NCBI GenBank assembly: GCA_016209085.1
Contig: JACQWV010000009.1
Coordinates: 1 to 40,871 of the forward strand
Source of the DNA: Elusimicrobiota bacterium
GTDB taxonomy: Bacteria; Elusimicrobiota; Elusimicrobia; Elusimicrobiales; UBA9959
Length of the DNA stretch: 40,871 nucleotides
Reading direction: 5' to 3'
The notes beneath the pieces are model-generated. The model was not told where the DNA came from. It did no database searches and worked only from the letters and a program-made list of their open reading frames with translations. Below, piece by piece: positions 1-40,871 of this stretch. The position numbers were made by a program, and so were the translations under genes. Position 1 is the stretch's first letter; each line of letters begins with the position of its first letter.

Positions 1-990
1 GCAATAGGAGCGACTTTGCTTTTGTTTCTCCTTACGAACGTCCTGCCTGTTGAAATGCGCGCTTCTATCTACGTACAGGACCAGAGGGAGCTCACGCCTG
101 AAACGCTCGCGGAAATAGTAAAAACCAATTCCCTTGACGCGCCCGTGTTCGTCCGGTATTTTAAATGGCTCAAAAATCTTCTGCACGGGGAATTAGGTTA
201 TTCCCAGACCGCGAAAATGCAGGTTTCCCAAGCCATAAGAACATATCTGCCCGCCACCTTTGAACTGACGTTATTTGCGATAATTCCGATATTTCTTCTG
301 GGCACGAGAATAGGCGCGCTAGCTGCCGTAAACAGAAATAAATTTGCAGACCATTTTTCAAGGTTTCTCGCCATAACCGGCTACTCCATGCCGACTTTCG
401 TGTTCGGACTGATTCTTCTCATGATTTTTTACGGCTGGCTGGGTTTTTTCCCGCCCGGAAGATATTCTTTTGAATCAGACATGCTGATACATTCCGGTTC
501 ATTCAGGACTTTTACAGGCTTGATTACAATTGACTCTCTTTTAAATCTCAATTTTAAAGTTTTCTGGGACGCGGTAAAACACCTGATTCTGCCGGCTTCG
601 GTTTTGTGCTTCGGAAGCGTGGCTCTTCTGATAAGAATAACCAGGACATCAATGCTTGAAGAACTGAACAAGGACTACATAAGGACGGCAAGGGCTAAAG
701 GGCTGAAGGAAAAATACATAATAAAAGCGCACGCGGGCAGAAACGCCCTGATACCCGTTATAACTCTGATAAGCCTCCAGTTCGTAAGACTCCTCGGAGG
801 GGTTGTAATAACAGAAACGGTTTTTGATTTCCCCGGCATAGGACGATGGGGGGTAAAAGCCGCCCAGCAGCTGGATTTGCCGGGAGTTATCGGATTTTCC
901 CTGATGAGCGCGGTTTTGTTTGTGGCAGGCAATACTTTCTCGGATATTTTATACGCGGCCGTTGACCCGAGAATAAGATATAAAGAATAG
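1..990 (+). CDS. dppB: Dipeptide/oligopeptide ABC transporter permease, DppB/OppB type (5' end outside window)
   Basis: Inner-membrane permease half of a peptide- or nickel-type ABC importer. The reading frame is already open at base 1 (A-I-G-A-T-L-L before the TTG at 16), so the true start lies upstream and the gene is partial. The visible part has about six hydrophobic segments and, near residues 215-240 counted from base 16, the EAA-type loop with ARAKGLKEKYI followed by AGRNALIPVI, which docks on the ATPase. The C terminus VDPRIRYK is typical of DppB. The next gene is the matching DppC-type permease 118 bases downstream. Substrate cannot be told from the permease. The family call is firm; the choice of dpp over opp or nik is not. 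Confidence 0.88.
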   Translation, partial: AIGATLLLFLLTNVLPVEMRASIYVQDQRELTPETLAEIVKTNSLDAPVFVRYFKWLKNLLHGELGYSQTAKMQVSQAIRTYLPATFELTLFAIIPIFLLGTRIGALAAVNRNKFADHFSRFLAITGYSMPTFVFGLILLMIFYGWLGFFPPGRYSFESDMLIHSGSFRTFTGLITIDSLLNLNFKVFWDAVKHLILPASVLCFGSVALLIRITRTSMLEELNKDYIRTARAKGLKEKYIIKAHAGRNALIPVITLISLQFVRLLGGVVITETVFDFPGIGRWGVKAAQQLDLPGVIGFSLMSAVLFVAGNTFSDILYAAVDPRIRYKE

Positions 991-1039
991 CAAGAGAAGA
1001 TAAGATGATACGATAATAAGATGATAAGTTGATAAGTTA
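991..1039. repeat. Degenerate GATAAG-type repeat tract
   Basis: Between the two permease genes the DNA is an irregular run of units such as GATAAG, GATGATA and GATAAGTT. The same unit recurs between 7162 and 7316, around 8088-8120 and at 21505-21540, always outside or at the edge of genes. It reads as a decayed repeat rather than coding sequence. Confidence 0.5.
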
Positions 1040-1060
1040 AAAAAATAAAATAAATGTAGA

Positions 1061-1080
1061 AACAGACCTTTAGGTCTGTT
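1061..1080. repeat. Perfect 8-bp hairpin between dppB and dppC
   Basis: AACAGACC-TTTA-GGTCTGTT is a perfect inverted repeat followed on the plus strand by A residues, so it lacks the U-tract of an intrinsic terminator in the gene direction. It could stabilise or process the dppBC transcript. Confidence 0.55.
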
Positions 1081-1108
1081 AAAAAAAATATGAAGAACGA
1101 AAAAATGT

Positions 1109-1993
1109 ATGTTTGAGAATATTAAAAATTCAAGGACTTTCAAAAGGTTCAGAAAGAACAAAACTTCAATTTTTGGAATAGGAATTATCTTGTTTTTCGC
1201 TCTTGTTGCAATTCTGGCTCCTTTTATTAGCAAACCTGTTTCAAACAACCCTTACCAGATTCCCCAGCACGGATATTCTCTTGAGCCGCGCCCACCTGAC
1301 AGCAGCCTGATTTTCGGCACAACCGAACAGCAGTATGATTTATTTTACGGCATAGTATGGGGAGCAAGAACCGCATTTAAAATAGGAGCCATGGTTGTCG
1401 CCGCGTCGTTAATAGCAGGAATTATTCTCGGCGGAATCGCCGGGTTTTACGGCGGATGGGTAGATGAAATCATAATGAGATTCACCGACATCGTTTTTGC
1501 GTTTCCCGGAATCGTTTTGGCGGTTGTTATAGCGGCCATGCTCGGCCCCGGCATAGAGAAGGCCGCCGTAGCCATAGCGGCGGTTTCATGGCCGAGCTAC
1601 GCGAGACTTTTGCGGGGAGACGTGCTTACCGTAAAAAGACTTGACTTTGTCTTGGCCTCAAAATCTTTCGGCGCCGGGGATTTCTGGATATTCAGAAAAC
1701 ACATTCTGCCGAATTCAATTTTCCCGGTGATAATCGTGGCAAGCCTTGACATAGGCAGCATAGTCCTGACAGCCGCTGCTTTGAGTTTTCTGGGATTGGG
1801 CTCCCCTGCAGGATACGCGGACTGGGGACAGTTAATAGCAATGTCAAGAAACTGGATTCTCGGCTCAGGCGGCAATCCCTTTGCCTACTGGCACACCCTG
1901 TTCATTCCGGGAGCTGCCATATTTTTGTTCGTTTTAGGCTGGAATTTAACCGGCGACGCTTTCAGGGACGTGCTTGACCCGAGACAGCAGTAA
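1109..1993 (+). CDS. dppC: Dipeptide/oligopeptide ABC transporter permease, DppC/OppC type
   Basis: Second transmembrane subunit of the peptide-type ABC importer, partner of the upstream permease. The 294-residue length is usual for DppC. It begins with the family's basic N-terminal stretch (FKRFRKNKTSIFG), one membrane helix, a periplasmic loop, then a five-helix core with the EAA loop (SYARLLRGDVL and SKSFGAGDFWI) near residues 160-195, and ends TGDAFRDVLDPR as is typical. The ATG at 1109 is the only start giving the full N terminus; two nearby ATGs (1090, 1105) lie in another frame and stop at 1116. No ATPase or binding protein follows, so the operon must continue upstream of the window or those parts lie elsewhere. 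Confidence 0.9.
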   Translation: MFENIKNSRTFKRFRKNKTSIFGIGIILFFALVAILAPFISKPVSNNPYQIPQHGYSLEPRPPDSSLIFGTTEQQYDLFYGIVWGARTAFKIGAMVVAASLIAGIILGGIAGFYGGWVDEIIMRFTDIVFAFPGIVLAVVIAAMLGPGIEKAAVAIAAVSWPSYARLLRGDVLTVKRLDFVLASKSFGAGDFWIFRKHILPNSIFPVIIVASLDIGSIVLTAAALSFLGLGSPAGYADWGQLIAMSRNWILGSGGNPFAYWHTLFIPGAAIFLFVLGWNLTGDAFRDVLDPRQQ

Positions 1994-1994
1994 A

Positions 1995-2106
1995 AGCAGT
2001 GGCGAGTAGTTAGTGGCGAGTGGACAACTGCAGTGATTAGTGACGAGTGACTGTTGGCGAGCAAAAGAAAAACACCTTCACTAACCACTATTCACTATCC
2101 ACTGAC
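1995..2106. repeat. Heptad-type hairpin repeat (GTGATTA family)
   Basis: The 5' half contains GTGGCGAGTAGTTAGTGGCG and related GTGANTA units; the 3' half has the complementary CACTAACCACTATTCACTA. The two halves can fold into a long imperfect stem. Related tracts occur at 7417, 16871, 19421, 20503 and 25371. Confidence 0.65.
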
Positions 2107-2127
2107 TTACTGAGCTTCGCAGAAATA
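2107..2127 (+). repeat. Solo terminal repeat of the MITE-like element
   Basis: TTACTGAGCTTCGCAGAAAT followed by A is identical to the first 21 bases of the 25-bp terminal inverted repeat of the element at 6316-6599. Its last base is the A of the ATG of the acyl-CoA synthetase, so this repeat has become the gene's translation-initiation region. No Shine-Dalgarno sequence is visible in it. Confidence 0.75.
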
Positions 2128-3794
2128 TGAATGAGCTAAAAAATTTATACGAATGTCTGGTGAATTCTGCGTCAAAGGCGCCGAAAAAAACAGCCCTCAT
2201 ATTCCAGGGAAGTCGTCGGCATAGCCTCCGACACCTGTGGGTCGGGTGGCATAGCGCCCGACACTTGATGAGCCAGAGGCTCGTTGTTCCGCCGCAGTGC
2301 GGCTGTTCCGAGAAAATTTATTACCATGAACTTCTTTTTTTCACGGACAGGGCTGCGGACATGTTTTGGCAGATGGGAATAAGAAAAAGCGACAAAGCCG
2401 CCATTGTCCTTAGAAATTCCCCGGAATTCATAATTTCCTATCTGGCGCTTGCAAAATTAGGCGCGATAAGCGTGCCGGTAAATTTCATGATTTCAAAAGA
2501 GGACGAACTGGAATACATACTAAAAAACAGCGGGGCAAAAGGAGTACTAACCCAATGCGAATTTTTAAAAAACCTTAAACATCTCAGGACAAAAGTTGAA
2601 ACTCTTGAGTTTGTGTTGTGCGCGGACGACCCGCACGGGCATGATTTCTGGCATTATCTTAAACGCTCTCATTACCATGGAAAAGCTCAAACTCCGGAAC
2701 CGCGCGAAAATGACCCTGTTTCAATACTCTATACTTCCGGCACAACCGGCCATCCCAAGGGAGTGATTCTCACGCACGGGAATCTGATTTCAAACGCAAA
2801 TTCCTGCATTCAGGCGCTTTGTCCGGATGAAAACGAGGTTTTTCTGTGCCTCCTCCCCATGTTCCATACTTTTTCATGGACGGCCAGCGTCATGCTGCCG
2901 CTGATTCTGGGGGCAAAAATAGTGATAGCGCCGAACCTGACCCCTCCCAAGCCCTGGCTTAACGCAATGGGAATAGAGGGCGTTACGATATTCACGGCGA
3001 TTCCCCAGCTTCTTTCCGTCCTGGCAAAGGAAGCGAAGGGATTTAAAAAACTTTTTTTAAAATACTGGTGTTTCAGAAAACTTAAATTCTGCGTATCGGG
3101 AGCCGCTCCGTTAAATCCTTCAATCAAAAGGAATTTTGAAAAAGCGTTCGGCTTGCCCGTGCTGGAAGGCTACGGTCTCACCGAGACAAGCCCGGTAGTG
3201 AGCGTGAACCTGCCCGAAAAACAAAAAGACGGCTCCGTAGGCAAACCCGTTCCGGGCGTAAAAGTGAAAATCATTGACGAACACGGCAAACATCTGGAAC
3301 GCGGCGAAGAAGGGGAAATATGCGTCCACGGCGCCTCAATAACCTGCGGGTACCATGAGAATCCCGAAGCCACAAAAGAACTATTCACTCATGACGGATG
3401 GCTCAAGACCGGCGACATAGGCATTCTGGATAACGAGGGATTCCTTCATATACGAGACAGAAAAAAAGACATGGTAATAGTCAAGGGGCTTAAGGTCTTC
3501 CCCGCCCAGATAGAGCACGTGCTGGCGAACCATCCTAAAATCCATGAAACAGCTGTAATCGGAATCCCGGACGGAGAAGGCGGCGAAACCATGAAATGCT
3601 TCTGCGTGCCCAGAAAAGACGTGAGTCTTGAAAAATCCGAGGTGTTCAGGTTTATAAAAGAGCATCTTGACCCTTACAAAAGGCCGAGAGAAGTGGAAAT
3701 AGTTGAGTCTTTGCCGAAAAATTCAATGCAGAAAGTTTTAAAAAGAGCGCTTTTGAAACAAGAGCTTGAGAAAAAATTTAAAATAAAGGTATGA
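2127..3794 (+). CDS. AMP-dependent acyl-CoA synthetase (fatty-acid-CoA ligase family) carrying an in-frame repeat insertion
   Basis: Adenylate-forming enzyme that activates a carboxylic acid, probably a fatty acid, with ATP and CoA. Visible motifs in order: the P-loop-like SILYTSGTTGHPKG near residue 200, GYGLTETSPVVSV, the hinge and D-loop LKTGDIG and DRKKDMVIVKG, and a C-terminal catalytic lysine in NSMQKVLKR. About 520 residues would be usual; the extra length is an insert at residues 29-62 (nt 2212-2312). It splits the expected run TALIFQG...KIYYHELL and is encoded by a palindromic repeat shared with other genes here. Because the rest is intact, the gene is probably functional. It overlaps the next gene by four bases (ATGA). 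Substrate chain length is unknown. Confidence 0.9.
   Translation: MNELKNLYECLVNSASKAPKKTALIFQGSRRHSLRHLWVGWHSARHLMSQRLVVPPQCGCSEKIYYHELLFFTDRAADMFWQMGIRKSDKAAIVLRNSPEFIISYLALAKLGAISVPVNFMISKEDELEYILKNSGAKGVLTQCEFLKNLKHLRTKVETLEFVLCADDPHGHDFWHYLKRSHYHGKAQTPEPRENDPVSILYTSGTTGHPKGVILTHGNLISNANSCIQALCPDENEVFLCLLPMFHTFSWTASVMLPLILGAKIVIAPNLTPPKPWLNAMGIEGVTIFTAIPQLLSVLAKEAKGFKKLFLKYWCFRKLKFCVSGAAPLNPSIKRNFEKAFGLPVLEGYGLTETSPVVSVNLPEKQKDGSVGKPVPGVKVKIIDEHGKHLERGEEGEICVHGASITCGYHENPEATKELFTHDGWLKTGDIGILDNEGFLHIRDRKKDMVIVKGLKVFPAQIEHVLANHPKIHETAVIGIPDGEGGETMKCFCVPRKDVSLEKSEVFRFIKEHLDPYKRPREVEIVESLPKNSMQKVLKRALLKQELEKKFKIKV
2212..2312 (-). repeat. Intragenic palindromic element, copy A (101 nt, in acyl-CoA synthetase)
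   Basis: Written on the minus strand, this copy is identical base for base to copy C at 21918-22018. It holds four small hairpins with stems GCCGC/GCGGC, GAGCC/GGCTC, GTCGGG/CCCGAC and GTCGG/CCGAC. In the host gene the opposite strand is translated, giving a peptide containing VGWHSARHLMSQRLVV and no stop codon. The boundaries are set by the limits of identity with copy C. Confidence 0.9.
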
Positions 3795-5389
3795 GCCCTT
3801 CGCTTCTTAAACAAATTTTAAAAATTTTTAAATGCCCGGTTTATATCGTCGGCGGAGCCTTGAGGGATTCCCTGCTCGGAAAGACGGTAACGGACTTAGA
3901 CATCGCAGTTGCAAACAAGCATGCTCTTGGAAAAAAAGCAGGAGAACTGGCCAGACGGCTTAACGCTTCTGTTTTTCCTCTTGATGCGGAAAATCTCGTG
4001 TACAGAATCATAGCGGCGCCGCGGAACAAGGCAGCATTGCCTGTCCGCCTCAGGCGGACGAGCGGCCGAAACCGGCCGCAGAAAAACAAGAAGGCCGTCC
4101 GCTTTCAGATAGACCTGGCGCCTTTTCAGGGAGCGGGGATAATTGAGGACTTAAAAAAAAGAGATTTTACGATAAATTCAATGGCTTACTCAGCTGAAGA
4201 AAGCGGATTAAAAATCAAAATTTTGATTTCCAAAGGCGCTCTGAAAATAACCGGCATTAAAAAAGGCAAAGTGATTGACCCCCTCAACGGAATGAAGGAC
4301 CTTGCAACCCGAAGAATAAGAGGCTGCGCCTGGAACATGAAACAAGACCCTTTAAGAATGCTGAGAGCCTTCAGGATAGCTTCCCAGTCGGCGTTTTCCG
4401 TAGATAAGGATACTTTAAGACAAATAAGTCTCCATGCCGACAGAATAAGAAAAACCGCGCCTGAAAGAATCCGCGACGAAATCATGATGTTGCTTGAAAA
4501 CCCGGAAAGCCACGTTTATTTTAAAGACCTCTGGAAAGCCGGATTGCTGTTTAAGATAATTCCGGAACTCCAGCCGGCTTTGAAGTGCGCTGAAATCTAT
4601 TACGGAAAAGGGGGGGCGCTGAAGCATACTTTCCTGGTTATGGAAAGGCTGGAATTTCTCTTTAAAAATTTAAACAGGCTTTTTCCGAAATGCAATAAAA
4701 TCCCGTATCTTAAAGGAAACCGGGAAATTTTGAAATTCACGGCGCTTCTCCACGACATCGCCAAAGCTCCCAGGGCAAAGATAATAAACGGGCGTCTGAG
4801 ATTTTTCGGCCATGAATCCTTCGGCGCCGAGATGTCTGAAAAGATAATGCGGCGACTTAGATTCAGCAAAGAGGAGATAAAATTCGCGTGCAGAATCATC
4901 TGCCATCATTTAAGGCCCGGAAACCTGGGCCATAACCGGATTATATCCGAGAAGGCTGTTTTCCGTTTATTCAGGGATATGGGCGAAGAAACGATACCTC
5001 TCCTCCTGCTTTGCTGGGCGGATTATGCCAGCTATATATCCAGGGATACGCTTGAGACGGTTAAAAACAAACTCAAGAAACCCCCGATAGCTATACCCGC
5101 CGGAGGACTTCCGCGCACTGGCCTGAAAAAAACCCTGCGGTTTCTTCAGGTAATCAACCTGCTCATGAATTCTTACGCTGAAAAGGGAAAATATCTGTAT
5201 CTAAAAACCGCTAAAATAATAACAGGAAACGACGTGATGAAAATACTCGGCATCCCCGAATCCCCGGCTATCGGAGAATTTCTTGAAAGCCTGAAAATGC
5301 TTCAATTTGAAGGCAAAATACAAAACAGAAAACAGGCGATTGAATTCCTAAAACGTCTGAAACGCCTGAAAAGCTCCAAACCCCGTTAG
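3791..5389 (+). CDS. cca: CCA tRNA nucleotidyltransferase / poly(A) polymerase family protein with HD domain
   Basis: Class II nucleotidyltransferase that adds CCA, or A or CC only, to tRNA 3' ends. The head domain shows GGALRD at 21-26 and the metal-binding pair D35-x-D37. Then come the RDFTINSMAY motif, the DPLNG and DPLRMLRAFR signatures, and an HD phosphohydrolase domain with HDIAKAP at 321. An insert of about 21 residues (77-97, nt 4021-4080) built from palindromic repeats sits in the beta-hairpin before RFQIDLAPF. The stop codon TAG (5387-5389) lies inside the 71-nt palindromic element that starts at 5381, so the last residues and stop come from that element. Full CCA versus A-adding specificity cannot be told. 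Confidence 0.87.
   Translation: MSPSLLKQILKIFKCPVYIVGGALRDSLLGKTVTDLDIAVANKHALGKKAGELARRLNASVFPLDAENLVYRIIAAPRNKAALPVRLRRTSGRNRPQKNKKAVRFQIDLAPFQGAGIIEDLKKRDFTINSMAYSAEESGLKIKILISKGALKITGIKKGKVIDPLNGMKDLATRRIRGCAWNMKQDPLRMLRAFRIASQSAFSVDKDTLRQISLHADRIRKTAPERIRDEIMMLLENPESHVYFKDLWKAGLLFKIIPELQPALKCAEIYYGKGGALKHTFLVMERLEFLFKNLNRLFPKCNKIPYLKGNREILKFTALLHDIAKAPRAKIINGRLRFFGHESFGAEMSEKIMRRLRFSKEEIKFACRIICHHLRPGNLGHNRIISEKAVFRLFRDMGEETIPLLLLCWADYASYISRDTLETVKNKLKKPPIAIPAGGLPRTGLKKTLRFLQVINLLMNSYAEKGKYLYLKTAKIITGNDVMKILGIPESPAIGEFLESLKMLQFEGKIQNRKQAIEFLKRLKRLKSSKPR
4021..4080. repeat. Palindromic insertion inside the cca-family gene
   Basis: Three consecutive hairpins: GGCA-GCAT-TGCC, GTCCGCC-TCA-GGCGGAC (4043-4059) and GCGGCCG-AAAC-CGGCCGC (4062-4079). 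The block stays open in the host frame and lies at a point where family members normally run straight on. Its left end GGAACAAGGCAGCATTGCC resembles GGAACAGGGCGGCATTGCC just before copy B, so the two are related. Confidence 0.65.
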
Positions 5390-5451
5390 AAATCCGCCCT
5401 GCCCGAAGGGCACGGCGGCAGCCGCCTCGGGGCGGCTTATTTCTAACGGGG
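5381..5451. repeat. 71-nt palindromic element, copy 1 (provides the cca stop codon)
   Basis: Outer 13-bp arms CCCCGTTAGAAAT and ATTTCTAACGGGG enclose two inner hairpins (GCCC-GAA-GGGC and GCCGCC-TCGG-GGCGGC). A nearly identical copy is at 25402-25472. The TAG in the left arm ends the upstream reading frame. There is no T-tract after it, so it is not a normal intrinsic terminator. Confidence 0.85.
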
Positions 5452-5586
5452 CGAAAGTCCCATCAAAACATAGGCCTCTTTCCCGGTAGACTTATCCCCT
5501 TTTGCCCCGTGTTATTCTTCTCTTTTTAAATTAGACTATTATCACTATTATCAGCAAGAAAAATTCCGTAAAAGGAGAACGATACC

Positions 5587-6267
5587 ATGAACAAAATCAA
5601 ATTTTTTGCCGTATTGTTTGCAGCCGGACTCATGTCCTTTGTAATTCTAAACGTTCGGGCGGGGGAACCGAAAAACGCAGCTTCCGACATTGGCAAAAAT
5701 CCGCAAATTCAGCAGGGAACAGACAAAGATAAAATAAACGAAATGAAGGACATTCTTTTGAAACTTGTAAGACAGGATGAACTTCTGGACGAGACCATAG
5801 AATCCATGGAGGATTCCTCAAGACTAACGGTCCAGGATATACTGGCAATGAGCCTGAGCCTCAGGGTCGTTAAAAACAACGTGGAACACATAACCTATTT
5901 GACAAAGAAGCAATTTCCCGAAATCCAGCCGAGTTCAATGCTTGCAAAATACACCCGCACCATATCAAGCTACGCCGGAAAATTAGACAGAAAGACTTTT
6001 TATGTGGAATCCCTTGCGTCAAAACTCAGCGGGGAAAAATCTTCGTTCAGGGACGCGCCGTCAGGCTCAAAAAGAGCGAAAACAAGAGGCAAAAACATGC
6101 GGAACAGCGCCTCCGGCGCGCCAGGCGCCGTGAGCTATGCGAACGGCCGGCAAATCCTTGAAAAACAGCGGGCGCTTGCCAACCTGTCTGAAAACCTGAA
6201 AAATCTCAAATCATCGTCTAAAAAATTGAAAGCCGCAAGCAATTGGCTCTATATCGCAAGCAAATAA
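5587..6267 (+). CDS. Exported hypothetical protein
   Basis: I do not recognise a family. The first 26 residues form a clear signal peptide (KIKFFAVLFAAGLMSFVIL, then NVRAGE at the cleavage region). The mature part of about 200 residues is hydrophilic, largely alpha-helical in appearance, rich in Lys, Ser and Glu, with heptad-like leucines near residues 55-100 and 195-220, and contains no cysteine. A basic, Gly/Ser-rich linker near residues 155-185 overlaps a small GC-rich palindrome (nt 6109-6133). A strong ribosome-binding site AAAGGAGAAC precedes the ATG. It stands alone between two repeat elements. Localisation to periplasm or envelope is inferred from the signal peptide only. Confidence 0.75.
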   Translation: MNKIKFFAVLFAAGLMSFVILNVRAGEPKNAASDIGKNPQIQQGTDKDKINEMKDILLKLVRQDELLDETIESMEDSSRLTVQDILAMSLSLRVVKNNVEHITYLTKKQFPEIQPSSMLAKYTRTISSYAGKLDRKTFYVESLASKLSGEKSSFRDAPSGSKRAKTRGKNMRNSASGAPGAVSYANGRQILEKQRALANLSENLKNLKSSSKKLKAASNWLYIASK

Positions 6268-6281
6268 CTCCGAATTCTTTT

Positions 6282-6310
6282 TTGTGTTTCCTTCTGCTCT
6301 ATTGTAAAAT
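6282..6310 (+). promoter_or_regulatory. Probable promoter upstream of the MITE-like element and folE
   Basis: TTGTGT (6282-6287), a 17-bp spacer and TAAAAT (6305-6310) match a sigma70-type promoter. The predicted start would fall at about 6317, the first bases of the element. The promoter probably served folE before the element arrived, and transcription to folE must now cross the element. Confidence 0.5.
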
Positions 6311-6315
6311 ATTCC

Positions 6316-6599
6316 TTACTGAGCTTCGCAGAAATAATGGGCACGTTGGAGGCTCAGATTTGGATTGGATGCAAGGCGCGACGAATGAGCATAGCGTTTG
6401 CTATGTGAATGAGGAGCAACGCAGCAGACGGCCAAATATGAGCCTCCCCTTTCCCGCAGGGGAAAGGGGCTGGCCGCTTTTCGGCTTAGAGTGCGTCACT
6501 CGTCGCTTACATAACCCAAGTTATGCGCGCTCCTCGTTCCTTGTCTCGCTCAAAAATCGGCTCAGCCAGCGTATCCATTATTTCTGCGAAGCTCAGTAA
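6316..6599. mobile_element. MITE-like element (284 nt, 25-bp perfect terminal inverted repeats)
   Basis: The left end (6316-6340, starting TTACTGAGCTTCGCAG) is the exact reverse complement of the right end (6575-6599). Inside, GGAGGCTCAGATTTGG near 6350 pairs imperfectly with CCAAATATGAGCCTCC near 6433, and a second palindromic block spans about 6475-6570. It encodes no transposase, and I see no clear target-site duplication. Its right end joins directly to the remaining folE sequence. Solo copies of its end occur at 2107 and 34368. Confidence 0.82.
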
Positions 6600-6718
6600 A
6601 AGGTCTTATAAAAACTCCATCCAGGGCGGCAAAAGCCTTCCGGGACATAACTTCAGGATATACATCTGACCTGGACCAAATCCTGAACCGCGCTTTTTTT
6701 AAGGTAAATTACAAAGAA

Positions 6719-7096
6719 ATGGTAATAATCAAAGATATAACTTTTAATTCCCTCTGTGAGCATCATCTTCTTCCATTTTTCGGCAAGGCCCATATAGCTT
6801 ATATCCCGGACGGCAGGATAATAGGCCTGTCAAAAATCCCCCGCCTGGTAAACGTATTTGCAAGGAGACTGCAGGTCCAGGAACGTCTTACTGCGCAGAT
6901 AGCCGATACTCTGTATGAAAAACTCAAACCCAAGGGAGTCGGAGTGGTTCTGGAAGCCAAGCATTTATGCATGACAATGAGAGGCGTTGAAAACGAAACC
7001 TCTTTTGCAGTGACAAGTTCAATGCTCGGAAGTTTTGAGAAAGACAATAAAACAAGGGAAGAATTTTTAAATCTAATTAAAAATAAAGTAAAATAA
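6719..7096 (+). CDS. folE: GTP cyclohydrolase I, N-terminally truncated by a repeat element
   Basis: FolE opens GTP to dihydroneopterin triphosphate, the first step of folate or pterin synthesis. From the ATG at 6719 the catalytic core is present: zinc and substrate motif CEHHLLPFF (Cys13), [11 protein letters not shown], and the second zinc cysteine in CMTMRG (Cys84). Homology clearly continues upstream in the same frame to 6602 ([20 protein letters not shown] and further), but no ATG, GTG or TTG lies in frame between the stop at 6512-6514 and 6719. The MITE-like element ends at 6599, exactly where family homology stops, so the first 15-20 residues were lost. The product may start at 6719, use a rare start such as ATA at 6608, or the gene may be dying. 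Confidence 0.82.
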
Positions 7097-7118
7097 ATGT
7101 AAATGCTCACTGAAGCAC

Positions 7119-7138
7119 GTCATTCCCGTGGGAATGAC
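7119..7138. repeat. Perfect REP-like palindrome
   Basis: GTCATTCCC-GT-GGGAATGAC is a perfect 9-bp stem of a type widespread in bacterial intergenic DNA. It follows folE by 22 bases and is not followed by a T-tract. Confidence 0.7.
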
Positions 7139-7161
7139 AACGGGATTCGCTGAATATTTAC

Positions 7162-7316
7162 GGTGATAAGTAATAAACAAACCCCGAAGGTTGGGGCAAT
7201 GTGGTTTTCGGAGAAACCTGCGGGGTAAGTGGAAGAGTGACAGTGGCAACCCGCGGGGTTGACAAAATACAGAGGGTTTTTACTTATCACCATATCAACT
7301 TATCATCTTATCACCT
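7162..7316. repeat. Inverted-repeat spacer with GATAAG-type arms
   Basis: GGTGATAAGTAA (7162-7173) is exactly complementary to TTACTTATCACC (7280-7291), and further ATCAACTTATCATCTTATC units follow. The enclosed part holds GC-rich inverted pieces (ACCCCGAAGGTTGGGG and ACCTGCGGGGT / ACCCGCGGGGT). No coding potential is evident. It lies between folE and the tRNA. Confidence 0.6.
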
Positions 7317-7335
7317 TGCAGTGTTGGGGAAGGGT

Positions 7336-7406
7336 GCGGGCGTGGTTCAATGGTAGAACGGAAGCTTCCCAAGCTTTAGACGTGGGTTCGATTCCCATCG
7401 CCCGCT
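7336..7406 (+). tRNA. tRNA-Gly (anticodon CCC)
   Basis: A complete cloverleaf can be drawn. Acceptor stem GCGGGCG / CGCCCGC, D arm GTTC-AATGGTA-GAAC, anticodon stem GAAGC / GCTTT (one G-T pair) with loop TTCCCAA giving anticodon CCC at 7368-7370, four-base variable loop, T arm GTGGG-TTCGATT-CCCAT, discriminator T at 7406. The 3' CCA is not encoded, so it must be added after transcription, which fits the presence of a tRNA nucleotidyltransferase gene at 3791. Confidence 0.95.
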
Positions 7407-7416
7407 TATAACAAAA

Positions 7417-7453
7417 GTGAATAGTGATTAGTGAACAGTGAAGAGTAAACAGC
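7417..7453. repeat. Heptad-type GTGAATA/GTGATTA repeat, single arm
   Basis: GTGAATAGTGATTAGTGAAC and further GTGAAGA units repeat with a period of seven. Only one arm is present here, without the complementary half seen at 1995, 19421 and 20503. Confidence 0.6.
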
Positions 7454-7478
7454 AAAAGATAAAGATAAGGAATTAATT

Positions 7479-8054
7479 ATGTCAGATATGAAGACTAAAA
7501 AATCAACCAACCTCTGGACATTGATGATAATAATAAGTTTTTTGGTCGTGGTTGCCTCAGGATACATGTTGTATTTAAGACTGGACGCGCATTTTTTTTC
7601 AGGGCCTCATGAAATCAGGCCGGAGCCTGTTCAAATAGACGATGATGCAGAAGCCGGCGACGAGGAAGAAAATGTTGCGCAGGACAATCCTGAAAAACCG
7701 CCTGCTCAGAACCCCGCTCCTGCCAAACCGGCAAACCAGTTAGAGAAGGAAAAAACGCAAAAAGCCGTCAAGGCTATGCCAGTGCCGCCCCAAAGGCCTA
7801 TGGCCCTCAAAGCGGCCAAGACTGTTTTCACCTATAAGAACGCCAAAGCCAAATCAGTAAAGATTGCCGGCAGCTTTACGAAATGGAAAGAGATAAAAAT
7901 GGACAAAAAAGGAATTAAATGGGAAACCCAGATGTGGATTTTGCCGGGCAATTATGTCTTTCATTATGTCGTTGACGGCAAGAAAATTCTTGACCCCGGC
8001 AAACCCAGGGCTGAAATCGGCGAGTCAATAGTAACAGTAATCAGTAAAGAGTAG
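7479..8054 (+). CDS. Membrane-anchored protein with C-terminal CBM48/AMPK1-type glycogen-binding-like domain
   Basis: One N-terminal membrane helix (about residues 14-32), then an acidic, Pro/Ala-rich linker (about 40-105), then an Ig-like E-set domain of about 85 residues. The last contains KSVKIAGSFTKWKEIKMDKK, WILPGNYVFHYVVDGK and a closing IVTVISKE, which is the pattern of the AMPK beta / isoamylase N-terminal carbohydrate-binding module. Such domains bind alpha-glucans or act as structural modules; here the domain would face the periplasm or outside, so intracellular glycogen binding is unlikely. A ribosome-binding site AAGGA precedes the ATG. No enzyme domain is present. Confidence 0.8.
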   Translation: MSDMKTKKSTNLWTLMIIISFLVVVASGYMLYLRLDAHFFSGPHEIRPEPVQIDDDAEAGDEEENVAQDNPEKPPAQNPAPAKPANQLEKEKTQKAVKAMPVPPQRPMALKAAKTVFTYKNAKAKSVKIAGSFTKWKEIKMDKKGIKWETQMWILPGNYVFHYVVDGKKILDPGKPRAEIGESIVTVISKE

Positions 8055-8084
8055 CCGCAGAGCAAAGCTCTGCCATTAAAGAAG

Positions 8085-8150
8085 GGAACAGGAAACAAGG
8101 TGATAAGTAAGGCAAAGGCAGTAGACAGAATACAGGAAACAGAGAAATAA
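8085..8150. repeat. Degenerate spacer repeat
   Basis: The spacer contains GGAACAGGAAACAAGGTGATAAG and further ACAGGAAACAGAG-type units similar to those at 21505-21540. No gene is seen. Confidence 0.35.
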
Positions 8151-8192
8151 GTATTTAACAAGTTTGTAACAAATTTTCCAACTGGAGCGGAT

Positions 8193-8198
8193 TATAAT
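8193..8198 (+). promoter_or_regulatory. Probable -10 box directly upstream of the kelch gene
   Basis: A consensus TATAAT lies 13 bases before the ATG at 8212, which would place the start of transcription only about seven bases before the codon. No good -35 box is seen at normal spacing, and there is no Shine-Dalgarno sequence, so a near-leaderless mRNA is suggested. Confidence 0.45.
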
Positions 8199-8211
8199 AT
8201 ATTCAAAATTT

Positions 8212-11200
8212 ATGAGGGGATTAAAATTTACAATTTTATCTTTTATTCTTGTCGCTTCGGCATTTGAACCTGCTTTCTCTATTTTAACTTCAAGACACAG
8301 CCACGCCACAGCGCTTCTTCCGGACGGGAACATCATGCTTATCGGCGGAGTCAACGGGACCGCGAATACTCCTACAGACACTGTTGAAAGATATAATTTT
8401 TCAACGAATCTATATGAAAATTTAACCGTGCTCCCTGCTGCAAGGTCCTCTCATACGGCCACTCTTATGTCAAGCGGAACGGTTCTTGTGTCCGGCGGAT
8501 TCAACGCGGGAACGCCTTCAAACGCCTCTTACGTTTATAACCTGATTACCAATGCATGGGCAGGCCCCTACAATATGTCCTCGGCCAGAGGGGGACATAC
8601 GGCAACGCTTATAAATAAGGGAACCAATAAGGGAAAAATTCTCGTGTGCGGAGGCCAGACAACTACCAATCTGAACTCAATAACCGCTTCCTGCGAATTG
8701 TTCAATCCCGGAACAAACTCGTTTGAAGCAGCCTCATTCATGACAAGCTCAAGAACAGCTCATTCCGCAAGCCTGCTTTCTTCGGGAAGAGTATTTGCTT
8801 CAGCCGGCATAGCATGGGATGTGGTAAACAGCACCATAGTCTATCTCCCGACGAATGAAATATACGATCCTGAAACAAACGTATGGACGCCTGCTACCGC
8901 GCTTCTGGAAGGAAGGGTAGAGCATACGGCAACCGTGATGAACAACGGAAACGTGCTCATAGCCGCCGGGTTCAATGGATATAACAAACTCAGCCTGGAC
9001 CCCGAGACAAGAACGGAAGAATTAATACAGGACGCGGGCACAAAAGGATTTCTGGACAGCATGGAAATGTTTGACCCTAATGGAGGAAGAGTATCTATTT
9101 CGGGAAAATCCTATTATACGATGCCGTACCGGACAAGCAGGCACACTTCTCTTCTCATGCCTGAAGGAACAGTTGATCTAGTAGCGGGCTTCGGAAACAT
9201 AGACAGAAGTTTTTTTGAGTACAGTCCCACTTTTGACGACGGCGCGTATCTCATGGCTACGAGAATATGGGTTACAAGCGCAACAATAAATCCGGCTAGC
9301 GCACAAATGAGATTTATGTTTGAAGGCGATCTTTCAAAACCCGTATCCGGGAGAATCGTTGACGGCGACCTTTTTATCCCTCCGCCGAACGATTCAAAGA
9401 CTCCTGCTATCGCGATTGACAACGCAAAAATATATCTTGAAAGAAGCACTGCCGTGATTGACGGACAGCCGGTAGGAACCCTGATAATGAACGCTGCTCC
9501 CGGAGATTTTAACAATCTTCTAAGATTATACCAGCCGCGGGGCCTTATTACTTTTGACCCGCAGGATGTGGACGGGAAGGACGCAACCGTAATTTCCTCC
9601 AGTTTCGCATGGACAGGCGGACCCCTTCTGGTCGGTTACAGCACCGCGCTTGACAACGCCAATTCATGGGTCAGATTTCCTCTCTCTTTTACGGTTCCCG
9701 CAGCCTATGAAGGCGGAACAATAGTCGGCACAGCTACGCTTACAGGAGCTGCCGTCACTCACAACGCCGGTTTTTACACTATTGACATTGACGACGGCGG
9801 GAAAGCGGAATTCACCGGAACAGTCGGCGCAAACGGCAAGGTTTCAATTGCAAACGTGCTTTTCACCGGCATTCCCGGAACTCTCACCAACACCACTTCC
9901 TTCGCTTTGAATACCGGGCAAAACGCGGCAGGGTCTCCCATAGTGTCTATAAAATTAAACATACAATACACGGTTGACAGGATAGATCTTTCAGGAGCGA
10001 TTTATGACGCGGATAAATCAACCGCAGTAATAAGAAGAATGATATTCTCTTCAAAGCTTGTCTATGAGCCCAAAGACAGCCTTCTGCGGGATCTTGCGGC
10101 CGAAGAAACTCTCATGTATCCCGTGTTTGACCACACCACAATAGTCACTCCTGCGGCGGACATGGTGAACCAGGGCGGGAGAAACTGCGAAAGCAATCCT
10201 TTAGTCAATTGCGTGCGCTCAAATCCTGTTTACAATTCTATTGCTTCGGGTTTTATCTTTATTTACCGGAACATGGACACATGGCCGGACGGGCCCGCAT
10301 TGAATACTCAAAGGGCTTTTCACACAAGCACGATTCTTGCGGACGGAACGGTTCTTACTTGCGGGGGTTCAAACGGATACCAGACCCTGAATACCTGCGA
10401 ATTATACTCAAAAACCAAGGGACTATGGTCATATGTCAATCTCATGAGCTGGCCCAGGGCAAACCATACCGCAACTCTTCTGCCGAACGGAACCGTTCTG
10501 ATAGCGGGAGGAACAGTGAGCTCCTCAACTGCCGCAATCAATGCGGCTGAAATATACTATCCAGACACCAGAAGATTCGTGCCCGTGTCTCCGATGAACT
10601 ATGCGAGGCAGAATCACACTGCTATCCTGCTTCCGGACGGCAACGTGCTTGCGGCAGGCGGCAGCACAGGAAGCGCGTATTCAAACACGGCTGAGGTGTA
10701 TATAGCGAGCGCGGCAATCTGGCAGACCGTCGGGAACATGTCAAACGGAAGAACCCAGCACATAGGAGCCATACTTAAAAACGGAAGGGTTCTGGCAGCT
10801 GGCGGGCTTAACGGAGACGGGGGAATGAACTCGTCTGAAATTTACAATCCTGCGACAAGGACATGGTCAGCAGGCCCAAATTTAAATACCAAAAGATACG
10901 GCCATGCCGGAACGCTCTTACGGGACGGCAAGGTTCTTGTTACGGGCGGAAGCGACAATTTCGGCGCGCTGGAAACAGCCGAATTGTACAACGGTTCAAA
11001 CTGGACTTATACAAAAAATTTTCCAATTGCCTCTTGGGGAAACGACATGCTGACGCGCCGCTCCAATCACACGGCAACGCTTCTGCCGAACGGAAAAGTG
11101 CTTGTTGTAGGCGGCGAAATACCCGGTTACTCTATAGATTTGATAGAGGGTTACGATGTGGACTACAGCACCTGGCAGGACCAGGGAAAAACCGATCCTA

Positions 11201-13881
11201 GATCAAATCACACCACTGTTCTTCTGCCTGACGGATACCTGATGACCATAGGAGGATTTGACGGCGCGACTTATCTGAATACCACGCAAATGATGTATTT
11301 CTCTTACGGCCCGGACACCTACGGCGTGGGCGCTCTCGTTCCGCGCCAGCCCGTAATATCAACCGGAACAGCGTATTTTGAAAAGGGACAGGAAGCGGTT
11401 TATACCAGCATGGACTTAAATTTCCATTCAATAACCGAAGCTTCGGGAGGAGGAGCCGGACCGCGCAATTCTTCCTTTTATCATCCGAGAATATACATAC
11501 AGTCCGCAGACACGCCTGCCGGCTACCTGCTTGATTTAACCACGAGATTTTATACTTTATACGGAAGCGCGAACACGGACTGGTCAAAAACCGTCTCCAC
11601 GATAACGCTTACAATGCCGTCTCTCTCAAATGAGCTTCCTTACGGCTGGTACCATCTCAGAGTTGAAAACAACGGCGTGTTTTCAAACGGCTTCATGGTC
11701 CAGGTTACCACTCCGAGGCCTACAGGCAGCATTGCAAATCTCACCGGGACAGTCCAGAGCACCACCACCATAATGTGGAGCTGGAACGTGGGTTCTATTT
11801 CAATATCGGACGGCTACGCCATATTTTCCTCAAGCGATAACCTGTTTATTTCAACAACCGCCCTGACTAACCCGGCGACATATTACCAGACGAATCTCCA
11901 GGCAAATACTAAATCCTCAGTCAAAATCGGAGGATACAATACGGGCGGATTCAGTCTTGAAAACGACATGATAAAATCCGCCACATATTACACGCTTGCC
12001 AACCCGGCCTCAAATCTTGTTATAACAAGGGCGAGTTTTGAAACAGTTGGTCTTGAATGGAGCCCGAACGGAAACTCCAGCATTACTCCTTATGAAGTCT
12101 CTCTGTCCCTTGACTCAAACTTTTTGACCGACGTCTCCACGCCGGTTCCCTTCTCGGTAAACTATATGAGCACAGCTGCCGTGATATCCTCTCTTTCGCC
12201 GAACAAAACCTATTATTTCAGGGTGCAAGCCAAAAACGGCGCGGACATACTGACAACTTTCAGCGGCCCCCCGTACATCTCCACGATAACCGTAGGCAAC
12301 ATAAACAACCTGCAGGGCTGGCCCGTAAGCAAGTCTGAAATACGATGGAGCTGGGACCCGTCCGAAGGAGCGGACGGATACGAAATATACGATGTGACGC
12401 AAAGCACCGAATCAGCCGTATTCGTGGGCTCCACTTCAGCTTCTTTCAACTACTTTAACCAGACGAATCTTTCAACGAACACCGCCTACTCGGTCCGGGT
12501 GCACGCGTTTAAAAACGCCGGCGGAATCGTATTAGGGCCGGCCGCATACTCAAGTTATATATATACTCTTGCGGTATCTCCTTTGCCCGGAGCGCCTAAC
12601 GCATTTACGAGCGTAAGCTCGGGAAGCATGGTCGCGAACTGGATTTCAAACGGAAACCCCGGCGGCACCTTTTATGTTCTTGAATATTCAACCAACAATT
12701 TCACGGATATATCTTCAAAAACCACAACAGATACTTCGACTGTCATGGATAAACTGACTCCGAACACGAATTATGCCGTGAGAATTTACGCTCTGAACGG
12801 GAACAACGTCCCCACCACTTATCTGGACGGTTATACGAGTATGGGTTCAAGATATACGAAAGCCCAGCCCCCGAACGGGGTTCAGCCCGTGTCCATTGAA
12901 ATGTCCGGAGTCACGATACAGTGGGACCGGGGACAAAATCCTTACGGCACCACCGTTTATGAAATAAGAGGAAGCACCGTAAGCGGTTTTAATCCTTCCA
13001 CCACGTACGTGCCTTTCAGCCAGAATTATACCGGCGTATCTTATAAGTTTACGGGGCTTTTGACATCAACCACCTATTATTTTGACGTGGCTGCTATGAA
13101 CGGCCAGGGAGAGCAGACTGCGAAAATTCAATGCGTGCCCGAGGTGGTGACCCTCTCCGGCCCCAGCGGAACGCCGAAGGGCTCAATCGGAGGGACAAGC
13201 ACGCCAGGCAGCCAGTCCGTAATCGCAGGCGCTCTTCCGAACGGAATGTACGCGAGTCTGACGATTCCGGCCAACGCGTTTGCGTCTGAAACCGCGGTCG
13301 CCATATCTTCTTCAACCACAAATTCATGCAGTTATCTGCTTACCAATCCGGTCGCTCATACTTTTGAAGTCGCCATATATACTGAAAATAACGCGCAGCC
13401 CCAGGTGCCGGTAACTCTGACTCTTTATTATAATTCGGATGAAGCTGCGCAGATAAACAGCAATTCGTCAAAACTGGTCCTGGCCAGATATAATTCTATT
13501 TCAGGCCAATGCCTGCCGCTTGACACCGCAATTCAGCCCGGACCCAGAACCATAACGGCTTCCATGAATCATTTCAGCGTATTCCAGCTGATGTTGAAAG
13601 AGGCAGCCGCAAACCTGACCAACGTCCTTGCATATCCGAATCCTTTTTACATGAACAGGGGAGACGGGTATGTGACCATAGAAAACCTGCCTTCATCCGC
13701 AAAAGTCACGATTTACACTTTGTCAGGGGAAAAAGTGTGGGAAGGAACGGCTAAAACCGGCGGCATACTTACATGGAACGGCATAAACAAATACGGAGAA
13801 AAAATAGCCAGCGGAATTTATTTAGCTCTTATTGACTCGAGCGCAGGCAAAAAAGTAGTCAAGATTGCGGTTGAAAGATGA
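8212..13881 (+). CDS. Giant secreted kelch-repeat and fibronectin type III protein with FlgD/T9SS-like C-terminal domain
   Basis: Predicted cell-surface or secreted protein of 1889 residues. A signal peptide covers residues 1-23. Two blocks of kelch beta-propeller motifs follow, at about 27-340 and 690-1050, each with repeated RxxHTATLLPDGxVLxxGG units. Between them is an unassigned beta-rich region (about 340-690). Fibronectin type III-like repeats run from about 1173 to 1647 (WSWN, WSWDPSEGADGYEIY, TYYFRVQAKNG-type strands). The last 90 residues (from 1801) have AYPNPF, TIYTLSGEKVWEG and ASGIYLALI, the FlgD Ig-like / type A T9SS C-terminal domain. The following gene overlaps and encodes a PorV-like protein. 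Ligand unknown; adhesion is only an inference. Confidence 0.9.
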   Translation: MRGLKFTILSFILVASAFEPAFSILTSRHSHATALLPDGNIMLIGGVNGTANTPTDTVERYNFSTNLYENLTVLPAARSSHTATLMSSGTVLVSGGFNAGTPSNASYVYNLITNAWAGPYNMSSARGGHTATLINKGTNKGKILVCGGQTTTNLNSITASCELFNPGTNSFEAASFMTSSRTAHSASLLSSGRVFASAGIAWDVVNSTIVYLPTNEIYDPETNVWTPATALLEGRVEHTATVMNNGNVLIAAGFNGYNKLSLDPETRTEELIQDAGTKGFLDSMEMFDPNGGRVSISGKSYYTMPYRTSRHTSLLMPEGTVDLVAGFGNIDRSFFEYSPTFDDGAYLMATRIWVTSATINPASAQMRFMFEGDLSKPVSGRIVDGDLFIPPPNDSKTPAIAIDNAKIYLERSTAVIDGQPVGTLIMNAAPGDFNNLLRLYQPRGLITFDPQDVDGKDATVISSSFAWTGGPLLVGYSTALDNANSWVRFPLSFTVPAAYEGGTIVGTATLTGAAVTHNAGFYTIDIDDGGKAEFTGTVGANGKVSIANVLFTGIPGTLTNTTSFALNTGQNAAGSPIVSIKLNIQYTVDRIDLSGAIYDADKSTAVIRRMIFSSKLVYEPKDSLLRDLAAEETLMYPVFDHTTIVTPAADMVNQGGRNCESNPLVNCVRSNPVYNSIASGFIFIYRNMDTWPDGPALNTQRAFHTSTILADGTVLTCGGSNGYQTLNTCELYSKTKGLWSYVNLMSWPRANHTATLLPNGTVLIAGGTVSSSTAAINAAEIYYPDTRRFVPVSPMNYARQNHTAILLPDGNVLAAGGSTGSAYSNTAEVYIASAAIWQTVGNMSNGRTQHIGAILKNGRVLAAGGLNGDGGMNSSEIYNPATRTWSAGPNLNTKRYGHAGTLLRDGKVLVTGGSDNFGALETAELYNGSNWTYTKNFPIASWGNDMLTRRSNHTATLLPNGKVLVVGGEIPGYSIDLIEGYDVDYSTWQDQGKTDPRSNHTTVLLPDGYLMTIGGFDGATYLNTTQMMYFSYGPDTYGVGALVPRQPVISTGTAYFEKGQEAVYTSMDLNFHSITEASGGGAGPRNSSFYHPRIYIQSADTPAGYLLDLTTRFYTLYGSANTDWSKTVSTITLTMPSLSNELPYGWYHLRVENNGVFSNGFMVQVTTPRPTGSIANLTGTVQSTTTIMWSWNVGSISISDGYAIFSSSDNLFISTTALTNPATYYQTNLQANTKSSVKIGGYNTGGFSLENDMIKSATYYTLANPASNLVITRASFETVGLEWSPNGNSSITPYEVSLSLDSNFLTDVSTPVPFSVNYMSTAAVISSLSPNKTYYFRVQAKNGADILTTFSGPPYISTITVGNINNLQGWPVSKSEIRWSWDPSEGADGYEIYDVTQSTESAVFVGSTSASFNYFNQTNLSTNTAYSVRVHAFKNAGGIVLGPAAYSSYIYTLAVSPLPGAPNAFTSVSSGSMVANWISNGNPGGTFYVLEYSTNNFTDISSKTTTDTSTVMDKLTPNTNYAVRIYALNGNNVPTTYLDGYTSMGSRYTKAQPPNGVQPVSIEMSGVTIQWDRGQNPYGTTVYEIRGSTVSGFNPSTTYVPFSQNYTGVSYKFTGLLTSTTYYFDVAAMNGQGEQTAKIQCVPEVVTLSGPSGTPKGSIGGTSTPGSQSVIAGALPNGMYASLTIPANAFASETAVAISSSTTNSCSYLLTNPVAHTFEVAIYTENNAQPQVPVTLTLYYNSDEAAQINSNSSKLVLARYNSISGQCLPLDTAIQPGPRTITASMNHFSVFQLMLKEAAANLTNVLAYPNPFYMNRGDGYVTIENLPSSAKVTIYTLSGEKVWEGTAKTGGILTWNGINKYGEKIASGIYLALIDSSAGKKVVKIAVER

Positions 13882-14842
13882 TTATGCTAAAGTCACAAGT
13901 CACGAAGCAGTTGGAAAAACAACCGCTGATTTCCTGAATCTCCCCATAGGCGCCAGGGCGGCCTCAATGGGAGGCGCATATTCCGCAATCAGCGAAGAGG
14001 CCTCGGCAATATACTGGAATCCAGCCGGGCTTGTCCAGATTTCAAAACTATCCGCTCTTTTCATGCGCTCCACGTATCTTGAAGACATAAGCTATCAGTA
14101 CGCTTCGTACGCGCAGAGACTTTCTTACGATTCGGTAATGGCGGCTTCAATTTTCATGTCCAATATCGGAAGCATTGATCATCTTGACACTTCCAGGAAC
14201 AAATTAGGCGCTTTCTCGCCCAGGGATACGGTCGTTACGCTGGCATACAGCAAAGCCGTGCTTGAATTCTCCGATAAGGAAAAAGACGTCTCCATAGGCG
14301 TCGCCGTGAAACACATAAACTCTAAAATAATAGAATCCGCCAATACCGTCGCTTCGGACATAGGAATCATGACTTATAATTTTACAAGCATTCCCTACCG
14401 CCTTGGAGTAATGATATCCAACGTGGGCAACGGCCTTAAATTTGACAAGGAAAGGAATTCTTTGCCTCAAAACGTCAAACTCTCAGGCGCAGTTAATCCC
14501 TTTAAAAACATGCTTATATCGGCTGACGTGGTGTTCCCGAAGCACAATAAGACTAACTTTCTGGTCGGCGCGGAACTCTCAACTGAACCGAATGAATTGA
14601 CAAGACTCAGCTTCAGAACCGGGCTCAACAGCCAGAAAATGCGCGACGACCTGACCGGATTCACCATGGGCATCGGAATCACCCTTCATTTCTTTACTTT
14701 AGATTACGCATATGTCCCGATGGGCGATCTGGGAAAAACCCACCAGATTTCTCTCACCTTTGATTTCCCGTTCAGAAGCCCTGTTTTCCAGAGAAGAGAC
14801 CGCTCTATTTTCACTAAAATCAAAGGAATATCTTTTAAATAA
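13865..14842 (+). CDS. PorV/PorQ-like (UPF0164) outer-membrane beta-barrel protein, start uncertain
   Basis: The family signature ADFLNLPIGARAASMGGAYS then EEASAIYWNPAGL marks the N terminus of PorV/UPF0164 barrels, which in type IX secretion shuttle cargo at the outer membrane. Amphipathic beta-strands fill the rest and the protein ends in an aromatic strand region. Relatives begin with a signal peptide. Here the frame opens with a TTG at 13865 inside the end of the kelch gene (17-base overlap), gives only MRLKDDYAKVTSHEAVGKTT, and has no ATG before 13967. The segment around 13891-13904 (GTCACAAGTCAC) matches an intergenic repeat unit seen near 17850. Loss of the signal peptide, a frameshift, or an assembly indel are all possible. 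Confidence 0.72.
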   Translation: MRLKDDYAKVTSHEAVGKTTADFLNLPIGARAASMGGAYSAISEEASAIYWNPAGLVQISKLSALFMRSTYLEDISYQYASYAQRLSYDSVMAASIFMSNIGSIDHLDTSRNKLGAFSPRDTVVTLAYSKAVLEFSDKEKDVSIGVAVKHINSKIIESANTVASDIGIMTYNFTSIPYRLGVMISNVGNGLKFDKERNSLPQNVKLSGAVNPFKNMLISADVVFPKHNKTNFLVGAELSTEPNELTRLSFRTGLNSQKMRDDLTGFTMGIGITLHFFTLDYAYVPMGDLGKTHQISLTFDFPFRSPVFQRRDRSIFTKIKGISFK

Positions 14843-14855
14843 CCTCACGCATTAT

Positions 14856-14882
14856 TTGACACTTTCTAAAAAATTTTATAGA
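14856..14882 (+). promoter_or_regulatory. Probable promoter of the polyamine genes
   Basis: Consensus TTGACA (14856-14861), then TATAGA (14877-14882) at a 15-bp spacing or TAGATT at 17 bp. The leader to the ATG at 14908 would be about 20 bases or less and has no Shine-Dalgarno sequence. Confidence 0.5.
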
Positions 14883-14907
14883 TTTTAAAATCTGTTTTTT
14901 TGATATT

Positions 14908-15258
14908 ATGAAAGCATTAGGCCAGCATCTGGTAGTTGAACTTTACGGATGCGACTATAAAATCATTTCCGAGGTCAACAAGGTTCAATCCATAATGATG
15001 GAAGCCGCAAAAGCCGCCGGAGTCACTATTATTGACGCCATTTTCCACCGCTTTGAACCCCAGGGCGTGTCCGGAGTAATAGTGATAGCTGAATCGCATT
15101 TTGCGATTCACACATGGCCGGAATACGAATACTCTTCAATTGATTTCTACACCTGCGGCAGGAAAACCAGGCCTTGGAAGGCGCTGAAGATAGTAAAAAA
15201 AGGCTTTAAATCCACCCATTTCAGCGTGATGAAAATGGAGCGGGGATTGCTTATATAA
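14908..15258 (+). CDS. speH: S-adenosylmethionine decarboxylase proenzyme
   Basis: Makes decarboxylated AdoMet, the aminopropyl donor for polyamine synthesis. The 116-residue length fits the bacterial class 1B enzyme. The self-cleavage site lies in AESHFAIHTWPEY: cleavage between Glu62 and Ser63 gives the pyruvoyl group, and His68 and the cysteine in DFYTCG are the usual processing and catalytic residues. The next gene is the aminopropyltransferase, whose ATG shares a base with this stop codon (TAATG), so the two are translationally coupled. Consensus promoter elements precede it. The annotation is firm. Confidence 0.95.
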   Translation: MKALGQHLVVELYGCDYKIISEVNKVQSIMMEAAKAAGVTIIDAIFHRFEPQGVSGVIVIAESHFAIHTWPEYEYSSIDFYTCGRKTRPWKALKIVKKGFKSTHFSVMKMERGLLI

Positions 15259-16244
15259 TGCCATCACTTAAACACTTTCCATGGATAAAAACCGGCAGGA
15301 AATCGCTTCCCCGCGGAATGTGGTTTATGGAATGGTTTTCAGAATGCGAATTTCACGGCCATAAAGTAAAGAGAATTCTTGCCGCCTCAAAGACCCCGTT
15401 TCAATCCGCCACGCTGATTGAAACTAACGCTTTCGGAAAATGCCTGATAATAGACAACGAAACCCAGTCAAGCGAATTAGATGAATATATTTATCATGAA
15501 TCGCTCGTCTGCCCTGCTCTGATAATTCATCCTAATCCTTCCCGGGCGCTGATTCTGGGCGGGGGAGAGGGAGCCACGGCAAGGGAAATCCTGAACTCAA
15601 ACACCATAAAAAAAGCCGTAATGGTCGACATAGATTACGCAATCCTTGAATTCGCAAAGAAATATATGAAAGAATGGCACAGGAAGGCTTTTGAGGATGA
15701 CAGGCTGTCCGTTCTGGTGCAGGACGCAAAAAACTTCGTAGAGAAAACTTCCGTCAAATTTGACGTTATATATTCGGACCTCCCCAGTCCGGAAAAAGGC
15801 GGGCCGGCGTTTGAACTTTATACCAACGAATTTTACAAAAGCGTCAAACGGATACTTGACAGGAACGGTATCTTCGTGACGCAGGCAGGACCCGGCATAC
15901 CGTCGCTGTTTCAACTCCATGAAGCCATGCACGCCACGCTGAGCAGCGTCTTTAATACCGTGCGCTCATATTTTGCGTATATTCCTTCTTATGACATGAC
16001 ATGGTCTTTTCTTTTTTGCACGGACTCCGCAAAACTTGACCCGCTCCTCTGCACAGGCAGAGAAATGGACGATATCATTGAAAAAAGACTCCGGACAAAA
16101 CTTAAATTTCTGGACGGCGCCGCCATTGAAGGAGTTTTCAGAATACCGAAATATTACAGGGAAAGAATCAAAGCAAATAGGAAAATAATAACCAGAAACA
16201 GGCCGGTGTTTTTCACCACGTACGCCGGTTTGCAAAGAATGTAA
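15258..16244 (+). CDS. speE: Aminopropyltransferase, spermidine/thermospermine synthase family (ACL5-like)
   Basis: Transfers an aminopropyl group from decarboxylated AdoMet to a polyamine or agmatine acceptor. The AdoMet-fold shows ALILGGGEGATAREIL near residues 95-110, and LDEYIYHESLVCPALI just before it. The acceptor-site region reads YSDLPSPEKGGPAFELYT, followed by GIFVTQAGP. This GGP-x-x-x-LYT arrangement recalls plant ACL5 thermospermine synthase and archaeal/thermophile long-chain aminopropyltransferases more than the DSTDP-type spermidine synthases of E. coli. The N terminus has a short extension. Product specificity is therefore open. It is coupled to speH. Confidence 0.88.
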   Translation: MPSLKHFPWIKTGRKSLPRGMWFMEWFSECEFHGHKVKRILAASKTPFQSATLIETNAFGKCLIIDNETQSSELDEYIYHESLVCPALIIHPNPSRALILGGGEGATAREILNSNTIKKAVMVDIDYAILEFAKKYMKEWHRKAFEDDRLSVLVQDAKNFVEKTSVKFDVIYSDLPSPEKGGPAFELYTNEFYKSVKRILDRNGIFVTQAGPGIPSLFQLHEAMHATLSSVFNTVRSYFAYIPSYDMTWSFLFCTDSAKLDPLLCTGREMDDIIEKRLRTKLKFLDGAAIEGVFRIPKYYRERIKANRKIITRNRPVFFTTYAGLQRM

Positions 16245-16259
16245 TCCAAAGGAGACGAC

Positions 16260-16865
16260 ATGAAAAAAACAAAAAAATCGCGCATAAAAAAATCCGCAAG
16301 AAAACCCGTTAGGAAACCCTCTTCCAAAAAATTGAAAAACAAATCCGCCGGAACAGGGCGGCATTGCCCGCAATCGGTGCCGCGAGCGCTGCGAGCGGCC
16401 GGAACAGCCGCACTGCAGCCGGAACAACGAGCCTCCGGCTCATCAAGTGTCGGGCGCTATGCCGCCCGACCACAGGTGTCGAAGGCTATGCCGAAGACCA
16501 ATCAGACGGTCATATTGGGCAAACATGAAATCAAATCCCTGAGAAACGAACTCGTCAAACTCAGGGATTCTCTCGCAAAAAGCGTTGAAGACAAGCGGAA
16601 CATTGAGGTAGTTGAACCCGACATCGGCGACTCAATCGACCAGGCCTCCAAAAGTCTGGACAGGGAAATGTTTTTTGAATTATCCGACAATGAGCGGGTA
16701 ATGCTTGACGACGTTGAAGCCGCCCTGAGGAAGATTGACGGCGGCATGTACGGCGCCTGCGAGCAATGCCGCAAACCCATAAACAAGAAAAGGCTTAAAG
16801 CCCTTCCGTCGGCGAGATACTGTCTTGTATGCCAGAACACGTCGGAAAACAGAAGAACAGCATAA
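16260..16865 (+). CDS. DksA/TraR-type zinc-finger protein with in-frame repeat insertion
   Basis: Small regulatory protein of the DksA/TraR family, which usually binds in the RNA polymerase secondary channel. The C-terminal part (from about residue 85) has the coiled-coil helices, GDSIDQASKSLDRE, and the four-cysteine finger CEQC...CLVC near 164-188. The N-terminal 32 residues are very Lys/Arg-rich, as in many relatives. Residues 33-80 (nt 16357-16500) are repeat-derived (RASGSSSVGRYAARP), so the native protein would be about 150 residues. Ribosome-binding site AAAGGAGAC. The coiled-coil tip that DksA uses for polymerase inhibition is not clearly identifiable, so function as a true DksA is inferred only at family level. 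Confidence 0.85.
   Translation: MKKTKKSRIKKSARKPVRKPSSKKLKNKSAGTGRHCPQSVPRALRAAGTAALQPEQRASGSSSVGRYAARPQVSKAMPKTNQTVILGKHEIKSLRNELVKLRDSLAKSVEDKRNIEVVEPDIGDSIDQASKSLDREMFFELSDNERVMLDDVEAALRKIDGGMYGACEQCRKPINKKRLKALPSARYCLVCQNTSENRRTA
16357..16500 (+). repeat. Intragenic palindromic element, copy B (composite, in the DksA-like gene)
   Basis: Bases 16400-16500 align with copy C with several substitutions, one extra base (GCAGCCGG against GCGGCGG) and one missing base (GACCACAG against GACCCACAG). The two indels cancel, so the host frame is kept. The stem GTCGGGCG-CTATGC-CGCCCGAC is a perfect 8-bp hairpin here. An additional block from 16357, GGCGGCATTGCC followed by GCGAGCGCTGCGAGCGGCC, resembles the insert in the cca-family gene. 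Confidence 0.85.
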
Positions 16866-16870
16866 AAAAC

Positions 16871-16962
16871 AAGTGAATAGTGATTAAGAAATTGAGTGAT
16901 TGAGTTTATGAGACAGAAAATTTATAGACCCTAAAAACTTAATTACTGTTTACTATTCACTT
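16871..16962. repeat. Heptad-type hairpin repeat between convergent genes
   Basis: AAGTGAATAGTGATTAAG (16871-16888) is nearly complementary to CTTAATTACTGTTTACTATTCACTT (about 16938-16962). The block separates the DksA-like gene from the convergent RDD gene and could form a bidirectional stem, though without a clear T-tract. Confidence 0.55.
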
Positions 16963-16967
16963 ACTGA

Positions 16968-17828
16968 TTAATTTGGTTTTGAAACGATTTCAACCGTAGT
17001 CTTTCTCCAGTTCCTGGCTTTTGCGCTTATTTTATACGCCTTCCCGTCGCTTGATATCGTAAGAGAATCCGGTTCTATGCTTTCAACAAGTTCGTCTCTG
17101 AATTTAGGCACATTTCCGGTCAAAGAGGCTATCCGTTTTAAATCGTCGGTATATTTTCCCCATTTTCTTCTGTGAAATTCTTCAAGGCGGGCTATCATGT
17201 ATATCGCCCTTTTAGCCCGCGCTATCTGTCTTTCTTCACCGGGCGTAACGCGAAGGAAATATGCGTTGACCCAGCTGCCTATCAATGCAGCCATAAGCCC
17301 CCATGAAAGCACAAGAATAAAACCCTGAGCGAACTCGCTTTTCTGCTTGATGCTCACTACCCTGCTCCCCGCCATATAATCGTGAAGCGCTCTCTTCTGC
17401 GGATTGAATAACGCGATAATATATCCGAGAGTCAGCGTGAAATTGCTTAAAAAATAGCCGATTGCCCTCATAAAAGCCCTCGGAATAGAGAGTTCTATCC
17501 CGCTCTTGTCTCTTACCCTGATGGACATTATGCGTTTGCCGAGAGTGGCTCTTCCTCCCGAAGAAAATACGGTCTGATAGATTATGTAGAAAAAAATCCA
17601 TAACAGCCACCACATAAGCTCATTCGTGAAACTATAGCTGATACTGTCGTTTTTTACAAGAATAGAGAAAGAAATAAAATATCCTAAAACAAAAGGAAAA
17701 GCGTCTATTGTATACGCGATGAATCTTTCATTGAAACCGGCAGGCTGTATGTCGGATGCGTCGGATTCTTTTTGCAACGACGACTGTTCCTGAATTTGCT
17801 CCGGCATCCGGGATTCAAAATTGTCCAT
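16968..17828 (-). CDS. RDD family membrane protein
   Basis: An RDD domain with the family's spaced Arg and Asp residues: GFNERFIAYTIDAFPF near the N terminus (Arg and Asp in the first helix), a second helix, then TLGKRIMSIRVRDKSG and PQKRALHDYMAGSRVV. There are four or five membrane helices, followed by a hydrophilic C-terminal region of about 80 residues. RDD proteins are poorly characterised; some take part in ion or lipid transport. The frame could begin with GTG at 17837, but the ATG at 17828 is better placed behind AGAGGG. It is transcribed divergently from the glutamine amidotransferase gene. Confidence 0.85.
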   Translation of the reverse strand: MDNFESRMPEQIQEQSSLQKESDASDIQPAGFNERFIAYTIDAFPFVLGYFISFSILVKNDSISYSFTNELMWWLLWIFFYIIYQTVFSSGGRATLGKRIMSIRVRDKSGIELSIPRAFMRAIGYFLSNFTLTLGYIIALFNPQKRALHDYMAGSRVVSIKQKSEFAQGFILVLSWGLMAALIGSWVNAYFLRVTPGEERQIARAKRAIYMIARLEEFHRRKWGKYTDDLKRIASLTGNVPKFRDELVESIEPDSLTISSDGKAYKISAKARNWRKTTVEIVSKPN

Positions 17829-17844
17829 AAAGTACACCCTCTAT

Positions 17845-17893
17845 ATAAGTCACAGGTCACAAGTTAGGGGCTGTCGCTTGTGACTTGTGATAT
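17845..17893. repeat. Hairpin of GTCACAAG-type repeat in the divergent promoter region
   Basis: ATAAGTCACAGGTCACAAG (17845-17863) is largely complementary to CTTGTGACTTGTGATAT (17877-17893). A unit of the same repeat, GTCACAAGTCAC, occurs at the beginning of the PorV-like gene. Confidence 0.55.
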
Positions 17894-17920
17894 GCAACTT
17901 GCAACTATTATTATATTATA

Positions 17921-17952
17921 TTGAACGATTTATTAAAAATTTAGTGTAATAT
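17921..17952 (+). promoter_or_regulatory. Probable promoter giving a leaderless amidotransferase mRNA
   Basis: TTGAAC at 17921-17926 and an AT-rich -10 region TGTAATAT at 17945-17952 put the transcription start at or next to the ATG at 17957. No Shine-Dalgarno sequence is present between them. The start codon itself is certain because Cys2 must become the N-terminal nucleophile. Confidence 0.45.
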
Positions 17953-17956
17953 AGTA

Positions 17957-18796
17957 ATGTGCAGAATGACGGCTGTTATATGCTCAAAAGCGGATACCCC
18001 AAGAGAGTTCCTGGTGGACTCTAATAAATCCCTGTTAAAACAATCTAATGCCGTTGCCGGGAGACGCCAGTCGGACGGATGGGGAATAGCCTATTATTCG
18101 TCAAACGGCCCCGCAGAACTGATAAAAAGCCCCGCCCCTGTTTACAAAGACGGGAAAAAATTCGCGAATTCAGCTTCTAAAATACGCTCCGAAATCACAA
18201 TCGCCCACATAAGAGACGCTTCAAATCCCAGAGGGCTTAAAAAAAGCGCTCTCGGCGGAATGCATAATACCCAGCCTTTTTCCCATTCAAACATGATTTT
18301 TGCGCATAACGGGACGCTGGAAATTCCGGAAGAAATAACCGCATTCCTGGGCAGATACAAAAAGTTCATCCGGGGGAACAATGACAGCGAAGTGCTTTTC
18401 TGGCAATTTATCAAGCTTCTTGACTCCTACGGCTCTACGGAAGCGGCTTTTGAAAATTTAATGGACGAAATATGGACTACATGGCATTCCTGTAAAAACA
18501 GACATGCGGATAAAAAATTTCCTTACAGGGGTCTGAATCTTTTTGCAAGCGACGGCAAATCGTTCTACGCCCTGTGCCACTATCCGCTGAAAAAGGATCC
18601 CGGCGCTCTCATGACAAGAGGCTGGAAATGGGGCGAACTGGCTTTAAAACGGGAAAACGGCAGAATCATACTTTCAAGCGAGCCTGCCGGCGGGGAAAAC
18701 TGGGCGAGAATAGGCGATCTCAGCCTCGCGACGGTAAAGAAAACGAATGGAGAATTAAAACTGACCGTAAAAAAAATTGCGGGAGACTTTAAATGA
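17957..18796 (+). CDS. Class II glutamine amidotransferase (YafJ-like)
   Basis: The protein begins MCRM, so removal of Met1 exposes Cys2, the N-terminal nucleophile that hydrolyses glutamine in this family. Further family signatures are GRRQSDGWGIAYY (about 37-49), TIAHIRDASN, MHNTQPFSHSNMIFAHNG and NNDSEVLF. The length of about 280 residues, with no synthase domain, matches stand-alone YafJ/EgtC-like proteins, whose physiological substrate is mostly unknown. The gene overlaps the next by four bases (ATGA). No neighbouring acceptor enzyme tells which amide transfer or hydrolysis it performs. Confidence 0.88.
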   Translation: MCRMTAVICSKADTPREFLVDSNKSLLKQSNAVAGRRQSDGWGIAYYSSNGPAELIKSPAPVYKDGKKFANSASKIRSEITIAHIRDASNPRGLKKSALGGMHNTQPFSHSNMIFAHNGTLEIPEEITAFLGRYKKFIRGNNDSEVLFWQFIKLLDSYGSTEAAFENLMDEIWTTWHSCKNRHADKKFPYRGLNLFASDGKSFYALCHYPLKKDPGALMTRGWKWGELALKRENGRIILSSEPAGGENWARIGDLSLATVKKTNGELKLTVKKIAGDFK

Positions 18797-19413
18797 TACG
18801 CTGGATTATATTGACGGTTATATTTGCCGGAGGCAGTTATTATCTTTTTATCTACAAAAAAAGCCAGGCCCCTGCGGACCAAACCCAGAGCTCAGCCAAA
18901 CCCAAGCCGGAACAGGTGGATGAGGTCCTTCCGCCGATGATTACAAAACCTTATCTTCTGAAGTTCTCCAAGGATACCCTGAAAATCCTGCGCTCCCTGA
19001 CGCAGGACGCGAATGAAAAAGTCAGATTCGCCTCGGCAGAGCTTTTATGGCAGATGCAGGACGAGCAGATACCGGAAATCATCGCCAGCATGTTAAGGGA
19101 AGAGACGGAACCCGCGGTCAAGAAAAGTCTGATAGACCTTCTGGCAAAAGAAAAATCCAGGCTCAGCATGTCTCTTTTGGCGATAGCGACTCAGGATTAC
19201 GACAGGGACGTCAGGATAAAAGCCATTGAAACCATCGGGAATTTTTCAAACAAGGAAGCGATACCGATACTCAATAAATCTTTAAACGACTATGACGAAG
19301 AAGTGCGGCTTAAGGCAGTTGAAGCCATCAACAAAGTCAGAAAAGACGTTGAAGAACACAGGGAAACGAAGCTGGAAGAACGCAAAATCACGCCTATTTT
19401 CCGGATTGAATAA
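18793..19413 (+). CDS. Membrane-anchored HEAT-repeat protein
   Basis: One N-terminal membrane helix (residues 4-19), a short Pro/Gln-rich linker, then about 150 residues of HEAT/PBS-lyase-like repeats. Units such as DANEKVRFASAELLWQM, DRDVRIKAIETIGNFSNKEA and DEEVRLKAVEAINKV recur every 30-35 residues. HEAT arrays are scaffolds for protein contacts; no catalytic residues are seen. Coupled by ATGA overlap to the amidotransferase gene, so the two are probably made together. No specific partner can be named. Confidence 0.82.
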   Translation: MIRWIILTVIFAGGSYYLFIYKKSQAPADQTQSSAKPKPEQVDEVLPPMITKPYLLKFSKDTLKILRSLTQDANEKVRFASAELLWQMQDEQIPEIIASMLREETEPAVKKSLIDLLAKEKSRLSMSLLAIATQDYDRDVRIKAIETIGNFSNKEAIPILNKSLNDYDEEVRLKAVEAINKVRKDVEEHRETKLEERKITPIFRIE

Positions 19414-19420
19414 ATTAAAA

Positions 19421-19494
19421 GCAGTGAGTAGTGACGAGTGACTGGTGGCGAGCAAAAAAACTGACCACTAATCACTAACCACCCGCCACTGAAG
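19421..19494. repeat. Heptad-type hairpin repeat upstream of moxR
   Basis: GCAGTGAGTAGTGACGAGTG and downstream units pair with ACTGACCACTAATCACTAACC and CCGCCACTG in the 3' arm. The moxR Shine-Dalgarno sequence GGAGG starts seven bases after it. Confidence 0.6.
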
Positions 19495-19510
19495 TTAACG
19501 GAGGTTTTTT

Positions 19511-20500
19511 ATGGACATGGAAATAAGCCGGCTAAATAAAAAGGTTCAGGAAGACAGCCTTTTTCTGCAGGACCTGAGAAAGGAGATGTCAAAAGTCATA
19601 GTTGGACAGGACGACCTTATAAACGGGTTGTTCGTCGGACTGCTTTCAAACGGCCATGTTCTTGTGGAAGGCGTGCCCGGTCTTGCCAAAACCCTTATCA
19701 TAAAAACCCTGACGCAGACAGTTTCAGCTTCTTTTCAAAGGATACAATTCACCCCCGACCTCCTGCCGGCCGACATCATAGGCACTCTCGTTTTCAACCC
19801 GAAGGACGCGGTTTTCTCGGTAAAAAAAGGCCCCATATTCGCCAACATAATTTTAGCCGATGAAATAAACCGCGCTCCCGCAAAAGTCCAGAGCGCGCTT
19901 CTGGAAGCGATGCAGGAAAGGCAGGTCACGATTTCAGATTCTACTTTTAAACTTGACGAAATTTTCATGGTTCTGGCCACCCAGAATCCGATTGAACAGG
20001 AAGGTACATACCCCCTGCCCGAAGCGCAGATAGATAGGTTTATGCTCAAGGTAAACATAACCTATCCCAGCAGGCAGGAGGAAAAGAGAATTCTTGAACT
20101 GATGTCATGCCAGAAAATTCCGGCGGCGCAGAGAATCGTCAGCCCGAAGCAGATTCTTTCCGCCAGGGAAACTGCTGACATGGTTTATGTGGACGAAAAA
20201 ATAAAAAATTACGTTCTGGACATAGTTCTTTCCACGCGCAATCCGCAGAATTATAAAATGCAGAACATAAAGCCCTGGATACTTTACGGCGCAAGCCCCA
20301 GAGCCACGATATTTCTGACTCAGGCGGCCAAATCATTTGCGTTCATTCACGGCAGGGGATACGTTACGCCCGAAGACGTGAAAGCAGTCGGCTTTGACGT
20401 GCTCAGGCACAGGATAATTCTTACTTATGAAGCGGAAGCCGAGAACATCGCCACGGAAACGATAATAAAAACGATATTTGAAACAATTGAAGTGCCATGA
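19511..20500 (+). CDS. moxR: MoxR-family AAA+ ATPase
   Basis: Chaperone-like AAA+ ATPase that acts together with VWA-domain proteins. Walker A GVPGLAKT at about 54-61, Walker B ILADEINRAPAK near 114, the MoxR signature SALLEAMQERQVTI, and sensor ATQNPIEQEGTYPLPEAQ with the arginine-finger region are all present. The 329-residue length is normal. A strong GGAGG lies upstream. It is the first gene of an eight-gene Bat-type operon extending to 28119. In other bacteria such operons relate to aerotolerance or envelope stress; the exact role is not known. Confidence 0.94.
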   Translation: MDMEISRLNKKVQEDSLFLQDLRKEMSKVIVGQDDLINGLFVGLLSNGHVLVEGVPGLAKTLIIKTLTQTVSASFQRIQFTPDLLPADIIGTLVFNPKDAVFSVKKGPIFANIILADEINRAPAKVQSALLEAMQERQVTISDSTFKLDEIFMVLATQNPIEQEGTYPLPEAQIDRFMLKVNITYPSRQEEKRILELMSCQKIPAAQRIVSPKQILSARETADMVYVDEKIKNYVLDIVLSTRNPQNYKMQNIKPWILYGASPRATIFLTQAAKSFAFIHGRGYVTPEDVKAVGFDVLRHRIILTYEAEAENIATETIIKTIFETIEVP

Positions 20501-20502
20501 AC

Positions 20503-20602
20503 AGCAGTGAATAGTGGCAAGTGACGAGTGAATAGTGAATTAGGGAATTTTGTTAAATGTTTTTCGCCGCTCGCCTCTAACCACTAATCACTATCCACTG
20601 AT
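20503..20602. repeat. Heptad-type hairpin repeat between moxR and the DUF58 gene
   Basis: AGCAGTGAATAGTGGCAAGT and further GTGAATA units in the 5' arm pair with CCACTAATCACTATCCACTG in the 3' arm. The arm ends only a few bases before the ATG at 20605 and no Shine-Dalgarno sequence is seen, so the repeat has taken over the initiation region. Confidence 0.62.
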
Positions 20603-20604
20603 TT

Positions 20605-21495
20605 ATGATGAATACCGCTGAAATTCTGAAAAAAGTCCGGCAGATTGAAATAAAAACCAACAGAATAGTAACCGAAACTTTTTCCGGGGAATATCTGAGC
20701 GTATTCAAGGGACGGGGCATTGAGTTCGCTGAAGTCAGGGAATACGTTGCCGGCGACGACGTGCGGACCATAGACTGGAACGTGACCGCAAAACTCTCAA
20801 AACCCTTTGTAAAACTTTTCACGGAAGAAAGGGAACTGACCATGATGATACTGTGCGACGTTTCGGGCTCCCAGTCTTTCGGTTCTTCCGAGAAGTTCAA
20901 AAATGAGGCTTCGGCCGAACTCGCCGCGATGTTCGCGTTTTCCGCGCTTAAAAACAACGACAAATCCGGGCTTATGCTTTTCACGGACGCCACCGAACTC
21001 TACATCCCTCCCAAAAAGGGAAAGAACCACATGCTCAGGATAATAAGAGAGCTTCTTGCCTATCAGCCGAAAAACCGCAAAACCGACATTGCATCGGCGT
21101 TAAACGCAATAAACAAAATATTGAAAAGAAAAAGCATCATAATACTGATTTCGGACTTTATTTCAGGCGGTTTTGAACAGGCGCTGAAAAGAACCGAGAA
21201 AAAACACGACCTTATTCCGGTTGTCATCGAAGACAGACTGGAAAACGAACTCCCCGCGTTAAACGCGATGATAAACGCGGAATATCTTGAAGACGGAAAT
21301 AAATCTTTTACAGCCGACCTTTCTTCGCAAGACTTCCTGGATAATTACTCCCGGAATGCCATGGAGCGGAAAAAAAATCTTGAAAAAACTTTTAAATCCA
21401 TGGGCATTGACTGGATAAACATCAAAACGCATATGGATGTTACAGAGCCTGTGGTCCAGTTTTTTAAACAGCGGGCGAGAAAAATAAGAATATGA
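20605..21495 (+). CDS. DUF58 domain protein with VWA-like fold
   Basis: DUF58 proteins accompany MoxR in nearly all Bat operons. The signature VAGDDVRTIDWNVTAKL lies at about 47-64, followed by the MIDAS-like DVSGSQSFG and later ISDFISGG. Length is normal (296). There are two adjacent ATGs (20605 and 20608); either may serve, and no ribosome-binding site distinguishes them because the heptad repeat abuts. Cytoplasmic; the usual model is that it cooperates with the MoxR ATPase on a membrane-bound VWA complex, which is family-level knowledge. Confidence 0.9.
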   Translation: MMNTAEILKKVRQIEIKTNRIVTETFSGEYLSVFKGRGIEFAEVREYVAGDDVRTIDWNVTAKLSKPFVKLFTEERELTMMILCDVSGSQSFGSSEKFKNEASAELAAMFAFSALKNNDKSGLMLFTDATELYIPPKKGKNHMLRIIRELLAYQPKNRKTDIASALNAINKILKRKSIIILISDFISGGFEQALKRTEKKHDLIPVVIEDRLENELPALNAMINAEYLEDGNKSFTADLSSQDFLDNYSRNAMERKKNLEKTFKSMGIDWINIKTHMDVTEPVVQFFKQRARKIRI

Positions 21496-21541
21496 AAGAT
21501 ATAAGGTGACAAGGAAACAAGGTGATAAGGTAATAAGGGAA

Positions 21542-22675
21542 ATGGGGAAAAGAATAAGAAAATATTCGGTTAATTTCTTGTCATTCGTATCATTTGTAGT
21601 ATTGTTCGCTGCTATACTGCCGGCCCGTCTCTTTCCTGAAACGGTTTCATTTGCAATAAAACCGCCCAAAGACAAACCGAAGCTTGCGCAGCCTTTTAAA
21701 ATTGAACTGGAAGTTTCCTATCCAGGCGGCTTTTCAATTGAAGTTGACACTGCCGGCTTTGAAACAGAATCATTCGTGATAACCGATGCAAAAAGTTCAG
21801 GCAAAACCGCCGGCAAAGGCGGAATCACCGAAAAAATAATTCTGGAAGCGATTCCCTTTGACATAGGGGTTGCCACTTTCCCGTCCCTCACATGGAACCT
21901 GCATAAAACGGGCGAACCTCGGAACAGCCGCACTGCGGCGGAACAACGAGCCTCTGGCTCATCAAGTGTCGGGCGCTATGCCACCCGACCCACAGGTGTC
22001 GGAGGCTATGCCGACGACCAGGTAATCTCCCGGACCAAAAGCCCTTCATTCAATATTGAAATTGAACCGCTGTTCAAAGCCGGGGACGGACAGGAAGACA
22101 TAAGAGACGTCTACCCGCCGTTTAAATTTTTTTCCTGGCTTAATCTTGCGATAATTCTTCTGATATCGGCGGTTCTCGCGGCGCTCTATTTGATATACAG
22201 AAAAAAACAATCAGCCGCGCTGAAAGCCGCTGAACCGGTTGATACCAGACCGCCGGACGTAATAGCCCTTGACGAAATCCGGAAACTTCTGGCTTCAAAC
22301 CTGTGGCAGGAAGGAAAAATCAAGGATTTCTACATCAGCCTGTCCGACATATTCAGAACTTTCATCTATAAGAGCCTTGATATAAACGCTCCGTTAATGA
22401 CCACCTTTGACATGGTAAAGGAATTCAAACACACGGACATCAATATAAACACGATAATAAAAATAAGGGAATCCCTGGAATTATGCGACCTTGTAAAATT
22501 CGCAAAATTTATGCCGGGTGAAGAAAACAGAGATAAAGACGTGGAACTGATAGAAGCAAACATCGCGGCGATAAAAACCCATCTGGATTCTAAAAAAGCA
22601 AGCAATTTTCCTTTAACAAATACTGAAATCCCCCTGCATCCCCCTTTACAAAAGGGGGAAAAGAGGGGGATTTAA
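21542..22675 (+). CDS. BatD-like / DUF4381-like membrane protein with internal and C-terminal repeat-derived segments
   Basis: Signal peptide or anchor at about residues 10-32, an exported beta-rich domain resembling BatD (QPFKIELEVSYPGGF), one membrane helix near residues 186-206, and a cytoplasmic helical domain (IKDFYISLSDIFRTFIYKS) as in DUF4381-type proteins of Bat operons. Residues 126-159 are encoded by palindromic copy C (RASGSSSVGRYATRP). The last 17 residues (EIPLHPPLQKGEKRGI end) are encoded by another palindrome at 22626-22673. A GTG at 21506 is in frame, but the ATG at 21542 follows AAGGGA and avoids translating a spacer repeat. Function beyond the Bat complex is not known. Confidence 0.78.
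   Translation: MGKRIRKYSVNFLSFVSFVVLFAAILPARLFPETVSFAIKPPKDKPKLAQPFKIELEVSYPGGFSIEVDTAGFETESFVITDAKSSGKTAGKGGITEKIILEAIPFDIGVATFPSLTWNLHKTGEPRNSRTAAEQRASGSSSVGRYATRPTGVGGYADDQVISRTKSPSFNIEIEPLFKAGDGQEDIRDVYPPFKFFSWLNLAIILLISAVLAALYLIYRKKQSAALKAAEPVDTRPPDVIALDEIRKLLASNLWQEGKIKDFYISLSDIFRTFIYKSLDINAPLMTTFDMVKEFKHTDININTIIKIRESLELCDLVKFAKFMPGEENRDKDVELIEANIAAIKTHLDSKKASNFPLTNTEIPLHPPLQKGEKRGI
21918..22018 (+). repeat. Intragenic palindromic element, copy C (101 nt, in the BatD-like gene)
   Basis: Identical over all 101 bases to the reverse complement of copy A. It is read here in the sense opposite to copy A and yields an Arg/Ser/Gly-rich peptide. It sits in a loop of the exported domain just before the membrane helix. 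Confidence 0.9.
22626..22673. repeat. Palindromic AAATCCCCCT element forming the 3' end of the BatD-like gene
   Basis: Outer arms AAATCCCCCT and AGGGGGATTT, inner stem CCCCCTTT-ACA-AAAGGGGG. This resembles a dispersed repeat common in many bacteria. The host frame runs through it and stops with TAA at its right edge. Confidence 0.8.
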
Positions 22676-22682
22676 TAAAAAT

Positions 22683-23669
22683 ATGGTTTTTAAAAACCCT
22701 TATTTTCTTCTTTTAATCCCGCTGGCGCCGTGTCTCGGCCTCGTGCTTAAAACACTTTTCTCGGGCAGGCAGGCAGGCCTCAGAATGCCTCTGGAAATGG
22801 AAGCCTGCCGGGAAACCCTGAAAGTACAGGTTTACGGACTCCTTTCCTTCTGGGGAAGGATACTGGCAATAACTTTAGCCATAATCGCCCTTGCCAGGCC
22901 CCAGGAAATCTCGGTCACTGAAATCCCGCCCGTGGAAGGCGTTGACATAATGCTCTGCATAGACACTTCCATGAGCATGGCGGCGCTGGATTTCAATCCG
23001 TATAACAGGCTTGACGCGGCCAAAAACGCTGCCACGGATTTCGTGAAAAAAAGGCTCCATGACAGGATAGGCATAACGGTTTTCGGCGGCAATACGGCGC
23101 TTGCCTGTCCGCTTACCCTTGACTATCAGGCGGTTCTTGAATTTCTGGACTCTATTTATCTAAACATGACCGAAAGCCAGGGCACGGCCGTAGGCGACGC
23201 TCTCGCCACCTCCATAAACCATATAAAAAACAGCGCTGCAAAAAGCAAAGTAATAATTCTTCTTACGGACGGAAGGTCCAACACCGGCCTTATAACCGAC
23301 CCGGTAATAGCAGCCAGAACAGCCGCGGCTTTTGACATAAAGATATATGCCATAGGAACCGCTTCAAAAGGTCGCGCGCAGATTCCCACGAACGACCCCC
23401 TGCAGCCTTACTTATACGTAGACGAGGACCTTGACGAGGGAACCCTGATGGCGATAGCAAAAACAGCAGGCGGGGAATTCTTCAGGGCGAAAAATTACGC
23501 GGAACTGCAGAGAATATATTCAAAAATAGACGAACTTGAAAAAACGAAATTTGAGGCTAAAATCCACGCGGATTATGAAGACAAGTACCTTTTGTTTCTT
23601 CTGCCGTCCGCTTTCCTGTTTTTGCTGATTTTTATTCTGGAAAGAACGGTTTTCATGCGGATACCCTGA
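22683..23669 (+). CDS. batA: BatA: membrane-anchored VWA-domain protein
   Basis: N-terminal membrane helices (about 7-25 and 55-75), a von Willebrand factor A domain with the MIDAS motif DTSMS near residue 94 and ILLTDGRSNTG near 195, and a C-terminal membrane helix. This is the BatA arrangement, with the N-terminal BatA segment starting FKNPYFLLLIPLAP. The VWA domain probably binds a partner through a metal ion. It starts eight bases after the BatD-like gene and shares a TGATG junction with batB. Confidence 0.92.
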   Translation: MVFKNPYFLLLIPLAPCLGLVLKTLFSGRQAGLRMPLEMEACRETLKVQVYGLLSFWGRILAITLAIIALARPQEISVTEIPPVEGVDIMLCIDTSMSMAALDFNPYNRLDAAKNAATDFVKKRLHDRIGITVFGGNTALACPLTLDYQAVLEFLDSIYLNMTESQGTAVGDALATSINHIKNSAAKSKVIILLTDGRSNTGLITDPVIAARTAAAFDIKIYAIGTASKGRAQIPTNDPLQPYLYVDEDLDEGTLMAIAKTAGGEFFRAKNYAELQRIYSKIDELEKTKFEAKIHADYEDKYLLFLLPSAFLFLLIFILERTVFMRIP

Positions 23670-24679
23670 TGACATTATTTAGATACGCCGACATCTTAAT
23701 TTGGTCAATAATAGCGTACGTGCTGATGACCCTGATTTATGTCAGGTCTACGCGGGCGAAATGGAAAATAATCTCCGTTCTGATGCCGTACTCCTCATTT
23801 TCAAGGCTTGTTTCTCCGGACGAACTTTCCAGAAAAAAATTCAAAGAATACTGCTACCTTTCCGCGTGTTTTTTCGCGCTCCTTGCCCTTGCCGCTCCGC
23901 AGTGGGGGGTGGAACTCGCGCCGGTCGCCAAATTCGCCGGGAACGTGGTAATAGCCGTTGATACTTCAAATTCAATGCTCGCCAGGGACCTTAAACCCTC
24001 CAGAATTGACAACTCTAAGCTGATGCTTAAGTCCCTGGTTGAGAAATTCATTGAGTTCAGAATAGGAATCGTGGCTTTCAGCGGGGCGGCTTTTGTGCAG
24101 TGCCCCCTTACCTCCGACACCGAAGCTTTGAAATATTTTATTTCTTCGCTCCGGGCAGGCATGCTGCCTCACCCGGGGACCGACATTCCTGCTGCCATAA
24201 CCAAATCGGTTGAATTGGTCTCTAAAATCAGCGGGGATAAAATTCTCGTTCTCCTGACCGACGGGGAGGACCATTCAGGCAACATGGATTTCGCCCTCGG
24301 CTACGCCCTGAAAAACAGCGTCAGGATTTTCGCAGTCGGCATAGGGGACCCCGCAGGAGAGCTCATACCTGTTCTGGACGCCGGCGGCAACGTGTCTGAT
24401 TACAAAAAAGACAGGGACGGCAAAACCGTGGTGACGAAACTCAATGAATCCCTGCTGATAAAAATAGCGCGCTCGACCGGGGGACAGTACATACACTACA
24501 ACAACCCTGAAGCAGTAAGCGATGAAATCCATAAAGCAGTTGAAAACATAAAGCTGGCAAAAACCGCGGGCAAATCCATGTCCAGATACAAAAATAGATA
24601 CCAGATTCCTCTTTTCATGGCTCTGCTGTTATTTTTGATAGAATTTATGATAATGGAAAAACGGCAAAAATATGAATAA
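23669..24679 (+). CDS. batB: BatB: membrane-anchored VWA-domain protein
   Basis: Paralogue of batA with the same plan: two N-terminal membrane helices, a VWA domain with AVDTSNSM near residue 94 and LLTDGEDHSGN near 195, and a C-terminal helix (PLFMALLLFLIEF). The family signature APQWG precedes the VWA domain. In other bacteria BatA and BatB form a complex. It overlaps batC by eight bases. Confidence 0.92.
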   Translation: MTLFRYADILIWSIIAYVLMTLIYVRSTRAKWKIISVLMPYSSFSRLVSPDELSRKKFKEYCYLSACFFALLALAAPQWGVELAPVAKFAGNVVIAVDTSNSMLARDLKPSRIDNSKLMLKSLVEKFIEFRIGIVAFSGAAFVQCPLTSDTEALKYFISSLRAGMLPHPGTDIPAAITKSVELVSKISGDKILVLLTDGEDHSGNMDFALGYALKNSVRIFAVGIGDPAGELIPVLDAGGNVSDYKKDRDGKTVVTKLNESLLIKIARSTGGQYIHYNNPEAVSDEIHKAVENIKLAKTAGKSMSRYKNRYQIPLFMALLLFLIEFMIMEKRQKYE

Positions 24680-25352
24680 AATGCTTATTCCTGTTCTTAT
24701 GGCATTGACATTCTGCGTTGAACCCGCTCTTTATGCGAAATCAGCTTCCGGACTTTCCAACAAGGGCGGAAAATTCTACGAAAAAAAAGACTTTTCAAAA
24801 GCCTCTGAATATTACCAGGAGGCTCTCGGGAAATCCCCAAAAAACGCTAAAATAAAATTCAACCTCGGAAACGCTTGCTACAAACTTGAAGATTACGAAA
24901 AAGCCCAGAGTATTTTTCAGGACTCGGCGGCCAATCCCGCAATCAAAAGCAAAGCTTTTTACAACCAAGGCAACGCCTATTTTAAAACGTCAAAACTCAG
25001 GGAAGCGGTTCAAAGCTATAAAAAAGCGATACTGGCAGACATGAAAAATGAAAATGCAAAATACAACCTTGAGCTTGCGCTCAAAAAAATGAAGACCAAT
25101 CCCAACGCGTGCAATAAGCCCAACCAGGACAAAAAAGACGATAAACAGGATAAAAAAGACAAGAAACAAGAAGGCGAAGGCAAAGACAGCGATAAAGACA
25201 AAAAAGAATCTTCAAAAGCCGAAGCAAGGGAAAAAGCGGAAAACCTCCTGGAAATGATCAAGGAAAAAGAAAAATCCTCGTCAAACCCCGACATGCAGAA
25301 AATGAGGATACAAAACAGCCAGAGCCGGGTCCAGGTTGAAAAAGACTGGTAA
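24672..25352 (+). CDS. batC: BatC: TPR-repeat protein
   Basis: Signal peptide (about residues 1-22), then three tetratricopeptide repeats (GGKFYEKKDFSKASEYYQEA, AKIKFNLGNACYKLEDYEKA, AFYNQGNAYFKTSKLREA, about residues 28-135), then a highly charged Lys/Asp/Glu tail (DKKDKKQEGEGKDSDKDK). This is the usual BatC layout. The TPR domain would be periplasmic and may hold the BatA/BatB VWA domains. The tail ends with the conserved-looking QSRVQVEKDW. Confidence 0.9.
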   Translation: MNKMLIPVLMALTFCVEPALYAKSASGLSNKGGKFYEKKDFSKASEYYQEALGKSPKNAKIKFNLGNACYKLEDYEKAQSIFQDSAANPAIKSKAFYNQGNAYFKTSKLREAVQSYKKAILADMKNENAKYNLELALKKMKTNPNACNKPNQDKKDDKQDKKDKKQEGEGKDSDKDKKESSKAEAREKAENLLEMIKEKEKSSSNPDMQKMRIQNSQSRVQVEKDW

Positions 25353-25370
25353 TATGTCAGGATACAGATA

Positions 25371-25400
25371 CAGCAGTAACCAGTGGCCAGTAACCAGTAA
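25371..25400. repeat. CAGTAACCAGTGG-type repeat after batC
   Basis: A short tract of AGTAACCAGTGGCCAGTAAC units, similar to the heptad family, lies directly before the 71-nt palindromic element. Confidence 0.5.
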
Positions 25401-25401
25401 A

Positions 25402-25472
25402 CCCCGTTAGAAATCCGCCCTGCCCTTTGGGCACGGCGACAGCCGCCTCGGGGCGGCTTATTTCTAACGGGG
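25402..25472. repeat. 71-nt palindromic element, copy 2 (between batC and batD)
   Basis: Differs from copy 1 (5381-5451) only in the tip of the first inner hairpin (GCCCTTTGGGC against GCCCGAAGGGC) and one base in GGCGACAG against GGCGGCAG. The 13-bp outer arms are identical. It interrupts the otherwise tightly packed bat operon and could act on RNA stability between batC and batD. Confidence 0.88.
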
Positions 25473-25496
25473 TAAAAGGCAAGAAAAAAACGAAAA

Positions 25497-27368
25497 ATGA
25501 ATAAATTAAAATTTGGCGGTTATTTTAAAGTTATTTTATTAGGATTATTGACGCTGTTATTTCAAAACCGGGCAGGGGCGGAGATTACGTTTTCAGCTTC
25601 AGTTGACAAAAAAACAGTGGCTGTAAACGAAAGTTTCACCCTCACGGTAACCGTGTCCGGAGACATGGCAAACGTGCCCGAACCGCAGATTCCTTCAATT
25701 CCGGATTTCTATATCCACTCTTCCGGCAGAAGCCAGAATTTTTCCATAATAAACGGAAAAATATCCTCATCAGTGACTTTCAACTACGTGCTTACGCCTA
25801 AATTTATAGGGAAAAAACAGATTCCGCCAATAACTCTTTTTCACGACCGGCAGAAATACGTGACTTCTCCCATAGAAATATACGTCACACAGCCCGCCCG
25901 GACCTCCCAGCCCCAAACCGGCCAGCCCCAGCCCGTCAAACCGGCAAAAACCCGGCCCGGAACGGCGCAGCCCCGTGAGCGCGACATAAGCAGAGACATA
26001 TTCATAACTGCCGAGACAGACAAGGCATCGGCTTATGTTCACGAGCAAATCAATCTGACAGTCAAATTTTATACGGCTATTCCTCTTCTCGGCAACCCAG
26101 AATACGTTGCTCCCCAGTTAAAAGGTCTTATAGCGGAAGACCTCCCGCCGATAAGAAACGGCGAAACCGTCATTAACGGAGTTAAATATTACTTTAATGA
26201 AATAAGGTCGGCCATGTTCGGAATAGACGAAGGCGAGGCAATGATATATCCCGCTGTAGTAAAAGCGCAGGTGGCCGAGGAAGAGGATGTTGACCCCTTT
26301 GACCCCAATTTTTTCTTTCAGAAGTTTTTCGCTATTCCGAGCGCCCGCGGCATTCCATATCAGGTTAAAACCGTTCCCATAAAAATAAAACTGAAGTCCC
26401 TGCCTGAAAACAACAGGCCAGCGTCTTTCAAAGGCGCGGTAGGCGATTACATAATTTCAGCCGAAATTGACAGAAAAGAAGTCAAGGCAGGCGAGCCTGT
26501 TAATTTTTCAATAAAAATAAACGGGAGGGGAAACCTGAAAACAGTCACTGCCCCGGAAATCGGGGAAATGCCTGATTTCAAGGTCTTTGACACAATGAGC
26601 TCCCTTGACATAACAAAGCATAACGACATCGTGGGAGGAAGAAAAGTTTTTACCACGATTCTGATACCCAAATCCGCAGGCAGACGCAAGATACCGGCAG
26701 TCAGATTTTCCTTCTTCAATCCTGAAACGAAACTTTACCAGGAACTGCAGACTTCCCCCATGGAAATAAACGTTTTACCCGGCGACGCAGCCGTAAAGCA
26801 GTATTCGTTCTTTGAAAAACAGGCGCCTGCCGGCATTACCCCGGTTTCAGCAGACATTCATTACATAATGGAAAAAATAAAGCCGCATTTCGGGGTAAAA
26901 TCAGCCTTAAAAATATCCGGCTCAGGCTGGATAAACCTGGCTCCGGCTCTGATCCTTGCATTCAGCATTCTCGGAATGCAGATTAAAAACGCAAGGATGA
27001 GAAACCCCCTGCTTCTCAAATACAAGAAAGCCCGCTCAAACGCCGAAGACCGCATTGAAAAAGCAGAAGAGCTTCTTGAAAAGGACGCATCGTCGGCAGC
27101 AGGCATTTTATATTCTTCCCTTATAGATTATTTGTCCGACAAGCTGGGCGCAGACATAGGCGCAATCACCCTGAAAAAAACCCTTGAACTGATAAAAAAC
27201 GACTATCCCGGCATTGACGATTACGTTCTGTCGGAAGTAAAAACCCTCTGGGAAGGGCTTGAACGTCTCAGGTATGCGCCTTCAGAAGCCCTGCAGTCCG
27301 GAGTTTCAGACATGATTACCAGATACACGACGCTTCTGGATTTGCTGGAAAAAGGTTTAAAAAAGTAA
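25497..27368 (+). CDS. batD: BatD: oxygen-tolerance/aerotolerance membrane protein
   Basis: Long exported protein of the BatD family. Signal peptide (to about residue 28, QNRAGA), several Ig-like beta domains (ITFSASVDKKTVAVNESFTL; ISAEIDRKEVKAGEPVNF), a Pro/Gln-rich linker near residues 130-155, one membrane helix near 477-495, and a cytoplasmic helical tail ending GLERLRYAPSEA. This matches full-length BatD (about 600 residues). Directly followed by batE with one base between. No repeat insertion is evident, although the Pro/Gln linker QPQTGQPQPVKPAKTRPG might be one. Confidence 0.9.
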   Translation: MNKLKFGGYFKVILLGLLTLLFQNRAGAEITFSASVDKKTVAVNESFTLTVTVSGDMANVPEPQIPSIPDFYIHSSGRSQNFSIINGKISSSVTFNYVLTPKFIGKKQIPPITLFHDRQKYVTSPIEIYVTQPARTSQPQTGQPQPVKPAKTRPGTAQPRERDISRDIFITAETDKASAYVHEQINLTVKFYTAIPLLGNPEYVAPQLKGLIAEDLPPIRNGETVINGVKYYFNEIRSAMFGIDEGEAMIYPAVVKAQVAEEEDVDPFDPNFFFQKFFAIPSARGIPYQVKTVPIKIKLKSLPENNRPASFKGAVGDYIISAEIDRKEVKAGEPVNFSIKINGRGNLKTVTAPEIGEMPDFKVFDTMSSLDITKHNDIVGGRKVFTTILIPKSAGRRKIPAVRFSFFNPETKLYQELQTSPMEINVLPGDAAVKQYSFFEKQAPAGITPVSADIHYIMEKIKPHFGVKSALKISGSGWINLAPALILAFSILGMQIKNARMRNPLLLKYKKARSNAEDRIEKAEELLEKDASSAAGILYSSLIDYLSDKLGADIGAITLKKTLELIKNDYPGIDDYVLSEVKTLWEGLERLRYAPSEALQSGVSDMITRYTTLLDLLEKGLKK

Positions 27369-27369
27369 T

Positions 27370-28119
27370 ATGAGCGCGATGATACTGAGCTCAGTACTTC
27401 TATTGCTTGGTGTTTTTATAAACGCCCGTCCGCTCGGCGCTGCTGAAAACCCGATTCTTAAAATAAACGAGGATTACAGAAACGCAAATTTTGAGCAGGC
27501 TCTGGCAGGTTATCTGCGGCTTCTTGAAACCGATCCTTATAATCCGTCTCTTCTTTATAACGCAGGCAACTGCCATTCCAAATTAGGTCATACCGGCCAG
27601 GCTGTCGCGTACTACCTGAGGGCGTTCAACCTGCTTCCGAGGAATTCAGACATAAGGCACAATCTGGAATACGTCATGAAACATTCGGGCCAGAGTTTCA
27701 GGCCGGAGGGAGCGCCTCCCGTGGTTTACTTTGTCTATTACTTTTTTTCATATCACGAACTCAAGGCGATTTCCATAATCCTGTTCTGGATTCTCTGCCT
27801 GTCAGGCGCTCTTTACGCCGTAAAACCCGGTTTAAGAGAAACTCTCAAAAGCTATCTGGCAGGCATCTCTATTCTGTTTGTCTTTCTCTACTTGTGGAGC
27901 GCCATGAGAACCACCTCGCCGTTTCACAACTCTGCGGTTATAATCAGGCCGGACGTTCCCATGCTCAGCGGCCCCGGGGAAAACTTCAAGGCATACGCCA
28001 ATCTGCCTGAAGGCAGCATAGTAAAAGTCATTGACTCAAACGATTTATATTATGAAATAGGAGTCGCCAAGGAAGGCATAAAAGGGTGGATAAAAAAGGA
28101 GCACGTAGAAAAAATATGA
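27370..28119 (+). CDS. batE: BatE: TPR and SH3-like membrane protein
   Basis: Signal peptide, two to three TPR units (ANFEQALAGYLRLLETDPYN, SLLYNAGNCHSKLGHTGQA), two membrane helices (about 138-150 and 160-176) and a C-terminal bacterial SH3 domain of about 60 residues (PMLSGPGENFKAYANLPEGS then WIKKEHVEKI). This is the BatE arrangement and ends the operon's Bat part. SH3 domains of this kind often bind peptidoglycan or peptides. The stop overlaps the rpiB ATG (ATGA). Confidence 0.87.
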   Translation: MSAMILSSVLLLLGVFINARPLGAAENPILKINEDYRNANFEQALAGYLRLLETDPYNPSLLYNAGNCHSKLGHTGQAVAYYLRAFNLLPRNSDIRHNLEYVMKHSGQSFRPEGAPPVVYFVYYFFSYHELKAISIILFWILCLSGALYAVKPGLRETLKSYLAGISILFVFLYLWSAMRTTSPFHNSAVIIRPDVPMLSGPGENFKAYANLPEGSIVKVIDSNDLYYEIGVAKEGIKGWIKKEHVEKI

Positions 28120-28580
28120 AAATATCAATGGCAAGCGATCATACCGGTTTTGAACTGAAATCGTTTCTCTCCTGGAAACTGAAAGCCCTCGGCCATAAAG
28201 TCATTGACCTGGGAACGGATTCCGGCAGGAAACCGTCCGATTACCCGGATTACGCCAAAAAAACCGCTCTCGGAATTCTGGCTGAAAAAGCCGAACGGGG
28301 AATTCTGATATGCGGCAGCGGGGTCGGGGCCTGCATTGCCGCCAATAAATTCCCCGGCATAAGAGCGGGGGTATGCCACGACACCTACTCCGCAAAACAG
28401 GCGGTTGAGCATGACGACCTCAACGTGCTCTGCTTAGGCGCAAGGGTGGTCGGAACTCATCTGGCGTGGGAAATCACGGAAACGTTTGTCAACGCGGAAT
28501 TTTCAAAGGAAGAGAGGCACGTGAAACGCCTTAAAAAAATAAAATCTTTTGAAACCAAGAATTGGGGAATAGGAGTTTAA
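28116..28580 (+). CDS. rpiB: Ribose-5-phosphate isomerase B
   Basis: Interconverts ribose 5-phosphate and ribulose 5-phosphate in the pentose phosphate pathway. MASDHTGFELK at the N terminus is the substrate-binding motif, ILICGSGVGACIAANKF holds the catalytic Cys, and CHDTYSAKQAVEHDDLNVLCLG follows in the usual order. A GTG at 28086 is in frame but the ATG at 28116 starts exactly at the conserved N terminus and follows AAAGGAG. Length 154 is normal. It shares an operon with tal-pgi. Confidence 0.95.
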   Translation: MKISMASDHTGFELKSFLSWKLKALGHKVIDLGTDSGRKPSDYPDYAKKTALGILAEKAERGILICGSGVGACIAANKFPGIRAGVCHDTYSAKQAVEHDDLNVLCLGARVVGTHLAWEITETFVNAEFSKEERHVKRLKKIKSFETKNWGIGV

Positions 28581-28581
28581 A

Positions 28582-31500
28582 ATGAACATTTTAACCGAAC
28601 TTTTGCAAATCAACCAGAGTCTGTGGCTGGACGACATAAACAGGGAATGGCTGTCAGGCAATGAAGTTTCTTCAATGATAAAAGACCTCGGAATAAAAGG
28701 AATGACTTCCAACCCTTCCATTTTTGAAAAAGCCATCACCGGAACCGGCATTTATGACAAAGCGATAGAAGAATCATGGGCAGCCGGGTTGAAGCCTGAA
28801 GAAATATACGGGAAACTCATGATTGAAGACATACGAGCCGCCGCCGACGCATTTATGGAAATTTATAAGGCATCGTCGGGATTTGACGGGTACGTAAGCA
28901 TAGAAGTATCCCCTCGTCTGGCGCGCGATTGGGAAAAAACGGTTTCAGAGGCGGAAAGAATCTTTGCGGAAATATCAAGGCCCAACGTAATGATAAAAGT
29001 CCCTGCCACAAAAGAAGGCGTAAAAGCCGCAAACATCCTCCTTAAAAAAGGCATAAACGTAAACGCAACGCTCATTTTCTCCCCTGACAGGTACGAGGAA
29101 ACAGCCCGGGCGTATCTGGACGCTCTCATGTACAGGGATTCAAAAGGGCTTCCCTTAGACCTGATAGCCTCGGTAGCAAGCTTCTTTGTAAGCAGAATAG
29201 ACACTGAGATTGACCGGCAGATTGACGAAGGACACCCGGACATCAGGGAACTGAAAGGCAAAACAGCGATAGCCAATTCCATAACCGCATACGACATATA
29301 CCGCTCAATATTCTCTTCAAAGGAATTCCTTGACATGCGTAAAAAAGGCGCGAAAAAACAGAGGATTTTATGGGCGTCAACAAGCGCGAAAAACCCGGCT
29401 TACAAGGAAACCCTCTACGTTGACGAGCTTGCCCTGCCTGACTCGGTCGACACCGCTCCCAGAGCCACGATTGAAGCGTTTCTCAAATCAGGCTCGGTCA
29501 ACAAGTGCAACATGGAAATCAGAATAGCCGAAGCAAAGGCTCTCCTCAGAAAAATCGGGGAAGCGGGCATTGATTTTGAAGGAGCGCTTGTGGGTCTTGA
29601 AAGGGACGGGGTGAAGAAATTCATTGACGCGCACGAGTCAATAATAAAACACCTGGAATCCAAGATAAACGGTCTCATGCCGCGCAATTCCTGCGCCGCC
29701 AGACTTGCCGAAATCAACTTTGCGGACAGGCTCCGGAAAAAAGACGTTTCCCTATGGAAGGACGAGGCGGAACACGCGAAAATAATATCAAACTCGTTAG
29801 GCTGGCTTGAAGTTCCTTTCAGAATGAAAGACTCCATTGGTGAAATAGAAAATTTTGTCTCAGGGATATTGAAGGAAAAATTCACGGACGCCGTTCTTCT
29901 CGGAATGGGGGGGTCAAGCCTTGCGCCCGAAGTCATAAGAACCCTTTTCCAAAAAGATAAATACCCCAAACTCCGGGCGCTGGACACAACTGACCCTGCC
30001 TGGATATTGAAAACAGCGGGTTCAATAAACGTAAAAAAGACTCTTTTTATATTTTCCAGCAAATCAGGAAGCACCATAGAACCCAACAGCCAGTTTAAAT
30101 ATTTCCGGCGCCTTCTTGAAAAAGCCGGCATAAAAAATCCCGGAAGGCATTTTATAGCGATTACCGACAAAGGCACAGGTCTTGAAAAACTCGCGGCAGA
30201 GCTGAAGTTCAGAAAAACCTTTGTGAATCCTTCGGACATAGGCGGCAGGTTCTCGGCTCTCTCTTATTTCGGCATGGTTCCGGCTGCTTTATGCGGGGCG
30301 GATGTCCGCATCCTGATTGACCGGGGAATCAGAATGGCCAAAGAAAATTCCGGTCTTCAGTTAGGCGCGTTCATGGCAGACGCGTATTTTAAAGGAAAGG
30401 ATAAATTAACTCTTGTCATGCCGGAGAAAATGGAGGTTTTCGGCCTATGGATTGAACAACTGGTGGCGGAAAGCACGGGCAAGGAGGGGAAGGGAATCGT
30501 TCCTGTGTGCATGGAGGAACTTTCAGACCCGGCCGGATACCAGGATGACAGGGCGTTCGTATGGCTCCGCCTTGCCGGCATAAACGACAAGAAAACAGAG
30601 TCCCGGATTTCTGCTTTAAAAAACGCGGGCCATCCGGCGCATGAAATAAGGCTTAACGACATTTATGACATCGGCGCCGAGTTCTTCAGATGGGAGACTG
30701 CTACGGCCGCTGCCGGAGCTCTCATGCGCATAAATCCTTTTGACCAGCCGGACGTGAACCAGGCAAAAGCCCTTGCGCTGAAGGTCCTTGAAAAAACCCT
30801 GGATAAATCTACCGCGGCAAAACCGGATTTTTCCTCTGACAGAATTTCAATTTATCTTTCCCAGAGACTGAAAAAAGATGTCAATCCGCCTGAGAAGGAG
30901 GGATCTGCCCCATGCGGCGTTGACTCAATTCTGAACGTGTTTTTTTCATCCCTGAACAGGAGAGAATACATGGGAATACTCGCTTACCTGCCGTATGAAA
31001 CTGCGATTGACAAAGCCCTCTCAAGACTCAGAAAAACCGTTGGGCTCAAAACTCATTCAACCGTTATCGCGGCTTACGGCCCCAGATACCTTCACTCTTC
31101 GGGACAGCTCCATAAAGGAGGCCCTGACAACGGCCTGTTCCTCATATTGACAAACAGGCCCAAAAAGGATATTATAATACCAGGGGAAAAATATACTTTT
31201 GGCGAATTAGAATCTTCCCAGGCGCTCGGAGACTTTGCGGCTCTTGAGGCTAAAAACAGAAGAGTCATTCTGGCAGAACTGAAACAACCGCTTATGAAAT
31301 CTCTGGATTATTTAATCAAAAAGATATCCGACAGCGCCTCAAAAAGCAGTTCCATTAATCCGCCTGCTTCCCGACGTTCGTCGGGGCGGACAGGCATGGA
31401 GGAAAACAAAATGCAGAAATTGGCGACAAAAACATCGGCTGCCAAGACGCCGAAAAACAGACTTACGGACACCGATGACTGGTGTGCCATAGACTATCCG

Positions 31501-31737
31501 GCCAATCTGGAAACAATCACTTCCAGATATTACGGCATAAGAATAGGCGCTTCAGAATGCTGCGGGATGGAAGTTTCAATAGACGATCGTCCGTGGCAGT
31601 CCTGCAGGCATGCCTCAGGCTACTGGTGGTATGACTGGCACAACATCACGCCGGGAATGCACCAGATTGTGGCGAGGATGCGCAAGCAAAACGGGGAATA
31701 TGTAATCTCCAAGCGCAGACGCTGCAAAGTATCGTAA
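28582..31737 (+). CDS. tal-pgi: Bifunctional transaldolase / glucose-6-phosphate isomerase fused to a small C-terminal domain
   Basis: Residues 1 to about 365 are transaldolase (GMTSNPSIFEKAI, Schiff-base Lys139 in VMIKVPAT). About 380-920 are glucose-6-phosphate isomerase (GMGGSSLAPEV near 442, SSKSGSTIEPNS, ESTGKEGKG). Both act in sugar-phosphate metabolism and the fusion is known in several bacteria. Residues 927-938 come from a palindromic repeat. The last 108 residues (from Met944) look like an independent gene: its ATG at 31411 has its own GGAGG at 31398, and the domain reads TDDWCAIDYPAN, YYGIRIGASECCG, SGYWWYDWHNITPGMH. It is a small beta-rich domain that I do not recognise functionally. 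It may be made both as part of the fusion and separately. Confidence 0.9.
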   Translation: MNILTELLQINQSLWLDDINREWLSGNEVSSMIKDLGIKGMTSNPSIFEKAITGTGIYDKAIEESWAAGLKPEEIYGKLMIEDIRAAADAFMEIYKASSGFDGYVSIEVSPRLARDWEKTVSEAERIFAEISRPNVMIKVPATKEGVKAANILLKKGINVNATLIFSPDRYEETARAYLDALMYRDSKGLPLDLIASVASFFVSRIDTEIDRQIDEGHPDIRELKGKTAIANSITAYDIYRSIFSSKEFLDMRKKGAKKQRILWASTSAKNPAYKETLYVDELALPDSVDTAPRATIEAFLKSGSVNKCNMEIRIAEAKALLRKIGEAGIDFEGALVGLERDGVKKFIDAHESIIKHLESKINGLMPRNSCAARLAEINFADRLRKKDVSLWKDEAEHAKIISNSLGWLEVPFRMKDSIGEIENFVSGILKEKFTDAVLLGMGGSSLAPEVIRTLFQKDKYPKLRALDTTDPAWILKTAGSINVKKTLFIFSSKSGSTIEPNSQFKYFRRLLEKAGIKNPGRHFIAITDKGTGLEKLAAELKFRKTFVNPSDIGGRFSALSYFGMVPAALCGADVRILIDRGIRMAKENSGLQLGAFMADAYFKGKDKLTLVMPEKMEVFGLWIEQLVAESTGKEGKGIVPVCMEELSDPAGYQDDRAFVWLRLAGINDKKTESRISALKNAGHPAHEIRLNDIYDIGAEFFRWETATAAAGALMRINPFDQPDVNQAKALALKVLEKTLDKSTAAKPDFSSDRISIYLSQRLKKDVNPPEKEGSAPCGVDSILNVFFSSLNRREYMGILAYLPYETAIDKALSRLRKTVGLKTHSTVIAAYGPRYLHSSGQLHKGGPDNGLFLILTNRPKKDIIIPGEKYTFGELESSQALGDFAALEAKNRRVILAELKQPLMKSLDYLIKKISDSASKSSSINPPASRRSSGRTGMEENKMQKLATKTSAAKTPKNRLTDTDDWCAIDYPANLETITSRYYGIRIGASECCGMEVSIDDRPWQSCRHASGYWWYDWHNITPGMHQIVARMRKQNGEYVISKRRRCKVS
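31362..31395. repeat. Palindromic repeat bridging tal-pgi and the C-terminal domain
   Basis: GCCTGCTTCCCGAC-GTTC-GTCGGGGCGGACAGGC, with core stem CCCGAC-GTTC-GTCGGG and outer GCCTG/CAGGC arms. It is open in the tal-pgi frame and lies where a stop codon and spacer would be expected. Confidence 0.7.
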
Positions 31738-31754
31738 AATAACTCTTGAATAAC

Positions 31755-31797
31755 ACGCCTCCAAAAGCTTTAAAAAGCTGTACTGGAGGCGTTTTTG
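31755..31797 (+). terminator. Rho-independent terminator after tal-pgi
   Basis: ACGCCTCC (31755-31762) pairs with GGAGGCGT (31785-31792), with a 22-base loop that itself contains AAGCTTT/AAAGCT, followed by TTTTTG. It closes the moxR-bat-rpiB-tal transcription unit. Confidence 0.8.
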
Positions 31798-31812
31798 TCT
31801 GAATATTCATAA

Positions 31813-33426
31813 ATGTCCAGGAAAAACAAAAAAACAGCTGCCAAATCCGGATTCTTCGCTTTCAGCCTGACTGCTTTCCTTCTCCTGCTGTTTTTCCTCT
31901 TTATCCCCAAAGAAATAAACCTCTCCAACTCGGACATAGGCAGGCACCTGAAAAACGGCGAGATGACCGTTTCGGAACGGCTCATCCCCAAAACCAATTT
32001 TTATTCCTACACCAACCCGGATTTTCCTTTTTACAACCACCACTGGCTCAGCGGCGTGGTTTTCTGGACCATTCACAGGGTTTCCGGATTTGAAGGGCTT
32101 TCCGTTTTTTTCATCGTAATTTCTCTCGTCACTTTTTACGTTTTCCTGTCCCTCGGCATGAAATATTCAAACCATGGGCTCACGGCTTTGATTGCTCTGG
32201 CGGCAATGCCTGTAATAATCAACCGGCACGAAATCAGGCCCGAAATATTCAGCTATTTCTTCTGCGCCGCGTATTTATGGCTTTTTTACAATTTCGACCG
32301 GAACAACGAGCCTCCGGCTCATCAAGTGTCGGGCGCTATGCCGCCCGACCGGAACCGCGTTTCGGGTAAAATCCTGTACATCATTCCTTTGCTCCAGATT
32401 GTCTGGGTCAACCTCCACATCTATTTCATAATGGGTATATTCATCGGCTCCGCGTTCTGGCTTGAAGCCCTCATAAACAAAAACCTCAGGCAATCGGCCG
32501 GTTTCAGAATCCTGACGCTCGTATTGATTTCGTCGGTTCTCGCTTCAATCATCAACCCTTACTGGCTACGCGGGCTGTTGTTCCCTTTTAAAATCTTTGA
32601 GAATTACGGATACCTTGTCTTTGAAAACCAGTCAGTCAGGTTCATAGAAAGGATTTTCAAATATCCTCCTGCGCTTAATTTCAAAATAGTATTCTATACT
32701 CTTGCGGCAAGCTGGATATTCCGGATTTACAAATCAATAAAGGAAAAAGAGAGATTTCCGACCGCTTTTTTCATCATAAGCGCGGCGTTCTCCGCTATGG
32801 CCTGGCTTGCAATCAGGAACTTTGCTCTTTTCGGCTATTTTGCCCTTGCAATTTCAGCTTTGAATTTTAAAGATATTTTACCGGGCAGGCTTTTAAAATG
32901 GCAGTATCTTTATGTTCCGGCAGTTCTCATTCTCACGCTCTTTGCGTTTCAAAAGACGAATCCTCAGATGAAAAGCAAAGGCGCAGACATAACTGGCCTT
33001 GTTCCCGGCAATGAAGCGGCGGCGCAATTTTTCATCCAAAACAGGCTGAAAGGCCCTGTTTTCAACAACTACGACATAGGAAGTTATCTGATATATCACC
33101 TGTATCCGCTGGAAAAAGTCTTTGTGGACAACAGGCCCGAAGCCTATCCCTCTGCTTTTTTCAAAGAAGTCTACGTGCCCATGCAGGAAAAAGAAGAAGT
33201 ATGGCTCAGAGAAAGCGCGAAATACGGAATAAATGCCATCTTTTTTTACAGGCACGACGTAACCCCGCACGGACAGGACTTCCTGATTAAAAGGGTCTCC
33301 GACTCGCAATGGGCGCCTGTCTTTGTTGACGCAAACAACATAATCTTTTTGAAAAGGATCAAAGAAAACAGCGGAATAATCAAAAAATTTGAACTGCCGA
33401 AAGAAATGTTTCAGGTGGTAAGATGA
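31813..33426 (+). CDS. Polytopic membrane protein, GT-C glycosyltransferase-like
   Basis: About ten membrane helices over 440 residues, then a soluble tail of about 110 residues. After the first helix comes a loop with SDIGRHLKNGEM, then LIPKTNFYSYTNPDFPFYNHHWL, the pattern DxxxHLxxGxxI...P...FSxT...H/W-WL of a family of uncharacterised GT-C-like proteins, which have an acidic residue in this position for lipid-linked sugar transfer. The soluble tail has PVFNNYDIGSYLIYHLYP and VFVDNRPEAYP. Residues 162-181 are a repeat-derived insertion (copy D) between two helices. It overlaps the peptidase gene by four bases. Enzyme activity is an inference. Confidence 0.72.
   Translation: MSRKNKKTAAKSGFFAFSLTAFLLLLFFLFIPKEINLSNSDIGRHLKNGEMTVSERLIPKTNFYSYTNPDFPFYNHHWLSGVVFWTIHRVSGFEGLSVFFIVISLVTFYVFLSLGMKYSNHGLTALIALAAMPVIINRHEIRPEIFSYFFCAAYLWLFYNFDRNNEPPAHQVSGAMPPDRNRVSGKILYIIPLLQIVWVNLHIYFIMGIFIGSAFWLEALINKNLRQSAGFRILTLVLISSVLASIINPYWLRGLLFPFKIFENYGYLVFENQSVRFIERIFKYPPALNFKIVFYTLAASWIFRIYKSIKEKERFPTAFFIISAAFSAMAWLAIRNFALFGYFALAISALNFKDILPGRLLKWQYLYVPAVLILTLFAFQKTNPQMKSKGADITGLVPGNEAAAQFFIQNRLKGPVFNNYDIGSYLIYHLYPLEKVFVDNRPEAYPSAFFKEVYVPMQEKEEVWLRESAKYGINAIFFYRHDVTPHGQDFLIKRVSDSQWAPVFVDANNIIFLKRIKENSGIIKKFELPKEMFQVVR
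32295..32355 (+). repeat. Intragenic palindromic element, copy D (short form, in the GT-C-like gene)
   Basis: Only the central part of the element is present, including GAGCC-TCC-GGCTC and the perfect GTCGGGCG-CTATGC-CGCCCGAC hairpin. It is flanked by a direct repeat CGACCGGAAC (32295-32304 and 32346-32355), spaced 51 bases, a multiple of three. The frame differs from copies B and C, and the peptide reads NNEPPAHQVSGAMPPD. Confidence 0.83.
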
Positions 33427-34349
33427 AATTTATTTTAATTTTTCTAATCATCGGGATGGTGGACATTATGCAAGCTCAAAACATACGGGAAAATCTGAAA
33501 CGGCACGTTTCAGCGCTTTCAAACGAAATCGGTGAAAGAAGCGGAGCCGCAAACTTTGCAAAGCTTGAAAAAGCCCGTGACTACGTAAGAAAGGAATTTG
33601 AAAAATACGGGTACAAGCCAATACTGCAAACCTATGAATCCGGGCATTACAAAGGAATTTTCACGAACCTGGTTGCTGAAAAATCCGGCGAAAAACAAAA
33701 AGAAAAAATAATACTCGTAGGCGCGCATTACGACACTGCCGCCGGAGCCCCGGGAGCGGACGACAATGCGTCAGGAACGGCCGTTCTGCTTGAACTTGCC
33801 GGCGTCCTGTCAAAAATAAAAACGGACAAGACCGTGAGGTTCGTCGCTTTTTCCAACGAAGAGCCGCCATTTTTCATGACTGAAGACATGGGAAGCTGGA
33901 GACACGCGCATGAAGCAAAAGAAAAAAAAGAACAAATAGAAGCAATGCTCTGCCTGGAATCAGTCGGATACTTTTCGGATAAACCCGGTTCGCAGAAATA
34001 CCCGCCTTTTTTAAACTTCATCTACCCTGACAAGGGCAATTACATAAGCATAGTAAGCAACGTTCCTTCAAGAAGTCTTTTAAAAAAAACCGTAAAACAT
34101 TTCAAAAAATCCGCAAGCCTGCCTGTTCAAAGCCTGTGGGCGCCTCAGCTGCTCGTGCCTGCAATCAGCCTGTCGGACCAGTGGGCATTTTGGAGACACG
34201 GATACAAGGCGGTAATGATAACCGACACCGCTTTCCTGAGAACCCCTTATTACCACACGAGCCTTGATACCCATGAAAAATTAGACTATGAAAGAATGGC
34301 TCAGGTTTTTCAAGGAATAAAAGGCGTAATCTTGGAGTTATCAAAATAA
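33423..34349 (+). CDS. M28-family zinc peptidase, probably exported
   Basis: M28 aminopeptidase-type fold. Signal peptide at 1-19 (ending DIMQAQ). Metal ligands in order: VGAHYDT near 100, GADDNASG, an SNEEPPFF glutamate pair, and YYHTSLDTHEKLDY near the end, which supplies the last histidine. About 309 residues is normal for stand-alone M28 peptidases of this subfamily. It is coupled to the upstream membrane protein by an ATGA overlap. The two acidic catalytic residues and the order of ligands are as in M28 enzymes; specificity is unknown. Confidence 0.9.
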   Translation: MKFILIFLIIGMVDIMQAQNIRENLKRHVSALSNEIGERSGAANFAKLEKARDYVRKEFEKYGYKPILQTYESGHYKGIFTNLVAEKSGEKQKEKIILVGAHYDTAAGAPGADDNASGTAVLLELAGVLSKIKTDKTVRFVAFSNEEPPFFMTEDMGSWRHAHEAKEKKEQIEAMLCLESVGYFSDKPGSQKYPPFLNFIYPDKGNYISIVSNVPSRSLLKKTVKHFKKSASLPVQSLWAPQLLVPAISLSDQWAFWRHGYKAVMITDTAFLRTPYYHTSLDTHEKLDYERMAQVFQGIKGVILELSK

Positions 34350-34367
34350 TGGCTCCGCGCACGAAAA

Positions 34368-34385
34368 TACTGAGCTTCGCAGAAA
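34368..34385 (+). repeat. Solo end fragment of the MITE-like element
   Basis: TACTGAGCTTCGCAGAAA equals 18 bases of the terminal inverted repeat at 6316-6340. It lies in the spacer after the peptidase gene, which otherwise shows only a small CCGGATCTC-TTTAT-CCGG-type hairpin near 34440. Confidence 0.7.
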
Positions 34386-34467
34386 CAGCCGCAGGCAGAT
34401 ACCCTGTTGAATCTGTAATAAAATACACGGAAGAAAACGCCGGATCTCTTTATCCGGAGGGAAACTT

Positions 34468-34899
34468 ATGCAAAGCAGGAAAATCATAATCATCGGATTA
34501 AAAACTCTTATAATAGCGGCAGCGCTTGTCATAGCCACGTTCTATTTACTGAACCTGTATGGGCCTTTTCAGGAAAACAGAGACAGAATCAATAAATTAA
34601 AACCCATGATTGCAGAAGCGAAGGAATTGAATATCAGTTTTGAGCAGGTCATGTCCGAATCCGGCAAATTCACGGAAAAACACGTTATCTGGTGCATCCA
34701 GAACATAGCTGAGGACCAGGTATTCTGCCGGGGAGATTTGAAAAAGCGGCTTTCAGTGTCAAATCACTGGGACATGCAGGTTCATGCAGGCGGCAAACAT
34801 TCCGTCTGTACTGACATGCTTCTGAAAATAAAAAGCGCAAAAACGACTTCAACGAAAACTTCAGTTGTAAACGTTGAATTCATATCTGCAATGGAATGA
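34468..34899 (+). CDS. Hypothetical protein with N-terminal membrane anchor
   Basis: No family recognised. One membrane helix at about residues 8-27 (IIIIGLKTLIIAAALVIATF), then a soluble region of about 115 residues with three cysteines (WCIQNIAEDQVFCRG and VCTDML). A ribosome-binding site GGAGGG precedes the ATG. The next frame overlaps its 3' end by 26 bases, and the pair might be one gene broken by a frameshift near 34880. Exposure outside the inner membrane is likely from the anchor, not proven. Confidence 0.6.
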   Translation: MQSRKIIIIGLKTLIIAAALVIATFYLLNLYGPFQENRDRINKLKPMIAEAKELNISFEQVMSESGKFTEKHVIWCIQNIAEDQVFCRGDLKKRLSVSNHWDMQVHAGGKHSVCTDMLLKIKSAKTTSTKTSVVNVEFISAME

Positions 34900-35185
34900 T
34901 ATAGAGAGATACCTTGCTTTTGTCCTTCACATGCGTCAGCCGCTTTACTACCCGGGCATGGCCATAGATTCAAACTACTTCAATATGTCCACCTCCGGCT
35001 CCAACGTTTCAATAAGACAGGTTTTTGAAGACGCGGGTTTTTTTGCAATGGCAGAGACAAGCTGTTATTGGTTCTGGGATTCAAGAGCCTGGGCCGAGAA
35101 ATCCTACAAAGCCCTTGAATTAGCCCTGCTTTACGCCTCGGATAATCCCCCCGCATCTTACAGAAAAATCCGTAAAAGAGATTAA
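34874..35185 (+). CDS. Small hypothetical protein, start uncertain
   Basis: Reading frame of 103 codons from a TTG at 34874, overlapping the upstream gene; the first ATG in frame is at 34931 and would give 84 residues (MRQPLYYPGMAIDSN). Aromatic-rich and soluble (ETSCYWFWDSRAWAEKSY), no signal peptide, no known family. No clear ribosome-binding site. It could be a real coupled gene or the displaced 3' part of the preceding one. Confidence 0.4.
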   Translation: MNSYLQWNDIERYLAFVLHMRQPLYYPGMAIDSNYFNMSTSGSNVSIRQVFEDAGFFAMAETSCYWFWDSRAWAEKSYKALELALLYASDNPPASYRKIRKRD

Positions 35186-35196
35186 ACTGCCGTGAG

Positions 35197-35919
35197 TTAC
35201 TGATGGCTGAAGTTTTGGTAAAAGGCGTAAATTATTGAGCCGCCTTTGAGCATGTCTATAAGGCGCGTCCGCACAGTCATCTCAACGGCCGGACATCCCC
35301 AGCTTCGGCCCATAGATGCCACATAGTCCGCTCCGTGGATTACAATCGCCCGTTCACGCGCATTGCTGTTTGTGGAACTCAGGCCGTCCAGATAGAGCGA
35401 ATATCCGTGCTTTCCGTTGTAAGCGCCTCCTGTTTTATAAAATCCCAGGGAACTGGCATGTGTTTCCGCCTGATTGGAAAACCGGGAGGCATAGCCAGTG
35501 TGCTCAGGATCGGAGCCCCGGCCATGCGCGACCAAAAACTGCTCAACAGCTCCTGTTCGCATGTCTATTACGTAAAACCTTTTTTTGCTTGCGTGCTGGG
35601 TGAAATCAATGATTGACAGGTAAGCCGGATTTTCTATTTTATTCCTGTTCGCTTTGTAATATTCCAGAGCGATGCGCAATGGCTCCTTTGGCACGATTTT
35701 GCGGGGGTCTATGTAAGAGAAATCAGAAAACTCGGGTCCGGCCTTGTCTTCAGGCGCAAGAATCTCCGGCATCTCCCGTCCCTCCATGACCTGGGTTGAC
35801 CCTGGGTTTCCAGCCGCGCCGAACAAATCGCTTAATGCAGGACTCTGCGCTCCTGCCTCTGCCAGGAAGCAGAAAACAATAATGGCCGCCGCCGGGTATC
35901 CGCATGCTCTAATGTTCAT
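35197..35919 (-). CDS. Murein L,D-transpeptidase catalytic-domain protein (YkuD_2-type), exported
   Basis: Cell-wall enzyme of the L,D-transpeptidase family. The catalytic motif HGADYVASMGRSWGCPAVE near the C terminus carries the His, Ser/Gly and the nucleophilic Cys of the YkuD fold, and KHGYSLYLDGL and SFYKTGG-type strands precede it. The ATG at 35919 was chosen because a signal peptide (about 24 residues, ending AEAGAQ) starts there; the frame extends 19 codons further upstream without a plausible start region. It is convergent with the small hypothetical gene. The domain usually cross-links or modifies peptidoglycan; the linker region (about residues 25-70) is Pro/Glu-rich. Confidence 0.88.
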   Translation of the reverse strand: MNIRACGYPAAAIIVFCFLAEAGAQSPALSDLFGAAGNPGSTQVMEGREMPEILAPEDKAGPEFSDFSYIDPRKIVPKEPLRIALEYYKANRNKIENPAYLSIIDFTQHASKKRFYVIDMRTGAVEQFLVAHGRGSDPEHTGYASRFSNQAETHASSLGFYKTGGAYNGKHGYSLYLDGLSSTNSNARERAIVIHGADYVASMGRSWGCPAVEMTVRTRLIDMLKGGSIIYAFYQNFSHQ

Positions 35920-36045
35920 ATATATATTGTAGCGTGCGCGCGGGTTTTGCGGGAGTGTTAAAAGTCCCAGATACACAATAGGCCTTTTATCGCAATAGGA
36001 TAGTTCATTGGGAAATTTTTAGAACTTATCAAGGAGACAAAATAA

Positions 36046-37044
36046 ATGGAAAACATTATTGTTCGTAAGAACGGCACAAAGACAAGTTCTTTTGGAACCC
36101 CGGGAAGAATTAATCACGATTCTTCAAAGTTTTACAACAGCAAACTCTATGCAGACCAGAGACCTGTTTTTGATGGGAACTTTGAAGAAAATGCCATACC
36201 GCGTGAAAAAATAGATAAGATTTACTGTAAATCAAGTGAAATAATGAATGATATACCTGACAGTAGTGTTCATCTGATGGTTACTTCACCGCCATATAAT
36301 GTGCAAAAAGAATATGACGAGGATTTATCTTTAAATGAGTATCGTAATTTATTAAAAAAGGTTTTTAAAGAAACATATAACAAACTAGTGCCCGGCGGTA
36401 GGGCTTGTATTAATGTTGCAAATTTAGGAAGGAAACCTTATATCCCGCTTCATACCTATATTATTAAAGATATGCTTGATATCGGTTATTTAATGAGGGG
36501 AGAAATTATTTGGAATAAAGCTTCCAGCGCAAGTCCTTCAACGGCTTGGGGAAGTTGGAAATCGGCGGCAAATCCTGTCTTAAGGGATATTCATGAATAT
36601 ATCTTGGTTTTTTCTAAAGAATCATTTTCACGGAGAAGGGATAAAAAGGAAGACACAATTTTAAAGGAAAAATTCATTGAATGGACTAAAAGTGTATGGA
36701 CATTTCCTGCTGTATCCGCGAGAAGTATCGGACATCCTGTTCCATTTCCAGAGGAATTACCTCATAGATTGATACAAATGTACACTTTTAAAAATGACGC
36801 GGTATTAGATCCTTTTTGCGGAGCAGGAACCGCTTGTCTTGCTGCATTAAAAGACAGCAGACGCTATGTCGGATATGATATTAAAAAGGAATATGTTGAA
36901 TTGGCGAATCAGAGAATAAAGAAATATTTAAACCAAGTCGGCTTATCTGAATATAAAGATATTGGTTCTCATTCTTTTATTGCTGAAAAACGAACAAATA
37001 AGTATTCAGCAAAACTCAAATTTAATAAAACAATAAAAAAATAA
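36046..37044 (+). CDS. DNA methyltransferase, beta class (probable N4-cytosine or N6-adenine)
   Basis: Motif IV TSPPYNVQKEYDE lies near residue 86, and the AdoMet-binding motif I DPFCGAGTACLAAL follows near 261. This order with the target-recognition region between them defines the beta class. SPPY is most common among N4-cytosine enzymes but does not exclude N6-adenine. The gene is clearly AT-rich against its neighbours (for example 19 G/C of 60 bases at 36601-36660). It has a good ribosome-binding site (AAGGAGAC) and no recognisable endonuclease next to it, so it looks like an orphan or decayed restriction-modification gene acquired by transfer. Confidence 0.88.
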   Translation: MENIIVRKNGTKTSSFGTPGRINHDSSKFYNSKLYADQRPVFDGNFEENAIPREKIDKIYCKSSEIMNDIPDSSVHLMVTSPPYNVQKEYDEDLSLNEYRNLLKKVFKETYNKLVPGGRACINVANLGRKPYIPLHTYIIKDMLDIGYLMRGEIIWNKASSASPSTAWGSWKSAANPVLRDIHEYILVFSKESFSRRRDKKEDTILKEKFIEWTKSVWTFPAVSARSIGHPVPFPEELPHRLIQMYTFKNDAVLDPFCGAGTACLAALKDSRRYVGYDIKKEYVELANQRIKKYLNQVGLSEYKDIGSHSFIAEKRTNKYSAKLKFNKTIKK

Positions 37045-37680
37045 ATTGCGCGTAAAATTCCGTGTTTCTGAGCTTTTTGTCGGATTTTGATATTCCCGAA
37101 TCAAAAGAGTTGATATCCGCCTATCCGTTTACGCGCTTTTACGCCGTGCAAAAGCGCACATTTCCCGCATGTGTTGACAAATATTGCCATGCGCTGTTTG
37201 GGAAAAAGGGTAATAATCTTTTACAATTAAGCTACACAGAAATGACAAGCAAAAAACTGCACATTATCACATTCGGATGAATTATGGGGCCGCTTCAATA
37301 GCGCCGTCCACCGCCTCCTGAGAACACTGTACTGCCTTTAAACCGCGAGATGTCGTCGCGGGCGTGGCCACGATGCGCGGCCGGCCCCCAACTGGACATT
37401 GGCACGGGCGCTCCCGGGCCGCCAAAGGCGGTCCGTACAGCCCCGAATTTAATTTTTTTGCTGTTTTCTGGATTATGGCCACCGGAGCAGAAAGAATTTA
37501 AGCCGGGGGACACCGGCTGAATAAAACAAGGCGCCAGTACTGCCGTAAAATAAACCCACTCCCAACGCTAAGCCTTTGGGGGTCCCCGCCTCTGGCGACA
37601 CCATGCTTTGTGGCGCCGAACCGGCCTCCGCTTCGCTCCGAACTGCCGTTCATCAAAGGCGCGGAGATGGAGGGCAGGCG
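37045..37680. other. Spacer with no supported gene, composition switch
   Basis: From 37062 a GTG-started frame of 72 codons runs to 37280, without a recognisable domain; it could be a relic of a gene that accompanied the methyltransferase. From about 37290 the DNA becomes GC-rich, with several GC hairpins (for example GGCGACACCA...TGGTGTCGCC-like arms near 37591-37615) and a TGCCGTAAAAT motif at 37540 shared with the spacer at 40032. I see no other gene. Confidence 0.45.
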
Positions 37681-38469
37681 TTAAAAATCCCTCAGCCTGA
37701 CTACCCTGCCCTCTATAAAGAACATAACAGGGATGAAGTTAAGGAAATCCTCGTAATCCGCCCGCACAATGCCCGTGCGGGTCCATTCCCCAAGGCCCGT
37801 AGCGGTCAGTTCGCGCTCATATTTTTCCAGCCTCGCCTTCAAAGCCGGTTCAACGGTGTTCAGGTGCGGATATTCCAGCATCATCGCGGCGAAAGGGCAT
37901 TTATAAACATTTTCCTTCACCCTTTTCAGGAGCCCGGCTCCGGCAAGGGTTTTCAGGGCTTTAGCCGCGGCCGCGCTCTCAAGCCGCAGCTCCTGCGCTA
38001 TCTGGTCAACGGACCAAAGCCCGACGTCGTTGGAGATGGCGGTGAAACACAGGAAAGTACCGGGGTCCGTAAGGATAACGCGGAACTGTTCGTGGGTTAT
38101 GTAGTGCTTGTTTTCCCTCAACAGGTTCTTTACCGCCGTATGCATAAACGGAAGCCCGGCATTTTCCGTTTTCGCCGGGAGAAGCGGCTCGAAAATGCAG
38201 CCATAAGCCTCCTCGCCGGTTATCATCTTCAGCCACGCTTTTGCCAGCTCGGCGGTCGAGGCGCTGCCGGGCGTAGTTCTGAGGGCGAAAATGAGCTTGC
38301 AGAGTTTCGGACATTCCGGAAGATTTTTCCCCTGCTCCATCCGGAGATATTGCCTGTAAGTGAAACCCAGCGCCTGCGTCCCCCCGTTATCGTAAAAAAA
38401 CCGGTAAGCGGTCGAAAACCCGGCCTCCCTCCTGGCCTTGCGCAAAGCGTCTGAAAATACCGTATCCAT
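37681..38469 (-). CDS. Helix-turn-helix transcriptional regulator-like protein
   Basis: 262 residues. The N-terminal 50 residues resemble an XRE-type helix-turn-helix (LRKARREAGFSTAYRFFY, then GFTYRQYLRMEQGKNLPECP). A second helical domain near 125-200 (WSVDQIAQELRLESAAAAKA, TLAGAGLLKRVKENVYKCPF) looks like a winged helix. No ligand-binding domain is recognised. GC-rich codon usage unlike the methyltransferase. The opposite strand has a long open frame here, but only this strand gives recognisable domains. Confidence 0.65.
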   Translation of the reverse strand: MDTVFSDALRKARREAGFSTAYRFFYDNGGTQALGFTYRQYLRMEQGKNLPECPKLCKLIFALRTTPGSASTAELAKAWLKMITGEEAYGCIFEPLLPAKTENAGLPFMHTAVKNLLRENKHYITHEQFRVILTDPGTFLCFTAISNDVGLWSVDQIAQELRLESAAAAKALKTLAGAGLLKRVKENVYKCPFAAMMLEYPHLNTVEPALKARLEKYERELTATGLGEWTRTGIVRADYEDFLNFIPVMFFIEGRVVRLRDF

Positions 38470-38511
38470 ATCGCCTTGTTATTATCCCGTATGCTTCTTT
38501 ATAATTCCGGT

Positions 38512-39273
38512 TTATCTCCCTGAGACCCTTAATATCCTCGTTATCCCCTCTCCGCTGCCCGGCATTTCGGTCATCTTCACGCCGAAACCCGCCGACTGTA
38601 TCTCGCCCGCGAGTCGCCTGGCCACATCCTCGGCGTTATCGCCGCGTTTCGTGGACACCCTGATGGTCCGGCCGTTTACGCTTACCTTTATCCTTCCGCC
38701 GTCCACCGCGAGCCCCCGGTAAGTGGCGAAGAATATCTCGTTAGGCGAAGGGTTGCCGATGTAGATAACATCATCAGACGAGTCGACCGCGAGGCTGAGC
38801 AGCGGCTCGCGCCGGGAGATCTCCCACACGGGCACCCCGGACGTCTGCGTATCGCGCACCAGATATATCGAGCCTTCCACCGCCTTGCGTATAACGGCGA
38901 TAAAATCCCGTACCGGCACCGGGGACCCGGAGGCATAACCGAACTCATACCCGTCTATTTTCAGGCTTACTCGGTGGCTGTTAGGTATTGTGGCCGCGTT
39001 CATATACCAGAACACATAATTATCCCTGACGGCGGTCTGAAGCTCCAGGGCCTGGTGCCATGACTGTACGGTCGGAACCCCGGCAGGCGCACCTTTTGTA
39101 TAAGTAACAGCTCTCCCGGCAGGCATCGCCACGGCGGGAACCGGCGTCTTTATCCCCGCGCCGCCCGGCGACTGAAGGCCGAGCTGGGAAAACGCGCTGT
39201 CCCCGGCGAAAGCCGCCGTCGCCGCACCCAGCGCCAGCACCGCTGCATAAATACTCCTGTTCCGTATTTTCAT
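38512..39273 (-). CDS. Exported hypothetical protein
   Basis: Signal peptide at 1-22 (RSIYAAVLALGAATAAFAG). The ATG at 39273 follows a strong GGAGGAG ribosome-binding site; a longer frame to 39402 lacks one. The mature 230 residues have alternating hydrophobic beta patterns (VSLKIDGYEFGYASG, RIKVSVNGRTIRVST, FGVKMTEMPGSGEG) and no cysteine. No family recognised; the beta-rich pattern and Gly content suggest a periplasmic or outer-membrane protein. Same GC-rich style as the regulator next to it. Confidence 0.7.
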   Translation of the reverse strand: MKIRNRSIYAAVLALGAATAAFAGDSAFSQLGLQSPGGAGIKTPVPAVAMPAGRAVTYTKGAPAGVPTVQSWHQALELQTAVRDNYVFWYMNAATIPNSHRVSLKIDGYEFGYASGSPVPVRDFIAVIRKAVEGSIYLVRDTQTSGVPVWEISRREPLLSLAVDSSDDVIYIGNPSPNEIFFATYRGLAVDGGRIKVSVNGRTIRVSTKRGDNAEDVARRLAGEIQSAGFGVKMTEMPGSGEGITRILRVSGR

Positions 39274-39741
39274 TATTCTCCTCCTTAATGATATAACCGC
39301 CCGCATTTTAACCTGAAAATGCAACTGCAACTTTCCGCGCCTCTCAAATACCGCCGGGAAGCGCGCGCGGTTCTTATCCGGATATACTTTACAACCTCTC
39401 AAGCCCGCGCCGAAGTGTCTTAAGTCCCCGCATTTTCCGTAAAACGGCCCCGCCGCCGGGGCCGAAAGACTTCCCAGCCAATTTAACGCAAACCTCCCTG
39501 TTTAAAAAATTACCCCATGCCTTCCCGGTGAAGCGTTTAAGTCGCCTTCCGCGCACCCGTCGTAAATATTCGCCCGCGCGCGCCGCGGCAGCGGCGCGCC
39601 GCGTCTCTATCGCCCCAGTTTAGAGGACTTCCCCCGACATAAGCCGAAGGACCCTGTTACCTGCCGGGGCTTATTATCTAAAATACTGTAGCTGAAATGC
39701 CGGTACGGCAACAGCTCCGGCAGATTACATTAAGTGTTCTT
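39274..39741. other. GC-rich spacer with inverted repeats
   Basis: No gene is supported. Several GC hairpins are present, for example GGCCCC-GCCGCC-GGGGCC near 39449 and GCGCGCCGC-GGCA-GCGGCGCGC near 39576. At 39603 begins GTCTCTAT, with TTTAGAG and CCGAAGGACCC(T)GTT downstream. The same series (GTCTCTAT, TTTAGAG, CCGAAGGACCC, TGTT) recurs at 39943-40000. Confidence 0.4.
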
Positions 39742-40002
39742 ATGAGAGAGTATATTCTGTCCGCCGAAGTCCAAAAAGCCGTGGCGCAGCTGCGCCGCCC
39801 GGAGCTTCCCTGGATACTGCGGATACAGGGGGAAATAATCCGCGGCATACATGATTATATGGAAACCCGTATGGTGGTTCCGGTGCAGCCCCTGGTAACT
39901 TCACCGATAACGGACCCGCTGAACCACGATACCGGAACGCCAAGTCTCTATTTTGCATGTTTTAGAGACGCATATCGCCGTAAACCGAAGGACCCTTGTT
40001 GA
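39742..40002 (+). pseudogene. Truncated asparagine-synthetase-like (class II aaRS-related) gene fragment
   Basis: The 86-codon frame from ATG 39742 reads MREYILSAEVQKAV, LRIQGEIIRGIHDYMETR, VTSPITDPLNHDTG. This order (helix, then SPITDPL) resembles the N-terminal part of the archaeal-type asparagine synthetase that derives from aspartyl/asparaginyl-tRNA synthetase. The full enzyme has about 290 residues. After TGTPSLYF the frame enters the repeat block at 39943 and stops, so only a fragment remains. No strong ribosome-binding site is present. The family call is moderate and needs a search. Confidence 0.42.
39943..40000. repeat. GTCTCTAT...CCGAAGGACCC repeat, second copy
   Basis: GTCTCTA and TAGAGAC form an inverted pair around TTTTGCATGTTT, followed by CGTAAACCGAAGGACCC and TTGTT. 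The first copy is at 39603-39653. It ends the asparagine-synthetase-like fragment. Confidence 0.5.
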
Positions 40003-40125
40003 TTTTCAGGTTTTAAGGCAGGCTATAGTTGCCGTAAAATGAGCGGGTGCAGGCGAGACAGCATACGGAATCAGCCGTTCGGAAAATTAAGTTTTGCGGG
40101 AGAATACAGGCTGGGAGGTAACATT
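40003..40125. other. Spacer upstream of the protease gene
   Basis: Contains TGCCGTAAAAT (from 40031), a possible -10 region, and a GGGAGGT ribosome-binding site at 40113-40119 just ahead of the ATG at 40126. No gene is seen. Confidence 0.4.
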
Positions 40126-40871
40126 ATGAAAACCAGAACAATAGTACTTGCGCTTATAGCGGTAACAGCCGGCGTGTTCACATACACGCGGCCGCACAAC
40201 CCCGTCCCGTCCGACCTCAGGGACGCGGTGGCGGACAGTTCCCTGGAGCAGTTGAAGGAAGGCTCCGGCACGGAGGCCTCCGAGGTGAATGTTCCGGAAT
40301 CGGCGGGCAATAAGGGGTTCTTTGAAGACGACAACAGGCGGGTTACAAATTCCAGCAAAAAACCCTACAGCCTGGTTGGAAGGCTCTACAAAGATGGAAA
40401 AGGGATCTGTGCCGCATTTCTCATATCCGACCAGATGGCCATGACAGCAGCCCACTGCGTCGAGAAGAATGGGCGCTACCGGTTTGGTTATGAAGGCGGC
40501 GGGCCATGGAGAAGGTCCGGGGCATGGGTAACAACCGACATCGTTGCCATTTCGCGGGCGAAGAATTATGTACCAAACAGTGTCGTAGGGTTCAACATCT
40601 TCCGGGAGGACTTTGCTCTGCTGGAACTGGCAAAACCGAGCTCCCCGGATTGGGGTTATTTCCAGATCGCCGACCGGATTTCGGAAGGCCAGGCCGCGAT
40701 GGTCATTGGCTTTCCTCTAGTATTGGGAGGCGGTGACTATAAAATTATCTCGGAAAATTGCTCTATAAGGAAGCTGGCTATAGATTCCATCTACACGGAC
40801 TGCGCCATTAACAGGGGCAACTCTGGAGGGCCGTTGCTGGTCCAGGGTGGCGATGGAGAGTGGCTGGTGGC
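40126..40871 (+). CDS. Trypsin-like serine protease, exported (3' end outside window)
   Basis: The frame is open from the ATG at 40126 to the window end (248 codons) and was established by direct translation. It starts MKTRTIVLALIAVTAGVF, a signal peptide or anchor, then an acidic linker. The S1 triad is present in order: MTAAHC (His), EDFALLEL (Asp) and INRGNSGGPL (Ser). The GNSGGP motif points to the V8/glutamyl-endopeptidase-like S1B or a related group. It has a strong ribosome-binding site GGGAGGT. Probably secreted or periplasmic. The C-terminal domain, if any, is not visible. Confidence 0.88.
   Translation, partial: MKTRTIVLALIAVTAGVFTYTRPHNPVPSDLRDAVADSSLEQLKEGSGTEASEVNVPESAGNKGFFEDDNRRVTNSSKKPYSLVGRLYKDGKGICAAFLISDQMAMTAAHCVEKNGRYRFGYEGGGPWRRSGAWVTTDIVAISRAKNYVPNSVVGFNIFREDFALLELAKPSSPDWGYFQIADRISEGQAAMVIGFPLVLGGGDYKIISENCSIRKLAIDSIYTDCAINRGNSGGPLLVQGGDGEWLV

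Follow-up and report, generated by a model that had tools for sequence, protein, structure and literature searches.

A small Ig-like protein gene predicted to lie nested, in frame, at the 3′ end of a fused transaldolase-phosphoglucose isomerase gene in Elusimicrobiota

We analyzed a 40,871-nt stretch of DNA (the window), located on contig C2 of a draft Elusimicrobiota assembly of 2.35 Mb in 140 contigs. On its forward strand, a fused gene at positions 28582 to 31737 stays open for 1051 codons and encodes a transaldolase part (Tal; aa 14 to 356), a phosphoglucose isomerase part (Pgi; up to about aa 917), a linker (aa 920 to 964), and an Ig-like C-terminal domain. It is preceded on the same strand by rpiB (28086 to 28580), which encodes ribose-5-phosphate isomerase B (PF02502, 1.7e-52) and which also marks the locus in relatives that lack tal-pgi and retain the domain. 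Residues 1 to 917 of the fused protein match the bifunctional transaldolase/phosphoglucose isomerase model PRK09533 (NF007080) over the entire model (positions 2 to 946 of 949; 947.8 bits against a curated cut-off of 712), whereas the model stops before the linker and has no Ig-like C-terminal domain. In AlphaFold2 predictions for 24 fused proteins the linker is disordered between well-predicted domains (pLDDT 25 to 35 over its middle). Met944, which is invariant in an alignment of 24 fused proteins, falls inside the linker, as do the residues encoded by a palindrome.

A first-pass annotation of this DNA had described a 34-nt palindrome without a stop codon between Pgi and the C-terminal 108 residues and, for the downstream domain, a GGAGG and an ATG of its own; both descriptions hold. 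The palindrome (31362 to 31395) is imperfect, with core arms CCCGACG/CGTCGGG that pair perfectly over 7 bp (31370 to 31385) and weaker outer arms, and its mismatches let it escape the default repeat finder. It is translated as ...PASRRSSGRTG... without interruption. Immediately downstream on the forward strand, the Shine-Dalgarno (SD) sequence GGAGG (31398 to 31402) is followed, after 8 nt, by the ATG at 31411 to 31413 (Met944), and a second in-frame ATG at 31396 overlaps the SD site. GGAGG fits the 3′ end of the source genome's own 16S rRNA, GGCTGGATCACCTCCTT. The predicted nested coding sequence, from 31411 to 31737 on the forward strand with its stop included, would give a free protein of 108 aa, a prediction that draws on homologues, AlphaFold2, Foldseek, and pI. 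Standard annotation would report a single 1051-aa enzyme at this locus and overlook the second product.

We searched for the domain in 120 relatives, finding it in 68 of 121 genomes (the window's own included), and scanned stretches from 60 relatives with Tal, Pgi, and the domain. Pgi and the domain shared one open frame in 35 of the 60, mostly together with Tal. With the window, the fused set comprises 36 genes from 13 genera, 11 in the same family and two in a sister family, and because it is common to all of these the Pgi-domain fusion is old. A sequencing or assembly error that conceals a stop codon, which the first-pass annotation had suggested checking for, might be suspected in a draft assembly of 140 contigs, but the same open frame recurs in 35 other assemblies, and a missed stop is very unlikely, to the point of being negligible. 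In a Pgi tree, the window's gene lies among the fused ones. The domain is a separate gene directly behind pgi in one genus of the sister family (g14), whose Pgi sequences form one clade adjoining two fused members of that family, so that fission may have secondarily produced the split state there. This midpoint-rooted tree also allows for several fusions, and the start would have been kept either way; which way fusion went, and how often, is what we infer. At one locus (L056, genome G031) Tal is joined to a Pgi reduced to its C-terminal third, apparently through an in-frame deletion, and is followed by the domain with its start kept.

The first-pass annotation had further supposed that insertion of the repeat created the fusion, in which case the palindrome would have removed a stop codon in the window's lineage. 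The palindrome does lie exactly in the linker and carries no stop, and its core, CCCGACGNNCGTCGGG, has 3 copies in the source genome and none in the 60 relatives searched. Relatives with the same fusion and no palindrome, which that annotation itself had named as grounds against its proposal, number 35, however, and the window's gene is placed among theirs in the Pgi tree; we therefore reject this origin of the fusion as highly improbable. Within the 60 nt that precede the domain ATG, none of these 35 genes has a perfect inverted repeat with 7-bp arms, and the window does. The pattern CCCGAC-N(2-22)-GTCGGG has 25 matches in the source genome, compared to 3 for a reversed control, and thus exceeds chance. 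With up to 3 mismatches allowed, the full-length 34-mer has a single match, and we rejected it as an exact genome-wide repeat; dispersal is limited to the core arms. By one landmark, which could also be located in 23 other genes, the window's linker measures 41 residues against 30 to 35 (median, 33) in those genes, an excess over the usual length of about 8 residues. Since the core is missing from the 60 relatives, its arms are dispersed 25 times here, and the linker is longer, the best reading of the palindrome is that one of the small hairpin elements of this genome was inserted late into a linker that tolerates such additions, the relatives compared being all from other genera. RNA of positions 31350 to 31420 is predicted to fold to −25.6 kcal/mol, compared to −16.9 ± 2.9 for shuffled sequences (z = −2.97; 1 of 200 shuffles as good). 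The case shows that a palindrome may stand out at the boundary between domains without having given rise to a fusion.

The internal SD site with its in-frame ATG at the domain start was found in all 36 fused genes and in all 13 genera. Across these genes, the SD:anti-SD energy at the domain ATG averaged −9.8 kcal/mol; the remaining in-frame ATGs of these genes, 586 in number, gave −3.3 ± 2.8. The comparison is slightly biased in favor of the domain ATG, which was picked for having the top score among the ATGs that lie between Pgi and the domain. In a given gene, usually no more than one further in-frame ATG equaled it, as would be the case were that one the gene's own start. Of 23 relatives whose main start could be read, 17 had a stronger SD at the internal start than at the main one, as did the window (−9.3 versus −6.8). 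Predicted RNA openness gave no clear sign that the internal site is more accessible than other sites of the same gene (0.59 versus 0.42 in the window; 0.14 versus 0.46 in G007). When one gene per genus was compared over the 42 nt before the ATG, little information lay outside the SD positions and a purine-rich stretch after them: G was present at −12, −10, and −9 in 12 of 13 genera each, the ATG was invariant, and the remainder of the linker diverged.

Such conservation could be expected if only the fused protein were made and the GAGGAG/Met segment encoded a conserved linker peptide motif, such as one for cleavage or processing by a protease, with its SD likeness a by-product. An EESEM-like peptide is indeed common within the largest genus, a disordered linker could be cleaved, and an EE(S/R)EM peptide could itself be selected in part of the family. 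The codons speak against this reading, however. GAG serves as the site's first Glu codon in 33 of 33 genes, where the remainder of each gene would predict 12.9 (log10 P = −14.8, a value overstated because relatedness is ignored), and three genes (G008, G093, and G095) spell the SD with other codons that yield the peptides GGWEM, GGGRM, and VRETM. The same nucleotides also persist where tal-pgi is gone. From these three observations, conservation of the internal site appears to act at the nucleotide level, and a fused protein as the only product, with the site as a peptide motif, is rather unlikely.

The domain stands alone in 13 relatives (genus g4), in two genomes of a further genus (g12), and, near a contig end, in G011, mostly directly behind rpiB as in the gene order of the window. 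A close Pgi of the window type was sought in these domain-alone relatives and none was found, the only hits being to a different Pgi of ∼550 aa at 24 to 26% identity at most; in three of them (G003, G050, and G032), tal still precedes the domain. Most of the g4 free copies have the N terminus MLKLAVKK and GGAGGAAAGCGAA-ATG or a near variant, as in the fused genes. GGAGGAAAGCGAA is the common form of the site at the free copies, and because it lies there outside any tal-pgi frame, the simplest reading is that these nucleotides are selected as a ribosome-binding site. A different role, in which an SD located at the domain boundary slows elongating ribosomes so that Pgi folds before the C-terminal domain and no internal start is used, would leave unexplained both the invariant ATG at start-like spacing and the matching N terminus of the free-standing copies; we regard it as distinctly improbable. 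That the domain persists after the enzyme is lost speaks for an importance of the free protein in its own right.

Of 341 genomes in the phylum, 214 carried the domain in a profile search, as did 83 of 100 genera. Other classes, Endomicrobia among them, have it as a free ORF that in most instances shows a clear SD and a tail rich in lysine and alanine. The proposal of the first-pass annotation that the domain was once a separate small gene is supported by its occurrence as a free gene in other Elusimicrobiota families, a gene of this kind being its apparent ancestor. In several Endomicrobia (six loci), the free domain gene is part of a conserved row of ORFs ahead of a long gene; at L219, the only locus at which families were assigned, the row reads AIRS-like, epimerase, aminotransferase, GNAT, domain, and SMC, the long gene being smc. 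Additional, more distant copies of the domain were seen in G022, G033, G034, G041, G056, and others.

The 108-residue domain is predicted to consist of a disordered basic tail followed by a nine-strand beta sandwich (AlphaFold2; pLDDT, 84.9). Foldseek places this predicted structure among Ig/FnIII-like modules (best E values from 3.5e-05 to about 1e-3; TMq mostly 0.63 to 0.69), including the B1 domain of CelAly (9kvu), the FnIII-like modules of CbhA (3pdg), and sulfite oxidase, and an Ig/FnIII-like fold is thus likely on the model. Unlike those domains, with which it shares 12 to 19% identity, it belongs to no Pfam or NCBIfam family and has a basic tail and a GYWWYDW motif. The sole Pfam match to the domain, to ribosomal L34 at the basic end, fell below threshold, an NCBIfam search returned no family, and a PDB sequence search returned only chance antibody hits; in the open-access literature, we found no description of the domain or of the fusion in Elusimicrobia. 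Residues W62, R66, G70, W72, W73, D75, and W76 are invariant, and the free product has a pI of 9.2 (median across internal products, 9.7). Our best guess is that the free protein is a binding module, with the basic tail on a polyanion or the conserved GYWWYDW patch on a ligand; that the domain binds a polyanion or a glycan is a guess.

These observations suggest that the fused gene contains a nested gene, and we consider it quite likely that the locus makes both the Tal-Pgi-domain protein and the free domain, an ancestral free gene having been fused behind pgi with its start kept. In this scheme, the C-terminal domain would descend from a free-standing Elusimicrobiota gene for a lysine-rich tail and an Ig-like domain, which in an ancestor of the order would have come directly behind pgi. 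Loss of the stop between the two would have produced Pgi-domain and Tal-Pgi-domain proteins, with the ribosome-binding site and start codon of the domain retained within the fused frame, and the palindrome would have arrived later, in this lineage only, in the disordered linker just upstream, without being the cause of the fusion. Initiation at the tal start would then yield the three-domain protein and initiation at 31411 the free 108-residue protein, the latter probably in amounts at least comparable to those of the fused protein because the main start usually has the weaker site. Use of the internal site and these relative amounts we infer from sequence. Dual production, which the first-pass annotation had thought possible, appears likely since the internal SD and ATG are conserved at the nucleotide level across all fused genes, and one gene very probably yields both the fused enzyme and, in free form, a small Ig-like protein. 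More broadly, it seems probable that a small protein of most Elusimicrobiota genera has, in one order, become nested in an enzyme of central metabolism and is made there both free and enzyme bound, with selection keeping the free form, since the domain and its start survive the loss of tal-pgi.

Cases are already known in which an internal in-frame start gives rise to a separate C-terminal protein, as for Cas11b from cas8b, where use of the start was shown by tagging, mutation, and mass spectrometry (PMC11899642). As with cas11 nested in type I-B cas8, the 3′ part of a larger gene has its own internal in-frame start for a separate small protein, here predicted with strong support from sequence comparison; unlike in cas11/cas8, to whose products the present proteins are unrelated, the domain is also a free gene in relatives, some of them without the upstream enzyme. 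The embedded endolysin in lysA of mycobacteriophage Ms6 (PMC3111421) similarly is a second gene wholly in frame inside a longer one, whereas the Ms6 proteins serve phage lysis and are unrelated. What is new here is the protein family, together with a natural set of fused, split, and enzyme-free relatives. Sharing the same start, these relatives are natural controls for the question of whether the fused gene must still supply the free ancestor, and the locus draws attention to an uncharacterized basic Ig-like protein found across the phylum.

The palindrome resembles REP elements and Rickettsia palindromic elements, which are short dispersed palindromes, some of them within genes (GTAG and CGTC REPs, PMC3733652), in that its core arms are dispersed above chance. 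In contrast to REPs, CGTC lies here on the loop side with no unpaired end tag, and no GTAG or CGTC end tag common to the copies was seen when their flanks were read by eye; we do not class the palindrome as a REP. The source genome has nine matches to Y1_Tnp (RAYT-type) transposases, spread over nine contigs, from which its many small palindromes may have arisen. A second dispersed palindromic repeat has four copies in the window (2241 to 2262, 16449 to 16470, 21968 to 21989, and 32328 to 32349), each with the core GTCGGGCGCTATGCCRCCCGAC inside a longer repeat; its arm pattern has 24 matches genome-wide, compared to 5 for the control, and the copy at 32328 falls within the ORF at 31813 to 33426.
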